A stretch of DNA of 64,000 nucleotides from Schlesneria sp. (GTDB lineage Bacteria > Planctomycetota > Planctomycetia > Planctomycetales > Planctomycetaceae). The DNA lies in assembly GCA_028291515.1 (NCBI GenBank), contig JAQGHU010000107.1, positions 1-64,000 of the forward strand, given 5' to 3'. Position numbers and translations under genes: made by a program. The notes below the pieces were generated by a model that was not told the origin of the DNA, searched no databases, and saw nothing but the letters and a program-made list of their open reading frames with translations. Every line of letters starts with the position of its first letter. Within the stretch, counting starts at the first letter, position 1. Positions 1 to 64,000 of this stretch are shown in pieces.

Positions 1-57
1 GGATTTCTGGTTCGAGATCAGTTGGGATAGACACGAAGCAGAGCTTCGAAGACTTGC

Positions 58-81
58 GTTCCCAAGCTGGAGCTTGGGAAC
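58..81. repeat. perfect short hairpin repeat
   Basis: An 11-base arm, GTTCCCAAGCT, is followed after two bases by its exact reverse complement. Hairpins of this type (a 'cccaagct..agcttggg' core followed by aacgag) are commonly dispersed between genes in planctomycetes. No coding potential is seen around it. Confidence 0.6.
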
Positions 82-108
82 GAGAGTGATGACTCCGATT
101 TCAGGCAC

Positions 109-172
109 AAAAAAAAAACCGGCCACACCGATGACCGCCTGAACACAGGCAGTCGATGGGTGTGGCCGGTTG
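109..172 (-). terminator. strong hairpin terminator
   Basis: An 11-bp GC-rich stem (CCGGCCACACC at 119-129 with GGTGTGGCCGG at 159-169) is bordered on its left by a run of ten A (109-118), which is a U-tract when read on the minus strand. The internal segment can pair further. No minus-strand gene lies directly to the right, so it may be left over from a lost gene or act on leftward read-through. Confidence 0.6.
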
Positions 173-345
173 TTACGGTCCACGTGTACTTCGTTCACTA
201 CGCCAATGATTGTGCCATGAGGAAATTGATAGTCAAGATGAGTTTTGGGCCTGGAGGGATCTTTGTCTCAAAAAGGTCTCACTGCAGGGTGTTGCTGTGG
301 GCATCCTCAATGCTGTTTCGTCGTCTCTATCCAAACCACCTCCGG

Positions 346-455
346 GTCGAACGAGACAGTCAACTTGACCTGCGGCCGGTGCCGATTCAAAGTGTTGACG
401 GGTGTTAGTCGAAGGCGCGTCGTTCATCGCGAGCAAATGACCTTGGACGTATGGC
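346..455 (+). other. decayed integron attC site (relic)
   Basis: This 110-bp stretch aligns along its whole length with the attC sites at 29-34 kb. The outer left box is GTCGAAC (GCCGAAC in the array). A five-base spacer is followed by AGTCAACTTG, the shared GTTCATCGCG segment is kept, and the right end reads GCAAATGACC, TTGGAC and GTATGGC where the array has GCAAGTTACC, TTGAAC and GTTCGGC. The altered right core box makes it unlikely to recombine. It immediately precedes a small ORF, as at a cassette junction. Confidence 0.7.
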
Positions 456-495
456 GACAGATGAGAGGATCGCAGTCACTGTGCAAACTCGCATC

Positions 496-804
496 ATGTA
501 CATTGAAAACAAGTCTGGTGGGTTTGAAGGTCCCGCTCGAATTGGGCGCGTGACACTCTCGAAGACGGGTAAGACAATTTATTATGGAGGAAAGGCATTT
601 CGCAGCCAGAAGGGACGCGGCTTTAAATCGAACTACGTGGAAATCGAAAGCGGAGATGAATACTGGATTTCCGGTCCTCGAAAAGATGGCAGCGACCGAC
701 TGTATGGCGGCGATGCGGGAGTGTTAGTTGATGACGATGTGAGCGAAGAATATTGGAGTACGATTCGAGGTGTATCGCAGCCGGCTTCCGACAACCCAAA
801 TTGA
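496..804 (+). CDS. small conserved protein, MYIENKSGGF-type (relic cassette gene)
   Basis: Predicted 102 aa. The ORF is open from 451, but those codons lie on the relic attC. ATG 496 is preferred because the protein then begins MYIENKSGGFEGPARIG, which I recall as the usual N-terminus of this small family; there is no clear ribosome-binding site. The protein is hydrophilic with no membrane segment or leader, rich in Gly, Lys and Tyr, with the central stretches KTIYYGGKAF and GDEYWISGPRKDG. Family members are sometimes mislabelled 1-deoxyxylulose-5-phosphate synthase; nothing here supports that enzyme, and the role is unknown. It sits between a decayed attC and a half attC, so it was probably acquired as an integron cassette. 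Confidence 0.8.
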   Translation: MYIENKSGGFEGPARIGRVTLSKTGKTIYYGGKAFRSQKGRGFKSNYVEIESGDEYWISGPRKDGSDRLYGGDAGVLVDDDVSEEYWSTIRGVSQPASDNPN

Positions 805-814
805 GCATGGGTGT

Positions 815-858
815 GCCGAGAGAGGCGGTCAATTTGACACACTCTTGTTGGCGGTTCA
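815..858 (+). other. 5' half of a decayed attC site
   Basis: GCCGAGAGAGGCGGTCAATT and the bases after it match the left half of the array attC sites (GCCGAACGAGGCGGTCAACT in the site at 29726), through to the GGCGGTTCA segment. The right half is missing; the sequence runs directly into the leader of the next small gene. Confidence 0.55.
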
Positions 859-882
859 TGCCTTGATCGTCAGGAGATTCCG

Positions 883-1191
883 ATGATGACTGCTGCCGCG
901 AACTGGCGTGAGATTACGAGAGTGTGCTCGATCGCTTCGACGATCTTTTGTCTGCTGTCATTGGCGGTGATTCTGTTTTGCCCTGCCCGCGAGATCGGGT
1001 TCACTGACGATTCATTCGGAATTGTTTTAGTCGCACTGAGTGACATGGCGATGATCGTGGCGATTACGAATGGCGTCATCGCGGGGATTGCAATATACGC
1101 AGTTCCGAAGCTCAATTCGGCGTGGCTGTTGGTCGGGCTGGTTCAGCTATTTGTTGTGTTTTTCTGCTACCCCGCCATTCAATCTGCTTAA
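883..1191 (+). CDS. small hypothetical membrane protein
   Basis: Predicted 102 aa. ATG 883 (a second ATG follows at 886) is preceded by AGGAG at about 871, a good ribosome-binding site. Three hydrophobic stretches span roughly residues 14-32, 42-72 and 79-98, so it is probably an integral inner-membrane protein with three or four helices. There are no catalytic motifs and I do not recognise the family. It follows a half attC and may be the gene of a decayed integron cassette. Function unknown. Confidence 0.6.
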   Translation: MMTAAANWREITRVCSIASTIFCLLSLAVILFCPAREIGFTDDSFGIVLVALSDMAMIVAITNGVIAGIAIYAVPKLNSAWLLVGLVQLFVVFFCYPAIQSA

Positions 1192-1280
1192 TGAGTGCAG
1201 ATGCGCGATCGAGTACTGCTTGTCCCAAAGCGGCCAAGCAGTGGCACGAATGCGCGAGTGAGATCGCTTTTGGGTGACTG

Positions 1281-3122
1281 TCACTTGGCTTGCACGTCGT
1301 AGGCGGTCAGCGATTCTTGATCGCGGATGTACAAGCGGCCTCCGGCGACGATGGGGTGGGCCCAGCTTGGGCGGCCGTGGCTTTTCACTTTGAAGCGGCC
1401 TCGTTCGACGTATTCGCCGGGGCTGGCGTCGACGAGTGCGACCTCGTGATTTTCGCTTAGGAGGTAGAGCATGCCGTCGGCGGCAACGAGGGCTCCTTTG
1501 CCGATGCTGCGGTTCTGCCACATGATCTTGCCGGACATGAAGTCCATGCAGATCAGTGGTCCGCCGCCGTTGCTGTACATCCAGTTGCCGATTTTGACGA
1601 TGCCGCCGTGATGGCAGTCGAGCTTCTTTTCGAAATAGACTTCGTCGGCCGCGAACTTATCGTCCGACTTCGTCAACTTGGCCAAGCCGCCTCCGGTGCC
1701 GTAAGAGCTTGACGCGAAGACGTGATCCTGGTCGACGATGGGTGAGCAGCAATTGGCGGTCCCGTTGGCGGGCTTGGCGTACTTCCACAGGAACTTGCCA
1801 TCCCTGATTGAGACGCCGAAGACACTGGACCCGGCGAATTGAACGATCTGGCGCACGCCGCCGACTTCGGCCACCAGTGGCGATGAGTAATGAGCTCCTT
1901 CGGTGACTTCACCACTGCTCCAAGCCACTTCTCCGGTGAGCTTGTTGAGCGCGACGAGAGTCCCCTTCTTGCCGCCGGGTGTCACGATGACCAGGCCATC
2001 GACAATCAGTGGGGATTCGGAATAGCCCCAGCCGGGAACTCCGCCGCCAAAGTCACGGGTCAGGCTGACGTGCCAGATCGTCTCGCCGGTGGCTGCGTCC
2101 AGGCATGTGACATCGCCATTGCCTCCTTCGGCGTAGACGCGATTGCCGTCGACAGTTGGTGTTCCACGAGGACCGTCGCCCATGCCGTTGCGATAGCCGC
2201 CAAAGGGGCCTCGCAATTCGTCGAGCGTCAGCTTGCCGTCGCCGGCTGGCTTGTTACGAACGTAGAAGGCGACCAGTTCGTCTTTGGTCAACACGCCATC
2301 GCGACCGGGTTCATGCTTCGCGAAGGAAGCCTCGATTTCTTCAGGGGTCAGTTGATCGTCGCTCTTGTTGGTTGCGGGGTCGCGCTGATCGATTCGCCCG
2401 AAATGACGATCGAGGGCCGTGCCACGAACTTCCATGCGCGATAACTTGCCGTCGCCATCTTTGTCGAGGGTCTTCATCCATTCGGCGATGCGCGTGGCGA
2501 CCAGCTTGGCGGCGTCGGCTTGTTTGTCTTCCGAATCTGTCTGTTCGAAGCGATCGCGGAGCGGACCGGATGCCTCGGCGAACGACAGCTTGCCGTCGTT
2601 GTCTTTGTCGAGTTGGATGAACACGGCTTCGGCGCGAGTTTTCGCTCGGGCTTCGGCGTCGCCTTCGACTGGCTTGTCGAAACGATTGAAGTCCCAGCCG
2701 AATCGCTGCAGCGCTTCGAGTTCGTCGATGATGCCGTCTTTGTTGCGATCGAGATCCTTGATCTCTTTCTGCAAACGATCGGACAGCAAGCTTTTGGCAG
2801 GTCCGGGTTGTACGGCCCACAGCGTTTTGCCGTCGGCGGCGTTCAGTGCGATTACATGTTCGACACCGTCCAGATCTCCTTGAGTGAAGATCTTTCCGTC
2901 TTTGATGGAGAGCGATGAATAGCCGACGCCGACACTATCGACCTGCCAGAGGACTTTGGGGCCGGCCTCGGGCCATTCGCGGAGCAGGCCGGTTTCGGTG
3001 CTGATGCCATCGCGATTCGGGCCACGCCATTGAGGCCAGTCGCCTGGCTTGGAGGGAACCTGTGCGAACGCGACCTGTGCTGCCAACATCCCTGCGGCGA
3101 GACTCGCCAATCTCAACTTCAT
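1281..3122 (-). CDS. secreted PQQ-type beta-propeller protein with EF-hand insert
   Basis: Predicted 613 aa. ATG 3122 is chosen over an in-frame GTG at 3128 because GGGAG (about 3131-3135) is correctly spaced only for the ATG. An N-terminal signal peptide (MKLRLASLAAGMLAAQVAFA) is followed by the DWPQWRGPNRDG opening typical of planctomycete PQQ-like/BamB-like propellers. Propeller repeats occupy about residues 40-110 and 310-613, with sheet motifs such as GKTLWAV, GETIWHV and GEVAWSS. Between them, residues about 125-305 carry EF-hand loops (DRNKDGIIDELE, DKDNDGKLSFAE, DKDGDGKLSRME) and two weaker ones (GRDGVLTKDE, AGDGKLTLDE). A periplasmic calcium-dependent scaffold or binding role is plausible; no enzymatic residues can be assigned. 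It stands alone on the minus strand. Confidence 0.9.
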   Translation of the reverse strand: MKLRLASLAAGMLAAQVAFAQVPSKPGDWPQWRGPNRDGISTETGLLREWPEAGPKVLWQVDSVGVGYSSLSIKDGKIFTQGDLDGVEHVIALNAADGKTLWAVQPGPAKSLLSDRLQKEIKDLDRNKDGIIDELEALQRFGWDFNRFDKPVEGDAEARAKTRAEAVFIQLDKDNDGKLSFAEASGPLRDRFEQTDSEDKQADAAKLVATRIAEWMKTLDKDGDGKLSRMEVRGTALDRHFGRIDQRDPATNKSDDQLTPEEIEASFAKHEPGRDGVLTKDELVAFYVRNKPAGDGKLTLDELRGPFGGYRNGMGDGPRGTPTVDGNRVYAEGGNGDVTCLDAATGETIWHVSLTRDFGGGVPGWGYSESPLIVDGLVIVTPGGKKGTLVALNKLTGEVAWSSGEVTEGAHYSSPLVAEVGGVRQIVQFAGSSVFGVSIRDGKFLWKYAKPANGTANCCSPIVDQDHVFASSSYGTGGGLAKLTKSDDKFAADEVYFEKKLDCHHGGIVKIGNWMYSNGGGPLICMDFMSGKIMWQNRSIGKGALVAADGMLYLLSENHEVALVDASPGEYVERGRFKVKSHGRPSWAHPIVAGGRLYIRDQESLTAYDVQAK

Positions 3123-3789
3123 CTGCACACTCCCTTAGTTTGTATCTAATTTATCCGATGCGATGAAGGCTAGCTGAGCGGGTGGGAAAACGGAAGGGAG
3201 AGGGGTTCTTAGCCACGGATGAAACACGGATTGAACACGGATAAGAAGTGAAACGGCGAGCTGCGCGGGCTGGCCAATTCTGGTCGCGGATTTCGTTCGC
3301 GATTGGGCGAGGAAGAGAGGGGCGAAATTTTGCCTCTGGCTAGGGGCGCTGCGTTGGCGTCCGAACGCATCGCGTTCCCGTGAATAGTCCAAATTTCTTG
3401 GGCCAAACTTGATCCAGTGGATTGACTCGGATCACTGGCCAAACATCTGTGTCCAGGCGGTCAAAGTCTGCCGGTAAATTCAGAACAGGTCGACTTTTTA
3501 CCCCGGGCGGCAGCACTTTCCTCAATTCCCCAAAAGTTTTGCGTCGACAGGTCACTGTTTCCGGCAATGGCGACCTGGCCGGATTTTTCCGCGAACGTGT
3601 TGACCTCACCGCCAGAATTCCCCGTCGAACTGACGAGCGGGAACCGAGCGGTAAATAAATGCGTGCTAGAGTTGAGTCGACGCGGCGTGTGCGCTTGATT
3701 CGACCGCGAGGTTTTTTGAGTTCAGGTGATACGGATCCGTCGCGAAAAACAGTTTAGTCGCATTCGGGCCTTGAGGGGGGTTGACGAAA
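3123..3789. other. 667-bp intergenic region
   Basis: This lies between two divergent genes. It contains a short reiterated element at 3211-3246 (ACGGATGAAACACGGATTG and a following ACACGGATAAG), a type of degenerate repeat frequently seen between planctomycete genes. The small ORFs here have no leader, ribosome-binding site or recognisable composition, and I see no gene. GAGGGGGG at 3773-3780 is the ribosome-binding site of the next gene. Confidence 0.5.
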
Positions 3790-4473
3790 ATGGGGTTCTT
3801 GAAACGGTTCTTCAAGAACACGTATCGCGACGGCGAATCAAAACATGGTGGCAGCAGCTTCGAGAACTTGGACGAAGAACAGCTCGAAACCCATCTGAAG
3901 ATCGCCCGATACGGTTCGTTTACTTTGACGGATGCTGTTCGTCCTTCGTACGACTTGCAAGTCGTTCCGCAGGCGGGGTACCGGCATGATTCGTATCATG
4001 ATCGGGAAACCGGGATCAAGATCCCGGTGATCATGGCTTCGGCCAGCCGGGAAGTTCTCACGGATCTATTTTTTGAACTGCTGAATCCGCTGGGAAATCA
4101 GGTCGACATCGTGCTGGAGACCAGCCACGAACGACGGGGCGGTCACGAAGATCTGTACCGCGAAGATATCGACATGCCCGTGCTGAAAAGCATGCTGTAT
4201 GACTTCGAAGATTTGTTGATGAACGACGGCTGCAGTGGCTTAGCGGTATTGAATCCGAATGTGCCGCTGGAAGTTCAGTTCGACGAGCATAAGTTGCTGA
4301 TCATGTACGGTCACGAGTTGGTTGATTTCGAAGACATCCTCGACGACTTCGGTTTGCCTCGTCGCGAGGATCTCAAGTTCATTACTGAAGCTGAGCATGT
4401 TCATTCTTCGACCGAAGAGTTTGCTCGAACCTTCGAACAGATGAAATATCGCCTGGGCATCGACGAGGACTAA
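3790..4473 (+). CDS. conserved hypothetical cytoplasmic protein
   Basis: Predicted 227 aa. ATG 3790 has GAGGGGGG about 10 bases upstream; the in-frame TTG at 3781 abuts that site and is unlikely. The protein is soluble, acidic and without a leader. Its N-terminal 40 residues are basic and polar (MGFLKRFFKNTYRDGESKHG). The remainder is rich in Asp/Glu with an aromatic periodicity: HEDLYREDIDMPVLKSMLYDFEDLLMNDGC, then a beta-rich segment VQFDEHKLLIMYG. I do not recognise a named domain. A hairpin terminator immediately downstream suggests a single-gene transcript. Confidence 0.85.
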   Translation: MGFLKRFFKNTYRDGESKHGGSSFENLDEEQLETHLKIARYGSFTLTDAVRPSYDLQVVPQAGYRHDSYHDRETGIKIPVIMASASREVLTDLFFELLNPLGNQVDIVLETSHERRGGHEDLYREDIDMPVLKSMLYDFEDLLMNDGCSGLAVLNPNVPLEVQFDEHKLLIMYGHELVDFEDILDDFGLPRREDLKFITEAEHVHSSTEEFARTFEQMKYRLGIDED

Positions 4474-4501
4474 CTGTCACGTCGACGCCGGTTGTTCACT
4501 G

Positions 4502-4533
4502 GCGAGTGGCTCTAGGTTGAGCCACTCGCATTT
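4502..4533 (+). terminator. rho-independent-like hairpin after the 3790 gene
   Basis: A perfect 11-bp inverted repeat, GCGAGTGGCTC / GAGCCACTCGC, with a six-base loop is followed by ATTTTCC. It lies 28 bases after the stop at 4473. Its presence argues against translation of the next gene starting at the TTG inside it (4517). Confidence 0.65.
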
Positions 4534-4579
4534 TCCATCCACACGACGGCGCAGCCCCGCGCCAAGTCTGGAGACCGAC

Positions 4580-6091
4580 GTGCGCCTGTTCCTTGCCGCC
4601 TTGACGGTCGGTGCCGCTGGCATCGCTTACGCCTACACACAGCAGACACCGGCCCCCGCTGCGGAATCGCAGACGAAGGTGGGGCGTCCGCTCTTCGACT
4701 GGCAATCGGCGGACGACACGCTGAAGGCGGCCTCGACCGATCTTGCCCCGAACCACGAGGAGCCGCCGCTGGTCGTGCGTGACACGATCAGTCAAGCCCG
4801 TACAGAAGTGACTTCGGTCCTGGACGAATTCGTGCGCGGTAGCGGTGCGTCAAACGACGTGCCGGCCCCTGCGGATGTCGTCTCACAGGCCGCTGCGGAG
4901 TCTCCTACTGCTGATAGCGAACTGATCCCGTTCGCATCCAGCGATTCGCCAACGGGGAACGATGCTTCCGATATTGCTCCGGCAGATGCCATAGCGACGA
5001 TCAATCAGCCTCAGGCCGACCTGGTGCAGACGAAAGAAGCAGCACCCCTACCCGATTCTGCGCCTGCAGCGAAACCTCAGTCGCCAGCATCACAAGACAC
5101 TGAGACGGGGCCGGCACTCGGCAAGCCCACGATTTCCGAAGCAACGATCGTCAAGAAGCAGCCGACATCTCCTCCACCGAATGGAGCGAATCGCGAACCT
5201 GCGGTGTCGGTAAAACAGCCCTCTTCGGCGGGATCGAGATCTAAGACCGAACTGTTGCCGAGCAGCAAGCAAGCGCCGAAGCCACCGCTGGTCGACGCCG
5301 AATGGAAATTGATCGGCCGATCCGGGGCGGGAATGCCGTTGCACTCACGACGATTCGGACGACAGGGGACTCGCACACTGATCATTGCCGGGTTGGATGG
5401 TCTGGACGTGGTGGGGACTCGCTGGAACGACGAACTGGCCGAGGCGTTGTTGCGGCGTAGCGACCTGCTGCAGAACAATGAAATCATGATCGTGCGTGCG
5501 GGGAACCCGGAAGGGCTGACGAACCGCATCCCGACGAATTTGCGTGGAGTTTCGATCAACCGCAACTTCCCAAGCCGTCGCTATCAGGCGCTGCCAGATA
5601 AATCGACGGGCACCGGTCCAGCGAGTGAAGCAGAAACCAAAGCGATTCTGGATGTGTTGTATTCGTTCCGTCCGCGCCGCGTGATTCATCTCGCGTCGAC
5701 CAGCGGACGTTCGACAGTCCTTTACAACCGCGCGGCCACCGATGTGGGAGATGAACTGGAGAAGCAGTACAAGTTGCACGTTCAGCTTCTGGACCCGGAA
5801 CAGGTTCCTGGATCGATCGAAGAGTTTGCGGATGGGACACTGGACGCCGCGGTGATCTCGCTGAAGTTGAATTCGGGGCCTGAATGGCAAGGGGCCTGGA
5901 AAAAGAACGCGGCGGCAGTGCTGACCGCGATCAACGGTCAGAGCCAGGAAAAGCTAGTCGCTGCATCGACGGAAAAAGCCGCTCTCATGCTGGAGCCGAC
6001 AAGCTCTGTCATTCCGAACATGGATGAAGACGTCGCACCGCAAGTGAAAAAACGCCGTGGATACGAAGAGCTTCCGCCTCCGCCACGATAA
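4580..6091 (+). CDS. membrane-anchored, degenerate M14 carboxypeptidase-like protein
   Basis: Predicted 503 aa from GTG 4580, which has GGAG about 6 bases upstream; an upstream TTG (4517) falls inside a terminator hairpin. A hydrophobic N-terminal segment (VRLFLAALTVGAAGIAYAY) is followed by a Pro/Ala/Ser-rich linker to about residue 240. The C-terminal domain (about 255-450) follows the M14/MpaA order: LIIAGLDGLDVVGTRW where a zinc-binding HGDE would be expected, then NPEGLTNRIPTNLRGVSINR with NFP, then a Gly-Thr-Gly-Pro-Ala-Ser-Glu segment and RRVIHLAS. The first two zinc ligands (His and Glu) appear replaced while the third-ligand-type His survives, so it is probably a non-catalytic peptidoglycan- or peptide-binding derivative. 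No operon partner is seen. Confidence 0.75.
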   Translation: MRLFLAALTVGAAGIAYAYTQQTPAPAAESQTKVGRPLFDWQSADDTLKAASTDLAPNHEEPPLVVRDTISQARTEVTSVLDEFVRGSGASNDVPAPADVVSQAAAESPTADSELIPFASSDSPTGNDASDIAPADAIATINQPQADLVQTKEAAPLPDSAPAAKPQSPASQDTETGPALGKPTISEATIVKKQPTSPPPNGANREPAVSVKQPSSAGSRSKTELLPSSKQAPKPPLVDAEWKLIGRSGAGMPLHSRRFGRQGTRTLIIAGLDGLDVVGTRWNDELAEALLRRSDLLQNNEIMIVRAGNPEGLTNRIPTNLRGVSINRNFPSRRYQALPDKSTGTGPASEAETKAILDVLYSFRPRRVIHLASTSGRSTVLYNRAATDVGDELEKQYKLHVQLLDPEQVPGSIEEFADGTLDAAVISLKLNSGPEWQGAWKKNAAAVLTAINGQSQEKLVAASTEKAALMLEPTSSVIPNMDEDVAPQVKKRRGYEELPPPPR

Positions 6092-6178
6092 GACGCCGAT
6101 CTATTCCTGGTGAGCCGCGCTGTATCAGCATGCGGATAACTTCCTGTGTGCGCTATTCAGAGGACGAGAAGACAGTTC

Positions 6179-6285
6179 TCACGCGAAGCCGCGGAGACGC
6201 GAAGAGAGAGAAATCGTGCGGGAAATAAATCGGACATAGTTCCTCTCTGGCTTCCCTATCTCCGCGACTTCGCGGCTTCGCGTGA
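6179..6285. repeat. long imperfect inverted repeat
   Basis: TCACGCGAAGCCGCGGAGAC at the left is matched by the reverse complement at the right (ctccgcgacttcgcggcttc followed by gcgtga), with about 55 bases between the arms. It lies within the 497-bp gap between the M14-like gene and ligA, which otherwise contains a short dispersed repeat (6353-6393) and no convincing gene. Confidence 0.65.
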
Positions 6286-6352
6286 ACATGTCTTCTTTAG
6301 ATTTGCGAAGCTGTCGGCATGCTGACGCTGGGTGCGTTTTCTGCATGCCAGA

Positions 6353-6393
6353 GAAGACACGGCCACGTCGAGGACTCCGAGTCCGTGGCACCC
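6353..6393. repeat. dispersed short repeat (copy also at 48144)
   Basis: GAAGACACGGCCACGTCGAG followed by ga-ctccgagtccgtggc recurs with a six-base deletion at 48144-48174. It has hairpin potential (CACGG ... CCGTG). Noncoding and intergenic in both places. Confidence 0.6.
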
Positions 6394-6588
6394 GGCTTCG
6401 CCTTTCGGCTGGATTGGCTCTCACGAACTGAATCCAAATCAGGTCCTCAATTCGCGTTCTGTTTGGAATCGTCACCTAACCACCGCCGATCGACTGGTGA
6501 CACGCTGGGTTGCGGTCGCGCGAGTGCTGCTTCATCATGATCGCGGATTTTCGATTCGCATCTTGGCACTTCTCGTGGTTGGATTCCA

Positions 6589-8649
6589 ATGAGCACCTCT
6601 GTTCGTGAGCAGATCGAGTCGTTGCGCGCGACGATCCGGCGACATGACGCCCTGTACTACGTGCAGGCAACGCCGGAGATCTCGGATCTCGACTACGACA
6701 AGCTGATGAAGCAGCTCAAGGCTCTGGAGGCCCAGCATCCTGAATTCGATTCCGACGAAAGCCCGACTCGCAAAGTGGGCGGAACTCCCATCGCTGGCTT
6801 CGTCACGGTTGAACATCGTGTTCCGATGTTGTCGATTGACAATGTCTACAACGAAGCCGAGTTGGCCGAGTTCGGTCAGCGAGTGACCAAGCAGTTGGGC
6901 GGGCATCCCTGCGAATGGCTGGTCGAGTACAAAGTTGACGGCGTCGCTCTCTCGCTGATTTACGAAGAGGGGAAGCTGGTGCGAGCCGTCACACGTGGCG
7001 ATGGCCGTCGCGGTGACGATGTCACTCACAACGCGCGGACGATGCGTGGAGTGCCTTTGCAACTGACGGACACCTCCCGAAAGTCCAAGGGTGACCTGTT
7101 CGACAGCGATATCCCTTCACTGTTGGAAGTGCGCGGCGAGGCCTATATCTCCAACAGTGACTTCGCCCAGTTGCAACTGGCGGCCGTTGAACGTGGAGAA
7201 GAGCCGCTGAAGAACTCACGCAATGCGACGGCTGGCGGCATCAAGCTGCTCGATCCGACTCAATGTGCCGAACGAAAGGTGCGGTTCTTTGCTCACAGCG
7301 TGGGCAGCCTGGAAGGAGCCACCTTCAAGAAGCACAGCGAATTCCTGAAACGAATCGAGCACCTCGGTATTCCTTCCGTTCCGCGGACATCGGTGCAGCC
7401 CAGCTTCGAAGCCGCTGTCGAATACTGCCAGACTCTCATGCAAGATCTGCACGCACTGGATTTTGAAGTGGACGGCATCGTCTTAAAGGTCAACGATCTG
7501 GCGGTGCGACAGGAACTGGGATCCACCAGCAAAGCACCGCGTTGGGTGGTGGCATTCAAATGGGAAAAGTACGAGGCCGAAACACGTGTGGCCGACATTA
7601 GCGTCAATGTCGGCAAGACGGGCACGCTGACGCCAGTTGCATTCCTGGAGCCGGTGGAGATTGCCGGGACCACGGTGTCTCGAGCCAGTTTGCATAATGC
7701 TGATGAGGTGCAACGCCTGGGAGTGCAGATCGGCGATTGGGTGATTGTCGAGAAGGCCGGGAAGATCATCCCGCATGTGGTGCGCGTGGAAGTTCATCGA
7801 CGCGATGGCACTGAGCGACCCTATGTCTTTCCGACGGAATGTCCTGAATGCGGAACCCCCGTCGAGAAAGACGAAGGGGGCGTCTATGTCCGTTGTCCCA
7901 ATCCAAGCTGTCCGGCTCAACTTCGTGAAGCACTGCGGTACTTCGCTTCGCGAGCCGCCATGGATATCGAAGGACTGGGAACGAAGCTGATCGAACAATT
8001 GACCGAGCAGAAGCTGCTGGCCAGCTTCTCGGATATCTACCGGCTACCAGGACGACGAGCTGAACTGTTGGAATTGGAACGATTGGGGGCCAAGTCGGTC
8101 GACAATCTGCTGGCGGGAATTGAAGCTTCACGCGAACGTCCGCTGTGGCGCTTGCTGACCGCATTGAATCTTAGGCACGTCGGGACGCGTACCGCGCAAC
8201 TGCTGGCGGATCGATTCGGTTCCATGGACGCCTTGGCTCGCGCATCGGAAACGGATCTGGCTCAAACGGATGAGATTGGCGACGTGATCGCCAAAGCGGT
8301 GCATGCCTTTTTCGCCAGTGACTACGGCCAGCGAATCGTCTCGGAACTGAAAGAACTCGGCCTGAATATGGGCAGCGAAGCCGCAGCAGCGGAGGCGGCG
8401 GCTCGACAGACTGATGGGCTGCTATCGGGAAAGACTTTGGTCGTGACTGGAACATTGACTCGCTTCAAACGGGACGACATGCATGCCCTCATTCAAAAGC
8501 ATGGCGGCCGCCCTGCCAGCAGTGTGTCGAAGAACACCGATTATCTAATCGCCGGGACGGATGCAGGCAGCAAGCTTGAGAAGGCGAATTCGCTCGGCGT
8601 CAAAGTGCTGTCCGAAGATGAGTTCCTCACGCTCATGGGCGAAGGCTAG
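6589..8649 (+). CDS. ligA: NAD-dependent DNA ligase LigA
   Basis: Predicted 686 aa, the usual LigA length. It seals nicks in duplex DNA using NAD+, joining Okazaki fragments and completing repair. Domains in order: domain Ia with YYVQATPEISDLDYDKLMK; the adenylation domain with the KVDG motif (VEYKVDGVALSL) carrying the AMP-accepting Lys at about residue 118; the OB fold; a four-Cys zinc finger (CPECG ... CPNPSC) at about 420-445; helix-hairpin-helix repeats (about 460-590); and a C-terminal BRCT domain (LSGKTLVVTGTLTRFKRDDM). All expected motifs are intact. It stands alone, with no strong ribosome-binding site visible. Confidence 0.98.
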   Translation: MSTSVREQIESLRATIRRHDALYYVQATPEISDLDYDKLMKQLKALEAQHPEFDSDESPTRKVGGTPIAGFVTVEHRVPMLSIDNVYNEAELAEFGQRVTKQLGGHPCEWLVEYKVDGVALSLIYEEGKLVRAVTRGDGRRGDDVTHNARTMRGVPLQLTDTSRKSKGDLFDSDIPSLLEVRGEAYISNSDFAQLQLAAVERGEEPLKNSRNATAGGIKLLDPTQCAERKVRFFAHSVGSLEGATFKKHSEFLKRIEHLGIPSVPRTSVQPSFEAAVEYCQTLMQDLHALDFEVDGIVLKVNDLAVRQELGSTSKAPRWVVAFKWEKYEAETRVADISVNVGKTGTLTPVAFLEPVEIAGTTVSRASLHNADEVQRLGVQIGDWVIVEKAGKIIPHVVRVEVHRRDGTERPYVFPTECPECGTPVEKDEGGVYVRCPNPSCPAQLREALRYFASRAAMDIEGLGTKLIEQLTEQKLLASFSDIYRLPGRRAELLELERLGAKSVDNLLAGIEASRERPLWRLLTALNLRHVGTRTAQLLADRFGSMDALARASETDLAQTDEIGDVIAKAVHAFFASDYGQRIVSELKELGLNMGSEAAAAEAAARQTDGLLSGKTLVVTGTLTRFKRDDMHALIQKHGGRPASSVSKNTDYLIAGTDAGSKLEKANSLGVKVLSEDEFLTLMGEG

Positions 8650-8667
8650 GTCGCTTGCCTGGATATC

Positions 8668-8805
8668 CCGTCATTCCCACGGAGGCGGTAATCCAGCAAT
8701 TGTGCCAATGCGCCTTCGCCATTCCTCGTGCGAAACAACGCCCCCCAGTTACTGGATCGTTGCTGTTCAGCGGCCCTGGATTCCCGCCTGCGCGGGAATG
8801 ACGGA
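8668..8805. repeat. palindromic intergenic repeat of the 'GGAATGACGG' type
   Basis: The ends are inverted copies: CCCGTCATTCCCACGGAGGC at the left and GCCTGCGCGGGAATGACGG at the right. The right arm itself forms a tight hairpin (TTCCCGCcTGCGCGGGAA). This looks like a member of the widespread REP/MITE-like family. It lies between ligA and the aldehyde dehydrogenase, and no gene is seen there. Confidence 0.65.
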
Positions 8806-8925
8806 GGGATCGCCTGGAATGACGGAATAACCCATCGCCAGCCTTCAATCGCATGCCGCGCGTCGAGTGTGTACGATGTCAGAACTGGATGAATTCGGAG
8901 CGATTCGTTCGCTCTTCAGGGGTTT

Positions 8926-10530
8926 ATGGGGAATGCCACGATGACAGTGCAGCAAGTGTTGATCGACGGACAGTGGACGACTTCTACGGGGACATCGACG
9001 TTTCAAGCAGTGAATCCTCGGACACGCGAGCCACTGCCCGAGGAGTATCCGATCAGCCCTTGGTCAGAGATCGTTCGTGCGCTCGAATCCTCTTCACGAG
9101 CTGCGGCCATCGTCAGAGATTGGAGTGGTGATCGTTTCGCCGCATTTCTGGAACGATATGCCGATCGCATCGATGCTCGCGCTGCCGCACTGATCGAGAT
9201 GGCCCATCAGGAGACGGCTTTGCCCGTGCAGCCACGGCTGAAAGATGCGGAACTGCCGCGGACTTCGAATCAGCTGCGACAAGCCGCTGCCGCCGCGCGC
9301 GATGGTTCATGGACCGAACCGACGATTGACAGTGCGCCGAATATTCGATCGATGTTGCGTCCGATCGGCCCGGTCGTTGTGTTTGGCCCCAATAACTTTC
9401 CGTTCGCCTTCAACAGCGCGGCGGGGGGCGACTTCGCAGCAGCCATCGCCGCCGGCAATCCTGTCATCGCGAAGGGGCACTCGTCGCATCCTGGAACCAC
9501 GCGAATCCTGGCGGAAGAGGCACAACTCGTAGCGAATGAAACGGGGATGCCCGCTGGTTTCGTCCAACTGATTTACCGCACGAATCATGACGACGGGAAG
9601 CGACTGGTTTCGCATCCTTTGATCGGGGCGTCTGGCTATACCGGATCTCGATCGGCCGGATCGCAACTGAAAGAGGCCGCAGACCGAGTCGGCAAGCCGA
9701 TCTATCTGGAGCTGTCCAGTATCAACCCGATCTATCTTCTGCCGGGTGCGATTCGCGAGCGAAGCGCTGCCATCGCCGAGCAGTTCGCGTCCAGTTGCCT
9801 GATGGGCGTCGGACAATTCTGCACCAATCCAGGTCTAATCGTCTTGAAGGCTGGCGCGGAGACAGAAGATTGGATTCGTCAGGTCGGCGAACGCTTCTCT
9901 GCCGCACCCGTCGGAACGCTGCTGGGCCCCAGCGTGCAATTGCATCTGGAGTCAGGATTCCGAACCTTGGTCAGTCATGGGGCCACGGTGATCACCGGTG
10001 GATCGAGCGGTGGCGGCACGGGTTATTGCTGCCAGAACACCTTGCTGCGAGTCTCGGGAGCCCAATTCATCGCTTCGCCCGAGTCGCTGCAGACGGAGAT
10101 GTTTGGCAATGCGTCACTGGTTGTGGTCGTTGCATCGGACAGCGAATTCATCGGAGTGACTCAAGCCTTGGAAGGCAATCTGACAGGTTGTCTGTACACC
10201 GCGAACGACGGCTCGGATGATGGGCTGTACGATCAGATCACACCTCTTCTGCGACAAAAAGTGGGGCGGCTCTTGAATGACAAGATGCCAACCGGGGTGG
10301 CTGTGGTCTCGGCCATGAATCATGGCGGGCCATTTCCTGCGACAGGTCACCCCGGCTTCACAGCCGTCGGGATTCCCGCCTCACTGAAGCGATTTGCGAT
10401 GCTGCAATGTTACGACGGGGTGCGGGCGAATCGGTTGCCGGCAGTCCTCGCAGATCAGTCTCCCAGCAGTTCGCTGTGGAGACTGATTGACGGTCGCCGA
10501 ATCCAGGGGAACGTCCCAACGACGAAATAG
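8926..10530 (+). CDS. NADP-type aldehyde dehydrogenase (2,5-dioxovalerate dehydrogenase-like)
   Basis: Predicted 534 aa from ATG 8926 (AGGGG five bases upstream); ATG 8941 is an alternative. It is an aldehyde dehydrogenase superfamily member that oxidises an aldehyde to the acid. Visible motifs are the cofactor-binding segment GPVVVFGPNNFPFAF and GNPVIAKGHSSHP (about 145-190), the catalytic Glu in PIYLELSSINP (about 268), the catalytic Cys in GVGQFCTNPG (about 305), and NDKMPTGVAVVSAMNHGGPF near the C-terminus. The HSSHPGT segment and the overall pattern resemble alpha-ketoglutaric-semialdehyde dehydrogenases of sugar-acid catabolism, but the substrate is an inference. No pathway partners are adjacent. 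Confidence 0.9.
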   Translation: MGNATMTVQQVLIDGQWTTSTGTSTFQAVNPRTREPLPEEYPISPWSEIVRALESSSRAAAIVRDWSGDRFAAFLERYADRIDARAAALIEMAHQETALPVQPRLKDAELPRTSNQLRQAAAAARDGSWTEPTIDSAPNIRSMLRPIGPVVVFGPNNFPFAFNSAAGGDFAAAIAAGNPVIAKGHSSHPGTTRILAEEAQLVANETGMPAGFVQLIYRTNHDDGKRLVSHPLIGASGYTGSRSAGSQLKEAADRVGKPIYLELSSINPIYLLPGAIRERSAAIAEQFASSCLMGVGQFCTNPGLIVLKAGAETEDWIRQVGERFSAAPVGTLLGPSVQLHLESGFRTLVSHGATVITGGSSGGGTGYCCQNTLLRVSGAQFIASPESLQTEMFGNASLVVVVASDSEFIGVTQALEGNLTGCLYTANDGSDDGLYDQITPLLRQKVGRLLNDKMPTGVAVVSAMNHGGPFPATGHPGFTAVGIPASLKRFAMLQCYDGVRANRLPAVLADQSPSSSLWRLIDGRRIQGNVPTTK

Positions 10531-10722
10531 CATTCGTCTCCGGTAGTTTCTTAACCACGTTGTCGCAGCAGGTAATCTAGTTCGTATTCCCGAATTTGTG
10601 ACGATTATTCCGGTTATAGGGAGTTACCTTTCTCGGGATGTTGGGTTAAGGTTCGGTCCCACTAGGCGTCGGTGCTCGCGACGCTGATTTCGGTATGGGC
10701 CTAACCGCAATCCGAGAATTAA

Positions 10723-11796
10723 ATGACCGCTACCCCCGATGTCGCTTCGTGCGTCAATGAATTATTGACGCCTACGTTGTTCAGCGTATCCAAAGTGGGC
10801 ACACCGTGTGAACCGACCCCGCGGTGTCCGGAACGTGCGCTCTCCTTTGCAGGACATCGCACGAGATTCGTTTGCAACGTGGCGATGATATCGCTGCTGG
10901 CATGCACACCGAACGCGTTCGGGGAGATGATGCAAGGCAGGCGGCTTGTGAGCCTGTCGAGTTCATCTGGTGGTCCCTCGAGTGGAAGTCCTAGCGAATC
11001 CTCCCATGATTCGGCACCGGCAAGTGAAGGTGCTTTTCATTTCGATTTCGCCCCCATCGCAAGTCCACATCTTTCCATTGCGAAGACGTCGAGTCAGTCG
11101 CATACGACAAGTCAATCTCACTCCACATCCTTGGGATTTCCTCTGAATTGGGGATTCTCGCTGTTTAAAGATCTCTTCTCCCGCGCACCAATCCTGAGCT
11201 CAAACAAATTCACTCCGTTGACCTCGAACAAATCCGCTGCGCCTCAGGCAACTCCTCAACCCAGCAGCGGATCGAGTTACGGCTCCAATACTGGACACAA
11301 TCATGAAAATGTCATCCTCAACTGGAACTCCCACTCCAGTTTCGAATTGAATCTTCCTCATTTCACCGAGAGTTTCCATGCTGCCAATCACTTCGAGATT
11401 ACCAAAGACACCCACGGAATCGATCTGAGTTGGAGCCATCACGGCAGCTTTAGTTTTGAAATCAACACCCCCTCCTTCCATGAAGAGTTTTGCTTCTCTG
11501 ACTGTTTCGACCTCAATTTGCATTGGCAACCGGGTGTTGGACTGAGTTTCAGCGAACACCTGGCTTTCAATTCCCATTTTGATTTGCAGATTGGTCACTT
11601 CAACTGGGATCGAGACTGCCACCATGGTTTCTGCTGCGGCTGGGGGTGCCATCCTAGCCACCATCACGGAGGAGGATGTCATCAGCCGCCAGACCCGCCA
11701 CCTCCCAGCGCCGTTCCCGAGCCAACCAGCATGGTGCTATTGGGGCTTGGTGGTGTTGGCTTGATCGCCGGCTTGGCTAAGCGTCGCCGTCAATAG
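10723..11796 (+). CDS. PEP-CTERM surface protein with Cys/His cluster
   Basis: Predicted 357 aa. The C-terminus is a textbook PEP-CTERM sorting tag: VPEPTSMVLLGLGGVGLIAG followed by LAKRRRQ (PEP motif, hydrophobic helix, basic tail), recognised by exosortase. The N-terminal hydrophobic stretch CNVAMISLLACTPNAFG (about residues 51-67) may be the signal peptide, so the true start could lie inside the annotated one. The body is Ser/His/Phe-rich, with alternating polar-aromatic strands (SSFELNLPHF, GSFSFEINTP, FDLQIGHF) suggesting repeated beta-strands. A Cys/His cluster (CHHGFCCGWGCHPSHHHGGG) sits just before the tag and could bind metal. It is probably exported to the cell surface or matrix. 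No exosortase gene lies in the window. Confidence 0.85.
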   Translation: MTATPDVASCVNELLTPTLFSVSKVGTPCEPTPRCPERALSFAGHRTRFVCNVAMISLLACTPNAFGEMMQGRRLVSLSSSSGGPSSGSPSESSHDSAPASEGAFHFDFAPIASPHLSIAKTSSQSHTTSQSHSTSLGFPLNWGFSLFKDLFSRAPILSSNKFTPLTSNKSAAPQATPQPSSGSSYGSNTGHNHENVILNWNSHSSFELNLPHFTESFHAANHFEITKDTHGIDLSWSHHGSFSFEINTPSFHEEFCFSDCFDLNLHWQPGVGLSFSEHLAFNSHFDLQIGHFNWDRDCHHGFCCGWGCHPSHHHGGGCHQPPDPPPPSAVPEPTSMVLLGLGGVGLIAGLAKRRRQ

Positions 11797-11900
11797 CACG
11801 ATCAGCCGCTGCGAGACAATCACTTGATCGTCTCACTGGTGTGACCAGTCTCTCTGAAGTCGATAACCGAGCAAATCACACCAGAGTTTGGCGTCATCAT

Positions 11901-11996
11901 AGTGCGGGTCGCACTTCCGTGTCGCGTTGAAACATGGGTTAGACTCACTGGTTTTTTGCTCGCGGGACGCCACAGTTAGGTGGGATGCGCTCTAGA
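11901..11996 (+). repeat. 96-bp interspersed repeat, copy A
   Basis: One of three near-identical intergenic copies (also 19046-19141 and 48025-48120, all in the same orientation). It begins with the perfect inverted repeat AGTGCGGGTCGCACT and ends near TCTAGA. This copy lies in the 269-bp gap between two convergent genes, where the rest of the gap shows only weak hairpins. Confidence 0.85.
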
Positions 11997-12065
11997 GCCT
12001 GGTCGCTTGAACTGGGCAGGTCGTCGCAATGATGGCTCGGAATGAACGCCTGACCGTGATTGAGA

Positions 12066-14213
12066 TCAATGCACTGACGTGAACTCGTTGGAGTTCAATA
12101 GCGCCCAGAACAGATCCTGGTAGCCTTCCGCTTCGGCGACTTGGCGAATTGTCCCGCGAGCGGACATCTGTGCTGCGTCTTGACGGACCAGCTTACGCAT
12201 GTTCGTCAATTCAGTCGCTGTGGGATAACGGGACAACGCCGCAAGGCATAGCTCACGAATCTTCTCTTTGTCATCCACACGTTTGCGAACAATCTCACCC
12301 AGATAGGTTCCGGTGGTGGTTTCCAAGGCTTTCTCAGCCAGCTTGCCGTTCATCAGAGTCAGTGCCTGGACAAGATTCCCGTCCAGTTCCATCGCCTCTT
12401 CATTTTCATCCGTGCCGTAATCGACAACGAATTGCGTTAACCATCGCTGACGTTGCGATTCCGCCTGCTCCCAATCGACGCCACCCGCCTGGTGTGCTTT
12501 CGTTGCAATGACGAACGAGTCGTAGACTTGTTCGGGCGTCATCGACTTCACGTACATGCGACTGAAAACCGGCAACTGTCCTTCGATGGGGTCGTCACTG
12601 CGATTGTCTGCGCCGTACCGACTCGTCAATTGATAAGGCTCGGCGGCACACATCCAACGGACCAATTGCTTGGTGTCGTATCCACTCCGCACAAATTGCC
12701 GTGACAGAAGACCCAGCAATTCGGGATGGCTGACAGGGCTATGCGGGCCGAGATCATCCGCTGAGTGGGTGAATCCGCGACCGAAGAGATGTTCCCACAA
12801 GCGATTGACGAAGGCGGCGGCCAACTGCGGCTGATCACCTTCCGTCATCAATCGTGCGAGCGTGGCGCGTCTGTTCGTTTCCGGGCTGGGGTCAACGACC
12901 TGGCCATGGAATTGAGGAAACGCAACTCGCATCACGCCGTTTTGAGTTTCATAGTAAATCGGGCCGCCCGCCGTATCTGTCACCAGTTCGGTGTACGAAT
13001 ACCGAGTCTGCCCCGTCTTGGGATCGATCGCTTGTCGCGGCACACTGGCCGTCTGACTGAAAAAGCTGTGCAACTCCCAGAAGGCGGATTGTTGCGACTT
13101 GCTGAACGGATTGTTGTGGCATTGATTGCACTGCAACTGCTCACCCAGGAACACTCGCGCAGTGACAGCGGTTGCCGGCAGTGCGTCGTTGTTTAAATGG
13201 GCGATCAAGAAGTTCGTCGCGCCGTTGTCGACATTGCTACCCTCAGCGGCGACCAGATCGTAGACGATCTGGTTCCACGGGCGATTCGAGGCAAATGACA
13301 TCCGCAGGAACTTCTGCAGTGCCGGTCGATTGACTTGGGGTTCCGAGCGACGGCCGATCAAAAGATTGGTCCAGATCGTCGTCATATTGCGAGCGAACTC
13401 GGTGCTATCCAGCAACTGATCGACCATCTCGGTCCGCTTGTTCGACCGCTTGCTGGAGAGGAACAGCTCCGCTTCGTCGACGGTGGGAATGCGACCATGC
13501 AGATCAAGCGAGATACGTCGAAACCATTCGGCGTCATCCGCAACCGCGGATGGTCGAACGCTAGCGACATCCCATCCCTGATGGATGTTGGTGTTGATCG
13601 CCGCGACGACTTCCTGCGGATCGAGAACTTCACGCTGCGATTCGGGCGGCGGGGGAACGACCTCGTTGACCTTCGACGGGCCGGTCGATTCACGGGCCGC
13701 GATAGAAGTGTTGCTGTTCGCTAATTCGACGGGTGGTCCAACCTGTCGATGAGGCGGCGGCACGATTGGATCAACCGGCTTGACGGATGAGTCCACCGGC
13801 GGCACATGTTGAACAACCGTGTCAGCAGGTTTGTTCGGAAGCTGCGACCAACCGATTACCATCACGACGCAGGCACAAGCGGCCGTGGCGACGATGGTTG
13901 CCATTCTTGATGTCGAAGTTCGTTGCTTTGTGGAAGCCACAGAAACGACTGCGGCTGGCGCAGGGATCGCTGTCGCGAAACCGGCCCAGACGGGGATTTC
14001 TTCTGATGACAACGCTTCCGCGGAGCCGACACCGCCAGCATCCCAGAGCAGCGAACCGTGCAAATCCAGGTAACTGACGTAATACCAGCGTGCTGCTGGA
14101 GAAGTCAGAACGAGCGATTCCAGGCGCGAGACGTCTTCGCTGGCCAAACGATCTTCGCACAGCGCCTCCAGCAGCGGAGTCATTTCTGCGATGATAGTCT
14201 CGTCGGGCCTCAC
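12066..14213 (-). CDS. anti-sigma-like membrane protein fused to DUF1549/DUF1553
   Basis: Predicted 715 aa from GTG 14213, which overlaps the sigma-factor stop (GTGA) and has AGGAGG about six bases upstream inside the sigma gene. The N-terminal 100 residues (LLEALCEDRLASEDVSRLES, then RWYYVSYLDLHGSL) match the cytoplasmic helical domain usual in planctomycete anti-sigma/FecR-like proteins. A single membrane helix follows (TIVATAACACVVMVIGW) and a Pro-rich linker. The rest is a DUF1549 domain with the heme-type motif CNQCH inside VFLGEQLQCNQCHNNPF, then DUF1553 (RLWEHLFGRGFTHSADDLG). I infer that the extracytoplasmic part senses or carries a cofactor and controls the adjacent sigma factor. A classical anti-sigma factor would lack the enzyme-like domain. 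Confidence 0.85.
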   Translation of the reverse strand: MRPDETIIAEMTPLLEALCEDRLASEDVSRLESLVLTSPAARWYYVSYLDLHGSLLWDAGGVGSAEALSSEEIPVWAGFATAIPAPAAVVSVASTKQRTSTSRMATIVATAACACVVMVIGWSQLPNKPADTVVQHVPPVDSSVKPVDPIVPPPHRQVGPPVELANSNTSIAARESTGPSKVNEVVPPPPESQREVLDPQEVVAAINTNIHQGWDVASVRPSAVADDAEWFRRISLDLHGRIPTVDEAELFLSSKRSNKRTEMVDQLLDSTEFARNMTTIWTNLLIGRRSEPQVNRPALQKFLRMSFASNRPWNQIVYDLVAAEGSNVDNGATNFLIAHLNNDALPATAVTARVFLGEQLQCNQCHNNPFSKSQQSAFWELHSFFSQTASVPRQAIDPKTGQTRYSYTELVTDTAGGPIYYETQNGVMRVAFPQFHGQVVDPSPETNRRATLARLMTEGDQPQLAAAFVNRLWEHLFGRGFTHSADDLGPHSPVSHPELLGLLSRQFVRSGYDTKQLVRWMCAAEPYQLTSRYGADNRSDDPIEGQLPVFSRMYVKSMTPEQVYDSFVIATKAHQAGGVDWEQAESQRQRWLTQFVVDYGTDENEEAMELDGNLVQALTLMNGKLAEKALETTTGTYLGEIVRKRVDDKEKIRELCLAALSRYPTATELTNMRKLVRQDAAQMSARGTIRQVAEAEGYQDLFWALLNSNEFTSVH

Positions 14214-14764
14214 GGCGTTCCTCCTGGCATCAAGCGGCGTTGAATACATTCCATCAACGCACGGCGAATCCGTCCCAATGATTGGTACACCGAATTAGCC
14301 GGTCGACCAATCTGCTCGGCCAAGTGCTTTCCCTTTTCACCCGGCGCATATCTCTGCTGAATCAACTCGCGATCGCGCGGCCGCAGCTTTTGAATGCACT
14401 CGATCAGTGCATTCCGTCGCTCTTCCAGTTCATCGGATCGTTCCAGAGCTTCTTTCGAGACTGTCTCTAGAAACTCATCGCTGAACTGCATCCGATCACG
14501 TTTTTTTCGACTGCGATACTTCATCACTTCAAAGTTGGCGATCTGGCTGACCCATGCCAGGAAGTTGGTTCCCGGCCGAAACTGAGAAAACTTGCTCCAG
14601 ATGACAACGTTCGTTTCCTGCTGGACTTCTTCCGCTTCAATCGGGTTGGGGATCTGTGACAAAATGAACAGAAACAACCGCCGCTGATGGTGCGTAAATA
14701 GCTGCACAAATTCGGCGCTAGGGGCCGACGGGTGCTGAGCGGCACTGGCTTCAATTTCATTCAC
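14210..14764 (-). CDS. ECF RNA polymerase sigma factor
   Basis: Predicted 184 aa from GTG 14764. Sigma-70 family with region 2 (FVQLFTHHQRRLFLFILSQI, EAEEVQQETNVVIWSKFSQF, and FLAWVSQIANFEVMKYRSRK) and region 4 (IQKLRPRDRELIQQRYAPGE, then LAEQIGRPANSVYQSLGRIR). It resembles the ECF group abundant in planctomycetes and Verrucomicrobia. It is the first gene of a two-gene operon; its stop overlaps the start of the anti-sigma-like fusion, so the two are translationally coupled. The terminator at 14807-14842 isolates it from the DUF1501 operon upstream. Confidence 0.95.
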   Translation of the reverse strand: MNEIEASAAQHPSAPSAEFVQLFTHHQRRLFLFILSQIPNPIEAEEVQQETNVVIWSKFSQFRPGTNFLAWVSQIANFEVMKYRSRKKRDRMQFSDEFLETVSKEALERSDELEERRNALIECIQKLRPRDRELIQQRYAPGEKGKHLAEQIGRPANSVYQSLGRIRRALMECIQRRLMPGGTP

Positions 14765-14806
14765 GCCACTGATTCCACCGATTCAGTGAAGCTTCTTGTC
14801 TCGATA

Positions 14807-14842
14807 AAAAATGAGGGGCTGTTTGAGCAGCCCCTCATTTCT
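14807..14842 (-). terminator. rho-independent terminator of the DUF1549-DUF1501 operon
   Basis: Stem ATGAGGGGCTG / CAGCCCCTCAT with a six-base loop. Read on the minus strand it is followed by a T-rich run (TTTTTTATCG). It lies about 30 bases downstream of the DUF1501 stop. Confidence 0.85.
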
Positions 14843-14870
14843 ACTACACGCCGGCCCGAATCTGAGGGTA

Positions 14871-16178
14871 TTAGCCAATCAATTCTTTAATCGCCGTGCC
14901 ACCGTTGGCAATCTTCATTGGACGACCACGCTTCGAGGTATGAACCGTATCGAGCGGAATCCCCAACGCATGAGCGACGGTCGCCCAAATGTCGCCAGGC
15001 TGGTACGACTTGTCGCTGGAGACCGAAGTACCGTCCTTGTCGGTTTCACCGACCGCGATACCACCCTTCAGTCCGCCGCCACCGATCATCACTGACCAGC
15101 TGGCTGCCCAGTGATCGCGACCCACGTCCTGATTGATGCGTGGCGTACGAGCGAACTCGCCCATCCACACCAGAACCGTGTCGTCCAGCATCCCACGCTG
15201 CTTCAGGTCGGCGGTCAAACCGGCGATCCCTGCATCCAGTTGTGGCAGACGTTGAGTCTTCAGCGTCTGGAACACGTTGGCGTGCAAGTCCCAACCACCG
15301 AAATCGACTTCGACGAATGGAACGCCAGATTCAACCAGACGACGAGCCATCAACAGGCTGCGACCGAACTGATTACCGCCACCCATGCCCATCGCACCGG
15401 CGACTGGGGTTGGGCTGTACATGTCGAGAATTTCTTTCTTCTCGTCGTTGACCTTGAACGCGGCCATCTGCTTCGAGGTCATCAGATTGACGGCCTTCTG
15501 GTAGATGTCCTTGTGAGCCTGGCCGGAATCGCCACGCTGCGAGCTGATGAAGTTGTCTTCAACAACACCCAGCATGCTGAGGCGTTGATTCAGGCGATCT
15601 GGGCCCAAGTCGCCCATGCTCGCGTTGCGGATACTGCCGCTATTGTCGACGAGGAATGGAGCGTGAGCCATGCCCATGAAGCCGGGGCTGCTACCGCCGC
15701 CACCGATCGAAACGAATGCGGGGATTTCCAGTTCTTTGCGCTTCGTTCCCAATTCGTAGCTGACGACCGAACCGAATGCTGGGTGCACAACAGTTGGGTT
15801 TGGCACGTAAGCGGTGTGCATGTAGTAGCGACCGCGACCATGATCTGCTTCGCGGGTGCTCATAGCACGCACGACGGACAGATTGTCCATGACCTGAGCG
15901 GTCTTGGGCATGTGTTCGCTGATCTGCAGATCGCCCTTGGTCGAGATCGGCTGGAATTCTCCACCGTTCTTGGAACCGGGCTTGAGGTCCCAGATATCGA
16001 TCGATGGAGGACCACCGCTCATCCACATCAGGATGCAAGATTTTCGTCGCTTCTTCAGTTCGTCGGCGTTGGCCCGAACGTGGGCGATAAAATCGAGAGC
16101 GGGGAGAGTGGCAGCACCGGCCGCCATATGCCGCATGAAGTGTCGTCGGGACATGCCATCTGGCGTCGGAAATTCCAT
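14871..16178 (-). CDS. DUF1501 family protein, Tat-type leader
   Basis: Predicted 435 aa from ATG 16178 with GGAG about nine bases upstream; the frame is open to 16226. The N-terminus [20 protein letters not shown] followed by [10 protein letters not shown] is a Tat signal (SRRHFM). DUF1501 proteins belong to the alkaline-phosphatase/sulfatase-like fold. Visible motifs are [57 protein letters not shown] and [18 protein letters not shown]. The reaction is unknown. It is the downstream partner of the DUF1549/DUF1553 gene (78-bp gap), the standard planctomycete pairing. Confidence 0.93.
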
Positions 16179-16256
16179 GTGAATCACTCCAGTTTCGTTG
16201 TGAAGAACTCGGTAACTTGAATTCAAAACCAGGGGAAATCGACCGTCATCCGACGA

Positions 16257-17921
16257 TCAGTGGTTAAAGATGAACTCATTCGAGTTCAACAGAGCCCAGA
16301 ACAAATCTTGATAGATAGCCAGCGGGTCACGGCTCGACTTCAGGTACTTGGTCGCGGCAGCCATTTCCGGCCGGGTTGGCTGACGACCCAGCGAGGTCAT
16401 ATACAAGCGAGCAATCTTTTGAGCTTCGTTGCCGCGACCTGCCAGCACATCACCCAGATGACTTCCTGCCTTCACGCTGACCGCGTCTTGGACCAGTTCG
16501 CCGTTCATCATCATCAGAGCTTGCGGAATTGTGCCGTCGAACGAATTTGATTCTTCGCCGTCATCTGTCCCGAAAGTTCGCACGAATTGCTGCAGCCATT
16601 CCTGGCGTTGCTTCTCTGATTGCTCCCAACCCGAACGGCCCGACTTGTGAGCGTTCGTGGCGACAATCAACGAGTCGTACAACTGCTCTGCGGTCATCGA
16701 CTTCACATAGACATGCGAGAACAAGGCGGCTTCACCAGCAGCAGGGTTGTCGCGTTCGTTCTTCTTCGTGCCGCGGCTGGTCAGGTTGTAAGCTTCGCTG
16801 TTGGCGATCCAACGCATCAATTGCTTGCAGTCGTAACCACTCTTCACGAATTCTTCGGCCAAACGATCCAACAGAGCCGGATGCGTCGAAGGATTGTGTG
16901 GACCAAGGTCGTCGACCGGACGGGTAAACCCATAGCCGAAGAACTGGCTCCAAGTGCGGTTGACCATTGCCATCGCGATCATTGGCTTTTCACCAGTCAC
17001 CATCAACTTGGCCAATTCTTTGCGACGATCGGTTGATTCGCCAGGATCGACTTCTGAACCGAGATAAATCGGGTAGGCGACCTGCATCAAACCATTACGT
17101 TTTTCGAAGTAGACGGGGCCCGAGAAGCCGCGTTCGACGATTTCTGAGTAGTCGTCCACCATCCGACCCGTCTTGGAGTCGAACTTGCGATGATCGATCT
17201 TGCCCGTTTGACGGAAGAAGCTGTTGAATTGCCAGAACTGATCCTGCTTCCAGTCATTGAACGGATGGTTGTGGCACTGAGTACACTGCACTTGCATGCC
17301 GAGGAACAATCGCGTTGTCTTGGCGGTCATCTGGACGGCGTCGTCATTGTCCTGCATTTGAGCGAGCAGGAAGTTGACGGCACCATTTTCTTCGTAGTGT
17401 CCTTCGGCGGTCACCAAGTCGGAGACAATGTCGTTCCAGCGACGGTTCTTGCCGAAGGCTTCTCGGAAGAACTTTTGCATTCCGGCACGGCTGACGCGAC
17501 GAGGAGTCTGCTGACCAATGCACAGGTTCGTCCAGACTGTGGTCCAGTTGCGAACATAGGCAGGATCATCCAGCAGCTTGTCGATTACTTTCGTGCGTTT
17601 GGCTTTGTCTTTGTCGGCGGCAAACGCTTCGACTTCTTCCAAGGATGGCACATGACCATTGATGTCGAGATAAACGCGACGCAACCATTCGTAGTCATCC
17701 GCGACTGGCGAAGGAGTGACTTCGTTGTCTTTCCACGCTTCGCGGATTTGACGATTGATCTCTGTTACAATCACGTCGGACGAACCGGTCGTGAATTCTT
17801 CAGCCGCGAAGACGGACCCGCCGGCGATCAGCGCCAATGCTGTCACACTGAAGAAGGCACCACACGAGGCTGCCAGACTCTGCCGGGACTGACTATGTCG
17901 CGTCTGACATTGTCGCATCAT
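16257..17921 (-). CDS. secreted DUF1549/DUF1553 protein
   Basis: Predicted 554 aa. The signal peptide (about residues 15-40, ending GGSVFA-AEE) directs export. The DUF1549 domain follows (WRRVYLDINGHVP-like opening, here EWLRRVYLDINGHVPSLEEV), with the CTQCH heme-type motif in LGMQVQCTQCHNHPFNDWKQ. DUF1553 occupies the C-terminal half (RTWSQFFGYGFTRPVDDLGP; FVKSGYDCKQLMRWIANS; SHVYVKSMTAEQLYDSLIVA). It is a close paralogue in architecture of the 12066-14213 protein but without the anti-sigma and membrane parts. It is transcribed with the DUF1501 gene downstream. Function unknown; the pair is often suspected of polymer degradation or redox roles, which is inference. Confidence 0.93.
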   Translation of the reverse strand: MMRQCQTRHSQSRQSLAASCGAFFSVTALALIAGGSVFAAEEFTTGSSDVIVTEINRQIREAWKDNEVTPSPVADDYEWLRRVYLDINGHVPSLEEVEAFAADKDKAKRTKVIDKLLDDPAYVRNWTTVWTNLCIGQQTPRRVSRAGMQKFFREAFGKNRRWNDIVSDLVTAEGHYEENGAVNFLLAQMQDNDDAVQMTAKTTRLFLGMQVQCTQCHNHPFNDWKQDQFWQFNSFFRQTGKIDHRKFDSKTGRMVDDYSEIVERGFSGPVYFEKRNGLMQVAYPIYLGSEVDPGESTDRRKELAKLMVTGEKPMIAMAMVNRTWSQFFGYGFTRPVDDLGPHNPSTHPALLDRLAEEFVKSGYDCKQLMRWIANSEAYNLTSRGTKKNERDNPAAGEAALFSHVYVKSMTAEQLYDSLIVATNAHKSGRSGWEQSEKQRQEWLQQFVRTFGTDDGEESNSFDGTIPQALMMMNGELVQDAVSVKAGSHLGDVLAGRGNEAQKIARLYMTSLGRQPTRPEMAAATKYLKSSRDPLAIYQDLFWALLNSNEFIFNH

Positions 17922-18284
17922 GGACTCGCCACCCTTTCCGCTAATGACTATGCCCTGTTGACGTATCTTCCTGCCCTACAAGAGGCTGGCGATACTGCCT
18001 GTCAGGTATCAGAATAACCCACGGGACTTGGGAAATATTCGTTGAGATCTTATCAAAATTAGCGCATCAGTCCACGAAAATCGACGCAACTTCATTTTTC
18101 AACAGTGATTGTGAAAAACCAAGTCGACGTAATCGTAACCTCTGCCAACCCGAAAACATGACTACAGTTTAGCCAAAAAGTGTTGGTCAGGCACTAAGGT
18201 GCGAACTAGCAGCAGCAGCAGCAGCGGAGGTCGGTTGCTCGTCGAAGAGCCTGTCACCTTGCGGAAGTTGACTTCCCCGACTGC
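17922..18284. other. 363-bp intergenic region upstream of the DUF1549 operon
   Basis: AT-richer than its surroundings and likely to hold the promoter of the 17921 gene; no clear promoter boxes can be assigned. A short AGC trinucleotide run lies at about 18208-18226. No gene is seen. Confidence 0.4.
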
Positions 18285-19013
18285 TTATTCACCACGTAAC
18301 TTCTTACCCAGCTTGTTGATGGCGTCACCGCATTCCTTGCGAGCGGCATTGAAGCCAGCCACGGTGACAGCGGATTCCTTCAAGTAATCGAGAATGATCG
18401 CTTCCGCACGCGCGATTTCGCGGCAAACGTCAGGAACTTCCGATGCGATCTCCGTCGGGACGGTCGTGACACCGTTCAGGTCGCCATGCAACAGGTCACC
18501 TGGATAGATGATGATGCCGCCCACTGTGATCGGGACATTGATCGAGATGATGTGGCAATAACCGTGAGCGGCGATCGCTCCATTGGTAAATGCGGGAAAA
18601 TTCAGACCATCGACCTGGGCAAGGTCGCGACCAGCCCCTGAAGTAATCAGGCCCTGAGCCCCAAATCGCTTGTAGGTCGTACACATGACTTCGCCGAAGG
18701 TGGCCGACGCGCACGGTTCGTCCAGGTCTTGAAAGACGATCACCGGGGGCCCGGGAATCTCGCTCATGGCATCGAGTTGAGCTCCGATACTTCCATAGAC
18801 ATCTCCACCGCGCGGCGGGGCCATGCTGCGGAAAGTTGAAGTCAACGCGTAACCAACCATGGGTGGAAACGCAGGAAAACAGGCCTTAATCGTTTCATTC
18901 AGATAGCCGGTGTTACGCGGCCGCAAATTCCAGAGTTCGACGGCATTGCAGACGGTAGGAGAATCAAACTGGCGTAGCTCGGCAAGTTGTTCGGGCGAGA
19001 GACCGGCAGGCAT
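18285..19013 (-). CDS. RraA-family (HMG/CHA aldolase-like) protein
   Basis: Predicted 242 aa from ATG 19013, preceded by AAAGGA about six bases upstream; the ORF extends six codons further to 19031. It has the RraA/demethylmenaquinone-methyltransferase-like fold. Relevant segments are [20 protein letters not shown] at the start, [20 protein letters not shown] followed by AGRDLAQV (the GxxxxxxAxxxGxxGxVxxGxxRD signature of the family), [16 protein letters not shown] (the metal/substrate Gly-Asp site), and a helical tail. Members include 4-hydroxy-4-methyl-2-oxoglutarate aldolase and oxaloacetate decarboxylase as well as RNase E inhibitors; which applies cannot be told. Repeat copy B sits directly upstream of its start. 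Confidence 0.88.
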
Positions 19014-19045
19014 ACTGTTCCTTTCGGGCATCCAAGGCAGGATTT

Positions 19046-19141
19046 AGTGCGTGTCGCACTTACGTGTCGCGTTGAAACATGGGTTAGACTAAGCGGTATT
19101 CTGCTCGCGGGACGCCACAGTTAAGTGGGATGTACTCTAGA
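19046..19141 (+). repeat. 96-bp interspersed repeat, copy B
   Basis: Begins AGTGCGTGTCGCACT (inverted-repeat arms intact, one loop base changed from copies A and C) and ends at TCTAGA. It lies between the divergent starts of the RraA-like gene and the next DUF1501 gene, directly upstream of the former. Confidence 0.85.
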
Positions 19142-19296
19142 AGTGGGCAAGATGATACGCTGCCCATTGCAAACCGGGAAGGAATCGCATTCTTTGTGAC
19201 GATCGAGGTTCTCAAGCGGGTTCGAGGCAGGATATTATGGATCGGATCCAAGAACGTGCCCGATCGCCTGGCTCTTGAACTCAAGCAGATGTTGCC

Positions 19297-20724
19297 ATGC
19301 AAGACCGCTATCAGCCTCATCATGTTCAGGTTCCTTCTCGTCGTGAGTTTCTTTCACGTGCAGGAGGGGGATTCGGAGCGATCGCACTCGCAGGCCTGAT
19401 GGCCGAGCAGCAGCCGCGAGCGAACGCTTCGCCACTGCCGACATTGAGGCCGCACTTTTTTGGCAAGGCACGCAACGTCATCTTTCTCTTCATGGATGGC
19501 GGCCCCAGTCACCTGGATACCTTCGATCCCAAGCCGCTCGTCAATGAGATGGCGGGCAAGCCATTGCCGCAGTCGATTAAACGCGTCATCACTCCGATGG
19601 GTGTTTCCGAGAATCCATTGCTGGCGAGTCAGCGGAAGTGGACGCAATACGGTGACAGCGGCTTGCCTGTGTCAGACTGGTACGCGAATGTGGGCGAGTG
19701 TGCCGATGACTTGTGCGTGATTCGATCATGCACCTCTGACGCACTGAACCATGTCGGCGGCGTCTGCCAGATGAACACCGGAAGCATGCTGGCGGGGCGG
19801 CCGAGCTTGGGAGCGTGGGTGAACTACGGATTAGGATCCGAGAACCGGAATCTGCCTGGATTCGTGGTGATGATGGACAGCGATCGCGAGCCGCCAGGTG
19901 GCAATCGCATCTGGGGCTCTGGCTTCATGCCGGCGACACATCAAGGAACGAAGTTCCTCGCAGGAAAACGCCCCATCCTATACCTGGACACTCCTGAGGG
20001 AATCAGTGATCAGCGGCAACTTGGCAAGTTGGGTTTCATCGACGAACTAAATCGCCAGCATTCGGCATTGCGACCCGGCGATAGCGAGCTTGAGGCGCGG
20101 ATCGCCTCGTATGAACTGGCGTTTCGCATGCAAGCGCAGGCTCCCGAAGCGGTCGACCTGTCGAATGAAACCCAGCAGACACAAGAAGCCTACGGAATGA
20201 CTGAAAAGCGGACTCAGGCATTTGGCCGGAACTGTCTGCTGGCTCGTCGGCTGATCGAACGCGGAGTTCGCTTCGTCCAACTCTATTCGGGGTCTGGCAG
20301 CAAGTGGGATGCTCACAGCAAGATCGAAGAGAATCACAGCCTGCATTGCAGCGAAACTGATAAGCCCATCGCGGCGCTGCTGCGCGACTTGAAGCAACGC
20401 GGATTGCTTGACGAGACGCTCGTCATCTGGGGCGGCGAGTTTGGTCGAACGCCGATGAGCGAGAAGGGTGATGGTCGCGATCACAATCCCTACGGGTTTA
20501 CCACCTGGCTGGCCGGTGGCGGCGTAAAGGGGGGCCAAGTCATCGGGGCCACCGATGAATTCGGAATGCATGCCGTCGATCAAAAGGTCCACGTGCATTC
20601 ATTGCACGCCACCATCCTGGCGGCGATGGGGGTCGATCACACCGAACTGACCTACCGACTGCAGGGGCGAGCCGAGCGTGCCACCGTGAACGAGGGTGAA
20701 ATCGTCAGTCGGGCATTTGGCTGA
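19297..20724 (+). CDS. DUF1501 family protein
   Basis: Predicted 475 aa. Twin-arginine leader: VPSRREFLSRAGGGFGAIAL then AGLMAEQQPRANA. DUF1501 motifs are NVIFLFMDGGPSHLDTFDPK, RRLIERGVRFVQLYSGSGSK, LVIWGGEFGRTPMSEKGDGR and DHNPYGFTTWLAGGGVKGGQ. It is a predicted exported member of the alkaline-phosphatase-like superfamily of unknown substrate. No DUF1549 partner is adjacent on this strand, unlike the 14871-17921 pair. It ends at the bidirectional terminator 20753-20783. Confidence 0.93.
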   Translation: MQDRYQPHHVQVPSRREFLSRAGGGFGAIALAGLMAEQQPRANASPLPTLRPHFFGKARNVIFLFMDGGPSHLDTFDPKPLVNEMAGKPLPQSIKRVITPMGVSENPLLASQRKWTQYGDSGLPVSDWYANVGECADDLCVIRSCTSDALNHVGGVCQMNTGSMLAGRPSLGAWVNYGLGSENRNLPGFVVMMDSDREPPGGNRIWGSGFMPATHQGTKFLAGKRPILYLDTPEGISDQRQLGKLGFIDELNRQHSALRPGDSELEARIASYELAFRMQAQAPEAVDLSNETQQTQEAYGMTEKRTQAFGRNCLLARRLIERGVRFVQLYSGSGSKWDAHSKIEENHSLHCSETDKPIAALLRDLKQRGLLDETLVIWGGEFGRTPMSEKGDGRDHNPYGFTTWLAGGGVKGGQVIGATDEFGMHAVDQKVHVHSLHATILAAMGVDHTELTYRLQGRAERATVNEGEIVSRAFG

Positions 20725-20752
20725 GTGCAGGTCGCTGCTGACGTATAAAGAA

Positions 20753-20783
20753 GAAGCCCCGCTGATGAGCGGGGCTTCTTTTT
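20753..20783. terminator. bidirectional terminator
   Basis: A 12-bp GC-rich stem (GAAGCCCCGCT / AGCGGGGCTTC) followed by TTTTTATTT on the plus strand and preceded by an A-rich run. It sits between two convergent genes and probably serves both. Confidence 0.85.
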
Positions 20784-20805
20784 ATTTAGCTGTCCTTCGT
20801 CGACG

Positions 20806-22344
20806 TTACTTGGCGGCTGGCGTGAACAGCTTGCTGGTATGTCCGTCGGACGTTTTCTGAGGAGCAGACTTCTTGGACGTTGTCGAATTGAAATTTCCAG
20901 AGACGTTGCCCGTCGATGATCGATCACCGATCGATTCGCCAGCGGAGGCACTGGCAGCTCCGGCCTTCAGGTTGAAGGGACGTTCTTGACCTGGTCGGAA
21001 CATGCGTCGCTTTGATTCGAAGCCGATGAAGGCCAGGAAGTCATTCAGCTTGATCGTGCGCACGCCATTCACGCGTGCTTCCTTGACCATTTCGATTTCG
21101 TGCTTGCGGATCTCATTTACGCGATCGCGTTCGGTCACGGGAACTTGATCAGGTTCGGGGATCAGGCCGCGAACCAGGAACTTCGTGTGGACGGTGATCT
21201 TCGAACCTTCTGGCAATCGCTTGCCGTTTTCGTCTACGTAGGTGTCGACATCAGCACCCGAAATCGCAAGCAGCTGCTTCAATTCTTCCCAGTCGCTTTT
21301 GCCATCGCCATCGAGGTCCATCAAACCGACGAAGGCGATCTTTTCGACCAGCCCGGGGCTCCACAAGGGGGTATAGATCAGATCGTTGGCCACCATGGGG
21401 CGGAACAGGTCTTCATCAAGGATCCGGGCTTCCGCGATGTGAGATCCCAGGATGCGGGTCACTTCGATCTTACCCTTGATGTCTTCAGCCCCACGGCCGA
21501 CACCATGATTTTCTTTGGAGTACACGCTGAAGGTCATGCGTGGTTTCAGGAAGTCGTCTGCTCCCAAATTGATCCAGACCAGCTTCGCTGAGTTGTCGAC
21601 GCGTTGAATCAAACCCTTGGCGATCTCGAAACTGGTTTTCTCGATTTCGTTCAGTTTCTCTCGCAGCAGTTCGATGCGGTTTTCCAGTTGGGCAACTTCG
21701 TTGTTCTTGGTCTTCAACGTCTTTTCGTGAGCTTCTTTTTCCGCAGCCAGATCAGCGGTCAGCGTATTCTTGTCCTGCTTGACCTGATCCAACTCGTCCT
21801 GCTTGGCTTTGAGTCGTTCGTCCTGCACCGAAATCACGTCACGTTTATCAGACTCGGCCTTCGATTGAGCCTTGTTGGCGGTATCGACGCGTGCGCTCAG
21901 CTTGTCACGTTCTGCCTTCAGATCCCTCTCCAGCGTGGCGACTTGGCCAGCCTTCGAATCGCGATCGGCCAAGGCTGCATCGAGAGCTTCTCGCAGTTTC
22001 TGCATGGATTCCGCGTAGTCTTTACCGATGAATTCCTTACCGAAGTCGGTCATGTTCTTCAATGCCGCGGCCTTGACGGTGTTGGCGTTTTGTGGATTGG
22101 TGGAATCATCCACCAAGTCGAACATGTAACCGATCGTCTTTTTGAGGGTTTGAACTTCGTCCATGCGAGCGGACGCGATTCGCTTCTGATCGCTGACTTG
22201 CTTCGTCAGTTCGGTCATCGCCGCCGCTTGATCCGAGTATTCCCGGTGGTTCATGTACGACACAATGCCCAGCACGACCGTAATCATCACGAAGACAATC
22301 AGCGCGTAGTGGACAGCACCGGGTTTGTTGGAAGCGGCAGCCAT
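20806..22344 (-). CDS. membrane-anchored coiled-coil protein
   Basis: Predicted 512 aa from ATG 22344, preceded by GGAGGG eight bases upstream; an ORF extension starts at 22362. One N-terminal membrane helix (ALIVFVMITVVLGIVSYM) is followed by long coiled-coil heptads over about residues 30-260 (Gln/Lys/Asp/Glu-rich, for example KAESDKRDVISVQDERLKAK). A beta-rich domain (about 265-400) then contains LMDLDGDGKSDWEELKQLLA, which resembles a calcium-binding EF-hand-type loop, and the C-terminal 100 residues are low-complexity and polar. The topology suggests a periplasmic or cell-envelope spacer. I do not recognise a named family; similar proteins are common in planctomycetes. Confidence 0.85.
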   Translation of the reverse strand: MAAASNKPGAVHYALIVFVMITVVLGIVSYMNHREYSDQAAAMTELTKQVSDQKRIASARMDEVQTLKKTIGYMFDLVDDSTNPQNANTVKAAALKNMTDFGKEFIGKDYAESMQKLREALDAALADRDSKAGQVATLERDLKAERDKLSARVDTANKAQSKAESDKRDVISVQDERLKAKQDELDQVKQDKNTLTADLAAEKEAHEKTLKTKNNEVAQLENRIELLREKLNEIEKTSFEIAKGLIQRVDNSAKLVWINLGADDFLKPRMTFSVYSKENHGVGRGAEDIKGKIEVTRILGSHIAEARILDEDLFRPMVANDLIYTPLWSPGLVEKIAFVGLMDLDGDGKSDWEELKQLLAISGADVDTYVDENGKRLPEGSKITVHTKFLVRGLIPEPDQVPVTERDRVNEIRKHEIEMVKEARVNGVRTIKLNDFLAFIGFESKRRMFRPGQERPFNLKAGAASASAGESIGDRSSTGNVSGNFNSTTSKKSAPQKTSDGHTSKLFTPAAK

Positions 22345-22815
22345 GGGTTTTCCCTCCGGCAAACGTTAAGACATGGATTTCAGGCGGCAAACCTGCGGAT
22401 GGGCAAGGACTTGCGGCAAACGATCAACCAACAGTGGTTTTGGGGCGTGCTGGTTGAGTTTGCTAGATCTATCTAGTGTTACGGTGGCTTAGTGGTCAGT
22501 CAAGCAGTTTCCGGCACAGGCGGGAATTCTGCCGTCTTTTTCGTCGATCGCTCATGGCTGAATGGAATTGGCAGCGGGTTCACCTCCGTCAGGGAGTGAG
22601 CGCGCGGCAGTTCGTTGACGTTGTGTCGGCAGTTTTATCTCTCGCGCCTGCGATGAAACACATTTGCCAGAAGAGGTTCTGACGAGTCTGTTGGTCGGTG
22701 CCGAATAGTCCGGTTCTGCTGGCCATTCAGTCGCTGCAGGTCAATAATATGGCTCTCCAATCGTCCCGCTTCGCAGCACCGACTCGCTGCCGCTTTTCCT
22801 GCTTTCGGCGACCAA
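22345..22815. other. 471-bp divergent intergenic region
   Basis: It separates the coiled-coil gene (minus) from polA (plus). A 14-bp palindrome, CTAGATCTATCTAG, lies at about 22463. The overlapping small ORFs show no coding signals. No gene or clear promoter boxes are seen. Confidence 0.4.
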
Positions 22816-25797
22816 ATGTCCGATACTGTTTTCCTGATCGACACCTTTTCCCTGATGTTTCAGGTGTTTCACGCGATCCCGCCGATGACCAGTCCGGCCG
22901 GAATGCCGACGAATGCCGTCTTCGGGTTTAGCCGCGACCTGGTGTCGCTACTCCAGGTCCACAAGCCAAGTTGGCTGATCTGCGCGATGGAATCGACGGG
23001 TCCAGGCGAGCGTGAGGCCTTTTACGCAGAATACAAAGCGCACCGCGCCCCCATGCCCGACGATCTGCGGCCGCAAGTGCCGCTATTGACGGAAGTAGTT
23101 CAGGCGTTTCGTATTCCGGCAGTTCAATATGATGGTTGGGAAGCGGACGACGTGATCGCCACGCTGACCCGCCAAGCGGTCGAACGCGGGTATCAAGTCC
23201 GGATCGTGACCAGCGACAAAGACGCCCGACAACTGCTGGGCCCTCAAGTCCAGATGTACAACATCAGGAAGAACACGTATCTGGACGAGGCGGCGCTCCT
23301 GGTCGATTGGGGAGTGCGTCCCGATCAGGTCGTGGACTTCCAAGCACTGGTTGGCGACGCCGTTGACAATGTTCCCGGCGTGCCGCTGGTCGGTCCGAAG
23401 AAGGCTTCGGCGCTACTCCAACAGTTCGAGACCTTGGAAGGGGTTCTCGCCAACGCCGACAAAGCTCCAGGCGCGAAGCTGAAAGAGAATCTAAAGCAGT
23501 TCGCCGATCAGGCGCGACTCAGCCAACATCTGGTGCGGCTCAATCAGGAACTCCCTCTGAATTTCGATTGGGAAGGAACCCGCAACGTCCAACCCGATGT
23601 GCCCGCACTGCAGGAGCTGTTTCGAAAATTCGGTTTCCGGCGGCTCGTGGACGATGTCCGCCAGTTCGACTCCACCGCGGCGCCTGCCCCTGAGAAGCCA
23701 GAAGCTCGATCCTCATCTCGTTCGTTGTTTGATGACGTACCGGAGCCCCGCGGTTCTGGTTTCATGCCGGCCGTGGCAGAGGACACATCTGCCCCGCCGA
23801 AAGACCCGTTGCCAGCCTTATCACCTGGCGGGCCGCGCACTTGGGGAATCGTTGACACCCCAGAGAAGTTGGCCGCGCTGATGACACAGCTGCGCGAGCA
23901 ACCTCGATTCTGTCTCGACTTGGAAACGACAGATCTCGACCCTCGCTCGGCTCAAATCGTTGGCTGGGCGATCTGCTGGCGAGCGGGCGATGCCTGGTAT
24001 TTGCCCACACTCGGTCCGGCAGGCAGCCCACTTCTTGACGGAGCCGCCGTTGTCGAGGCGATGCGACCGATTCTGGAAAATCCTGCGCTTCGACTCGTGA
24101 ACCAGAACATCAAGTACGACTTGATGGTGCTCGACTGTCACGGGATTCATGTCCCCGCCGAGTCCATCGATGTCGATCCGATGGTCGGCGATTACTTGCT
24201 TGATCCCGGTGCCCGCTCGCATGGGTTGGAGACTCTGATCGAGAAGTATTTGCGACAGACCAGTATCTCGATCAAGGAACTGATTGGGTCGGGCAAGTCG
24301 ACCAAGAACATGGTCAACGTCCCTGTCGAAAAGGCGGCCGAGTATGCTTCGGAAGATGCCGACCTGACGCTGCAGTTGGCCGACATCATCTCCGCGAAGC
24401 TGAAAGAGCAAGGTCTGTGGGATCTGTACTGGAACCTGGAACGACCATTGATCCCGGTCCTCGCCGAGATGGAACAAATCGGCATCCGCGTCGACTCGGA
24501 TGAACTTCGCCGACAGAGCGCCAGCCTCTCCATCCGCCTCAACGAGTTGATGAAAGAGATCCACGGGATCGCCGGGCACGAGTTCAACATCGATTCTCCT
24601 AAGCAACTGCAGGTCGTGCTGTTTGAAGAGCTGAAGCTGCCAGTGAAAAAGAAGACGCGAACGGGTGCCAGCACGGATCAGGACGTTCTCGAAGAGTTGG
24701 CCACGTTGCATCAGTTGCCTGCCAAGATCATCGAGCATCGCCATTTATCAAAGCTCAAGGGAACGTATCTCGACGCGCTACCGTCGTTGGTTCATTCCCG
24801 CACCGGACGGATTCACACGTCATTCAATCAGGTCGTCGCCTCCACGGGCCGGCTCAGTTCCAGTGATCCGAACCTGCAAAACATTCCGATCCGCACCGCT
24901 GAAGGGGAGCGGATTCGACGCGCGTTCGTCGCGTCACGGAACATCCCCGTGCAGGCGCTGGCTGAAAGCGGAGCCTCAACAGTTGCACCAAAGTCGAAGA
25001 AAAGCCTCTTTGACGAAGACGACATTCATCCCGTCGACGCAGCGAGCCGCTTGTCGCTGCAGATGTCACGCGAAGACCACGGTGACTCCAGTGAGGACTG
25101 GTGCCTGCTCTGCGCCGACTATTCGCAGATCGAGTTGCGAGTCCTGGCTCATTACAGCCAGGATCGAGAGTTGATTACCGCGTTCGAACAGGGAGTCGAC
25201 ATTCACACGGCCGTGGCCGCGCAAGTGTTTGGAGTCGATCGCGAAGCCGTCACCAGCGAGCAGCGACGTATGGCGAAGGCGGTGAACTTCGGCGTCATCT
25301 ACGGCCAAAGCCCCTTCGGACTGGCCGCCGCACTGGGAATCGACAAGAAAGAGGCGGGCGCGTTCATCGACGGCTATTTCGCGAAGTATTCTGGAGTCGC
25401 TCAGTTCATCGAAGAGACGCTCTCTGATGTCGGACGAAATGGGTTCGCCAAAACGATCCTGGGTCGCCGCCGGTTCATCGATGGAATCCGCGCCAATCGC
25501 AACCGCAGCTTGAACATGCCTGAACGAACCGCGGTGAACTCGGTCATTCAAGGTTCGGCCGCAGACCTGATCAAGCTGGCGATGCTCGCGGTGCATCGGC
25601 GCATTGAACAAGAGCAGCATCCCGGCCGAATGCTGCTGCAGATTCATGACGAACTCGTTTTCGAATCTCCACGATCCGCGCTGCCAACGCTGGTGGAACT
25701 GGTCCGCCACGAAATGCAGAATGCGATGAAATTGTCAGTGCCGCTGGTCGTTGATGTCTCCGTTGGCCAGAATTGGCTTGAGACTCTGCCCACCTAG
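22816..25797 (+). CDS. polA: DNA polymerase I with 5'-3' and 3'-5' exonuclease domains
   Basis: Predicted 993 aa. Repair and Okazaki-primer-removal polymerase. N-terminal FEN-type 5' nuclease (about 1-290; EADDVIATLTRQAVERGYQV, ALVGDAVDNVPGVPLVGPKK). A linker with SRSLFDD at about 300. A DEDD proofreading domain (about 335-530) with its key residues intact (FCLDLETTDLD, NQNIKYDLMVL, YASEDADLTL). Then the family-A polymerase with motif A DYSQIELRVLAH (about 768), motif B RRMAKAVNFGVIYGQSPFGL and motif C LLQIHDELVFE. It is longer than E. coli Pol I mainly through about 55 extra residues between RIRRAFVAS and motif A, including SKKSLFDEDD. It is expected to be fully active. Confidence 0.97.
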   Translation: MSDTVFLIDTFSLMFQVFHAIPPMTSPAGMPTNAVFGFSRDLVSLLQVHKPSWLICAMESTGPGEREAFYAEYKAHRAPMPDDLRPQVPLLTEVVQAFRIPAVQYDGWEADDVIATLTRQAVERGYQVRIVTSDKDARQLLGPQVQMYNIRKNTYLDEAALLVDWGVRPDQVVDFQALVGDAVDNVPGVPLVGPKKASALLQQFETLEGVLANADKAPGAKLKENLKQFADQARLSQHLVRLNQELPLNFDWEGTRNVQPDVPALQELFRKFGFRRLVDDVRQFDSTAAPAPEKPEARSSSRSLFDDVPEPRGSGFMPAVAEDTSAPPKDPLPALSPGGPRTWGIVDTPEKLAALMTQLREQPRFCLDLETTDLDPRSAQIVGWAICWRAGDAWYLPTLGPAGSPLLDGAAVVEAMRPILENPALRLVNQNIKYDLMVLDCHGIHVPAESIDVDPMVGDYLLDPGARSHGLETLIEKYLRQTSISIKELIGSGKSTKNMVNVPVEKAAEYASEDADLTLQLADIISAKLKEQGLWDLYWNLERPLIPVLAEMEQIGIRVDSDELRRQSASLSIRLNELMKEIHGIAGHEFNIDSPKQLQVVLFEELKLPVKKKTRTGASTDQDVLEELATLHQLPAKIIEHRHLSKLKGTYLDALPSLVHSRTGRIHTSFNQVVASTGRLSSSDPNLQNIPIRTAEGERIRRAFVASRNIPVQALAESGASTVAPKSKKSLFDEDDIHPVDAASRLSLQMSREDHGDSSEDWCLLCADYSQIELRVLAHYSQDRELITAFEQGVDIHTAVAAQVFGVDREAVTSEQRRMAKAVNFGVIYGQSPFGLAAALGIDKKEAGAFIDGYFAKYSGVAQFIEETLSDVGRNGFAKTILGRRRFIDGIRANRNRSLNMPERTAVNSVIQGSAADLIKLAMLAVHRRIEQEQHPGRMLLQIHDELVFESPRSALPTLVELVRHEMQNAMKLSVPLVVDVSVGQNWLETLPT

Positions 25798-25939
25798 CGC
25801 CGTCCCTCGATCAGTTAACAATCATGTTGCTATCCGGAAGTCCTCATCCAAGGTGCATCTTGCAGGGGTGTTCTTGAACAGGTAGTCTTTCGCAACAATG
25901 TTTGCCGATGCAACTCTGGCTTGTTAGGAACAGTCCGTC

Positions 25940-27385
25940 ATGCCAAACCGATCGTTTGGTCATCCTGGTCTCAACCGCCGAACGGCGATTCAGGCCGGCG
26001 CGGTGGGATTGTTGGGACTTGGCAGCAATCATCTCGCCGCCTTGCGCGAGGCGACCGCGGCGACTGCGAGCGGGACTCCGCCGCGATCCGTGATCTACAT
26101 CTTCCTCTCGGGCGGACTCGGACAGCACGATAGCTTCGACATGAAGCCGATGGCTCCTGATAACATCCGAGGCGACTTCCAGCCGATTGCGACTCGGACA
26201 CCGGGTATCGAGATCTGCGAGCATCTGCCACGCCTGGCCGCTCGCAGCCATCTGTGGTCGCTGGTTCGATCGCTCACGCATCCCTCGAACGATCATTCGC
26301 TGGCTCATCACATTATGTTGACGGGTCGCAGCACGGCACCGCCGACATTCGACGCGAACAAACCGATGCCGGGTGACTGGCCTTCGATCGCGGCGATTGC
26401 CGGAGACCTGACGACTCGTCGCAACAATCTGCCGCCAGCCGTCGTCCTGCCTGAACGGCTGATTCATCGGACCGGTCGCGTGATCCCCGGCCAATTCGCG
26501 GGCCATATGGGGCCTCGTCGAGATCCCTGGTTCATCGATGCGTCTCCGTTCAACAGCGAAACGTACGGAGCCTATCCCGAGTACGAGTTTCATCATGCTC
26601 GTGGCGGCGAGAAAACGAAATCGCTGTCGTTTCAAGCTCCAAACCTTTCGCTCCCGGTGGCGTTGACCCAAGGACGCCTGGCAAATCGCTTGGAATTGCT
26701 GAAGGGGATTGATCACCAGCGAGCTCAACTAGAAGCCGCTGCCGTCACTGAAAAGTTCGACCGACACCGTCAGTCGGCAGTGTCGCTGCTGACCGATCAG
26801 CAGGTCCGCCACGCCTTCGACGTGACGAGTGCCTCCCCCAAAGATCTGGACCGCTACGGCCGCAATTCATTCGGTTGGTCCCTGCTGATGGCCCGGCGTC
26901 TGGTCGATGCAGGGGTGAACCTGGTTCAGGTGAATCTGGGCAACAATGAAGCGTGGGATACGCACGGCAATGCGTTTCCAAGTTTGAAAGACTACCTGTT
27001 CCCACCGACTGACCAATCGCTCTCGGCATTGCTCGACGATCTGGAAGCCAGTGGTCGGCTGAGCGAGACTTTAATCGTGATGGCGGGCGAATTCGGCCGC
27101 ACTCCGAAAGTCTTCGGCCTGCCGCAACACTACAAACTTCCGGGCCGAGACCACTGGGGTGCCGTGCAAACGGTCTGGCTGGCAGGGGGCGGAATCATCG
27201 GCGGTCGCGTCATCGGCTCGTCGGATAAAATCGGTGGATATCCCGCTGCCGACCCGCAAACACCCGAGAATCTAGCCGCCACAATTTATTCGTCACTGGG
27301 TCTTCCCTCCGAAGTCGCCTGGCACGACGACCTGGGCCGCCCTCACCACATTTACCACGGCGATCCGATCCGCGGATTGACGTAA
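25940..27385 (+). CDS. DUF1501 family protein
   Basis: Predicted 481 aa. Tat-like leader (LNRRTAIQAGAVGLLGLG). Motifs are SVIYIFLSGGLGQHDSFDMK, VNLVQVNLGNNEAWDTHGNA, LIVMAGEFGRTPKVFGLPQH, GRDHWGAVQTVWLAGGGIIG and GYPAADPQTPENLAATIYSS. It is a third DUF1501 paralogue in the window, probably exported, of unknown substrate. It lies directly upstream of the tRNA-Gln gene and outside the island. Confidence 0.93.
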   Translation: MPNRSFGHPGLNRRTAIQAGAVGLLGLGSNHLAALREATAATASGTPPRSVIYIFLSGGLGQHDSFDMKPMAPDNIRGDFQPIATRTPGIEICEHLPRLAARSHLWSLVRSLTHPSNDHSLAHHIMLTGRSTAPPTFDANKPMPGDWPSIAAIAGDLTTRRNNLPPAVVLPERLIHRTGRVIPGQFAGHMGPRRDPWFIDASPFNSETYGAYPEYEFHHARGGEKTKSLSFQAPNLSLPVALTQGRLANRLELLKGIDHQRAQLEAAAVTEKFDRHRQSAVSLLTDQQVRHAFDVTSASPKDLDRYGRNSFGWSLLMARRLVDAGVNLVQVNLGNNEAWDTHGNAFPSLKDYLFPPTDQSLSALLDDLEASGRLSETLIVMAGEFGRTPKVFGLPQHYKLPGRDHWGAVQTVWLAGGGIIGGRVIGSSDKIGGYPAADPQTPENLAATIYSSLGLPSEVAWHDDLGRPHHIYHGDPIRGLT

Positions 27386-27467
27386 CATCAGAAACTGCCA
27401 ACGAGTTCCCGTCTCAACCTTGCCAGCAATCGCATTCATGCGATAGATTACGCCCCACGCACGAGGG

Positions 27468-27538
27468 TGCCCGATAGTGTAACGGTAGCACAACAGATTT
27501 TGGTTCTGTTTGTCCAGGTTCGAATCCTGGTCGGGCAA
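27468..27538 (+). tRNA. tRNA-Gln (anticodon UUG)
   Basis: A 71-nt cloverleaf: acceptor arms TGCCCGA / TCGGGCA, D-arm with AACGGTAGC, anticodon stem ACAGA / TCTGT around loop TTTTGGT (anticodon TTG at 27500-27502), and T-arm CCAGGTTCGAATCCTGG. CCA is not encoded. A hairpin terminator follows at 27585. Its 3' part is the start of the direct repeat that bounds the integron island. Confidence 0.95.
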
Positions 27539-27621
27539 CTTATGCTTGTCACCGGAAGGTGGCGGCTAGAGTGAATTAGTGAAAGGACTTGGAGCTTGTG
27601 GGCTCTGAGTCCTTTTTTGTT
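27515..27621 (+). repeat. left direct repeat of the island (tRNA-Gln 3' end plus terminator)
   Basis: 107 bp covering the T-arm and acceptor 3' strand of tRNA-Gln plus its downstream terminator. It matches 34729-34835 at roughly 95 percent by eye: one G lost in the acceptor, one small indel and two substitutions in the terminator hairpin. Weaker similarity continues to about 27652. The two copies enclose about 7.1 kb, which contains the whole integron. Confidence 0.85.
27585..27618 (+). terminator. tRNA-Gln terminator
   Basis: GGACTTGGAGC / GGCTCTGAGTCC form a near-perfect 12-bp stem around TTGT, followed by six T. It is duplicated at 34799-34832. Confidence 0.8.
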
Positions 27622-27659
27622 ACCAATGCGAATTGAGGGCAGACATCGGGCTTGCGTGG

Positions 27660-28510
27660 CAACTGCGTCGATTGCCGTTCAGACGATATGAGACTTCCTT
27701 TCTACAGCGTCGCGATTGCATGGCTTTTACATTGAGGACGATTTGGGCGTGCCCCTGCCGCTTCGTGGGTCTTGCGAGAGATTCTTCGCAGGAAATACCC
27801 ATTGCCACGCCCACGAGATCCCCGCATTCTGCGATTTACGTGCATAAGCGTCTGGCAACTCGACACCGGGAATATTTGCCTTCCGATCCTCGATGTGAAG
27901 TTGTCTCAAGCGTTCGATATGGCTGTTCAGTACGTGGCGAAGCGATTCTGGCAGGATCGTGACACGGTCCTTGTCGCCTTTTCCACTTCGTATGATGATC
28001 GAACCCCGCACAAAATCGACATCTTTGACACGCAGACGGATGCATTCCATCAACCGCATCCCGGTGCCGTAGAGCAGACGAGCCATTAGTCCGTATGTGC
28101 CGTCTAAATGCGCTAACATTCGCTGCACTTCATCCGTCGTCAACACTGTCGGCAGCCGCCTCGATTCCTTGGCCTTGTGATAGGCTCCAAACTGTCCGAG
28201 ATCCTGCTTTACGACCGCCCGGTACATGAAAACAATCGCGTTGAGTGCTTGGTTTTGCGTCGACGCGGCGACTCCACGATTTCGAGCCAGGTGCGTGAGA
28301 AACGCTTCAATCTCCTGCTCGCCCATTTCCTTGGGGTGTCGCTTATTGTGAAACAGAATGAACCGCTTCGCCCAGGAGACATAGGCTTGCTCCGTGCGAT
28401 AGGACAAGCGCTTGAGCCGACAGTTGATCGAGGAACTTGGGAGCCTGGGGATTTCCGGTCGAGTGACTCGTTTTTGGCGTTTCCGCTTTTCGAGGGTCAA
28501 ACTGCGGCAT
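27660..28510 (-). pseudogene. intI: integron integrase intI, disrupted at both ends
   Basis: The central part is unmistakably IntI: LSYRTEQAYVSWAKRFILFH, VAASTQNQALNAIVFMYRAV, the first catalytic Arg in LLYGTGMRLMECIRLRVKDV, the Lys in RSGKGDKDRV, and the IntI-specific extra helix from LHIEDRKANIPGVELPDAYA to GISWAWQWVFPAKNLSQDPR. The proper N-terminus MPQFDPRKAETP to APKFLDQL lies in another frame from ATG 28510, so a frameshift falls near 28416. After DPRSG the frame ends at 27727, with only faint IntI-like residues in another frame (VLNVKAMQ). The HxFRH, GH and Tyr boxes are absent. The left direct repeat begins where the gene fades. An ORF extension to 28896 is spurious because it runs through attI and cassette 1. 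Confidence 0.88.
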
Positions 28511-28591
28511 ATGATGGGCTCCAGTGCGGCATATGACGGGAATTCAGTTGCCGATTCGGCGTAACATATTACGCAGTATGATCCATAAAAG

Positions 28592-28665
28592 TTGACAAAT
28601 ACATCATATACCGTAAAAGTTCGGTAATGTTTTACCGCACTTCGGCGGTCTAATACCTGTTCGGC
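28592..28665 (+). promoter_or_regulatory. attI-like site and possible cassette promoter region
   Basis: GTTCGGC at 28659-28665 is the same core box found at the right end of the attC sites and marks the boundary of the first cassette. TTGACA at 28592 is a good -35 box but no strong -10 follows at standard spacing. The region also holds a perfect 6-bp inverted repeat (CGGTAA / TTACCG, 28622-28637) that could be an operator. I see no LexA box, unlike several proteobacterial integrons. Confidence 0.6.
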
Positions 28666-28685
28666 CACAAACATTTCTGGCAGCC

Positions 28686-29057
28686 ATGCTTTATCCCTTT
28701 GCCTCCTTACTCCCTGATCGTGCGATTGTGTTGGTAGACTGGTACACGCATGGTGAGTTTGGCCGCGGCGTCCTGTGGGCTGCATTCGAAGATTCGGCTG
28801 GCTCTCGGGCGCAAGTTTGCATCGACAATTGCGTTGATAGTTCAACTCGCGGCCGAGTCTTTGACGGGGCTCGTCATCCGCGCCACACTGACGCAACGCC
28901 TATTGAACTCGGCGACGAAATCGAAGGTCATGTCGTAGCGGCACTGTCGAGCTGGTGCGACGATCCAGCGAACTGGCACTCTCACGGTGGGCCATACTGG
29001 GATGACTTCAAAGAGATATTCATCAAGACCGTGCTGTGTATCGGCAGCCACTCATGA
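28686..29057 (+). CDS. cassette 1 hypothetical protein
   Basis: Predicted 123 aa in the first cassette position, about 20 bases after the attI core. It is soluble, Cys- and Trp-containing and His/Asp-rich (WCDDPANWHSHGGPYWDDFK), with no leader or membrane segment, and opens MLYPFASLLPDRAIVLVDWY. No convincing Shine-Dalgarno sequence is seen. I do not recognise a family. Position suggests expression from any promoter in the attI region. Confidence 0.6.
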   Translation: MLYPFASLLPDRAIVLVDWYTHGEFGRGVLWAAFEDSAGSRAQVCIDNCVDSSTRGRVFDGARHPRHTDATPIELGDEIEGHVVAALSSWCDDPANWHSHGGPYWDDFKEIFIKTVLCIGSHS

Positions 29058-29062
29058 TCCTC

Positions 29063-29170
29063 GCCGAACCAGTCGGTCAACTTGACCCGCAGTCGCTGGC
29101 GGTTCAAAGTATTGGCGTGTTGATTGGAAGCCCGTCGCTTATCGCTGGCAAGTTACCTTGAACGTTCGGC
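29063..29170 (+). other. attC site 1
   Basis: 108 bp. GCCGAAC, a five-base spacer, then GGTCAACTTG at the left; CAAGTTACC, TTGAAC, GTTCGGC at the right. The L boxes pair as GGT(C)AACTTG / CAAGTTACC with one extrahelical C, the orientation feature of attC hairpins. It begins six bases after the cassette 1 stop. Confidence 0.9.
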
Positions 29171-29189
29171 TTCATAGGGTGAGAATGCG

Positions 29190-29723
29190 ATGGGGCGAGT
29201 CAGCGAGCTTGTCTCCGAGTACACCGCACTGATCCACCCGTGCCGGAGTACCGATTACGCCGCATATGCGCGCGAGACATCTGAAACATTCCAAAGTTTT
29301 CGCGCTGCGATCGGCGGCCTGGAAGATATCGAGGACGAGATCGTGCAAGGGCTCAGCGGTCTCCGTTTCAATCGCGAATGGCGCGACGTGATGTTGTGGC
29401 TTATCGCTGCCGACGAATGCGCCACTTCTTCCCTTGTCCGCCCGCTTTGCGACCTACTGGATATCCGGGACGAGTATGTTCAACACGAATGGATCGCAGA
29501 GACGCTCGGCGAAATTGGAAGTCCCGATGCGATTGATTCGCTTTCGAAGGCTTGCGAATTTGATCTTCCGAATGACGTATTCCGTTCGTTATCGAAGAAG
29601 TGCTTGGACTCGCTCATGGAAATCGGAACACCTGATGCCATTGCGGAGATCAGGTCACATCTTTCATCTCCGTGGATTGCAGTAAGTGAATACGCGAAAG
29701 AGTTGCTCGACGAGGCCACGTAA
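29190..29723 (+). CDS. cassette 2 HEAT-repeat-like protein
   Basis: Predicted 177 aa. All-helical, with at least two HEAT-like repeats in the C-terminal half: WIAETLGEIGSPDAIDSLSK and CLDSLMEIGTPDAIAEIRSH, each with the GSPDAI/GTPDAI turn. The N-terminal half (TALIHPCRSTDYAAYARETS) is also helical. It is probably a protein-interaction scaffold of the immunity or PBS-lyase/HEAT type; no enzymatic residues are seen. GGGTGAGA upstream serves as the ribosome-binding site. Confidence 0.8.
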   Translation: MGRVSELVSEYTALIHPCRSTDYAAYARETSETFQSFRAAIGGLEDIEDEIVQGLSGLRFNREWRDVMLWLIAADECATSSLVRPLCDLLDIRDEYVQHEWIAETLGEIGSPDAIDSLSKACEFDLPNDVFRSLSKKCLDSLMEIGTPDAIAEIRSHLSSPWIAVSEYAKELLDEAT

Positions 29724-29725
29724 TC

Positions 29726-29833
29726 GCCGAACGAGGCGGTCAACTTGACCCGCGATCGCTGGTGGCTCAAAGTATCGGCGTGTTGATCGGAAGCCCGGCG
29801 TTCATCGCGTGCAAGTGACCTTGAACGTTCGGC
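29726..29833 (+). other. attC site 2
   Basis: 108 bp, same type as attC 1 (GCCGAAC ... GGTCAACTTG ... CAAGTGACC ... GTTCGGC). The right L box has one substitution, CAAGTGACC for CAAGTTACC. It starts three bases after the cassette 2 stop. Confidence 0.9.
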
Positions 29834-29845
29834 TGGCATATTTCC

Positions 29846-30163
29846 ATGGGCGTCCATTTTCATGTGCAACGCCGCGGAGCTCCCAGCGGTGAACTCTATA
29901 ATGTCTCCGGTCGGTCTGGTTGGGAGACGCATTGGCTAGTCGGTGCTCGCGAGTTGGGGCTTGTCATCGTGCCTCACCTGGGAGATGGTGGCACATACGT
30001 TTCTTTTCCGCCCGAAGATATTCCCCAGTTGATCGCCGAACTTGAATTGCTTCGAGCATGGTTCGAGGGCCGGGAATATGATCTGTACTTGCAATTCATC
30101 GACCGCATCATCCGGGTTTTCGACGAAACGGATCCCGCGGAGTTTGAATATGGCTTCGGCTAA
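29846..30163 (+). CDS. cassette 3 hypothetical protein
   Basis: Predicted 105 aa. It opens MGVHFHVQRRGAPSGELYNV, followed by a short beta-rich segment and a helical C-terminus (EDIPQLIAELELLRAWFEGR). Acidic and soluble, with no leader. I do not recognise the family. It starts about 13 bases after attC 2, as normal for a cassette gene. Confidence 0.7.
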   Translation: MGVHFHVQRRGAPSGELYNVSGRSGWETHWLVGARELGLVIVPHLGDGGTYVSFPPEDIPQLIAELELLRAWFEGREYDLYLQFIDRIIRVFDETDPAEFEYGFG

Positions 30164-30234
30164 GGGAGTCGTGCTTGGTGTGGTCAGCGACTAATGTGTA
30201 TATCGATGATTAATTGGAAATCGCGGTCAACAAC

Positions 30235-30342
30235 GCCGAACCACTCGGTCAACTTGACCCGCGGTAGCTGGCGGTTCAGAGTGTTAGCGTGTTGTTTGGA
30301 AGCCCGTTGTTCATCGCGGGCAAGTTACCTTCAACGTTCGGC
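30235..30342 (+). other. attC site 3
   Basis: 108 bp, same type (GCCGAAC, GGTCAACTTG, CAAGTTACC, GTTCGGC). It lies 72 bases after the cassette 3 stop. Confidence 0.9.
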
Positions 30343-30403
30343 CGGGAGAATTCGGAGGCTGGGATTTCCCTGTCCCCTTTTTCGTCCCGCGATCTGTTTG
30401 ATT

Positions 30404-31999
30404 TCACCGCCATTTGGGGCGAGACCACATTCCCGGGCCGAGTTTCAATGGCTTGACCTCGTATGATTTCATGTCGATCAGGCACGGCTGTGGCCCAGCG
30501 GTCTTGGAAAACTTGATCATGATCAGCCGTCCGTCGGGCGATGCGGATGCAAAGCCGAAGCCTTTGAAGCCGTTGCCGAACACCTGGATGTCTTTTCCGT
30601 CCAGATCACAGGTCTTGAACTGGCGCGCCTCGTCGTCGTCATCCTCAAACAGGATCCGCTGCTGTTGAGGCAACACTTCGGGAAATCGACCGCGACAAAG
30701 TTTTGTGACTTTGCCGTCCAACGTGACCTTGCAGATGAATGCAACTTCCGAATTGTCCGGCCCCGGTTCGCGGACCATGCAGATCAACGAATCTCCCCGC
30801 GGATGCCAGTTCAACATCGCGAGATCCATCGGAGAACCCACGGGCTTGGATTCTCTCGACTTCAAGTCGATGACGTGGATCTGCGACTTCAACCCCTCGC
30901 CAGCCCCAACCTGAACAGCAGCTAGGACGTCACCGGAAGGGGAGACCACAGAATTGAACCAGTTGCCGCGGTCCAAGACGCCGTCGCCGACGCGCTGGCA
31001 TTCTGCCGAGGCAAGTTCGATCGAAAACAGGCCGAGGTTGGCGGAAGCCGGGTCGAGACCTGAGATGTAGATCCGCGAGCGGTCTGGCGAGAAGCACCCG
31101 CTAAGTGCCGCGCCGAATGGAATCGGCGCTCTTCGGATTTCTTGTGTGCGCAGATTCACCAGCATCACATCCGAGTCGCCGGTGGGTTGACCGGGTCGCC
31201 ACATCGGGTTATGAGAAATCTGAATCAGATCTTTCAAATCGTCGGGCGAAAACGGTTTGGTGTGATCCTCCCATTTTCCGACCGGTTCAAGAGCCGGTGG
31301 TTTGACGTCACCCAGCCAGACCAGCGGACTGAACGTCGTCTTTCGTGGCGGGATCCCGGTTTCCAGAATCTGTCCGCTCGCTCGATCCACAATCACGGTG
31401 CGGCCTTTGGTCACCGCGTCGTTAAGGTTGTCCAGTATCTCCTGAGCTTTCGGGACGTCCTTTCCAGTGTTCACCAATGTCGCCCGCAGTTCGTTCATCT
31501 TAGCGATGGCCATGCGAGCGTTTTGTTCCTGCGCGGGATCGAGCGGCAACCGCCCCACCAGGTGATTGTCCTGAATTCGTTCCACACGCATGCGATTCTC
31601 GGTCACGTTATCGTCAATCAATTGCAACTGACCGAATCCCATGAACAAGATGCCATTGGGAAGCGGCAGGCAGGCTTCGTACGGACGATACTTCCGTTTC
31701 GAAAATCCGTCATCGACATACCATGCATCGGCATGGCGCAGGATTGTCGCAATCCTGCTGCTGCGTCCACCCGTGATCACCTTCAATTCAAACAGCGACG
31801 CTTCCGAGTTCTGTAGAACAACCACTTCGATGACTGGACCATTTCCGGCGTCGTACTTCATTCCCCACTGAGCGGCTTCCCGCTGCATCCGCACGCGCGT
31901 CACTGTCGACGCTTCGAGGGCTTGGATGATGTCAGAATCGGCGGGCTTTGGATCCGCTCCGAAAACCAGCAAGGCAATGCATAGCAGCACATTCATCAT
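30404..31999 (-). CDS. cassette 4: secreted WD40/TolB-like beta-propeller protein, reversed in its cassette
   Basis: Predicted 531 aa from ATG 31999, with GGAG five bases upstream; a TTG at 32008 only extends the ORF. A short signal peptide (MMNVLLCIALLVFGADP) precedes an N-terminal domain (to about 250) with low recognisability. The C-terminal half is a beta-propeller with TolB/PD40-like blades: PDRSRIYISGLDPAS, WFNSVVSPSGDVLAAVQVGA, LNWHPRGDSLICMVRE, FASASPDGRLIMIKF. It lies between attC 3 and attC 4 but on the opposite strand from all other cassette genes, and at 1.6 kb it is large for a cassette. It must carry its own promoter. Composition and export signal resemble planctomycete host genes. 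Confidence 0.85.
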   Translation of the reverse strand: MMNVLLCIALLVFGADPKPADSDIIQALEASTVTRVRMQREAAQWGMKYDAGNGPVIEVVVLQNSEASLFELKVITGGRSSRIATILRHADAWYVDDGFSKRKYRPYEACLPLPNGILFMGFGQLQLIDDNVTENRMRVERIQDNHLVGRLPLDPAQEQNARMAIAKMNELRATLVNTGKDVPKAQEILDNLNDAVTKGRTVIVDRASGQILETGIPPRKTTFSPLVWLGDVKPPALEPVGKWEDHTKPFSPDDLKDLIQISHNPMWRPGQPTGDSDVMLVNLRTQEIRRAPIPFGAALSGCFSPDRSRIYISGLDPASANLGLFSIELASAECQRVGDGVLDRGNWFNSVVSPSGDVLAAVQVGAGEGLKSQIHVIDLKSRESKPVGSPMDLAMLNWHPRGDSLICMVREPGPDNSEVAFICKVTLDGKVTKLCRGRFPEVLPQQQRILFEDDDDEARQFKTCDLDGKDIQVFGNGFKGFGFASASPDGRLIMIKFSKTAGPQPCLIDMKSYEVKPLKLGPGMWSRPKWR

Positions 32000-32115
32000 C
32001 GACTCCAATTCGGGCTGCGGACTCAGGCTGGCCTATCCGGGATGGGAACTCGCAAGATGACCAGGACTTGATCATCCCGATTTGCCGGCACCAATTCCAG
32101 TTGATGCCATTCAGG

Positions 32116-32223
32116 GCCGAACCATGCGGTCAACTTGACCCGCAGTCGCTGGCGGTTCACAGTGTTGGTGAGTTAATTGGATGTCCGTTGTTGATCGCGG
32201 GCAAGTTACCTGAAACGTTCGGC
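32116..32223 (+). other. attC site 4
   Basis: 108 bp, same type. It lies 117 bases beyond the start codon of the reversed cassette 4 gene, so that gene's promoter must overlap or precede this attC. Confidence 0.9.
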
Positions 32224-32291
32224 TGGGCGAGTCTTGAAGCGCTTGACGTTCGTTGAGACGATCTTCCCAGTTAGATCTGAGGTCATTCGCG

Positions 32292-32630
32292 ATGGGTGCT
32301 GATTCGTTTCATGCTTTTTATGCGATCAAGATCCCCATCGACCCGAACGATGAGGAGGCCTTAACGGCGTTCGAGGAGGAAACCAATCCTCTGTTTAAGA
32401 CTGCACAACGCGTCGGTCTTCACACGTATGTTGATCGCATGACCGACGGAGAGGATTACTTCTGCTACGTTGGGTATCCAATCGGGTCTCTTGGCCTTGA
32501 GTACGAGACGCATGTAGAGATGTCCGTCGACGAACTCGTTGAGCTTGCATCTGAAGTTCGGCAAAAGCTCGAACAAGGTGGGTTCGAGGGCGTGCCGACC
32601 ATTCACTTTCAGCTCATCGCCCAGTATTAG
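32292..32630 (+). CDS. cassette 5 hypothetical protein
   Basis: Predicted 112 aa from ATG 32292 (GAGG about nine bases upstream); the ORF is open to a TTG at 32253. Acidic and soluble: MGADSFHAFYAIKIPIDPND, then FCYVGYPIGSLGLEYETHVE and a helical SVDELVELASEVRQKLEQGG. The alternating strand-helix pattern suggests a small alpha/beta domain. No family is recognised. Confidence 0.72.
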   Translation: MGADSFHAFYAIKIPIDPNDEEALTAFEEETNPLFKTAQRVGLHTYVDRMTDGEDYFCYVGYPIGSLGLEYETHVEMSVDELVELASEVRQKLEQGGFEGVPTIHFQLIAQY

Positions 32631-32749
32631 GCATGTGACTAGCTCAATCGCTCATACCATGTCATTTTGAAATCAGATCCAACTCCGGCGGTCAAATTTG
32701 TCGCAAAGCTCTTAGCGAACGCGGGCATGAAGGAGTGACCGAAAATGAT

Positions 32750-32857
32750 GCCGAACGAAGTGGTCAACTTGACCCGCAGTCGCTGGTGGTTCAAAGTGTT
32801 GGCATGTTGATTGGAAGCCCGTTTTTCATCGCGGGCAAGTTACCTTGAACGTTCGCC
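32750..32857 (+). other. attC site 5
   Basis: 108 bp, same type at the left (GCCGAAC, GGTCAACTTG) but with right core GTTCGCC instead of GTTCGGC. The last six bases of an attC belong to the next cassette, and the next attC indeed begins with the matching GGCGAAC. Confidence 0.9.
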
Positions 32858-32878
32858 TCAAGAGAAATGGGCTCGTGC

Positions 32879-33415
32879 ATGCCAGAATACGCGGATGTCT
32901 ACGCGATAGGCGGAGAACGGGCAGAGCGAGCGATAACAGGATTCCTCGACTGCTTTCTTCCGTCACGCGCGGAATCCGCAGATGAGTATGAAATTCCGCA
33001 GTATTCCAATTCACCGACCATCGTCTACAGGAAGGCTTCAGATTTAATTCGTCACTGCTGTACAAATCAGGAAGAAGTTCATGCGATCTACTGGCGAAGC
33101 AATGAGCAGCCAGAGCACGCAATGGTTTTCTTCCTCGCTGATGGTGGCGTGATTCTGGGTATTTCAACACCTGCGGGGAATTCAGAACGTGTGGATGAAA
33201 TTGCAAGTGACTTAGAACGGTACATCGGCAGCGACAACATCTTCATTACTTATGAAGATACTCCACCTGAATCAACCCAGGAGTTCTACGCCCTCCTGAA
33301 TAGCCTTGACTCAGACCCGGATGAACTTGCGCGAGAAACTAGAGTACACAGACGAATCAGAGGCGAACAAAGCGGTCAACCGGAATCGCCGATCACGCCG
33401 GATTTCAAATCATAG
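32879..33415 (+). CDS. cassette 6 hypothetical protein
   Basis: Predicted 178 aa from ATG 32879, giving MPEYADVYAIGGERAERAIT; ATG 32867 is a possible earlier start. Soluble alpha/beta protein with FLPSRAESADEYEIPQYSNS, VHAIYWRSNEQPEHAMVFFL and a C-terminal EDTPPESTQEFYALLNSL. I recall similar small proteins in varied bacteria but no function. Its last codons run into attC 6 (stop at 33415), so the attC partly encodes the protein tail. Confidence 0.75.
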   Translation: MPEYADVYAIGGERAERAITGFLDCFLPSRAESADEYEIPQYSNSPTIVYRKASDLIRHCCTNQEEVHAIYWRSNEQPEHAMVFFLADGGVILGISTPAGNSERVDEIASDLERYIGSDNIFITYEDTPPESTQEFYALLNSLDSDPDELARETRVHRRIRGEQSGQPESPITPDFKS

Positions 33416-33452
33416 TTTCTTGGCGGTGGCCCGGTTACCGCCGTCGTTCGGC
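33362..33452 (+). other. attC site 6 (different sequence lineage)
   Basis: 91 bp: GGCGAAC, five-base spacer, GGTCAACCGG ... CCGGTTACC, six-base spacer, GTTCGGC. The L boxes pair with the extrahelical C in the same position as the other sites, but the sequence differs (ACCGG for ACTTG) and the central segment is unrelated. It overlaps the 3' end of the cassette 6 gene. Confidence 0.85.
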
Positions 33453-33562
33453 GGAAAAGCCCACTATTCAAAAATTGGTCTCTAAAGCCCGCGAATCAAG
33501 AGTTGTCATTTCGGAACGGTAGCAGCGTGTCGAAGTAGTTTCGACTGCAATTGTGGTGGCAT

Positions 33563-33886
33563 ATGGCTCAGTGGCGCGGACAGTATAGCGGCCTGACACA
33601 CTACTCGAAATTGGAAGTTGCGGAGGCCGCTCTCCGAACTTCGGTAGCAAGCTATCAAGCAGCGATCCCACCTGAGGCATCAGCATCAGCAGAGATCAAA
33701 GACATTCGACGCTTGGCTACTCGTGTACGCGATCTCCGCTTGAAGCTGCTTAGGGCAGAACGCAATAAGTGCGGTCCGATGCATCCGTCGAGAGAAAAAG
33801 CGATGGAGGAGGCGGAAGGGGCTGTGGCTCTGGCGGGGACAAACGGCATACTGATCGAGTTTGGAGTGGCCGAGGCATGTGATTAA
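33563..33886 (+). CDS. cassette 7 hypothetical helical protein
   Basis: Predicted 107 aa from ATG 33563 (the ORF is open to a TTG at 33551). Ala/Arg/Glu-rich and mainly helical: LEVAEAALRTSVASYQAAIP and RRLATRVRDLRLKLLRAERN, then PSREKAMEEAEGAVALAGTN. It could form a short coiled coil. No family is recognised. Confidence 0.6.
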   Translation: MAQWRGQYSGLTHYSKLEVAEAALRTSVASYQAAIPPEASASAEIKDIRRLATRVRDLRLKLLRAERNKCGPMHPSREKAMEEAEGAVALAGTNGILIEFGVAEACD

Positions 33887-33889
33887 ATC

Positions 33890-33998
33890 GCCGAACGAGT
33901 TGGTCAACTTGACCCGCCGTCGCCGGTGACTCAAAGTGTTGGCGTGTTAATCGCAATGCCCGTCGTCGATCGCGGGCAAGTTACCTTAAACGTTCGGC
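33890..33998 (+). other. attC site 7
   Basis: 109 bp, main type (GCCGAAC, GGTCAACTTG, CAAGTTACC, GTTCGGC). It starts four bases after the cassette 7 stop. Confidence 0.9.
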
Positions 33999-34010
33999 GA
34001 CTTCACCCAC

Positions 34011-34457
34011 ATGGAACTTTTGGGCTTACTATTCGCAGTCCCTGTCACGCTGTTGACAAGCACGGCGTTTTGCTTCCTCGCGCGGTGGGCGTTCACGCGG
34101 TGGACGTTTCTCAGGCTGATTTGCGGCGTGCTTGCTCTGCTCGTACTTCTCAGCGTTGCTATTGAGGTGTTCCTCTCGGTTCTGGTTGGCCCCTTGCAGC
34201 TTCACAATCGCTGGGGAGTCATTCATGCAGTTGTCCACCACGCCAATTTTTTCCTGGCACCGCCGGCAGTGGCTTGTGCTATTTACCTGCCGTGCATCCA
34301 CGGTGACCTCCGTCGCGGGGAGCAGCGCATCTTGGCTATCGGCGCGTGTTGGTTCACGTGCATGGCTGTTGTCCTCGGCCATATCGCCGTTGATGAGGAG
34401 GATGAGGAGATTTACGGTGTGGACGGTTCAGGTGTTCCGTCGAGACAGTCACAATGA
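34011..34457 (+). CDS. cassette 8 small membrane protein
   Basis: Predicted 148 aa, with four hydrophobic segments at about residues 2-24, 33-62, 75-92 and 103-122 (for example LICGVLALLVLLSVAIEVFL). His, Cys and Arg lie between helices, and the cytosolic tail is acidic (DEEDEEIYGVDGSG). An integral membrane protein of unknown function; no transporter motif is seen. It is the last gene of the array. Confidence 0.72.
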   Translation: MELLGLLFAVPVTLLTSTAFCFLARWAFTRWTFLRLICGVLALLVLLSVAIEVFLSVLVGPLQLHNRWGVIHAVVHHANFFLAPPAVACAIYLPCIHGDLRRGEQRILAIGACWFTCMAVVLGHIAVDEEDEEIYGVDGSGVPSRQSQ

Positions 34458-34467
34458 ATAGAGAGTC

Positions 34468-34560
34468 GCCTAACTATGCGCTGCAGCGACACCGGCGGAA
34501 GCGACGTGGTTGCAATCGTTGCGCCTGATCGCCGGGTCGCTGAGCGTGGGGCGTTGCGGC
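34468..34560 (+). other. attC site 8 (third sequence lineage, right core altered)
   Basis: About 93 bp: GCCTAAC, spacer TATGC, GCTGCAGCG at the left; CGCTGAGC, spacer, GTTGCGGC at the right. The L boxes pair with one extrahelical G, and an inner stem ACCGGCG / CGCCGGG extends them. The right core has an extra base relative to the GTTRRRY pattern, so it may be inactive. The left core GCCTAAC is the type common in other bacterial integrons. Confidence 0.65.
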
Positions 34561-35159
34561 CGTACTCCGCTCCATTTGCGCTGGGGGCAAATTGAGGGCA
34601 GAATTGGCGATTCAATTCCAATTCGAGTAACATCGTATTTGCACGGCAAGAAGTCGTAACGTGCGACTTGATAGTCAGTTGCTACGCAACCGAGTGCTAA
34701 GCCCAACCCTTCCCCAGTGCCTCGAAGTCAGGTTCGAATCCTGGTCGGCAACTTTTTGCTTGTCACCGGAAGGTGGCGGCTAGAGTGAATTAGTGAAAGG
34801 ACTTAGAGCTTGTGAGCTCTGAGTCCTTTTTTGTTTTCGAACGCGGTTTGGGGCAGGCATCCATCTGTGCTTGCGAAGGCCAAAGCGATCATTGCAGACG
34901 AACGATCCGCAAGAAGCACAGATATTTGCGGATCGGATAGATCGACGATTGAACGCCGAGGATAGGGTGATCTAGTGATCACACCCGGTACTGACATTGT
35001 TGACGGCAGGAAGTCGTTGAACCCATTGCATTCTAAGGACCCAGCAGGTCCAATAAACGTGACTGGGGCAACATCCTCAGTGGTCGAAAATTCCTAGTTG
35101 GGTCAGCAGGTCGTCCGCTCGTTGTCGCAGCTTCGAAATGAATTTATGGATTTGTAAGT
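34561..35159. other. 599-bp intergenic region with right island boundary
   Basis: It holds the right direct repeat (34729-34835). A 13-base word, AATTGAGGGCAGA, at 34590 also occurs just inside the left boundary at 27631. No gene is seen; the region before 35160 should contain the promoter of the exporter operon, but no boxes are clear. Confidence 0.5.
34729..34835 (+). repeat. right direct repeat of the island (tRNA-Gln 3' fragment plus terminator)
   Basis: CAGGTTCGAATCCTGGTCGG followed by caact and the same 80-base downstream sequence as tRNA-Gln, including the terminator hairpin at 34799-34832. Only the tRNA 3' portion is present; the sequence to its left does not resemble the tRNA 5' half, so it is not a functional tRNA gene. 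Confidence 0.85.
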
Positions 35160-36329
35160 ATGCGTTGGTTCGTGGTCGCCATCTTGGTCTTCGCTGGCGT
35201 GGGGGGCGTATTCGTTTGGCAGGTGCGACAACAGGAAATCGCGGCTGCGAAAGCTCGTGAGCGTCCTCCAGTTTGGAACAGCGTATCAGCGCTGGGACGG
35301 ATCCGACCGCTGGACGACGTTGTCGAAGTGGGCGTCGACGCGAGCCGGCGGCTGGCAAAATTGTTTGTTACCGAAGGCCAGCTCGTTAAAAAAGGAGATG
35401 TCCTCGCTCACCTCGAAGATTACGAAGAACTGAAGGCTGCCGCGGAACAAGCTGCCAGTCGGCTGCGAGGTGGTCAGATGCAGTTGGCCGCGCGCCTCGA
35501 TTGCGAGATGGCTCACATCGCCCGCGCCGAGGCGGATGTGAATTCGCTCAAGGTCAACTACCCCAAAGATCTTGAGATTCAAGAGGCTTCGATAGAGAAA
35601 CTGCAGACTGAACTGGGGTTATCCCAACAAGAATCGGAGCGGTACGAACGGCTGTACCGTGCGAAGTCGGTTTCGCTGGAAGAATTCGATCGGAAAACGA
35701 CAGAGGTCATTCAGCGGCGTAAAGCTCTGCAAGTGGCCGAGGCCGAGCTCAGCAAGCTCAAGGCGGGCTTTCCTCTGGAGTTGGTCAAATCCGAGAGCAA
35801 TCTTGCGCTGGCCAAAGCCACACTCGCTCTCGCGCGGCCCACGATCGACATTCCAACTCTCGAATGCAGCGTGGAATTGGCAAAGGCGCAGTTGTCGCGG
35901 GCCATCGTGAGCGCACCAAGTGATGGCCAGATCCTTAAAATCCGGGCGCGGCCGGGAGAAGTGGTGCGCAGCCAGACGATTCTGACCATGGCCAATCTCG
36001 AACAAATGTGCGTCGTGGCGGAAATCTACGAGACCGATCTCCTGCGGCTGCAGACCGGACAAAAGGTCGTCGTGACGGCCGCAGCACTGAGCCAACCGCT
36101 TACTGGACATGTCCTGTTCGTGGGCCGTTCGATCAACCAGCAGGCCGTGTATGATCTCAATCCAGCGAGTCCATCGGACTCCCGTGTCGCTGAGATCCGG
36201 ATCTTGCTCGACGAAGTTCAACAAGCTTCGCGGCTGGTCAATTTGCAGGTTGCTGTGGCGATCGACGCACCCGCGGAGGCGGCTCTGTCGGTCTTGGCAA
36301 CGGAATCCGGCCACGGGAGCTCTCCGTGA
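35160..36329 (+). CDS. HlyD/DevB-type periplasmic adaptor of an ABC exporter
   Basis: Predicted 389 aa. Membrane-fusion protein linking inner-membrane permeases to a TolC-type channel. An N-terminal membrane anchor (RWFVVAILVFAGVGGVFVW) is followed by a lipoyl-like half (ALGRIRPLDDVVEVGVDASR; VTEGQLVKKGDVLAHLEDYE), a long alpha-hairpin coiled coil (about 100-245), the second lipoyl half (IVSAPSDGQILKIRARPGEV) and a beta-barrel domain (VVAEIYETDLLRLQTGQKVV). It is the first gene of a four-gene operon with two permeases and an ATPase; the next gene overlaps its stop. Confidence 0.92.
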   Translation: MRWFVVAILVFAGVGGVFVWQVRQQEIAAAKARERPPVWNSVSALGRIRPLDDVVEVGVDASRRLAKLFVTEGQLVKKGDVLAHLEDYEELKAAAEQAASRLRGGQMQLAARLDCEMAHIARAEADVNSLKVNYPKDLEIQEASIEKLQTELGLSQQESERYERLYRAKSVSLEEFDRKTTEVIQRRKALQVAEAELSKLKAGFPLELVKSESNLALAKATLALARPTIDIPTLECSVELAKAQLSRAIVSAPSDGQILKIRARPGEVVRSQTILTMANLEQMCVVAEIYETDLLRLQTGQKVVVTAAALSQPLTGHVLFVGRSINQQAVYDLNPASPSDSRVAEIRILLDEVQQASRLVNLQVAVAIDAPAEAALSVLATESGHGSSP

Positions 36330-37450
36330 GCGTGCCGCTGGCTTTGCGGAATGCGATGCACAACAAGCTTCGCACACTTCTGGCGCTCTCGGCGATCACC
36401 TTTGCGGTGGTCCTGATTTTCATGCAACTCGCATTGTTCGAAACTTGCGAGTCGTCGGCTAATGTCGTGACCGACATGTTCGATTACGATCTGCTACTGA
36501 CCTCGTCGCGGTATTACAATCTGCAGCAGCCGGGAGAGGTCGATTTATCGCGGTTGTATCAAGTCCGCTCCGCTCCCGGTGTTGCTACGATCTGCCCGGT
36601 GTACATCTCGTTGGTGCCGCGTCGCAGTGTCGACGACGGCAGTCGCAGCATCTTGATGATGATCGGCCTGTCACCCAAGGACCCTGTCTTCGCCAAGCAG
36701 GAAGTGGTGGCACTGCTGCCTCACCTGCAACGTACCGATACCGCACTGATGGACCGCCGCTCCCTGGCGAACTTTGGCACAATTCGTGAAGGCCAGGTCG
36801 CTGAGATTGCTGGCCGCAGGGTCGAGGTTGCCGGCTTGTTTTCCAATGGTGGCGGCATGAGTGCAGGTAGCTTGCTGATTGTCAGCGACCGGACGTTCAG
36901 CCACTTGGGTCTACCTTTGAATTCCGCCACACTGGGACTGATTAAGTTGCAACCGGGGGCTGATCCCGCCACGGTCGCCGGAGCTCTGCGACACCGGCTA
37001 CCTCAGGACGTTACCGTATGGCAGCGCGGCGACTATCGTGATCGCGAAGTCAGTTATTGGGTTTGGGTGAAGCCTATCGGAGTGATGTTCCGTTCGGGAG
37101 TATTCATTGGGGTGGTCGTGGGAGCTGTGATCTTGTATCAGGTTCTCGCCACTGACATTTCCAATCGCCTGCGGGAATATGCCACGATGAAGGCCATGGG
37201 TTATTCGGACGGGAGCATTAGAAAAACGGTCTTTCAACAGGGAATGCTTTACGCGTTTGCCAGCTATCTGGCGGGGCTCGTGGGAGCATTCGGACTCTAC
37301 TGGCTGATGAGCGTGAACATCGGCATGCCCGTTCCGATGACCGTGGCGCGGGCGGGCTTCGTCTTGGGATTGGTACTGATGTTAAGCGTTTTTTCCGGTG
37401 CACTGGCACTTCGAAAATTGACCGCCGCCAATCCCGCCGATCTATTCTGA
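36326..37450 (+). CDS. DevC/MacB-FtsX-type permease 1
   Basis: Predicted 374 aa. GTG 36326 overlaps the stop of the adaptor (GTGA) with GGGAG seven bases upstream, so translation is coupled. Four membrane helices in the FtsX arrangement: one near residues 17-38 (LLALSAITFAVVLIFMQLAL), a large periplasmic domain (about 50-250), then helices near 255-275, 305-330 and 340-365. The VLATDISNRLREYATMKAMG motif is the cytosolic coupling helix typical of the family. It probably forms a heterodimer with the next gene product. Confidence 0.92.
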   Translation: MSVPLALRNAMHNKLRTLLALSAITFAVVLIFMQLALFETCESSANVVTDMFDYDLLLTSSRYYNLQQPGEVDLSRLYQVRSAPGVATICPVYISLVPRRSVDDGSRSILMMIGLSPKDPVFAKQEVVALLPHLQRTDTALMDRRSLANFGTIREGQVAEIAGRRVEVAGLFSNGGGMSAGSLLIVSDRTFSHLGLPLNSATLGLIKLQPGADPATVAGALRHRLPQDVTVWQRGDYRDREVSYWVWVKPIGVMFRSGVFIGVVVGAVILYQVLATDISNRLREYATMKAMGYSDGSIRKTVFQQGMLYAFASYLAGLVGAFGLYWLMSVNIGMPVPMTVARAGFVLGLVLMLSVFSGALALRKLTAANPADLF

Positions 37451-37480
37451 GCAGGCAACAATTCCGACTGGAGACGGTTC

Positions 37481-38623
37481 ATGGCCACCCCGGTTGCCTG
37501 GCGAAATCTGACACATGATCTGCGACGGTTACTGCTGTCACTGGTGGGGATCGGCTTCGTCGTGTTGTTGATGTTTATGGAGATGGGATTCTCGAACGGC
37601 TGCTTCGATACTGCCACCCACGGCTATACACTATTCAACGCGGACCTGGTGATCGTCAACCGCATCTCGACTCCCGCGTCGCCGCAGCGATTCTTGCGGG
37701 ACAAATTGTATCTGGCGCGCCGGTCCTCCGTAGTAGCCAACGTCATTCCGATGTACGTGCAGGTCGGTGCCCTGTGGAAGATACCGGGCGAAGCGGGCCT
37801 GCGGCGAGTCCGGGTGTTTGGGTATGACACGCAGCAACGGACCTTCTGGCCTCCAGAGTTTGCTCCACGCAGCGACCTGCAACAGCCCGGAGCGGTCTTG
37901 TTCGATTCTCGTTCGCGCGCGTTGCTGGGCAAACCCGTTCCAGGAACTGTCACGGAGTTGAATGGCCGAACGATCAGCGTCGTAGGACTGGCTCCCATGG
38001 GGGCCGATCTTGATACCGACGGCAATCTGTTTCTGGATCAAAGTACGTTTTTCGCCATCTTCGGCAAGGGCGGCAAAGGCCGTTTAACTCCGCAGGATGT
38101 CGATTACGGCCTGATCCAATTGCGGGCTGGAGTCGACCCAAAACAAGCAGCGGTAGAACTTCGTATGCTGCTTCCTGACGACGTGCGCGTGTTGACTTTG
38201 TCCGACTACTGCAACGACGTGCAGATGTACTGGAGCCGCAACACGGCCGTGGGGTTCTTGTTCAACATGGGCGTGGTCGTAGGATTTCTGATCGGGATGA
38301 TCGTGTGCTATCAAATCCTGTTCACCGATATCAGCAACAACTTGTTGCCGTTTGCCACTCTGAAAGCGATGGGCTACCGAACTGGTTACCTAGTCAAACT
38401 TGTGCTGGAACAAGCGACGTTCCTGGCGCTGTTGGGCTTTGTGTTGGGAGTGAGTGCGGCATGGTTTCTCTATTGGTTCATGGAATCACAAACGGGACTG
38501 ACGATGGCGTTGACGCCACTCCGGATTGCCACGATCCTGTTGTTGACACTGGTCATGTGCCTGGTGGCTGGACTCATGGCCCTCTACCGAGTTATCCGCA
38601 TTGATCCTGCCGACTGCTTCTAG
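37481..38623 (+). CDS. DevC/MacB-FtsX-type permease 2
   Basis: Predicted 380 aa, same topology as permease 1: first helix RLLLSLVGIGFVVLLMFMEM, a periplasmic domain, three C-terminal helices, and the coupling motif LFTDISNNLLPFATLKAMGY. Separate permease subunits suggest a heterodimeric exporter. The gap to permease 1 is 30 bp and to the ATPase 11 bp. Confidence 0.92.
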   Translation: MATPVAWRNLTHDLRRLLLSLVGIGFVVLLMFMEMGFSNGCFDTATHGYTLFNADLVIVNRISTPASPQRFLRDKLYLARRSSVVANVIPMYVQVGALWKIPGEAGLRRVRVFGYDTQQRTFWPPEFAPRSDLQQPGAVLFDSRSRALLGKPVPGTVTELNGRTISVVGLAPMGADLDTDGNLFLDQSTFFAIFGKGGKGRLTPQDVDYGLIQLRAGVDPKQAAVELRMLLPDDVRVLTLSDYCNDVQMYWSRNTAVGFLFNMGVVVGFLIGMIVCYQILFTDISNNLLPFATLKAMGYRTGYLVKLVLEQATFLALLGFVLGVSAAWFLYWFMESQTGLTMALTPLRIATILLLTLVMCLVAGLMALYRVIRIDPADCF

Positions 38624-38634
38624 TCCGCTGGAAT

Positions 38635-39780
38635 ATGAGAACCGCCTTGCAACAGCAATCGAGCAACACAGGTAGAGCGGAGGCCAATGGTAAACGGCCC
38701 ATCGTGAATTTTTCCGGGCTGAATCATCATTTCGGCCTTGGTGACGCACGCCGACAAGTTCTGTACGACGTCCATCTGGCCATGTTTCCTGGCGAGATCG
38801 CGATCATGACAGGACCCTCGGGTTCGGGGAAAACGTCGCTGTTGGTCTTGGCGGGAGGGTTGCGCGCTGTCCAGGACGGGAGCCTGAATGTCCTGGGCCG
38901 CGAGATGCGCGGCCTTAGCGCGCTAGAACTGGTCGAGATCCGTCGCAGTATCGGATTCATCTTTCAGTTCCATAATCTGTTCGAGTCATTGACCGCGATC
39001 GAAAACGTGCAGATGGCGCTTGATCTTCATTCGTATTCGGCCCGGGAAAAGCGAGATCGCGCCGCCGAGATGCTGACAAAGCTTGGACTCGAACATCGCA
39101 TGCATTATAAGCCCGGTTCGCTGTCGGGGGGGCAGAAGCAGCGCGTCGCCGTGGCTCGGGCTCTCGTTAACAAGCCCCGGATTATTCTGGCCGATGAACC
39201 GACCGCGGCACTCGATAAAGAGTCGGGACGGATTGTCGTCAACCTGCTCCAAGAGCACGCTCGCGCAGCGGACGCCGCCATTATCCTGGTGACTCACGAC
39301 AATCGCATCCTCGATGTCGCCGACCGCATTGTCACGCTCATCGACGGCCGAATCGTCTCGCGCGTGGAAGTTGGTGAAACAAACCTGATCTGCGAATTTC
39401 TGAGGAAGTGTCCCGTCTTTGCGAATCAATCGCCCAGCGAGCTCACGGAAATCGCTCAAAAAATGGCCTACGAAAAGTATCCACCTCGCGAAGTCATTTT
39501 TCATCAAGGCGACGCGGGAGATAAGTTTTATCTCATTCGCGAAGGTCAGGCGGAGGTTCTGATCGATGGGCCGGACGGGCTCAAACTGGTCCGCACGCTC
39601 GAAAGAGGGGATATCTTTGGCGAGATGTCATTGCTGAAGCACCAGCCTCGCAGTGCGACAGTTCGTGCCGTCAATCAGCTCGAACTTTACGTCCTCGGCC
39701 GGGACGATTTCCGGGCTGCCATCGAGAGTTCGGTCAGCTTTCGTGACCAGCTCCTGCGGACGTATGCAGGCCGTTCATAG
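38635..39780 (+). CDS. ABC exporter ATPase with C-terminal cyclic-nucleotide-binding domain
   Basis: Predicted 381 aa. DevA/LolD-like ATPase: Walker A GPSGSGKTS (about 60-68), Q-loop FIFQFHNLFES, signature LSGGQKQRVAVARAL, Walker B IILADEPTAALD and switch His in ILVTHDNR. From about residue 258 a cNMP-binding domain is fused: FLRKCPVFANQSPSELTEIA, REVIFHQGDAGDKFYLIREG, and the phosphate-binding cassette FGEMSLLKHQPRSATVRAV with the Glu and Arg expected for cAMP/cGMP contact. The fusion suggests export controlled by a cyclic nucleotide. Cyclase and phosphodiesterase genes lie 2-5 kb downstream. Confidence 0.93.
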   Translation: MRTALQQQSSNTGRAEANGKRPIVNFSGLNHHFGLGDARRQVLYDVHLAMFPGEIAIMTGPSGSGKTSLLVLAGGLRAVQDGSLNVLGREMRGLSALELVEIRRSIGFIFQFHNLFESLTAIENVQMALDLHSYSAREKRDRAAEMLTKLGLEHRMHYKPGSLSGGQKQRVAVARALVNKPRIILADEPTAALDKESGRIVVNLLQEHARAADAAIILVTHDNRILDVADRIVTLIDGRIVSRVEVGETNLICEFLRKCPVFANQSPSELTEIAQKMAYEKYPPREVIFHQGDAGDKFYLIREGQAEVLIDGPDGLKLVRTLERGDIFGEMSLLKHQPRSATVRAVNQLELYVLGRDDFRAAIESSVSFRDQLLRTYAGRS

Positions 39781-39790
39781 ATGACTGCTG

Positions 39791-41401
39791 TCATCGGTCA
39801 CGGCGCGACAGCAGATCTGCTGGGGGAGGGGGAACATCCTCGGTCGCCGGATCGCCAATGTCTGCGGCGTGCGAGTCCTCACAAAACACTTCCCAGCCCC
39901 CGGCCAGGCCGCGGTAGACTCGGATCAGCGATAGTATCGACTCGATGTTCGCCACGGCGAGTTGATCTTGCTGCTTGACCAGCATCGACTGGGCACTTTG
40001 CACGCGATTGAAGTCCACTTTCCCTTCGCGATACAAGCCCAGAACGAGGCTCACAGAGACGCGCGCGGCTTCCACGCTTTCGCCCAAATGAGCGGCCTGC
40101 TTCCGGGAGTTGACGAATCCAACCAGCGAGTCTTCGACCTCACCGTGTGCCTTCAGGACTGTTTGTTGATATTCGGTGATTCGCGCATCCAGGAGCGCCT
40201 CTTGTTTACGGACATTGTTCTTGATCTTGTAGTAGCTGAAAATTTTCCATTGCAGCGCAGGCGCAATGATGCCCGTGAAGCTGGGAGCCGTAAACAGTTT
40301 TCCAGATGAGTTTGACGTGTAACCCACGAACCCCAGCAACTGCAGGCTTGGGTACAAGTCGGCTTCCGCGACGCCGATTTGAGCGCACTGCGACGCTACC
40401 TGGCGTTCGGCCTTCCTGACATCGGGACGCCGCCTGAGTAGCTCGGCAGGGATTCCCACGGCGAGCTCCGTGGGAGCGATGGGTATCGGCCCGGTTCCCA
40501 TCTGAGTAGGCATGCCTCCCGGCGGCGAGCCGAGCAGAATGCACAAGCGATGACCCGCCTGCTGAAGTCCTGTGTCGAGCTGTGGGAGCACTGCCTCGGT
40601 TTCGGCGAGGCTGGATTTGGCCTGCTGGACATCGAGTTCAGTCGTGATTCCATTCTGGAACCGTTCCAATGCCAGCTTCAGCGATTCCTGCTGGATCTGG
40701 ACGTTCTCACGGGCGAATTCGATCCGCTGTTGATAACCGCGCAACTGCACGTAACTCGCGGCCACTTCAGACACGAGCAACACCTGCACGTTGCGATAGT
40801 CTTCCTGCGACGCTTCCAACTCGGCTTCTGCCGATTCGATGGCGCGGCGGTTCTTGCCCCAGAACTCGATTTCCCAAGATGCCGCAAGCGGGGCAAACGC
40901 CCAGAAGTCGAATAGATTTCCCAAACCGATGGCCGGCAGGTTCTTGCTGATTTGTGCGTGACTAAAAAGTGCCCCTGACCGTGCGTCGGGAAGAAGATTT
41001 CCAATCGCAACGTTCCGTTCGGCCTGCACCGCCAGTAGACGATGGCCGGCCGTTCGCAGATCGAGATTCTCATCGACGGCCGTTTGGACGAGACCATCCA
41101 GCGCGGGATCGTTGAATTGCGTCCACCAAGCCGCGAGCGGCTCTAGATCGCCGCGGATGGAGGGATCATTCGTCGATTCCCAGATCGGGGAAACGGCGGC
41201 CAGCGGCTCGGCATAATTAGGCCCGACTTTGAAGCCGTTTTCCCACCAGCGCGACAAGCTCGTGCAACCGCTCAGCATGCTCACGGCCAGTGTCAGCAAC
41301 AATAGACCGGCGCAATCGAGACTCTTTGCGCGGCAGCGTGTTGCAGTCTTCGGCCACCACGAATTGTCCGCAGCGCCGGTTCCTTCCTCTATACCGAACA
41401 T
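39791..41401 (-). CDS. NodT/TolC-type outer-membrane efflux lipoprotein
   Basis: Predicted 536 aa. Lipobox LSGCTSL after a hydrophobic leader (about residues 32-46), then KVGPNYAEP, the NodT-family hallmark. Two repeats of the outer-membrane efflux domain with long helical hairpins (LDLRTAGHRLLAVQAERNVA; VASQCAQIGVAEADLYPSLQ). It forms a trimeric channel completing the tripartite exporter encoded on the opposite strand, whose ATPase gene ends ten bases from this stop. Convergent transcription with its likely partners means it has its own promoter in the 41.4-41.9 kb gap. Confidence 0.93.
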   Translation of the reverse strand: MFGIEEGTGAADNSWWPKTATRCRAKSLDCAGLLLLTLAVSMLSGCTSLSRWWENGFKVGPNYAEPLAAVSPIWESTNDPSIRGDLEPLAAWWTQFNDPALDGLVQTAVDENLDLRTAGHRLLAVQAERNVAIGNLLPDARSGALFSHAQISKNLPAIGLGNLFDFWAFAPLAASWEIEFWGKNRRAIESAEAELEASQEDYRNVQVLLVSEVAASYVQLRGYQQRIEFARENVQIQQESLKLALERFQNGITTELDVQQAKSSLAETEAVLPQLDTGLQQAGHRLCILLGSPPGGMPTQMGTGPIPIAPTELAVGIPAELLRRRPDVRKAERQVASQCAQIGVAEADLYPSLQLLGFVGYTSNSSGKLFTAPSFTGIIAPALQWKIFSYYKIKNNVRKQEALLDARITEYQQTVLKAHGEVEDSLVGFVNSRKQAAHLGESVEAARVSVSLVLGLYREGKVDFNRVQSAQSMLVKQQDQLAVANIESILSLIRVYRGLAGGWEVFCEDSHAADIGDPATEDVPPPPADLLSRRDR

Positions 41402-41901
41402 GCCGTGGAACTTCCTCAGGTGGTTCGTGTAGAGAGCCAGCTCCTCAAGTGCAAATGGACTGCATTCTCACGACATTGACGGGAATATCCCGAAACTACC
41501 GAAAAAGAGGGTTGTATCATCTGTATCGGCTGATTCGCCTGGGAACAACAGATCGTTCTCAAGGCTGATCAGTTTTCGAGGTGATCAACCGATGGACTTG
41601 CGTATCGCCACGAGAATGGGCTTGTGATCAAGAAGCCGCACTGACCGAATGGCGGCTGAATTCCAAGGCTACTCGGGCACTGAATCTATTGGCGTGAGGT
41701 CACTGATGGCCAACCTGTCGCCAATAGGTGGTGGAAAATCGCGAGGTCGATTCATATCTTCAACTTCAGTCAATTGAATTGGGGCGTTTTCCAGCAAACG
41801 CAGTCTGTCTATCGTGAGCACGAACGAGCAAACTGCATCCAACGGCTTTGGTCCAAATTTGGCACCTTTGCCTGATGACTGTTCTCCTGCAGAAATGATT
41901 G
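41402..41901. other. 500-bp divergent intergenic region
   Basis: It separates the efflux channel gene (minus) and the cyclase gene (plus). A short ORF from 41814 overlaps the cyclase start in another frame and lacks coding features. No clear promoter boxes or repeats can be assigned, but both genes should be controlled from here. Confidence 0.4.
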
Positions 41902-43728
41902 ATGAATCGCTACAAGTTGGCTTGGATCACTGTGGATGGAGGGGGCGAGGCAGTTTTCCCGCAACAGGGGACATTGCGAATCGGTCGAGCATCGACAAAT
42001 GATGTCTCAATTCCTGATGACTTGATGATCTCCCGACAACACGCCGTGGCGGAAATCAACGGTGGCGAGTTTTTGATTCGTTGCTTGGAAGGCGCTGCGA
42101 ATCGTCTGTTGTATGCCGGGAAGAAAGTCCGTCAGGTTCGACTGGTCGCGGGTGACTCTTTCCAAATCGGTAGCACGGAATTTACCTGTCTGGAACAGGA
42201 TGCTGGATCACTGGATTCGTCCTTAAGGGCGAGTGACACCGATGAACAATCCGAATCGCTGCGAGTACGAGAATCAGCGTATTCAGCGGAGGCTTTGCAA
42301 AAGTCCGAGTTCCGTAACCCGAGCCATCAGATCGAGATTCTAGCGAACTTGCCAGAACAAATTGCTTCGACGAGATCCGACGAAGAATTTGCAGTCAAGG
42401 TCGCGGAATTGTTGCTGCAAGGAATCCCACAGGCTGACGCCGTTGCGGTCGTTCAGTTCGTCGAAAGCGATCTGGCGTGGACTCCCGAGTTATCCTCCCA
42501 GCCGCCGGCACCGGTGCTCGTCAGGGTCGCGTCGCGTGAATCTTATTCGGGGAGGTTTCGGCCCAGTCGGCGATTGATGCTCAAATCACTGCAGCTTGGG
42601 CAAAGTGTCATTCACATCCTGGAACCTGAAGGGACCGCACAGTTTACAATCAGTGATGGTCTCGGTTGGTCCTTTTCGTCTCCGATACGTGGTGCAGTAT
42701 CTTCGGGATGGTGCCTCTTTGTCTCAGGCCGGCAATTCCGCCAAGGAGACATGTTCGGTGAGGAAGCGCTGCAAGGCGATCTGCGTTTCACCGAATTGTT
42801 AGCGCAATTCATCGGTTCAATCCGTCAGGTCCGCACCCTTCAGAATCAACAAACGCAATTGAGCGCGTTTTTCTCTCCCAAAGTCATTGAAAGCCTCATG
42901 AGCGCGAAGTCCGTCAGTGCGGACATCGCTCCCGCAGAATGCGATGTGACGGTACTGTTTTGCGATCTGCGAGGATTTTCCGAACGAAGTGAAGCATTAC
43001 GGCATGATTTGCCGGCACTCTTTCAAAGTGTCAGCAGGGCGCTTGGAGTCATGGCGAACGGAGTCTTGGAGGAGAATGGAGCGATCGCTGACTTTCAAGG
43101 AGACGCGATCCTCGGCTTTTGGGGCTGGCCCATTCATGATGAGGACGGTCCCTGGCCTGCGTGTCGTGCCGCCCTGGCGATTTGCGAGGGTTTTCATGGT
43201 GCCAATGAACAATTGAACTCAGTGCTGACGGGGTTGTCGGCCGGAGTTGGGGTCGCGCACGGACGCGCTTTGGCTGGCCGTATTGGCACCGAGCAGCAAG
43301 CAAAAATTGGTGTTTTTGGACCAGTCGTCAATCTGGGATCGCGACTCGAGGGAATGACCAAGCACTTCGGGGTCTCGATTTGCATTGACCAGGCGGCGGC
43401 AGAATACGTCCGCGAACACATCCCGGCGACCGAAGCGCGGACCCGCTTCTTGTCCACAGTCCGACCAAAGGGGATGCGGACTCCAATCAGTGTCTATGAG
43501 TTATTGCCGGGGGAAAATTCGTCGTCCGCTGTTTCCTCGGAGTTGATTGCCGCTCATGAATCGGCGGTCAATGGGATTATTGCGGGAAACTGGGAAGAGG
43601 TTCGGGAAGCGCTCAATCGGTTGCCCGAAAAAGATGGCCCAGCGAATTTTTTGCGAGCGTTTTTGGCGAAAGCGCCTAAAAATCCCGGTCCTGATTGGAA
43701 TGGTGTGATTCAACTCGACTACAAATAA
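41902..43728 (+). CDS. FHA-GAF class III nucleotidyl cyclase
   Basis: Predicted 608 aa from ATG 41902 (a TTG precedes it). An N-terminal FHA domain (about 5-100) has RIGRASTNDVSIPDDLMISR with QHA, the phosphothreonine-binding core. A GAF-like domain (about 140-300) follows, then a class III cyclase domain (about 350-540): VTVLFCDLRGFSERSE and DFQGDAILGFWG provide the two metal Asp, and VNLGSRLEGM keeps the Asn and Arg for transition-state binding. The usual purine-recognising Lys before the second GD is Asp here, so nucleotide specificity is uncertain. Inferred role: phosphoprotein-regulated cyclic nucleotide synthesis. The phosphodiesterase follows after 82 bp on the same strand. Confidence 0.9.
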   Translation: MNRYKLAWITVDGGGEAVFPQQGTLRIGRASTNDVSIPDDLMISRQHAVAEINGGEFLIRCLEGAANRLLYAGKKVRQVRLVAGDSFQIGSTEFTCLEQDAGSLDSSLRASDTDEQSESLRVRESAYSAEALQKSEFRNPSHQIEILANLPEQIASTRSDEEFAVKVAELLLQGIPQADAVAVVQFVESDLAWTPELSSQPPAPVLVRVASRESYSGRFRPSRRLMLKSLQLGQSVIHILEPEGTAQFTISDGLGWSFSSPIRGAVSSGWCLFVSGRQFRQGDMFGEEALQGDLRFTELLAQFIGSIRQVRTLQNQQTQLSAFFSPKVIESLMSAKSVSADIAPAECDVTVLFCDLRGFSERSEALRHDLPALFQSVSRALGVMANGVLEENGAIADFQGDAILGFWGWPIHDEDGPWPACRAALAICEGFHGANEQLNSVLTGLSAGVGVAHGRALAGRIGTEQQAKIGVFGPVVNLGSRLEGMTKHFGVSICIDQAAAEYVREHIPATEARTRFLSTVRPKGMRTPISVYELLPGENSSSAVSSELIAAHESAVNGIIAGNWEEVREALNRLPEKDGPANFLRAFLAKAPKNPGPDWNGVIQLDYK

Positions 43729-43810
43729 GTATCAGGATTTCAATGCTCGTTCTCGTTGTTTGCCATCGAAGTGAGACACCTGCCCGCATTCATACTCCAG
43801 GATACTCGGC

Positions 43811-44590
43811 GTGAAAATTGAACTTGTGGGGTCTTCAATTGGTGCCGGATCGACATTCCAGAACATGACCTCCTATATCATCAATGATTCTGTCGCAATC
43901 GACGCGGGGAGTCTGGGATTGGTGGCCCCCTTGGCGCGACAACTCGCAATTCAACATGTGCTGTTATCACATTCACATATCGATCATGTGGCAACGCTGC
44001 CAATATTCCTGGACAACGTCTTCAGTCCTGTTAGAGAATGCCCCAAAGTTTATGCAAGCCGCAACGTGTGGGACTGTTTGTCTCGCGACGTGTTTAACGA
44101 CCGGCTTTGGGCGGATCTGTCAGGCATCGCCATTGAGGAGGGCCAGTTCTATACCCCGATCGAACTCCAAAGTGAAACGACATTCAAGATTGCGGGATTG
44201 AGTATCACCCCCGTGTCGGTTGACCATAGCGTGCCGACTTTGGGTTTCCTGGTGGAGGACGAACGCGTCGCCATCCTGATTGTCTCGGACACCGGACCGA
44301 CGGAACGAATCTGGGAATTGGCCCGGCAGCAGTTGTTCTATGACAAGTTGAGAGCTGTGTTTCTGGAGTGCAGCTTTTCCAATTCATTCGAATGGCTGGC
44401 AAAAAAAACAGCCCACCTCTGCCCTCGACTGTTTGCCGCAGAATTCGCCAAGTTTCCATTAAACTTATCAATACTTCCAATCGCTGTGCATTTGAAAGGG
44501 TGGCTCTACGAGACGATTGAAGCTGAACTGGCTCAACTGTCGCTGCCCGGACTTTGCTTCGGAGATGGCGTGAAGACCTGGGATTTATAA
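43811..44590 (+). CDS. class II cyclic-nucleotide phosphodiesterase (metallo-beta-lactamase fold)
   Basis: Predicted 259 aa from GTG 43811. The class II PDE signature HSHIDHVATLPIFLDNVF includes the HxHxDH zinc site (about residue 55). Further ligands are VDHSVPTLGF (His), VSDTGPT (Asp) and a C-terminal His in VHLKGW. It hydrolyses cAMP or cGMP to the 5' nucleotide. It follows the cyclase gene on the same strand, giving a make-and-break pair; with the cNMP-regulated exporter ATPase it may form a signalling circuit. Confidence 0.88.
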   Translation: MKIELVGSSIGAGSTFQNMTSYIINDSVAIDAGSLGLVAPLARQLAIQHVLLSHSHIDHVATLPIFLDNVFSPVRECPKVYASRNVWDCLSRDVFNDRLWADLSGIAIEEGQFYTPIELQSETTFKIAGLSITPVSVDHSVPTLGFLVEDERVAILIVSDTGPTERIWELARQQLFYDKLRAVFLECSFSNSFEWLAKKTAHLCPRLFAAEFAKFPLNLSILPIAVHLKGWLYETIEAELAQLSLPGLCFGDGVKTWDL

Positions 44591-44655
44591 TACTCGCTCT
44601 TTCTGATCTTGGACTGCACTGGAGACTATCAGATTTACCTGGCGGATCATTCCTA

Positions 44656-45843
44656 ATGAAATCACTGCTCACCGCCGTTCTGTTGCTCTCGCTTGTGACG
44701 ATCACGTTGGGGGATGAGCCGTCTTCGGCGGAGTCGTTAATTGGCTACAACGAGCACCGCACGAATTTGACCGGCGGCAGGCATGCAAATGTCATCACGA
44801 ATCGGGCCATGATCGTTAAGGCTGATGGTACCGAACGGAAATTGATCGGGAGCGACTTACTGAATGAAGTCGGAGCGTGGACGCAGTTTGCGGGGTGGTC
44901 TCCCGATGGCAACACGGCGGTTGTGTTGCGAGCTTGGGAGAGCGCTGAGAATGCTCAGTGGGAAGAGCTACACAAGACGTTTCGCTTCACTCCCGAAGGC
45001 TGGTTGGTGGATTCGTATCTTATCGATGTGGCAACGGGGAAAGCCGTTAACCTGACCGGGGTTGAACGGATCAGTTTTTATAACTCGGGCGTGTTTTTCT
45101 GGCCGAACGATCCGACGAAGCTGGGATTCACGGCACTGATCAACGGTGCTTCGAAACCGTATCGCATGGATCGGGATGGTCGCAATAAAACAGACTTGAT
45201 GAAGAACTCCAGCGGCTTTGCGTATGGCTTCAGCAGTTCGCCCGATGGTTCTCGAATTTCATATCATGAGAACTATCAAGTCTACCTGGCTGATGCCGAT
45301 GGCTCGAATCGCATTCATGTGCAGACGGGCCATCCGTTTGTCTTCGTCCCCACCTGGTCCCCCGATGGGAAATGGCTGCTGTTCGTTTCTGGCGAGCATT
45401 ACAACTGCCACCCGCACATCGTGAGGGCCGATGGGACTGGACTGCAAAAGCTGGCCGATCGTGGGGGATATCGAGGTGTCATGGAATTCCTGGATGTGCC
45501 CGACTATCACGGCGGCAGCAGCGACGTGCCGGTCTGGTCGACCGATGGCGGGTCCATCTTTTACACCGCAAAGGTCGGCAACAACGTCGAGCTGTTTCGA
45601 GTGACGCTCGATGGTCAGTCCGAGCAACTGACGAAGTCAGAAGAAGGGACCTTGCACTATCACCCAAAGCCCTCGCCCGATGGCAAGTCGATCGCCTATG
45701 GGTCGAAGCGAAATGGCGTTCGGAATCTATTCGTGATGCGATTGTTGGATCGCAACGAGCATGCTCTGACTGATGTCGCGGTCGGCCAGGCGGCGATGCA
45801 TGCCCACTGGCAGCCTTTGAAGGGTGTCGGTTCGGATCGGTGA
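44656..45843 (+). CDS. secreted TolB-like (PD40) beta-propeller protein
   Basis: Predicted 395 aa from ATG 44656, which gives a clean signal peptide (MKSLLTAVLLLSLVTITLGD); the frame is open from 44554. PD40/WD40-like blades are GWSPDGNTAVVLRAW, SSPDGSRISYHENY, TWSPDGKWLLFVSGE, VWSTDGGSIFYTAKV and KPSPDGKSIAYGSKR, spread over residues about 80-380. Typical of TolB-type periplasmic propellers that bind peptides or are coupled to hydrolases; no hydrolase domain is present here. Single gene. Confidence 0.9.
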   Translation: MKSLLTAVLLLSLVTITLGDEPSSAESLIGYNEHRTNLTGGRHANVITNRAMIVKADGTERKLIGSDLLNEVGAWTQFAGWSPDGNTAVVLRAWESAENAQWEELHKTFRFTPEGWLVDSYLIDVATGKAVNLTGVERISFYNSGVFFWPNDPTKLGFTALINGASKPYRMDRDGRNKTDLMKNSSGFAYGFSSSPDGSRISYHENYQVYLADADGSNRIHVQTGHPFVFVPTWSPDGKWLLFVSGEHYNCHPHIVRADGTGLQKLADRGGYRGVMEFLDVPDYHGGSSDVPVWSTDGGSIFYTAKVGNNVELFRVTLDGQSEQLTKSEEGTLHYHPKPSPDGKSIAYGSKRNGVRNLFVMRLLDRNEHALTDVAVGQAAMHAHWQPLKGVGSDR

Positions 45844-45868
45844 TTGCAGTGAACAGAATCGCTGTCAT

Positions 45869-48013
45869 TCAAACGGTGAACTTGATCTCTCGCATTTCCT
45901 CACGTCCATCAGCTAAACATTTCACGGTCGCCACGGCACGATGATCGCCTTGCGCTATCTCGGGCATCGCAAGGATGTAGGCGTGGTCGCTAAGCCGCAT
46001 CCCGTTCCCGCGTCGTTCTTCCAACTGAGGCTGGACGGGTTGGCCGTCGATCTCTAATGATTTGAACTCGCTCACCGGTTTCGTCAGCAGGCCCTGGTTT
46101 GTGTTTGACCAGGCACACCTGACGCGAATCGTCGCGCCCCGTTCCGGGCGAAATGCTTCCAACTCGTCTTCGGGTCGAAGAACGGCCAGCGAGACCATCG
46201 GTCTGGCGATGCGTGGATTGTTCCACCACCGCCATTCGATTTGGCGGTCCAGCATGTCACCGGCCACCTCATCTGAACCCGCGTGCATGCGGAGTTCGTT
46301 GTTCGTGATCGCATCACGACGGACTGCGGCGACCCAGTTATTGCGTAACGCCACAGACCATCCCTGCCAAGTCGGTTCCGTCGCCAGGAACAAAGTCCGA
46401 AATCCTTCCGTCATATCTGCGAACCACCAGGGTTCTGCACCATGGGCATCTTGCAGAGCGACGAAAGGCAGATGACCTCGATAGCGGTTCAAGTGCGGTT
46501 CGCTGTTGGTAAAGTCGGGATTGCCGAAATGAAAGGTGCTGATTGCGTCGTAGCCGCCGGTCTCAATCGAAGAGTCCAATATCGTTCGCACCAGTTCTTC
46601 ATTCTCGCCGAACTGCCAGATCAGCTGTCCGCCTGCTGTCTTCAGAGGTGTGATCCTGCGCTGATAGAACTGATCCCAATTTGGTAGTTCCGATTGTCCG
46701 TTCATCGGTGAACCAATCGTCGCTCCCGCGGGGGAGGCGATATCGCTCATATGGCTGTAGGTGCCAAACCCGGGCACATCGATCCAGGTGCCGTACTCTT
46801 CGTTCGCCGCGAAGAACGTCACCGGCAGCTTTTCACGATCTGCAATGGCTTGTGCCGTTTTCAACCATCGCGGCGAGGCGTTCTTCGCACCCCACAAATC
46901 GATCTTGAGATCACGAGCTAAGGCCACCGCGTCGTGAGGGCTTCCGGTGCCGTGGGCTTCGATCTGGATCGTATAGACACGGAGGTTTTTTGGAAGTGCG
47001 ACGATCGTCTTGGGAGGCGGAGACGGAATCGCATCCAATCGATCGAGAGCGTTCAGGCTCGCCAGCGATTCCAGTGCATATCGGGTGGCGACCGCATTGC
47101 TGGCCCAGCCTGGTCGATCACCGAATCCCCCGTCAGAATTCCTGAGCGACAACAGATATTTGAGAACAGCAGACTCGTCGAGCGGCCGTGCATTAAGTTG
47201 TGTCAAAGAGCGAATCGCCGCCCACGTGTAGGCGACATCAGGTTGTGTGCCATGGCCGGGACGAGGTTGCCATTTGAATCCCCCGTCGGTCCCCTGGCAT
47301 GCCTGGACCCATTCGATCGTTGGCTGTCTCAACTCATCGTGGCCTCCGACGACCGCCAATGCTTCCAGCCCCCACCACGTATTCAGAATGTTGCCATCGC
47401 TGCCGTCATCTGCTGGCGTATTGTTGAAACTGCCGTTGGAACGTCGCCGGCTGAGAAGATAAGTGACCCACTCATTCGGGATATCCGCAGAGGGTATTCC
47501 CAATAGCTGCCGACAGGTGATCGCGGCGAGCTGAAATCGAAAAATGGGATAACGATGCCGTTCGTATTGCGGCAGGTACGGAACGGGGGCCTTCCAGTCA
47601 GTGACACGATCGCGAAAGTCACTCACATCCTGTTGCAGCCAGAGCAGCGACTGAATCTGGTGATAGTCAAATTCGCGATGTTCTTGTTCGAGCTTCTTCC
47701 ACGCCGTTGGATGATGATGGCGAATATACGCCGCACATCGATTTGGATTCGGCACGCTCTTATTGAGGATCCGATAACTTGCGATCGTGGCGAACGTCGG
47801 CGACAGATGAGACACCTGCTGGTCGTGCCACCCATAGCCGCCATCCTTGCGAGCGAGCGACTCCAGATAAGCGAGTACCTTTTCTCTGCCGCTGAGTGAC
47901 AGGTCGGCACCACGACCGACTCGACCGGCCAGGCCTGCGCAACTGGCTGCGGCCATGCCCTTCAAGATTGTCCTGCGTGACAACTTGCTCGCTGCGATAT
48001 CGTTACGTGCCAT
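45869..48013 (-). CDS. Tat-exported alpha/alpha-barrel (prenyltransferase-like) protein with polysaccharide-enzyme-like C-terminal part
   Basis: Predicted 714 aa. Tat leader LSRRTILKGMAAASCAGLAG. Residues about 40-330 carry repeats of the squalene-cyclase/prenyltransferase beta type with QxDGGF-like turns (LARKDGGYGWHD, GTDGGFKWQP, NSDGGFGDRPGW). Residues about 345-560 look like an NodB/PHP-like barrel region (LRVYTIQIEAHGTGSPHDAV; PVTFFAANEEYGTWIDV; HLPFVALQDAHGAEPWWF), followed by a beta-rich tail. The two-part architecture suggests an exported carbohydrate- or lipid-acting enzyme; the substrate is unknown. Repeat copy C lies 12 bp upstream of its start. Confidence 0.75.
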   Translation of the reverse strand: MARNDIAASKLSRRTILKGMAAASCAGLAGRVGRGADLSLSGREKVLAYLESLARKDGGYGWHDQQVSHLSPTFATIASYRILNKSVPNPNRCAAYIRHHHPTAWKKLEQEHREFDYHQIQSLLWLQQDVSDFRDRVTDWKAPVPYLPQYERHRYPIFRFQLAAITCRQLLGIPSADIPNEWVTYLLSRRRSNGSFNNTPADDGSDGNILNTWWGLEALAVVGGHDELRQPTIEWVQACQGTDGGFKWQPRPGHGTQPDVAYTWAAIRSLTQLNARPLDESAVLKYLLSLRNSDGGFGDRPGWASNAVATRYALESLASLNALDRLDAIPSPPPKTIVALPKNLRVYTIQIEAHGTGSPHDAVALARDLKIDLWGAKNASPRWLKTAQAIADREKLPVTFFAANEEYGTWIDVPGFGTYSHMSDIASPAGATIGSPMNGQSELPNWDQFYQRRITPLKTAGGQLIWQFGENEELVRTILDSSIETGGYDAISTFHFGNPDFTNSEPHLNRYRGHLPFVALQDAHGAEPWWFADMTEGFRTLFLATEPTWQGWSVALRNNWVAAVRRDAITNNELRMHAGSDEVAGDMLDRQIEWRWWNNPRIARPMVSLAVLRPEDELEAFRPERGATIRVRCAWSNTNQGLLTKPVSEFKSLEIDGQPVQPQLEERRGNGMRLSDHAYILAMPEIAQGDHRAVATVKCLADGREEMREIKFTV

Positions 48014-48024
48014 GAAGATTCCTT

Positions 48025-48120
48025 AGTGCGGGTCGCACTTCCGTGTCGCGTTGAAGCATGGGTTAGACTCAGCGGTTTTCTGCTCGCGGGACGCCACAGT
48101 TCGGTGGGATGCGTTCTAGC
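48025..48120 (+). repeat. 96-bp interspersed repeat, copy C
   Basis: Begins AGTGCGGGTCGCACT and ends TTCTAGC. It lies immediately upstream of the 48013 start, as copy B does for the RraA-like gene. A second, shorter dispersed repeat (48144-48174) follows it. Confidence 0.85.
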
Positions 48121-48143
48121 GAGCGGCCACGGCGCCCTCTGTC

Positions 48144-48174
48144 GAAGACACGGCCACGTCGAGGAGTCCGTGGC
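48144..48174. repeat. dispersed short repeat (second copy of 6353)
   Basis: GAAGACACGGCCACGTCGAG then gagtccgtggc, matching 6353-6393 apart from a six-base gap. Intergenic. Confidence 0.55.
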
Positions 48175-48215
48175 CCCATCTTCGCGTATTTTGCGAGTCG
48201 AATCGCGCCCCACAT

Positions 48216-49628
48216 CTAGCGGGCCTTATCTTTGATCGGCCAGAGTGGGTTCTCAACACGGGCTTCGCGGAAATACGCTTCGAACTCGGCGACGACTTCA
48301 GGATGAGTTGCAGCGACGTTGGTGGTCTCCGCGACATCGCGTTCCAAGTCGTAAAGTTCCAGAGGCCCCTTGGAGCTTTGTCGGATGCCCTTCCAATTCT
48401 TGATGCGGGCCGCCTGCTGAAAGCCTCGCTCATGAAATTCGAAGTAAAGAGGTGGATGTTCGACGACTTGATTTTGAAGTAATGCAGGGAGTATGGAAAT
48501 TCCGTCGCCTTTCGTCGGCAGCACTTGCCCCGTGAGTGCCGCCAGCGTCGGCATCACATCCCAGAACGTCCAGACCTGTGTACTGGTGTCACCTGCGGGA
48601 ATATGATCTGGCCAGCGAGCGATGCTGGGGGAACGAATTCCTCCTTCATAGAGGTCGCGTTTCCGACCTCTTAGGTCACCGGAATGGGCAAACAGCGAAT
48701 CATTGTAGGCGGCTCCATTGTCGCTCGCGAAAATCACCAGCGTCTGAGTGTCGAGATTCAACTCGCCGAGCAGCGACATCAAACGGCCAACATCCCGATC
48801 CAATCGCGTGATCATCGCAGCCAGCGTTTTAAGATTGGAATCCCACGTTTCGGCCTCATACGGTGCCAGATCTGGAACCTGCAGTTTCTGATGAGGCAGC
48901 GTGTAGGATAGGTCCAAAAAAAAGGGTCGCTGACGATGATCGCGAATGAATTGGAGTGCCTCTTCCGTCAATAGGTCATGTGAGTATGACTTGCCATCCA
49001 GTTGGACAACCTCCTGATTTCGCCACAGTGTTGGCGGATAGTGCTCGTGCGCCATTCGCTGGCAGTTGTAACCGAAGAAATAATCGAACCCCATCTTGTC
49101 CGGAGTACTGTTGGAACCAGGATGGCCGAGTCCCCACTTTCCGATCAGGCCCGTGTCGTATCCGGCCCGCTTCATCAAATGCGCGATGGTGAAGGTGTCG
49201 GCGGGCATGGGTATCTGGCCTTCGGGCTTCACCTCTTGATTGCCACGAATGGAGGCATGGCCGCCGTGCAGACCTGTCATCAGGCAGCAGCGAGATGGAG
49301 CGCAGACTGTCGCGCCGGCATAAGCTTGTGTGAACCGCATCCCTTGAGCTGCAAGTCGATCCAGATGAGGCGTGCGAATCAGCTTTTGTCCGAAGCAGCC
49401 AAGATCGCCATATCCCAAGTCATCCGCCAGAATCAGCACCACGTTCGGAGGTCGCGGCTTGCCGTCAGGGGCGACCTGTTGTGCATTCGCCTTCCGCTCA
49501 CTCTCGTCATTCGCGCGAGCTTCTGATACCAGACCCATTACGTCGAACGCGAGTAGACCGAGCATCGAGAATACCGCCGAATGAACGGCGCGGCGAATCA
49601 ATTGCTCCCTCAAGCTCTGTCGATCCAT
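48216..49628 (-). CDS. secreted sulfatase (arylsulfatase A-like)
   Basis: Predicted 470 aa. N-terminal leader (VFSMLGLLAFDVMGLVSEARA). Type I sulfatase: metal site NVVLILADDLGYGDLGCFGQ, and the formylglycine motif VCAPSRCCLMTGLHGGHASI, whose Cys is converted to formylglycine by the FGE enzyme. Further motifs are KWGLGHPG (Lys/His), FASDNGAAYNDSL (metal Asp/Asn) and a typical C-terminal segment ending in the ELYDLERD motif. It hydrolyses sulfate esters, presumably on algal polysaccharides as in other planctomycetes. Substrate unassigned; no carbohydrate-active partners adjoin it. Confidence 0.95.
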   Translation of the reverse strand: MDRQSLREQLIRRAVHSAVFSMLGLLAFDVMGLVSEARANDESERKANAQQVAPDGKPRPPNVVLILADDLGYGDLGCFGQKLIRTPHLDRLAAQGMRFTQAYAGATVCAPSRCCLMTGLHGGHASIRGNQEVKPEGQIPMPADTFTIAHLMKRAGYDTGLIGKWGLGHPGSNSTPDKMGFDYFFGYNCQRMAHEHYPPTLWRNQEVVQLDGKSYSHDLLTEEALQFIRDHRQRPFFLDLSYTLPHQKLQVPDLAPYEAETWDSNLKTLAAMITRLDRDVGRLMSLLGELNLDTQTLVIFASDNGAAYNDSLFAHSGDLRGRKRDLYEGGIRSPSIARWPDHIPAGDTSTQVWTFWDVMPTLAALTGQVLPTKGDGISILPALLQNQVVEHPPLYFEFHERGFQQAARIKNWKGIRQSSKGPLELYDLERDVAETTNVAATHPEVVAEFEAYFREARVENPLWPIKDKAR

Positions 49629-49658
49629 AGCGTTCTCTCTTATCGCTGACTGAGTTGC

Positions 49659-50162
49659 TTACCGGTTATTTCGCCTGTCTGCAATGATCTTCAGTTCACC
49701 GGGCTGCCCCGTCAATGAGAGATTGATGTCGGCGTTGCCAGTCGAGGGGATCGTGGCCGTCAATCCCGAAGTCGCAACAACTGAATATGTATCTGGAATC
49801 ATCGATTGTTCGGATTGATACAATGGAGGCTTTGTATCGGGATTCACAGGATCCGGCTCATATTCGAGCTTTGCTTTCGTGACGGTCACCGCATAATTCC
49901 CCGCGACAGCACCATCGCCGGGCTCGAATGTTTCGAGTGTAAATCGTCCATTTGAGCCAGACTGTCCGAATGCGGCATAGTTCCCGCCCAGCGGATGCAG
50001 CGCCACTGTCGCTTTGCTCAATGGCTCGCCATTAAACGTGACGATCCCCACAACTTTCACGAGCGGCGGCCGCTTTTTCTGCCATTTGTCCTGGCTCGTC
50101 GAGCAACCCGAGAACATCACCGCACATCCGACAGAAAGTAACACACACTTAATCGCGTTCAT
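49659..50162 (-). CDS. lipoprotein with carboxypeptidase-regulatory-like fold
   Basis: Predicted 167 aa. Lipobox after the leader MNAIKCVLLSVGCAVMFSG (Cys at residue 20). A beta-sandwich domain follows: VKVVGIVTFNGEPLSKATVA, then SGSNGRFTLETFEPGDGAVA with GNYAVTVTKA, the pattern of planctomycete 'carboxypeptidase regulatory-like' surface lipoproteins. It lies downstream of the DUF1559 gene on the same strand (66-bp gap), a common pairing. Structural or adhesion role inferred. Confidence 0.88.
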   Translation of the reverse strand: MNAIKCVLLSVGCAVMFSGCSTSQDKWQKKRPPLVKVVGIVTFNGEPLSKATVALHPLGGNYAAFGQSGSNGRFTLETFEPGDGAVAGNYAVTVTKAKLEYEPDPVNPDTKPPLYQSEQSMIPDTYSVVATSGLTATIPSTGNADINLSLTGQPGELKIIADRRNNR

Positions 50163-50227
50163 CGAAACGGAGATCCTGTTCGTGATCAGAAGAACCAGAC
50201 AAGAAGTTGATCAAGTGTCCGGCAGAC

Positions 50228-51288
50228 TTAGAACTCACCGACAATTTCGCCGGATTGGCGTGTCCCCAACGCTCCCCAAACCCCGAATGGGCTAGGCCCA
50301 ATCCCGAGTGCCGCCGCTGTCGCGGTTGCCGCTTGGTTCCCCGCGTCAATGTTGTCACTGACAAAGCGCACCCCACCGTCGCCCAGGAGAGCATGCGCTC
50401 CACCGACGTGCTTGCTTCCTGCCGAGCACAGCCCAAGCGACGAATTGGAAGCGGAGAGAATGCAGCTCGGAGAATTTGGTGGCTGAGCAGTGACAACACA
50501 GTTTACGGTCGGAGCTCCCTCGCCCCAGTTTCGACCACGAAAAGGCTGCACAGCGACTGTATATTGACGAGTCGCTTTATTATAGAGGGCTCGGCAGTTG
50601 GCCGGAATCTTATCGGCATTCCCCGCGACAGGGGACGCGATCGAGCCCAGATCGTTGGTCGTCGTCGGCAGGATAAATTCCGCCATCAGCAGCGTATTCG
50701 ACAGACCGTCGTTGGCGTCGCGGAACTTAAAAAAGCTCATTTTACCGAACATTCCGCGAACAAGATTACTGGCCATATCATTGGTATCGCTCGTCACGAA
50801 TCCGTATGTCGTGCGACCCCGTTTGGCCTGATAGCCGCCCCCATCAAGAACGTGAGAGCTCATGGTGGGACACATCAGCATCGACAACTTGTTGTCGTAA
50901 GGCGCAAACGTTTCTGTCCAGGGTGCCGGCCCCATTGATGGGTAACCTGAACCTGGATTCGCAATCGAGTTGTACAGGGATGACTGATCGATGTACGGAA
51001 GCAAGTAGACGATACCGCTGAGGTAGCCTTGGTTACCCCAGCCCCGCCAGCGTCGTTCCCTCCTCGTGCTGGTGGCAAAGCGCCGTGCGTCGATTCGTAG
51101 TTGTGCAGTGCGAGTCCCAACTGTTTGAGATTGTTACGACACTGCGTACGTCGAGCAGCCTCGCGCGCCTGCTGAACAGCAGGCAGCAGCAATGCGATCA
51201 AGACAGCGATGATCGCAATCACAACCAACAGTTCGATCAAGGTGAATCCCGATGTGAGTTTTCGGGACGTTTGACTTAGTCGGTGCAT
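50228..51288 (-). pseudogene. DUF1559 prepilin-like protein, frameshifted
   Basis: The N-terminal part (ATG 51288; GAGGAG nine bases upstream) encodes the type IV prepilin-like helix [20 protein letters not shown] and [20 protein letters not shown]. The remainder, from [17 protein letters not shown] to the family's terminal GEIVGEF, is in another frame. The break lies in a run of four C on the plus strand (51036-51039); one more base there would join ...[18 protein letters not shown] in one frame. It could be a true mutation or a homopolymer sequencing error. Intact, it would be about 350 aa, the normal length. DUF1559 proteins are presumed secreted pseudopilin-like proteins. Confidence 0.88.
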
Positions 51289-51874
51289 GGTCCACATCTC
51301 CTCGCTAAATCAGATTTGTGAAGAATTGTATTACTGGCGGCCCGAGCGATCGTGAACAGAAAAGTAGCCAGCCAAGATGAATAGCTCATCAAGAAGCGAC
51401 GCCTTTTTTGCGAAGACCGCTTTCTCAAAAGAAGGGAGTTCATTGTTCATTAAGTGGTCATTCGATTCCGCATTTTTCGGGAAGTCGCAATAATTGCGCG
51501 GGAGCTTGGATTTGAGGCGATTGGAGTCGGTTGTTTTCTTCCCACCTCTTCCATTCAGCGTGACAGCGAGAGATCAATTGTCCTCCAATCATTCGATGAT
51601 TGGCGAGAACTTGTCACCGTGAGTTCTGTAGAGTTCCCGCTGAGTCATTCATTTCGACGTCCGAAAACGGCGAGTAATCGAGTCACAACGCGCCAAGAAT
51701 GTCGCAGGTTGAACGCAATTACTGTGGTGGGCACCGAAGGGCGGAAGCATGAATCACGATGGAGGGGTCCTCAGGAACAAAGTCATTGCAAAGCTCACGC
51801 GCGGCCAACACAGGCAATCCGACCATCTGCCCGCGGCACGAATTTCGCGAATTGTTGAGGCGCGAGAAAAAGAT
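51289..51874. other. 586-bp divergent region upstream of ada-alkA
   Basis: It contains the leader of the DUF1559 gene on one side and the promoter of the alkylation-repair operon on the other. The alkA frame is open back to 51749, but those codons lack features of the family. No repeats or other genes are seen. Confidence 0.4.
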
Positions 51875-53389
51875 ATGGCGGATGTCACGGTCTTCGATCT
51901 CGATGCTGGTGCCCTGTACGAAGCGGTTCTGACTCGAGATCGACGTTTCGATGGGCAGATGTTTGTGGCGGTCAGCTCGACTCGCATTTACTGCCGGCCC
52001 ATCTGCACGGTCCGTCCGCCACAGTTCAAGAACTGCACCTTCTACAAAACGGCAGCGGCGGCCGAGGCTCAGGGATATCGCCCTTGCCTGAGGTGCCGCC
52101 CGGAACTTGCTCCAGGTTCGTCCGCACCCGTCGATGCCGTCCCTCGCCTGGCAGCGCTGGCCATTCGACGCATTGAAGACGGAGCGTTGTCGCGACTTAG
52201 TCTCGACGAATTGGCCGCGGAGTTTGATGTCACCGCTAGACATTTGCGGCGTGCCATTCGCCAGGAAGTCGGACTGAGTCCCGTGGAATTGGCTCAGACG
52301 CAACGCCTGCTGCTGGCGAAGCAACTTCTCACGGACACGAAAATGTCTGTCACTGAAGCCGCATTCGCAGCCGGGTTTGAGAGTCTTCGTCGATTCAACG
52401 CTGCCTTCAAAGATCGGTATCGATTGACGCCGACATCCTTGCGGCGATCGGTGGGCACGAACAAGAGCGATTCGAAAGACGTTTACCGCTTCAATCTGGC
52501 CGTCCGGCCTCCATTCGACTTGGCTCCTCTACTTGCGTTTTGGGGAGCTCGATCGACTGCTGGAGTTGAGCAGGTGATTGACGGGTGGTATCGCCGAATT
52601 GTCGTCGTGGGTCATTATCAAGGATGGATTGCGGTCGGCCCCGGTCGCAAAGATCACACGGTCCAGGTGCTGGTTTCGACGGATCTCGGGCCCGTGTTGT
52701 CGCAGGTGCTGTCTCGATTGAAAGCGATGCTCGACGTGCGAGCTCGTCCGGATGCCATTGCGGAACATCTCTCCAAGGACCCGCTGCTCGCGTCTCATCT
52801 ACGACAATGGCCAGGGCTGCGCGTGCCGGGGGCATTTGATGGATTTGAATGCGGCATCCGGACAATCCTCGGTCAACAAGTAAGTGTTCGAGCAGCGACT
52901 ACGATCGCAGGTCGACTTGCCAGCCAGTTCGGGTGGCCTTGCGAGACCCCTTATGATTCACTGACGACCGCCTTCCCAGCGCCGGAAATTCTGGCCGCCG
53001 CGAGCATCATCGAACTCAAGGCGCTGGGTCTGACTACTCGGCGAGCGGAAACGATTAAGGGTTTCGCCAACGCTGTTGCCAGCGGCCATATTCGGTTGGA
53101 ACCCGGAGTCGATCCAGACCGAATCCGCTCTGCGATGCTGGCCTTACCAGGAATCGGGAGTTGGACGGCTGAATACCTGTTGATGAGAGCGGTCGGCTGG
53201 CCCGATGCCTTCCCCGCCAATGATCTGGGGCTGATCAAAGCATCGGGCCTTTCATCAGCCGCGTTGCGGATCAGAGCGGAGAGTTGGCGACCATGGCGGA
53301 GCTATGCCGCAGCACTACTTTGGCAATCCCTATCCGATTCGAGCAACCCAACTGCGGGCTGCCTGAATCTTAAGACCCTCAGCGATTGA
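51875..53389 (+). CDS. alkA: Ada-type methyl-sensor/AraC regulator fused to AlkA DNA glycosylase
   Basis: Predicted 504 aa from ATG 51875. Residues about 1-85 are the Ada zinc/methylphosphotriester domain (RDRRFDGQMFVAVSSTRIYC, RPICTVRPPQFKNC, CLRCRPELAPG). The next segment is an AraC-type HTH (LSLDELAAEFDVTARHLRRA; MSVTEAAFAAGFESLRRFNA). The C-terminal half is AlkA: an N-terminal fold, then HhH-glycosylase GIRTILGQQVSVRAATTIAG and LPGIGSWTAEYLLMRAVGWP with DAFPANDLG, which carries the catalytic Asp. It senses methylated DNA and excises 3-methylpurines. It is followed after 9 bp by the ogt gene, so together they make the adaptive response to alkylation. Confidence 0.95.
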   Translation: MADVTVFDLDAGALYEAVLTRDRRFDGQMFVAVSSTRIYCRPICTVRPPQFKNCTFYKTAAAAEAQGYRPCLRCRPELAPGSSAPVDAVPRLAALAIRRIEDGALSRLSLDELAAEFDVTARHLRRAIRQEVGLSPVELAQTQRLLLAKQLLTDTKMSVTEAAFAAGFESLRRFNAAFKDRYRLTPTSLRRSVGTNKSDSKDVYRFNLAVRPPFDLAPLLAFWGARSTAGVEQVIDGWYRRIVVVGHYQGWIAVGPGRKDHTVQVLVSTDLGPVLSQVLSRLKAMLDVRARPDAIAEHLSKDPLLASHLRQWPGLRVPGAFDGFECGIRTILGQQVSVRAATTIAGRLASQFGWPCETPYDSLTTAFPAPEILAAASIIELKALGLTTRRAETIKGFANAVASGHIRLEPGVDPDRIRSAMLALPGIGSWTAEYLLMRAVGWPDAFPANDLGLIKASGLSSAALRIRAESWRPWRSYAAALLWQSLSDSSNPTAGCLNLKTLSD

Positions 53390-53398
53390 AAGTAAAAA

Positions 53399-53947
53399 AT
53401 GTTGAACTTCTATCAAGACGAATTTGCGTCTCCGGTTGGCTTGGTGTACGTGGTCTCCGACGGGACCAACCTGCGAGCGATCGATTTTGAAGGCTACGAG
53501 GCTCGAATGCATCGCCTGCTGACTCGCCACTATGGTCAGTACACGCTTCATTCGACGCGGGATCCGGGCGGCGCGGTGTCGCGACTTGCAGAGTACTTCG
53601 CTGGCGATCTTCACGCGATCGATGGCCTGCCTGTCGCCACAAATGGCACCGCTTTTCAAAAGGAAGTGTGGAACGCGCTGCGAGCTGTTCCTGCCGGTAC
53701 GACTGAGTCTTATGGAACGATCGCCAATCGAATTGGTCGGCCCAAGGCCTGTCGTGCCGTCGGCCTGGCCAATGGGTCAAATCCGATTGCCCTCGTTGTC
53801 CCCTGCCACCGCATCGTGGGGGCCAATGACGCACTCACCGGGTATGGCGGCGGTCTCGAGCGTAAAGAATGGTTGCTCGATCACGAGGGGGCAGTCACCT
53901 CGAATGGCTCGCATGGTCTATTCGAGAGCATGAAGAGCATTGTCTGA
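53399..53947 (+). CDS. ogt: methylated-DNA--protein-cysteine methyltransferase
   Basis: Predicted 182 aa. Suicidal repair of O6-methylguanine: the active-site motif ALVVPCHRIVGANDALTGYG holds the methyl-accepting Cys (about 142); the DNA-binding helix is GTTESYGTIANRIGRPKACR with AVG (Arg finger). Nine bp after the Ada-AlkA gene, so co-transcribed. In E. coli these functions are split differently (Ada carries this domain); here the sensor sits with AlkA. Confidence 0.95.
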   Translation: MLNFYQDEFASPVGLVYVVSDGTNLRAIDFEGYEARMHRLLTRHYGQYTLHSTRDPGGAVSRLAEYFAGDLHAIDGLPVATNGTAFQKEVWNALRAVPAGTTESYGTIANRIGRPKACRAVGLANGSNPIALVVPCHRIVGANDALTGYGGGLERKEWLLDHEGAVTSNGSHGLFESMKSIV

Positions 53948-53951
53948 TGGC

Positions 53952-54932
53952 TTAGTGGCGATCCACCGCGCCGTGAATGTGGGGCTCGCCCATTTGGCCA
54001 TGCATATGACCATGTTCGGCCAACCCGATGGCCCACGCCAGAAAGACGCCGATCAACAGGCAAAGTGACAGCCACAAGCGATCGTGCGAATGGAACTGCA
54101 CTTCGGGCAACAGGTCACTCAACGAGATACACAGGAAGACGCCCGCCGAGAATGCCAGGGCCGATGCCAGCACGATGTCTTCGTAAGGGAAGTTCTTCAA
54201 GCCGAGATAAAATACGGCGGCACCGATCGGGCACATCAAGGCGTAGCCGAAGTTTGCCAGATTGCGGGCTCGGTTCGACCAGCCACCCGCTGCCATCACG
54301 GTCGTAATCGAAAGTGAATCGAGCGGCTTATGGAGGACGATTCCCAGGAACGTTCCCAGTCCGAGCAGCCAGACGACGCTTTCGCGTTTGTCCGTGCTGT
54401 ACATCGCATCCGCCGTCAGGTGGGCCGCCAGGGCACCGCCGTCGATCAACGAATGAATCGCCAGACCCAGGAAGATGCCGACCCAGCCAGCCCCTTGAGC
54501 GGGATGGTGGATGTGATGATGTCCGCCGCCATCATGATCGTGGTCATGTTTGGCGAGGCAATCTCGGTCGTGATCGTGGTCATGATCGTGGCCGCACAAG
54601 TGATCCTTGTCCGAACTGGTGACAGCGACTTCATGATGATGGAAGTGAAACATGCGTAGCATGAAGAATGTTGTCAGCAATCCCACCATCAACCAGCCAA
54701 CACACCAGTTCAACGCTTCGGCGGGACCATGACCATGCCCTGACATGGCGGCGACGGCATGTGGCAACTGATGAAAGACACCGACACCCAGCATCAATCC
54801 GCCAATCAGGCTGACCAGATACTGCATCCGTCGATGCGTGAGATTCAGCAACGACGGCAGGAACCCGCCGAATAGCGCCGACGCGGCGATCAGCAGGCAA
54901 TAAATCGTCAGCAGGGTGGCGGGCCAGGTCAT
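53952..54932 (-). CDS. ZIP-family metal transporter with His-rich loop
   Basis: Predicted 326 aa, about eight membrane helices. The long cytosolic loop between helices 3 and 4 is a metal-binding His/Asp stretch (CGHDHDHDHDRD; KHDHDHDGGGHHHIHH). Helix 4 contains GLAIHSLIDGGALAAHL and helix 5 VLHKPLDSLSITTVM, the His/Asp residues of the ZIP transport site. Imports zinc or a related divalent cation. It ends four bases from the ogt stop on the opposite strand. Confidence 0.92.
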   Translation of the reverse strand: MTWPATLLTIYCLLIAASALFGGFLPSLLNLTHRRMQYLVSLIGGLMLGVGVFHQLPHAVAAMSGHGHGPAEALNWCVGWLMVGLLTTFFMLRMFHFHHHEVAVTSSDKDHLCGHDHDHDHDRDCLAKHDHDHDGGGHHHIHHPAQGAGWVGIFLGLAIHSLIDGGALAAHLTADAMYSTDKRESVVWLLGLGTFLGIVLHKPLDSLSITTVMAAGGWSNRARNLANFGYALMCPIGAAVFYLGLKNFPYEDIVLASALAFSAGVFLCISLSDLLPEVQFHSHDRLWLSLCLLIGVFLAWAIGLAEHGHMHGQMGEPHIHGAVDRH

Positions 54933-55310
54933 GGAAGTCGTCTCAATGGTCTCGTATCAGCACTAACAAGATCTTGCGGTGGGAAAGTTACCTGCGAGGC
55001 TCTACTGTACCTTCCCAGATCTCCGCCATTTCACTGCACCAAAGAAGATCCGGCGTCGGCGATGACACAATACGAATTTTGCAATAGAATTGCAAAAGCA
55101 ACGTTATGCAAATACGCGGTTGCTGTTTCGATTTCGAAGTTCGTCACCCAAACCTTGTGCTGCATGATGCTGCGCAGCGGTCTCGCCGTCTTCGGGATGG
55201 ATTCATCCTCAGTCAAAGACAGCTTTGCAGAAGACTCCAAAACCGTGGCACCCCACGCTGATTTCGAAACGAGAGCGTACGACCATTCGCTGCTCTCGGA
55301 TGTGGCTAGC
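54933..55310. other. 378-bp intergenic region
   Basis: Upstream of the ZIP gene and downstream of ppa. A plus-strand ORF begins at 55062 but runs antisense into ppa and has no supporting features. Nothing else is recognised. Confidence 0.4.
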
Positions 55311-55853
55311 TTATTTGAAGCCGCGACGACGCAAGAGACTATATCGTTCCAGCGATTCCAGAATGATCGGGAACGCCGTCTTTGCGGAAGTCAGTTCGTC
55401 GACCTCGACCGCTTTCCCTTCCAGCGTCTTGTAATCCTGGAAGAAGCGACGAATCATTGCCAGCTTGTGCGGTGGCAGTTCATCCGCTTCATGGAATGAA
55501 TTGAACTCCGGATCGTGGATCGCCACGGCCAGAACCTTATGGTCACGCTTGCCGCAGTCGACCATTGTCATCAGGCCGATCGCTCGCGCTTCCAGTAGCG
55601 TCAGTGGATCGACCGGCTCCTGGCACAGGACCAGCACGTCCAGCGGATCGTCGTCTTCGGCCAGCGTCTGCGGAATGAAACCGTAGTTCGCAGGGTAGTA
55701 GACGGCCGAATGCAGGATGCGATCCAGTCGCAACAGGCCGGTTTCCTTGTCGAGTTCGTATTTGACGCTGGAACCGCGGGGAATTTCGATGACGGTCGTG
55801 AACTCGGAGGGAAGTTTCTCTCCGGGGGTGACATCATGCCAGGCGTGGGTCAT
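55311..55853 (-). CDS. ppa: soluble inorganic pyrophosphatase
   Basis: Predicted 180 aa, the usual family I length. Hydrolyses PPi to two phosphates, driving biosynthesis. Signature: [40 protein letters not shown] with DVLVL (the catalytic Asp cluster), and [15 protein letters not shown]. Single gene. Confidence 0.97.
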
Positions 55854-56038
55854 TCAATCAGCTCCAGTGTACGGCCAAACCGCCACTGCGGATGAACCGG
55901 CTAGGAAATGGGACCAGTATGCACATCCCGGCCGGAAGCTGGATCGCGGCAGACGGGATAAAGTGACCCCAAGGGGACGCGAGGAGTGTAACAGCACCAG
56001 CATCGGCATGAAACCACGGCCAGCCACCACAAACCAAA

Positions 56039-57508
56039 TCAACGGCGCGGATTGCGTTGTTGATCCTTATTTTGGCGTCGCAGCTCGCGTTTTTGCCGCT
56101 TCGTCAACCCCTTCAGCGGATCGGGACCGCCGTTCGAATCGCCAGATTCGGAGTCGGCGTCGTCCGATTCTTCATCGTCATCCGAGTCGTTGGAGGCTGG
56201 TTCGGGCTCTTTCCAATTGTTCTTGGCACTGTTGGAGTTATTCGCGAACTTCTGAGCCCCGGAATACGGGGGCGGAACCGGGCTGGAGTCTTGCTTCGAT
56301 CGATTCGCCGACTTCGGAGGTGGTGTTGGCTCCTCTTCTTCTTCCCATTCGTCTGATTCTTCGGTTTCTTCGTCGTAGCCGTACGATGAATCAGCGGCTT
56401 CCGTCGCGTCATCGGAATAGGTTGACTCCTGTTCCTCTTCCTCGACTTCTTCCTCTTCGGGTTCGGCGACCTTTCGAGTGCGCGGCTTCGTCACGCGCTT
56501 GGCCGGTGTCTTGCGTTTCCGCTTCGGTGCGGCCGTTTCTTCTTCCTCGTCGGTGGTCGCTTTCTTCCGACCCCGTTTCGGTTTCACTTCCGCTTCGACA
56601 ACTTTCGGGGTCCGTTTCCAGACCAGCCGAGCGGCCATCCAACCGAGCACCGCCATCAACTGCGACACGGCGCTGGTCGTGGCGGCTTCCGGGGGATCAG
56701 GGCAGATATAGGCGACCACGCGAGCGTGCAGCCACAATCCGATGAATAACGTTGCCAGGGCAAACAATGGCACAATAATCCGGGCTTTGGCGGCCCAGGG
56801 TTGATCAGCCAGATCGACAGCACACAGTTCCAAACCGGCCGAAGCCAGCGACAGGATCCACGCCATTCGTAACGTGTACAGGCTTGATCGGCTGCGTCGA
56901 ACATCGCGATCAATCAGCACGATCAAAGGCGACGCGGCCAGCGTGAGCGGCAATAACCATGCTACGACGGACGGTCGCCATTGCAGCAGCTGACTGGACT
57001 CAACGATCTGACCTGCCAAACCATGCGCGTTCGTGGCCAGGCAGATTGCCGCCGTCCCGAAGACCGCGGCCGCCCAGGGCCAGACTCGATAGAGACCTCG
57101 GAAGTCCAGCTTGCACTGAGCCCGATACCAGCCAATCAACAACGACAATTGAGCACACACGAAGCAGAACGCAGTCTGGATGAAGACAGCCAGAGCCGGG
57201 CGGTCACCTTCCAGTAGATGCTTGGTCAGCGGTGCCAGCTCTGGCCGGACCGACATTGGTGTCGCCAGAGCGAACGCGGCACCGGAAATAACGAGGCCAA
57301 TCAGGGCTGCATAAGTCCACAGGCGAAACTCGGAAACCGGAACCCAAGGGGCCGCCGCGGCTGATTTCACCAGTTCCGACGAGACGCCCGATCCGGGCAG
57401 ACCTTCAGCGCCGGTCGTTCCATCCGCGCCAGGGTCATCCGCATTGACGACCAACCGACGCCGACGACGATCATCCGCCGACTTGGAGCCTGCAAACTGA
57501 ATCGACAT
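56039..57508 (-). CDS. planctomycete membrane protein with acidic disordered tail
   Basis: Predicted 489 aa. A disordered N-terminus (about 1-55), then seven or eight hydrophobic helices (about 60-300), followed by a Lys/Arg-rich stretch (KPKRGRKKATTDEEEETAAP) and a low-complexity Glu/Asp/Ser tail ending QKRELRRQNKDQQRNPRR. The composition of the tail suggests electrostatic interaction with nucleic acid or protein. No transporter or enzyme motif is recognised. Confidence 0.85.
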   Translation of the reverse strand: MSIQFAGSKSADDRRRRRLVVNADDPGADGTTGAEGLPGSGVSSELVKSAAAAPWVPVSEFRLWTYAALIGLVISGAAFALATPMSVRPELAPLTKHLLEGDRPALAVFIQTAFCFVCAQLSLLIGWYRAQCKLDFRGLYRVWPWAAAVFGTAAICLATNAHGLAGQIVESSQLLQWRPSVVAWLLPLTLAASPLIVLIDRDVRRSRSSLYTLRMAWILSLASAGLELCAVDLADQPWAAKARIIVPLFALATLFIGLWLHARVVAYICPDPPEAATTSAVSQLMAVLGWMAARLVWKRTPKVVEAEVKPKRGRKKATTDEEEETAAPKRKRKTPAKRVTKPRTRKVAEPEEEEVEEEEQESTYSDDATEAADSSYGYDEETEESDEWEEEEEPTPPPKSANRSKQDSSPVPPPYSGAQKFANNSNSAKNNWKEPEPASNDSDDDEESDDADSESGDSNGGPDPLKGLTKRQKRELRRQNKDQQRNPRR

Positions 57509-58003
57509 GGCTCGCGAACGCAGTTCTTGGGAGGCAGCCTCGTGGTGAGAATGGATGGGACGACTGTCCGACCGGCACTCTCCCTGCGCCGGAACGTCAT
57601 CGTCGATACCGCCCTTGATGTGTCCTAGTCATCGGTATTCGGCCGACCGCCATTGAACGGATTCGGAGGTCGCGACTTTGGCCACCTGAATTACCTATCC
57701 GGCATCACGATGCCAAATTGGCACTGTCAGCTGCAGGGTAAATCGCAATCAAGTGTGTGGCTGCCGAAATGGCCATATCGCATACGCTGCCAAATTGGCT
57801 ATATAATAATTATGTGGCACAACTCATTACTTACAAATCAGATACATTAACGTCTGTGACTCAAATTAGGATTGGCACGCCCCATGCAATCATCTGAATC
57901 ACGCCAGCAAGGTGACAGAGCTCCATCTTGCCGGCCTCCTGAAGCAACTTTTCCGGCTATTTGAGGCCGGGAATTCACAGTTTTTTGAATGAGGAGCGAT
58001 CCC
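57509..58003. other. 495-bp regulatory region upstream of hsp20
   Basis: Contains two perfect copies of the palindrome GCCAAATTGGC (57712-57722 and 57789-57799), a degenerate copy GCCGAAATGGC (57763-57773), and a sigma-54-type promoter at 57872-57888. The minus-strand membrane-protein gene starts at its left end. No gene is seen inside. Confidence 0.6.
57872..57888 (+). promoter_or_regulatory. sigma-54 (-24/-12) promoter of hsp20
   Basis: TTGGCACGCCCCATGCA fits the consensus YTGGCACGrNNNTTGCW with GG and GC at the exact 12-base offset, differing at two or three less conserved positions. It lies 115 bases before the hsp20 start codon. The GCCAAATTGGC palindromes 75-170 bases upstream are at plausible enhancer-binding-protein distances. 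Confidence 0.6.
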
Positions 58004-58447
58004 ATGTTTTTAGTAAGACGACCTGCACATTCGACTCATGATGTGGCTCGGCTGTTGGATGGTTTTTTTGGCCCCGCCGTCGGAACTCGGCCGACTGGAT
58101 CTCCGTGGTCGACTGGTGCGTACCCAAAACTGGATGTCAGTGAAACTGACACCGCAGTACACGTCGTTGCCGAGTTGCCTGGTGTGAAACAGGAAGAGAT
58201 CGACATCGAAGTCCAAGCCGATGTCTTGCGCATCAGTGGGGAAAAGAAAGACGAACGAGTCGTCAACGAGCAGAACTACCATGCGACAGAACGATCATTC
58301 GGTCGTTTTGATCGCTCAATCCGGCTTCCGGTCGAGGTCGACGGTCAGCAAGCAGAAGCGACTTTCGCGGAAGGAGTACTGTCGATCAGTCTGCCGAAGG
58401 TGAAGGCGACTGGAACTCAAAAGGTCACTATTAAGCCTGCCAGCTGA
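58004..58447 (+). CDS. small heat-shock protein (Hsp20/alpha-crystallin)
   Basis: Predicted 147 aa from ATG 58004, with GAGGAG eight bases upstream; an ATG at 57989 lacks a proper site. Alpha-crystallin domain over about residues 40-130: PKLDVSETDTAVHVVAELPG, VKQEEIDIEVQADVLRISGE and the conserved GVLSISLPK. ATP-independent holdase chaperone. Followed by a terminator at 58476, so monocistronic; probably sigma-54 dependent. Confidence 0.95.
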   Translation: MFLVRRPAHSTHDVARLLDGFFGPAVGTRPTGSPWSTGAYPKLDVSETDTAVHVVAELPGVKQEEIDIEVQADVLRISGEKKDERVVNEQNYHATERSFGRFDRSIRLPVEVDGQQAEATFAEGVLSISLPKVKATGTQKVTIKPAS

Positions 58448-58475
58448 GCAGGCGAAGCCCCGGAATGGACGTCAC

Positions 58476-58508
58476 GAAGAGCGAGTCGAAGGGCTCGCTC
58501 TTCGCATT
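58476..58508 (+). terminator. hsp20 terminator
   Basis: An 11-bp stem CGAAGAGCGAG / CTCGCTCTTCG with a short loop, followed by CATTCTTTG. It lies 29 bases after the stop of hsp20. Confidence 0.7.
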
Positions 58509-58552
58509 CTTTGACATGGGGGAACGCGACGACCGCTTGAAGCAGCTTGGGC

Positions 58553-58723
58553 CTACTTCTGCAGAATGAGTTTGTCGTTCTTGGTCAGCCGTAAACGATA
58601 CACCTCGCCCGCATGCCGGATTAAAATTTCTTTAGCTCCGAGCAGCAACTGCGAAGAGTCGTACTCCTTGGGGGTTGAATCAGATTGTTCGGACTCATTA
58701 CTGGACTTAGGGTTATGATCCAT
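58553..58723 (-). CDS. hemP: HemP-like small protein
   Basis: Predicted 56 aa from ATG 58723 (TGGAAG about eight bases upstream); an open extension reaches 58795. The C-terminal half, LLLGAKEILIRHAGEVYRLR followed by LTKNDKLILQK, matches the HemP signature (L..g...l.I.H.G..Y.LR.T..gKLILTK). HemP proteins are associated with hemin uptake and its regulation. No heme-transport genes are adjacent, so its role here is open. Confidence 0.75.
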   Translation of the reverse strand: MDHNPKSSNESEQSDSTPKEYDSSQLLLGAKEILIRHAGEVYRLRLTKNDKLILQK

Positions 58724-59007
58724 TTCGGCTTCCAAAGTAGATGGATTTCTGCGCCGTTTTGACGAGTCGGCACAGAGGCCTTCAGAGCCTTGCATGACGG
58801 TTCCGGCGCGGCTAGTATCCTGATATTGAGACTCAGTGTCAACTTATCTGACTCTGAATACCGTTTGAGCTAGCCAGCTACCACGCCAGCGACGCCTCTC
58901 AGCGAGCGACGCCAGCGAAATCATGCCACGCCAGCCACGCCTGCAAACGGATCTGCCGAGGGCCGTCCTCGTCAACATCCCACCTTTGCTTTCCTGGAGT
59001 TCTGGTC

Positions 59008-60060
<1,053 letters not shown>

Positions 60061-60091
60061 TTAACTCACCTGCGACAGTAGACGAACACCA

Positions 60092-60128
60092 AAACGCCCG
60101 GGTGAGAGTAATTCTCATCCGGGCGTTT
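60092..60128. terminator. bidirectional terminator between convergent genes
   Basis: AAACGCCCGGGTGAGA / TCTCATCCGGGCGTTT form a long stem (one mismatch) with a five-base loop and flanking A/T. It lies between DUF1559 (plus) and the M42 peptidase (minus). Confidence 0.8.
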
Positions 60129-60162
60129 GCGTTTCGACAACTTGAGATCCTCTAATCAACGC

Positions 60163-61221
60163 TCACGGCGTGAAGTCGCTGCTCCCGTCGACACTCAGGC
60201 AGAACTTCGCGATCAGTTCGGCGGCTTGATCCAGATCGTTCAGCGAGACCATCTCCACCGGGCTGTGCATGTATCGATTCGGGATACAGACCAGCCCCAC
60301 CGCGACGCCACCTCGAGTGAGCTGAAGCTGTGCGGCATCGTTGCTGGCGGCAGTAGCGAGGCCGTTAATCTGGACGGGGATCTCGGCCGCCGATGCGCGT
60401 TCGATCAAGCGATCGAAGACAACCGGATTCACGTTGGGTCCACGATACAAGACTGGACCTTTGCCGATCTTTACGCGCCCGAATTGATTCTCATCAATCG
60501 TCGGACAGTCGGTGGCGTGCGTCACATCGACCACGATCCCCAGTTGCGGATCAATCTGAAATGCGCTGGTCTGAACGCCGCGCAATCCGATCTCTTCCTG
60601 CACGGTCGAGACTGCGAAGACGGCCGCCTGGGGGTTCTGTCGGCTGATTCGTTCGGCCGCGGACATCACGGTCCACGCGCCGACCTTGTTGTCCATACCG
60701 GGGGCGGCTGCCATTCCGTTTCGCATTTCACGGAAACCGAGCGTCACCGTGATCGCATCACCGATGGCGACGACCGAGCGAGCGTCTTCCCCGTCTGTGG
60801 CGGCAATGTCGACCCACAGATTCTTGATCTCGGGGACTACCTTACGGTCTTCCGGCGACTGCAGGTGAATCGGCTTACGAGCGATCACGCCGACAACGGG
60901 TCCAGAGCGAGTCCACACTTGGACGCTTTGCCCGATCAAGACTTGCGGATCCCAGCCACCAATGGCATGGACCCACAGGAAACCCTTGTCATCAATATGT
61001 TTAACGAGCAGCCCGATCTGGTCGCAATGGCCCGCCAGCATGATCCGGGGCGAGCCCTTGGGATTGACCGCCGCCGTGACATTGCCGTGCCAGTCGGTTC
61101 GAACTTCGTCAGCAAATTCCTGAGCATAGCGGCGAACCACGTCCTGAACTGGCCGCTCGTACCCGGAAGGGCTGGGGGCTTCCAGAAGTTGCTTAAGAAA
61201 CTGCAATTGGGGTTCGAGCAT
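60163..61221 (-). CDS. M42 family metallo-aminopeptidase
   Basis: Predicted 352 aa. Tetrahedral, dinuclear-metal aminopeptidase (PepA/endoglucanase M family): metal and catalytic residues in MLAGHCDQIGLLVKHID (His), APGMDNKVGAWT (Asp), TVQEEIGLRGVQTSAF (Glu-Glu) and VVDVTHATD (Asp), and the C-terminal IPNRYMHSPVEMV (His). The length is normal. It degrades N-terminal residues from peptides in the cytosol. Single gene. Confidence 0.95.
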   Translation of the reverse strand: MLEPQLQFLKQLLEAPSPSGYERPVQDVVRRYAQEFADEVRTDWHGNVTAAVNPKGSPRIMLAGHCDQIGLLVKHIDDKGFLWVHAIGGWDPQVLIGQSVQVWTRSGPVVGVIARKPIHLQSPEDRKVVPEIKNLWVDIAATDGEDARSVVAIGDAITVTLGFREMRNGMAAAPGMDNKVGAWTVMSAAERISRQNPQAAVFAVSTVQEEIGLRGVQTSAFQIDPQLGIVVDVTHATDCPTIDENQFGRVKIGKGPVLYRGPNVNPVVFDRLIERASAAEIPVQINGLATAASNDAAQLQLTRGGVAVGLVCIPNRYMHSPVEMVSLNDLDQAAELIAKFCLSVDGSSDFTP

Positions 61222-61611
61222 CCAGAGAAATCCTTACGAGTCAGGTCACAATTTTGAAAGGGAGTTGCCCATGAAATCGGGTTTGATAATGCGGTAAATA
61301 CTGGGCAAAAGCGACAGATTTTCTTTGACGCCCGGTACAATCATCGTTAGCTTGCTGGGGTCGCATGATCCAAGCGCCTCTTCCGTTTGGGTGAGGCCAG
61401 TTTAGCAGGGACGTGATCGAGATTGGAGAGATGCAGATGCTGCCTGCAAGATGTTGGGTGTCATCCTGTGATGCAAAGACTGTGGAATAAAAATCAACCC
61501 TCTTCGTGATGCGGATGCAAAAACGATGTGGTTTGTTTTGGTTCAACACGTTTCGAAGATGGGGAAACATCTTCGATTGTTCGACTCGCCATTCTCAAGG
61601 AGGATTCATTA
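61222..61611. other. 390-bp intergenic region
   Basis: Divergent gap between the M42 gene and the BON-domain gene. The ORFs here show no coding signs. AAGGAGG at about 61598 is the ribosome-binding site of the BON gene. Confidence 0.4.
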
Positions 61612-61842
61612 ATGAGCGCAGCTACCTTCGAAATCTCGCCTCAATCGCTGGCGGAGAAGATTGAATCGGCCGTCCATGTCCGGACCGGGGGACGAATTCG
61701 TGGACTGCAGGTCCGCGTTGCCGAAGGGGCCATCATCATCTCAGGGCGCGTCTCGACCTATTACACGAAGCAGTTAGTCACGCACGCTGCGATGGAAGCG
61801 GGCGATGAACTACTGGTCACAAACGAAGTCGTCGTTTGCTAA
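61612..61842 (+). CDS. small BON-domain protein
   Basis: Predicted 76 aa from ATG 61612, with AAGGAGG seven bases upstream. One BON domain: SLAEKIESAVHVRTGGRIRG then LQVRVAEGAIIISGRVSTYY with TKQLVTHAAMEAGDELLVTN. BON domains bind phospholipid or act as interaction modules. No leader is seen, so probably cytosolic. Its role is unknown. Confidence 0.85.
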   Translation: MSAATFEISPQSLAEKIESAVHVRTGGRIRGLQVRVAEGAIIISGRVSTYYTKQLVTHAAMEAGDELLVTNEVVVC

Positions 61843-61864
61843 CGACGGTCATTCGTGATCATTT

Positions 61865-61988
61865 CGTAGGTTATGCTTCAGCATAACTCTTTGATCCCAA
61901 TATTCGCGCCCGCGCGTTCGGGTGTCGTCTTGATTTCGCCCTTTGTTTGCCGACCACGCTGCGGAGTTATGCTGAAGCATAACCTACG
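61865..61988. repeat. 25-bp perfect inverted repeat pair
   Basis: CGTAGGTTATGCTTCAGCAT then aactc is repeated exactly in reverse at 61964-61988, 74 bases apart. Each arm is itself palindromic (GTTATGCT / AGCATAAC). It resembles a small MITE-like element. It lies between BON and cysE (convergent), and could also act as a terminator. Confidence 0.7.
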
Positions 61989-61995
61989 GGACGGC

Positions 61996-62949
61996 TCAAA
62001 TTCCTGACCCGCCATCATGCTCGTCATTGCGAGCACGAGCCTGCGTGATATTGCTGCCTGGTGGAACGCTGCGAGTTACCCAGACGTTGCCGCCGATCAC
62101 GCTTCCCTTCCCGATCGTGATGCGGCCCAGGATCGTCGCCCCGGCGTAGACCACCACGTCATCCTCGACGATCGGATGGCGGGCTCCGCCCTTGATCAAG
62201 GCTCCATTCTCGTCGGTCGGGAACCGCTTGGCTCCTAATGTGACCGCTTGATAGAGCCGAACCCGCTGACCGATCACCGCGGTCTCGCCGATGACGACAC
62301 CAGTCCCATGATCGATGAAGAAGCTTCCCGAGATTTTGGCACCGGGATGAATGTCGATGCCGGTTGTCGAATGAGCGATTTCCGCCATGATCCGTGCGAC
62401 CAGCGGAACTCCCAACGAATAGAGTTCATGTGCCAATCGATGATGAGTGACCGCCGTGATGCCAGGATAGCACGCCAGGATCTCGTCGAGGCTGCGGGCG
62501 GCGGGATCGCCTTCGAAGGCGGCTTGGATATCGGTCTCCAGTAATGCTCTGATCCGCGGCAGTCGGCTGGCGAACTCTCGGGTGATCTCGGTCGATTTCT
62601 TTTGGTGCTCGTCGATCGAATCGTCCGGGCCAGCGACAAACAGCAGTTCACGCAGCACTTCTTCAGACAGCACACCCAACGTCGTATCCAGCGTATGGCC
62701 GACGAAGTAATCAACGCTTTCCGGAGCCAACTCGCGCGAACCGAGTCGATTCGGAAAGAGCGCCGTGCTCAACTGCTCGATGATGCTGGTCAGGACTTTG
62801 CGCGATGGCAGCTTGACCGGGCGACCACTGCGCTGACGAGCCTGCAAAGATCGAGTTCGCAGCTCGCGTAACTCTGCAACAATGCCGTCGATATTCCAAT
62901 CGGTCTTGTCGGACGGACCATATTCGAATGGGATCCTGGGCAGGGTCAT
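61996..62949 (-). CDS. cysE: serine O-acetyltransferase (CysE/EpsC type)
   Basis: Predicted 317 aa. Acetylates L-serine with acetyl-CoA, the first step of cysteine synthesis. A helical N-terminal domain (about 1-185; [20 protein letters not shown]) is followed by the left-handed beta-helix: [20 protein letters not shown] with [40 protein letters not shown]. The catalytic HxxxG His region is intact. Its ATG overlaps the cysK stop (ATGA), so the two are translationally coupled. Confidence 0.95.
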
Positions 62950-63923
62950 CGGGCAAGTCCCTTCTCATCGAACACGCCATCAAACAGAATCGAACTGAGG
63001 TATCGTTCACCGGAATCGGGCAGCACGACAACGATCGTCTTCCCGGCGTTTTCAGGACGTTTCGCGATTCGTACCGCTGCAGCCGTCGCCGCCCCGCAAG
63101 AGATCCCTGCGAGAATCCCCTCTTCCAGCGTGAGTCGGCGAGCGTACTCCATCGCCTCTTCGTTTGATACTTGCTCAACCTGATCGATCAACGAGAGATC
63201 CAGCACGCCTGGAACAAAGCCGGCTCCGATCCCCTGGATCTTGTGCGGGCCAGGCTTCAATGGCTCGCCTGCTCGCGCTTGAGTCAGCACGGGACTGGCG
63301 GTCGGTTCGACGGCGACAGAGATAATCTTTTTTCCTTTGGTCCCTTTGATGTACCTTGAAACCCCGGTGATCGTGCCGCCCGTTCCGACCCCGGAGACGA
63401 AGATATCGACGGCTCCGTCGGTATCTTCCCAGATCTCTGGCCCTGTCGTTTGTTCATGGATCGCCGGGTTGGCCGGGTTCTTGAATTGTTGCAGCAGCAC
63501 ATAGCGTTGGGGGTCGGACCCGTAGATCTCTTCCGCCTTGGCGATCGCGCCGTTCATTCCTTTCGGCCCCTCGGTCAGTACCAGTTTGGCCCCGTAGGCG
63601 ACCAGCAGCTTGCGACGCTCCAGGCTCATCGTTTCCGGCATGGTCAATGTCAGCGGGATCTTGCGTGCCGCCGCCACGAAGGCCAACGCGATGCCGGTGT
63701 TTCCGCTGGTCGGCTCGACCAATTCCTTACCAGGACCGAGCAAACCGCGTTTTTCGGCATCCCAGATCATGGCCGCACCGATGCGGCACTTCACGGAGTA
63801 CGCAGGATTGCGTCCTTCAATTTTCGCGAGCACGGTTGCAGATGCTCCATCGATCACGCGATTCAGTTGCACCAAAGGTGTGCGGCCGATCGACAGAGAA
63901 TTGTCCTTGTACCAGCGTGCCAT
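62946..63923 (-). CDS. cysK: cysteine synthase A (O-acetylserine sulfhydrylase)
   Basis: Predicted 325 aa. Converts O-acetylserine and sulfide to cysteine. PLP lysine in [14 protein letters not shown] (about residue 45), [16 protein letters not shown] for the substrate loop, phosphate-binding [14 protein letters not shown], and the C-terminal [13 protein letters not shown]. First gene of the cysK-cysE operon, whose products are known to associate in other bacteria. Confidence 0.97.
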
Positions 63924-63961
63924 CTGAACCTCCGTGAGTCGTCAATAATCTATGGGCGTCA

Positions 63962-64000
63962 CAAAAAAAGAGGCCAGTGCATCTGAAAAGACGCACTGGC
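63962..64000 (-). terminator. terminator of a gene beyond the right edge
   Basis: GCCAGTGC / GCACTGGC form an 8-bp stem at 63973-64000, with a T-run (positions 63963-63969 complement) when read on the minus strand. It would end a minus-strand transcript entering from the right, upstream of cysK. Confidence 0.55.

Follow-up and report, generated by a model that had tools for sequence, protein, structure and literature searches.

The closest described systems to the locus analyzed here are the sedentary chromosomal integrons, exemplified by the Vibrio cholerae superintegron. Integrons and CALINs of planctomycetes have been published previously, and the species analyzed for chromosomal integrons include Rhodopirellula baltica (excerpt of PMC3108266). 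CALINs are attC arrays lacking a nearby functional intI and, according to part of the text of PMC9668308, are said to outnumber integrons with intI. Delta-attI-type gene cassettes, found in class 1 and class 2 integrons, and tRNA-associated genomic islands with phage-type tyrosine integrases also bear on the locus. What is unusual here is that arrays without an integrase are headed by attI and that different tRNA loci are involved.

The window analyzed is the whole stretch of 64,000 nucleotides from Schlesneria sp. (contig JAQGHU010000107.1); the genome to which it belongs is designated G000. A sequence-only reading had identified a chromosomal integron in a planctomycete. This interpretation held with respect to the divergent intI and attI, the array and the junction at the recombination core seen in comparison with a relative, G012, but the integron is decayed and contains only seven attC sites. 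The region is very probably a decayed chromosomal integron comprising an intI pseudogene, attI, seven attC sites and eight gene units. The qualifier 'decayed' reflects the state of intI, a pseudogene; the recombination sites look intact. In formal terms, the region is a CALIN that retains attI and a pseudogene of intI: the array holds at least two attC sites and no functional intI is nearby. The closest named IntI, 68% identical, comes from a Planctomycetaceae MAG, which fits the proposed planctomycete host. The platform comprises the following features:

27754..28510, minus strand: intI pseudogene (TIGR02249 match; compared with the G012 copy and with L176, from a Planctomycetaceae MAG)
28502..28665, plus strand: attI region, with the recombination core GTTCGGC at 28659-28665 (96% copy in G012:C74)

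As in sedentary chromosomal integrons, the integrase gene belongs to the intI family and diverges from attI; the difference is that intI is a pseudogene here. The remnant matched TIGR02249 with 287 bits (cut-off 265) over profile positions 9-231 of 315, which places it in the integron-integrase family, and it lacks the C-terminal region of an intact catalytic integrase containing HxxR and the tyrosine. Comparison with G012 revealed a short frame-shifting gap close to the N-terminus, and the start codon was placed by inspection at 28510-28508. This was the only TIGR02249 match over the cut-off in the whole genome, which yielded no intact integron integrase, and the array is therefore probably not serviceable from within. 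In G012, contig C188 carries an intact IntI. The attI-like site proposed beside the IntI remnant was confirmed, adjoining the minus-strand intI and having its cassette junction at G|TT. Indeed, G012:C74 was 93.6% identical to the attI of the window over 439 positions, with homology ending exactly at GTTCGGC, and the first cassettes downstream of this common attI differ between the two genomes. The exact base cut within the core is a prediction.

The attC sites of the window, all on the plus strand, are as follows; six of the seven fit the covariance model by construction.

29063..29170, plus strand: attC 1 (repeat; 132 bits, model-building site)
29726..29833, plus strand: attC 2 (repeat; 120 bits, model-building site)
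30235..30342, plus strand: attC 3 (repeat; 127.5 bits, model-building site)
32116..32223, plus strand: attC 4 (repeat; 127 bits, model-building site)
32750..32857, plus strand: attC 5, core GTTCGCC (repeat; 129 bits, model-building site)
33362..33452, plus strand: attC 6, short and divergent (28.8 bits; outside the model-building set)
33890..33998, plus strand: attC 7 (repeat; 121 bits, model-building site)
346..455, plus strand: solitary attC-like site, far from the array (72.4 bits; outside the model-building set)

The expected length of about 108 bp applied to six sites (108-109 bases) but not to the divergent 91-base site at 33362-33452. Similarly, the outer boxes GCCGAAC/GTTCGGC were present in five of the seven sites; the site at 32750 ends in GTTCGCC and that at 33362 starts with GGCGAAC. 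Spacers of five and six bases occurred in all seven, and the L boxes carry one extrahelical base, as predicted. The spacers, the R and L boxes and this base, a G in L'' on the bottom strand, are all shared with sedentary chromosomal integrons. The L boxes were GGTCAACTTG/CAAGTTACC in five of the seven sites, with the site at 29726 one base off; in attC 6, they are altered on both sides with pairing retained. Based on the attC features given in a portion of PMC2727003 (R and L boxes, an unpaired spacer and extrahelical bases on the bottom strand), the sites have the known attC layout, except that core position 4 departs from the consensus. Specifically, the published core consensus is GTTRRRY (excerpt of PMC3053210), whereas most sites have GTTCGGC/GCCGAAC in place of GTTRRRY/RYYYAAC. 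A further difference from the sedentary chromosomal integrons is that only seven attC sites lie at the locus, with more scattered across the genome.

Folding of the bottom strands gave the R-L stem as the minimum-energy fold in five of the seven sites, as judged by inspection, but stability was moderate (z of -1.4 to -3.7). Three top strands folded as a control scored just slightly below the bottom strands. In the attC sites of relatives, compensatory changes occurred in 20 of 21 pairs, and covariation was 0.194 versus 0.097 for shuffled and at most 0.050 for slid alignments; the alignment behind these counts had been fitted to the structure and included opposite-strand echo rows. No covariation was seen among 19 attC sites of the own genome. 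RNAalifold did not recover the R-L stem from 27 mixed sites, truncated and shifted ones included. An Rfam scan for attC returned solely tRNA and one weak match far below the gathering score.

The gene units of the array are as follows:

28686..29057, plus strand: cassette 1 gene, 123 aa, no family found (Pfam, NCBIfam, PADLOC)
29190..29723, plus strand: cassette 2 gene, 177 aa, HEAT repeats (PF13646/PF03130)
29846..30163, plus strand: cassette 3 gene, 105 aa, no family found (Pfam, NCBIfam, PADLOC)
30404..32008, minus strand: cassette 4 gene, 534 aa, antisense to the array, weak TolB-propeller similarity
32292..32630, plus strand: cassette 5 gene, 112 aa, no family found (Pfam, NCBIfam, PADLOC)
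32867..33415, plus strand: cassette 6 gene, 182 aa, no family found (Pfam, NCBIfam, PADLOC), end overlapping attC 6
33551..33886, plus strand: cassette 7 gene, 111 aa, no family found (Pfam, NCBIfam, PADLOC)
34011..34457, plus strand: unit 8 gene, 148 aa, hydrophobic as judged by inspection

Eight plus-strand units, each a gene with an attC, had been described. There are indeed eight gene units, but the fourth gene lies on the minus strand and the attC sites number seven, the last unit (34011-34457) lacking one: the covariance model found no attC behind the unit 8 gene in the window. Of the gene contents reported earlier, the HEAT repeats were recovered by Pfam, which matched one of the eight genes, and for several genes no family was found; the propeller similarity is weak and below the cut-off. 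Against TIGR02800, the cassette 4 protein scored 22 bits, far under the cut-off, and its paralog at G000:C82 is shorter and broken. NCBIfam yielded two matches among the array genes, both far below their cut-offs, and PADLOC yielded none. Cassette genes that are mostly unknown are likewise typical of sedentary chromosomal integrons.

The array is one of a number of attC arrays scattered over the genome, some of them headed by attI copies without intI. A DNA search using one attC as the query gave 40 matches in the genome. A covariance model built on 19 sites of the own genome, six of them from the window, gave at least 53 matches at E ≤ 0.01; 34 of the 53 lay outside the building set. In a search of 15 genomes of the genus (own included) at E ≤ 0.001, four had no attC match. 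A chance origin of the repeats was rejected based on the repeats themselves, the genome and model matches and the genus search. For the 37 units between adjacent attC sites, the window array included, the longest ORF was in the sense of the array in 29 and opposite in four, and four had no ORF of at least 60 aa. This tally used 53 of 58 attC matches, dropping three opposite-strand echoes and two fragments, and did not count the pair 346/29063 as a unit. The unit at 32857-33362 was tallied as opposite for the sole reason that its plus-strand gene (182 aa) overlaps with attC 6. Repeats flanking non-cassette genes throughout the genome had been named as evidence against the integron reading; the repeats do occur at many loci, but these are mostly further gene-attC arrays. 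A conserved non-coding sequence of approximately 450 bases (about 23 near-full-length copies, three split; 58 matches, 40 of 71 candidates scored) borders many arrays and at first resembled an integron leader, but it was rejected as specific to integrons: only about 7 copies had an attC match no more than 2 kb away.

For seven arrays, the corresponding array in G012 carries cassettes that are wholly or partly changed; the BLAST tables for this comparison were filtered by length and one also by identity. G000 and G012 are about 86-95% alike across shared regions, and the genomes compared are draft assemblies. Array positions common to related species with changing cassettes resemble reports of attC arrays without intI in Xanthomonas. 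The differences here are that several arrays carry an attI copy at the 5' end and that the window array retains an intI remnant. Specifically, attI copies without an adjoining intI head six other arrays, two in G000 (C60 and C102) and four in G012, and all six stand in the correct orientation to their arrays. Four further attI_A copies were compared: in one the core itself is altered, and in the other three divergence begins at the GTT core or no more than a few bases from it. Three attI_B copies diverge directly after GTT. Copies were counted at E ≤ 1e-13, which omitted four weaker matches (one attI_A and three attI_B). Separation of attI from its intI recalls the Delta-attI-type cassettes, but there a short stretch of attI takes the place of the attC that follows a gene (both per a portion of PMC12901181), whereas here a long attI copy heads a whole array.

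The repeats might be an unrelated interspersed family, such as a mobile palindromic element, that mimics attC. Copies on 14 contigs, 75-94% alike to the query site, would suit such a family, as would the dispersal of another non-coding repeat family in the genome. Nevertheless, attC clusters have one orientation within each and mostly alternate with ORFs, the repeats accompany attI and an IntI-family gene, differences between relatives fall at the predicted cut, and four of the 15 genus genomes have no match. Mimicry was rejected based on the orientation, the attI link and the breakpoints at the core, and we consider it extremely improbable. A more serious alternative is that the arrays arose by cassette insertion at secondary, non-classical sites of the genome (attG) by a trans-acting integrase and not as separate platforms, a process discussed in portions of PMC12444791 and PMC12901181 and appearing in the reference list of PMC11023631, from excerpts of these sources. 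Consistent with this, just one array in the genome has an above-cut-off intI-family match beside it, and some ten attC-like sites are solitary. On the other hand, the window array carries attI and the intI remnant, and attG insertion does not predict the oriented attI copies heading C60, C102 and the four G012 arrays. We regard attG insertion as possible but not the favored origin of the arrays; it may apply to the arrays without attI.

The decayed integron lies between copies of the 3' end of a tRNA-Gln gene, and the platform is probably the remnant of a tRNA-targeted island, delimited by these features:

27468..27539, plus strand: tRNA-Gln (TTG), left landmark of the island (ARAGORN; Rfam tRNA 66.8 bits)
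27515..27647, plus strand: left direct repeat with the tRNA-Gln 3' end, a terminator-like hairpin and the start of the element end (repeat search)
27583..27686, plus strand: left element end (similarity to sequences of relatives)
34583..34602, plus strand: arm-like sequence near the right end, like the left element end by eye (pattern drawn from this site itself, so its chance figure carries no weight)
34729..34861, plus strand: right direct repeat with a partial tRNA-Gln 3' end, a terminator-like hairpin and the element end (repeat search)

The left direct repeat belongs to a 107-nt repeat family at 93% and matches 34729-34861 over 133 bases at 90%. The tRNA 3' end is thus duplicated at both ends, as in tRNA-associated integrative elements. 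The left element end resembles the start region of a phage-type integrase ORF in G002 and G006, in the former beside tRNA-Leu as in a tRNA-associated element, and also a tRNA-Gln flank in G009. Only the end region of the island resembles that of L125/L126. The orthologous attI in G012 adjoins tRNA-Ala, a site where the platform is absent in G000 and occupied in G012.

These flanks could be coincidental, the repeat of 107-133 bp being a duplicated tRNA end and the integron having been placed by ordinary rearrangement. Two observations fit this: in departure from known islands, the cargo is an integron and no ORF for a phage-type integrase was seen between the tRNA-Gln repeats, and a tRNA was found near none of 12 other intI loci, where the flanks were at most 1.5 kb with one exception. 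In addition, the G012 right flank (from 35009) is on contig C47 and its tRNA-Gln on C147, so an empty tRNA-Gln site was not demonstrable in G012. Conversely, of 13 matches in relatives, 12 lose homology no more than three bases from the tRNA end (that of G009 continues to 27677), the left end resembles an integrase start region as described above, and phage-type integrases adjoin the same tRNA-Gln in G012 and G013. On this evidence, coincidence is plausible but rather doubtful, and the tRNA-targeted island is the reading retained.

From these sequence features, we infer that an integrase, acting in cis or in trans, may once have recombined folded bottom-strand attC sites with attI at G|TT, and that cassettes would have been excised between neighboring attC sites. 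With less certainty, the platform may occupy what is left of an integrative element at the tRNA-Gln 3' end, and loss of the element's own integrase may also have removed the end of intI. A broader scheme, which we consider unlikely and put forward tentatively, is an integron distributed within the genus: many attI copies of two types, spread over the chromosome, would serve as docking sites, each heading its own array, served in trans by one or a transient integrase, with platforms shifting between tRNA genes on integrative elements. In G000, the docking sites would be left and the last integrase dead.

The origin of CALINs bears on the evolution of integrons. As attI copies head several integrase-less arrays in the genus, at least part of the CALINs may derive from former or satellite platforms and not from random cassette insertion. 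In the G000/G012 pair, common array positions allow cassette gain and loss to be read per base in an environmental lineage. Finally, a possible way for a 'sedentary' platform to move is suggested by its tRNA context.

The region holds a chromosomal integron that has decayed; it has seven attC sites and belongs to a system scattered through the genus. The sequence-only reading, which had claimed a chromosomal integron of eight plus-strand gene-plus-attC units, named the kind correctly but needs correction: intI is a pseudogene, unit 4 lies on the minus strand, and no attC was found 3' of unit 8. The main features of the window are as follows.

27468-27539, tRNA-Gln; the integron platform starts at its 3' side
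left of the array, minus strand, intI remnant
28502-28665, predicted attI, core GTTCGGC at 28659-28665
28686-34457, units 1-8
29063-33998, plus strand, seven attC sites
34729, second copy of the repeat from the tRNA-Gln end

The minus-strand ORF scored 287 bits against TIGR02249 (cut-off, 265), covering positions 9-231 of the 315 in the profile, and was the sole match above cut-off in the window's genome, G000. It is without the catalytic C-terminus, whereas a 68% identical relative from a Planctomycetaceae MAG (L176) runs on into the HTLRHSFATH region. Close to the N-terminus, alignment with a congener, G012, revealed a short gap that shifts the frame. The proposed attI-like site beside this remnant was corroborated: G012:C74 shares the N-terminal part of intI and the intergenic region with the window (93.6% over 439 positions), and identity stops at the last base of GTTCGGC, a different first cassette following. 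L176 retains the inner part of the putative attI (78% over 68 bases), with GTTGGGC as core. G012 carries two integron types: an intact IntI approximately 50% identical to the window's, and the remnant orthologous to the latter (L088:638-1588, L090:2013-2451).

Six of the seven attC sites are 108-109 bases long, as the sequence-only reading had stated for all; attC 6 (33362-33452) has 91. Five of the long sites were 82-100% identical to a reference copy over 115 positions; the value for the sixth (33890), 60%, is low because an indel disrupts the ungapped comparison. All seven have outer R boxes and L boxes with spacers of 5 and 6 bases, the layout originally described. The L boxes are GGTCAACTTG / CAAGTTACC in 5/7, and this layout leaves one extrahelical G on the bottom strand, with a bulged T further inward, an arrangement resembling that in the accessible text of PMC2727003. 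The core GTTCGGC departs from the textbook GTTRRRY (PMC3053210, accessible text). In attC 6, which scored 28.8 bits with a model made from other sites, both L-box sides are altered, with pairing and the extra base retained. When the bottom strands were folded, as had been suggested, stability was moderate and the intended stem was the best fold in 5/7, as judged by reading the folds; three top strands, folded for comparison, had only slightly poorer scores. A lone attC-like site (346-455, 72 bits) lies distant from the array.

The product of unit 2 has HEAT repeats and that of unit 4 (30404-32008, 534 aa) weak TolB-propeller similarity; for the other six units, searches of Pfam, NCBIfam and PADLOC gave no family match with the thresholds applied. 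A broken, shorter paralog of unit 4 at G000:C82 (L174:5247-6284; 87% over 1039 bases) adjoins a partial attC.

A DNA search with attC 1 yielded 40 matches in G000. A covariance model, R1, built from 19 G000 sites, yielded at least 53 matches (E ≤ 0.01) spread over 14 contigs, 34 of them independent of model building; this is a lower bound, as scoring covered 150 of the 3790 candidates and the matches listed did not include attC 6. The clusters elsewhere in G000 are arrays too: with the window array counted in, adjacent sites on the same strand enclose 37 units, and the longest ORF ran in the array sense in 29 of these (opposite in 4; none ≥60 aa in 4). Across the genus, 11 of 15 genomes, including G000, had matches at E ≤ 0.001 and four had none; full-length intI occurred in 3 of the 14 other genomes (E ≤ 1e-60). 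The relatives' sites had compensatory changes at 20/21 pairs and a covariation score of 0.194, versus 0.097 shuffled and ≤0.050 slid, in an alignment of 98 rows fitted to the structure and including opposite-strand echoes; the 19 G000 sites gave no such signal. For R-box ends alone, 80.1% paired versus 75.5% shuffled (highest of 1000 shuffles, 78.2%), using 155 of 156 rows, every row model-selected.

The tRNA-Gln setting suggests how the platform arrived. A 107-nt repeat from the tRNA end recurs at 34729 (93%; 133 nt at 90% when extended), and relatives' homology ends within 3 bases of the tRNA end in 12/13 matches, continuing to 27677 in G009. The left end (27583-27686) is 70.7% identical over 116 bases to the start region of a 432-aa phage-type integrase ORF, which adjoins tRNA-Leu in G002 and no detected tRNA in G006, and 78% identical over 107 bases to the tRNA-Gln flank of G009. 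Other phage-type integrases adjoin the same tRNA-Gln in G012 and G013, and in G003 a second partial tRNA 3' end lies approximately 16.5 kb away from it. Within the genus, this tRNA resembles a hot spot for insertion, with these loci:

L172:3161-4267
L124:208-1536
L127/L128

We infer that the platform may sit in an integrative element that lost its integrase gene. The analysis found no tRNA-Gln site in an empty state, and at 12 other intI loci no tRNA was located in the vicinity. The orthologous platform of G012 follows tRNA-Ala instead; the corresponding G000 site is without it.

Copies of attI were counted at E ≤ 1e-13. The window's 164 bases (attI_A) retrieved a second G000 copy heading an array at C102; G013 has two copies and G012 four, including C74. 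The intact integron of G012 (C188) has a second type, attI_B, which recurs at G012:C129 and G000:C60. Only the window, C74 and C188 copies (3/11) adjoin intI or its remnant. No adjoining intI was found at the other eight, save a 22-residue IntI-like fragment at the C147 locus; six of these head an attC array in the correct orientation, and the two in G013 have no clear array within the 1.5 kb or less covered on each side (one without a match, one with a weak match). The fragment, in the first unit behind a G012 attI copy (L091:6524-6589), hints at an older, second integron remnant in G012.

All three attI_B copies diverge directly after GTT. Among the four further attI_A copies, L092 has an altered core, and the other three diverge either at the core or no more than a few bases from it. 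The attI_B position is not common to G000 and G012, because L093 (the G012 counterpart of C60) and L045 (the G000 counterpart of C129) gave no attI_B match; L039-L093 homology stops approximately where attI_B starts. Both of the attI_B copies at C60 and C129 (L039:4100-4257; L097:2947-3093) adjoin a conserved non-coding repeat, approximately 450 bases long, that contains a hairpin-like inverted repeat. The repeat has some 23 nearly full-length occurrences, at several places between an outward-reading gene and an attC array, and is possibly regulatory. Examples, among others, are:

G000:C109:159899-160431
C60:96540-96961
C80:181488-181979
C42:119500-119959
L041:7344-8337

A second repeat, adjoining the 3' side of the intact G012 intI, recurs near intI-less attI copies (L092, L043, L105), as if intI had been excised from between copies of this repeat:

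L088:107-599
L092:7104-7392
L047:6286-6557
L043:11085-11216
L105:5300-5434

Seven G000 arrays (L039 and L041-L046) have G012 counterparts, assigned by common flanks or, for L043, by common units only. Likeness in common regions is approximately 86-95%, and inner units differ completely or partly in every pair. Many alignment ends fall within attC copies, where similarity masks the exact breakpoint; only at attI are breakpoints clean.

In their accessible text, PMC8352920 includes Planctomycetes among 11 taxa given an attC covariance model, PMC3108266 analyses Rhodopirellula baltica among other species, and PMC12444791 and PMC9668308 report CALINs (attC arrays without a functional intI nearby), including conserved-locus CALINs in Xanthomonas. 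Among the papers retrieved by literature searches, titles and abstract openings yielded no description of attI-headed CALINs or of a planctomycete integron within a tRNA island, which leaves absence unproven. The kind of integron is already known; the attI-headed, integrase-less arrays are the unusual part and merit a survey.
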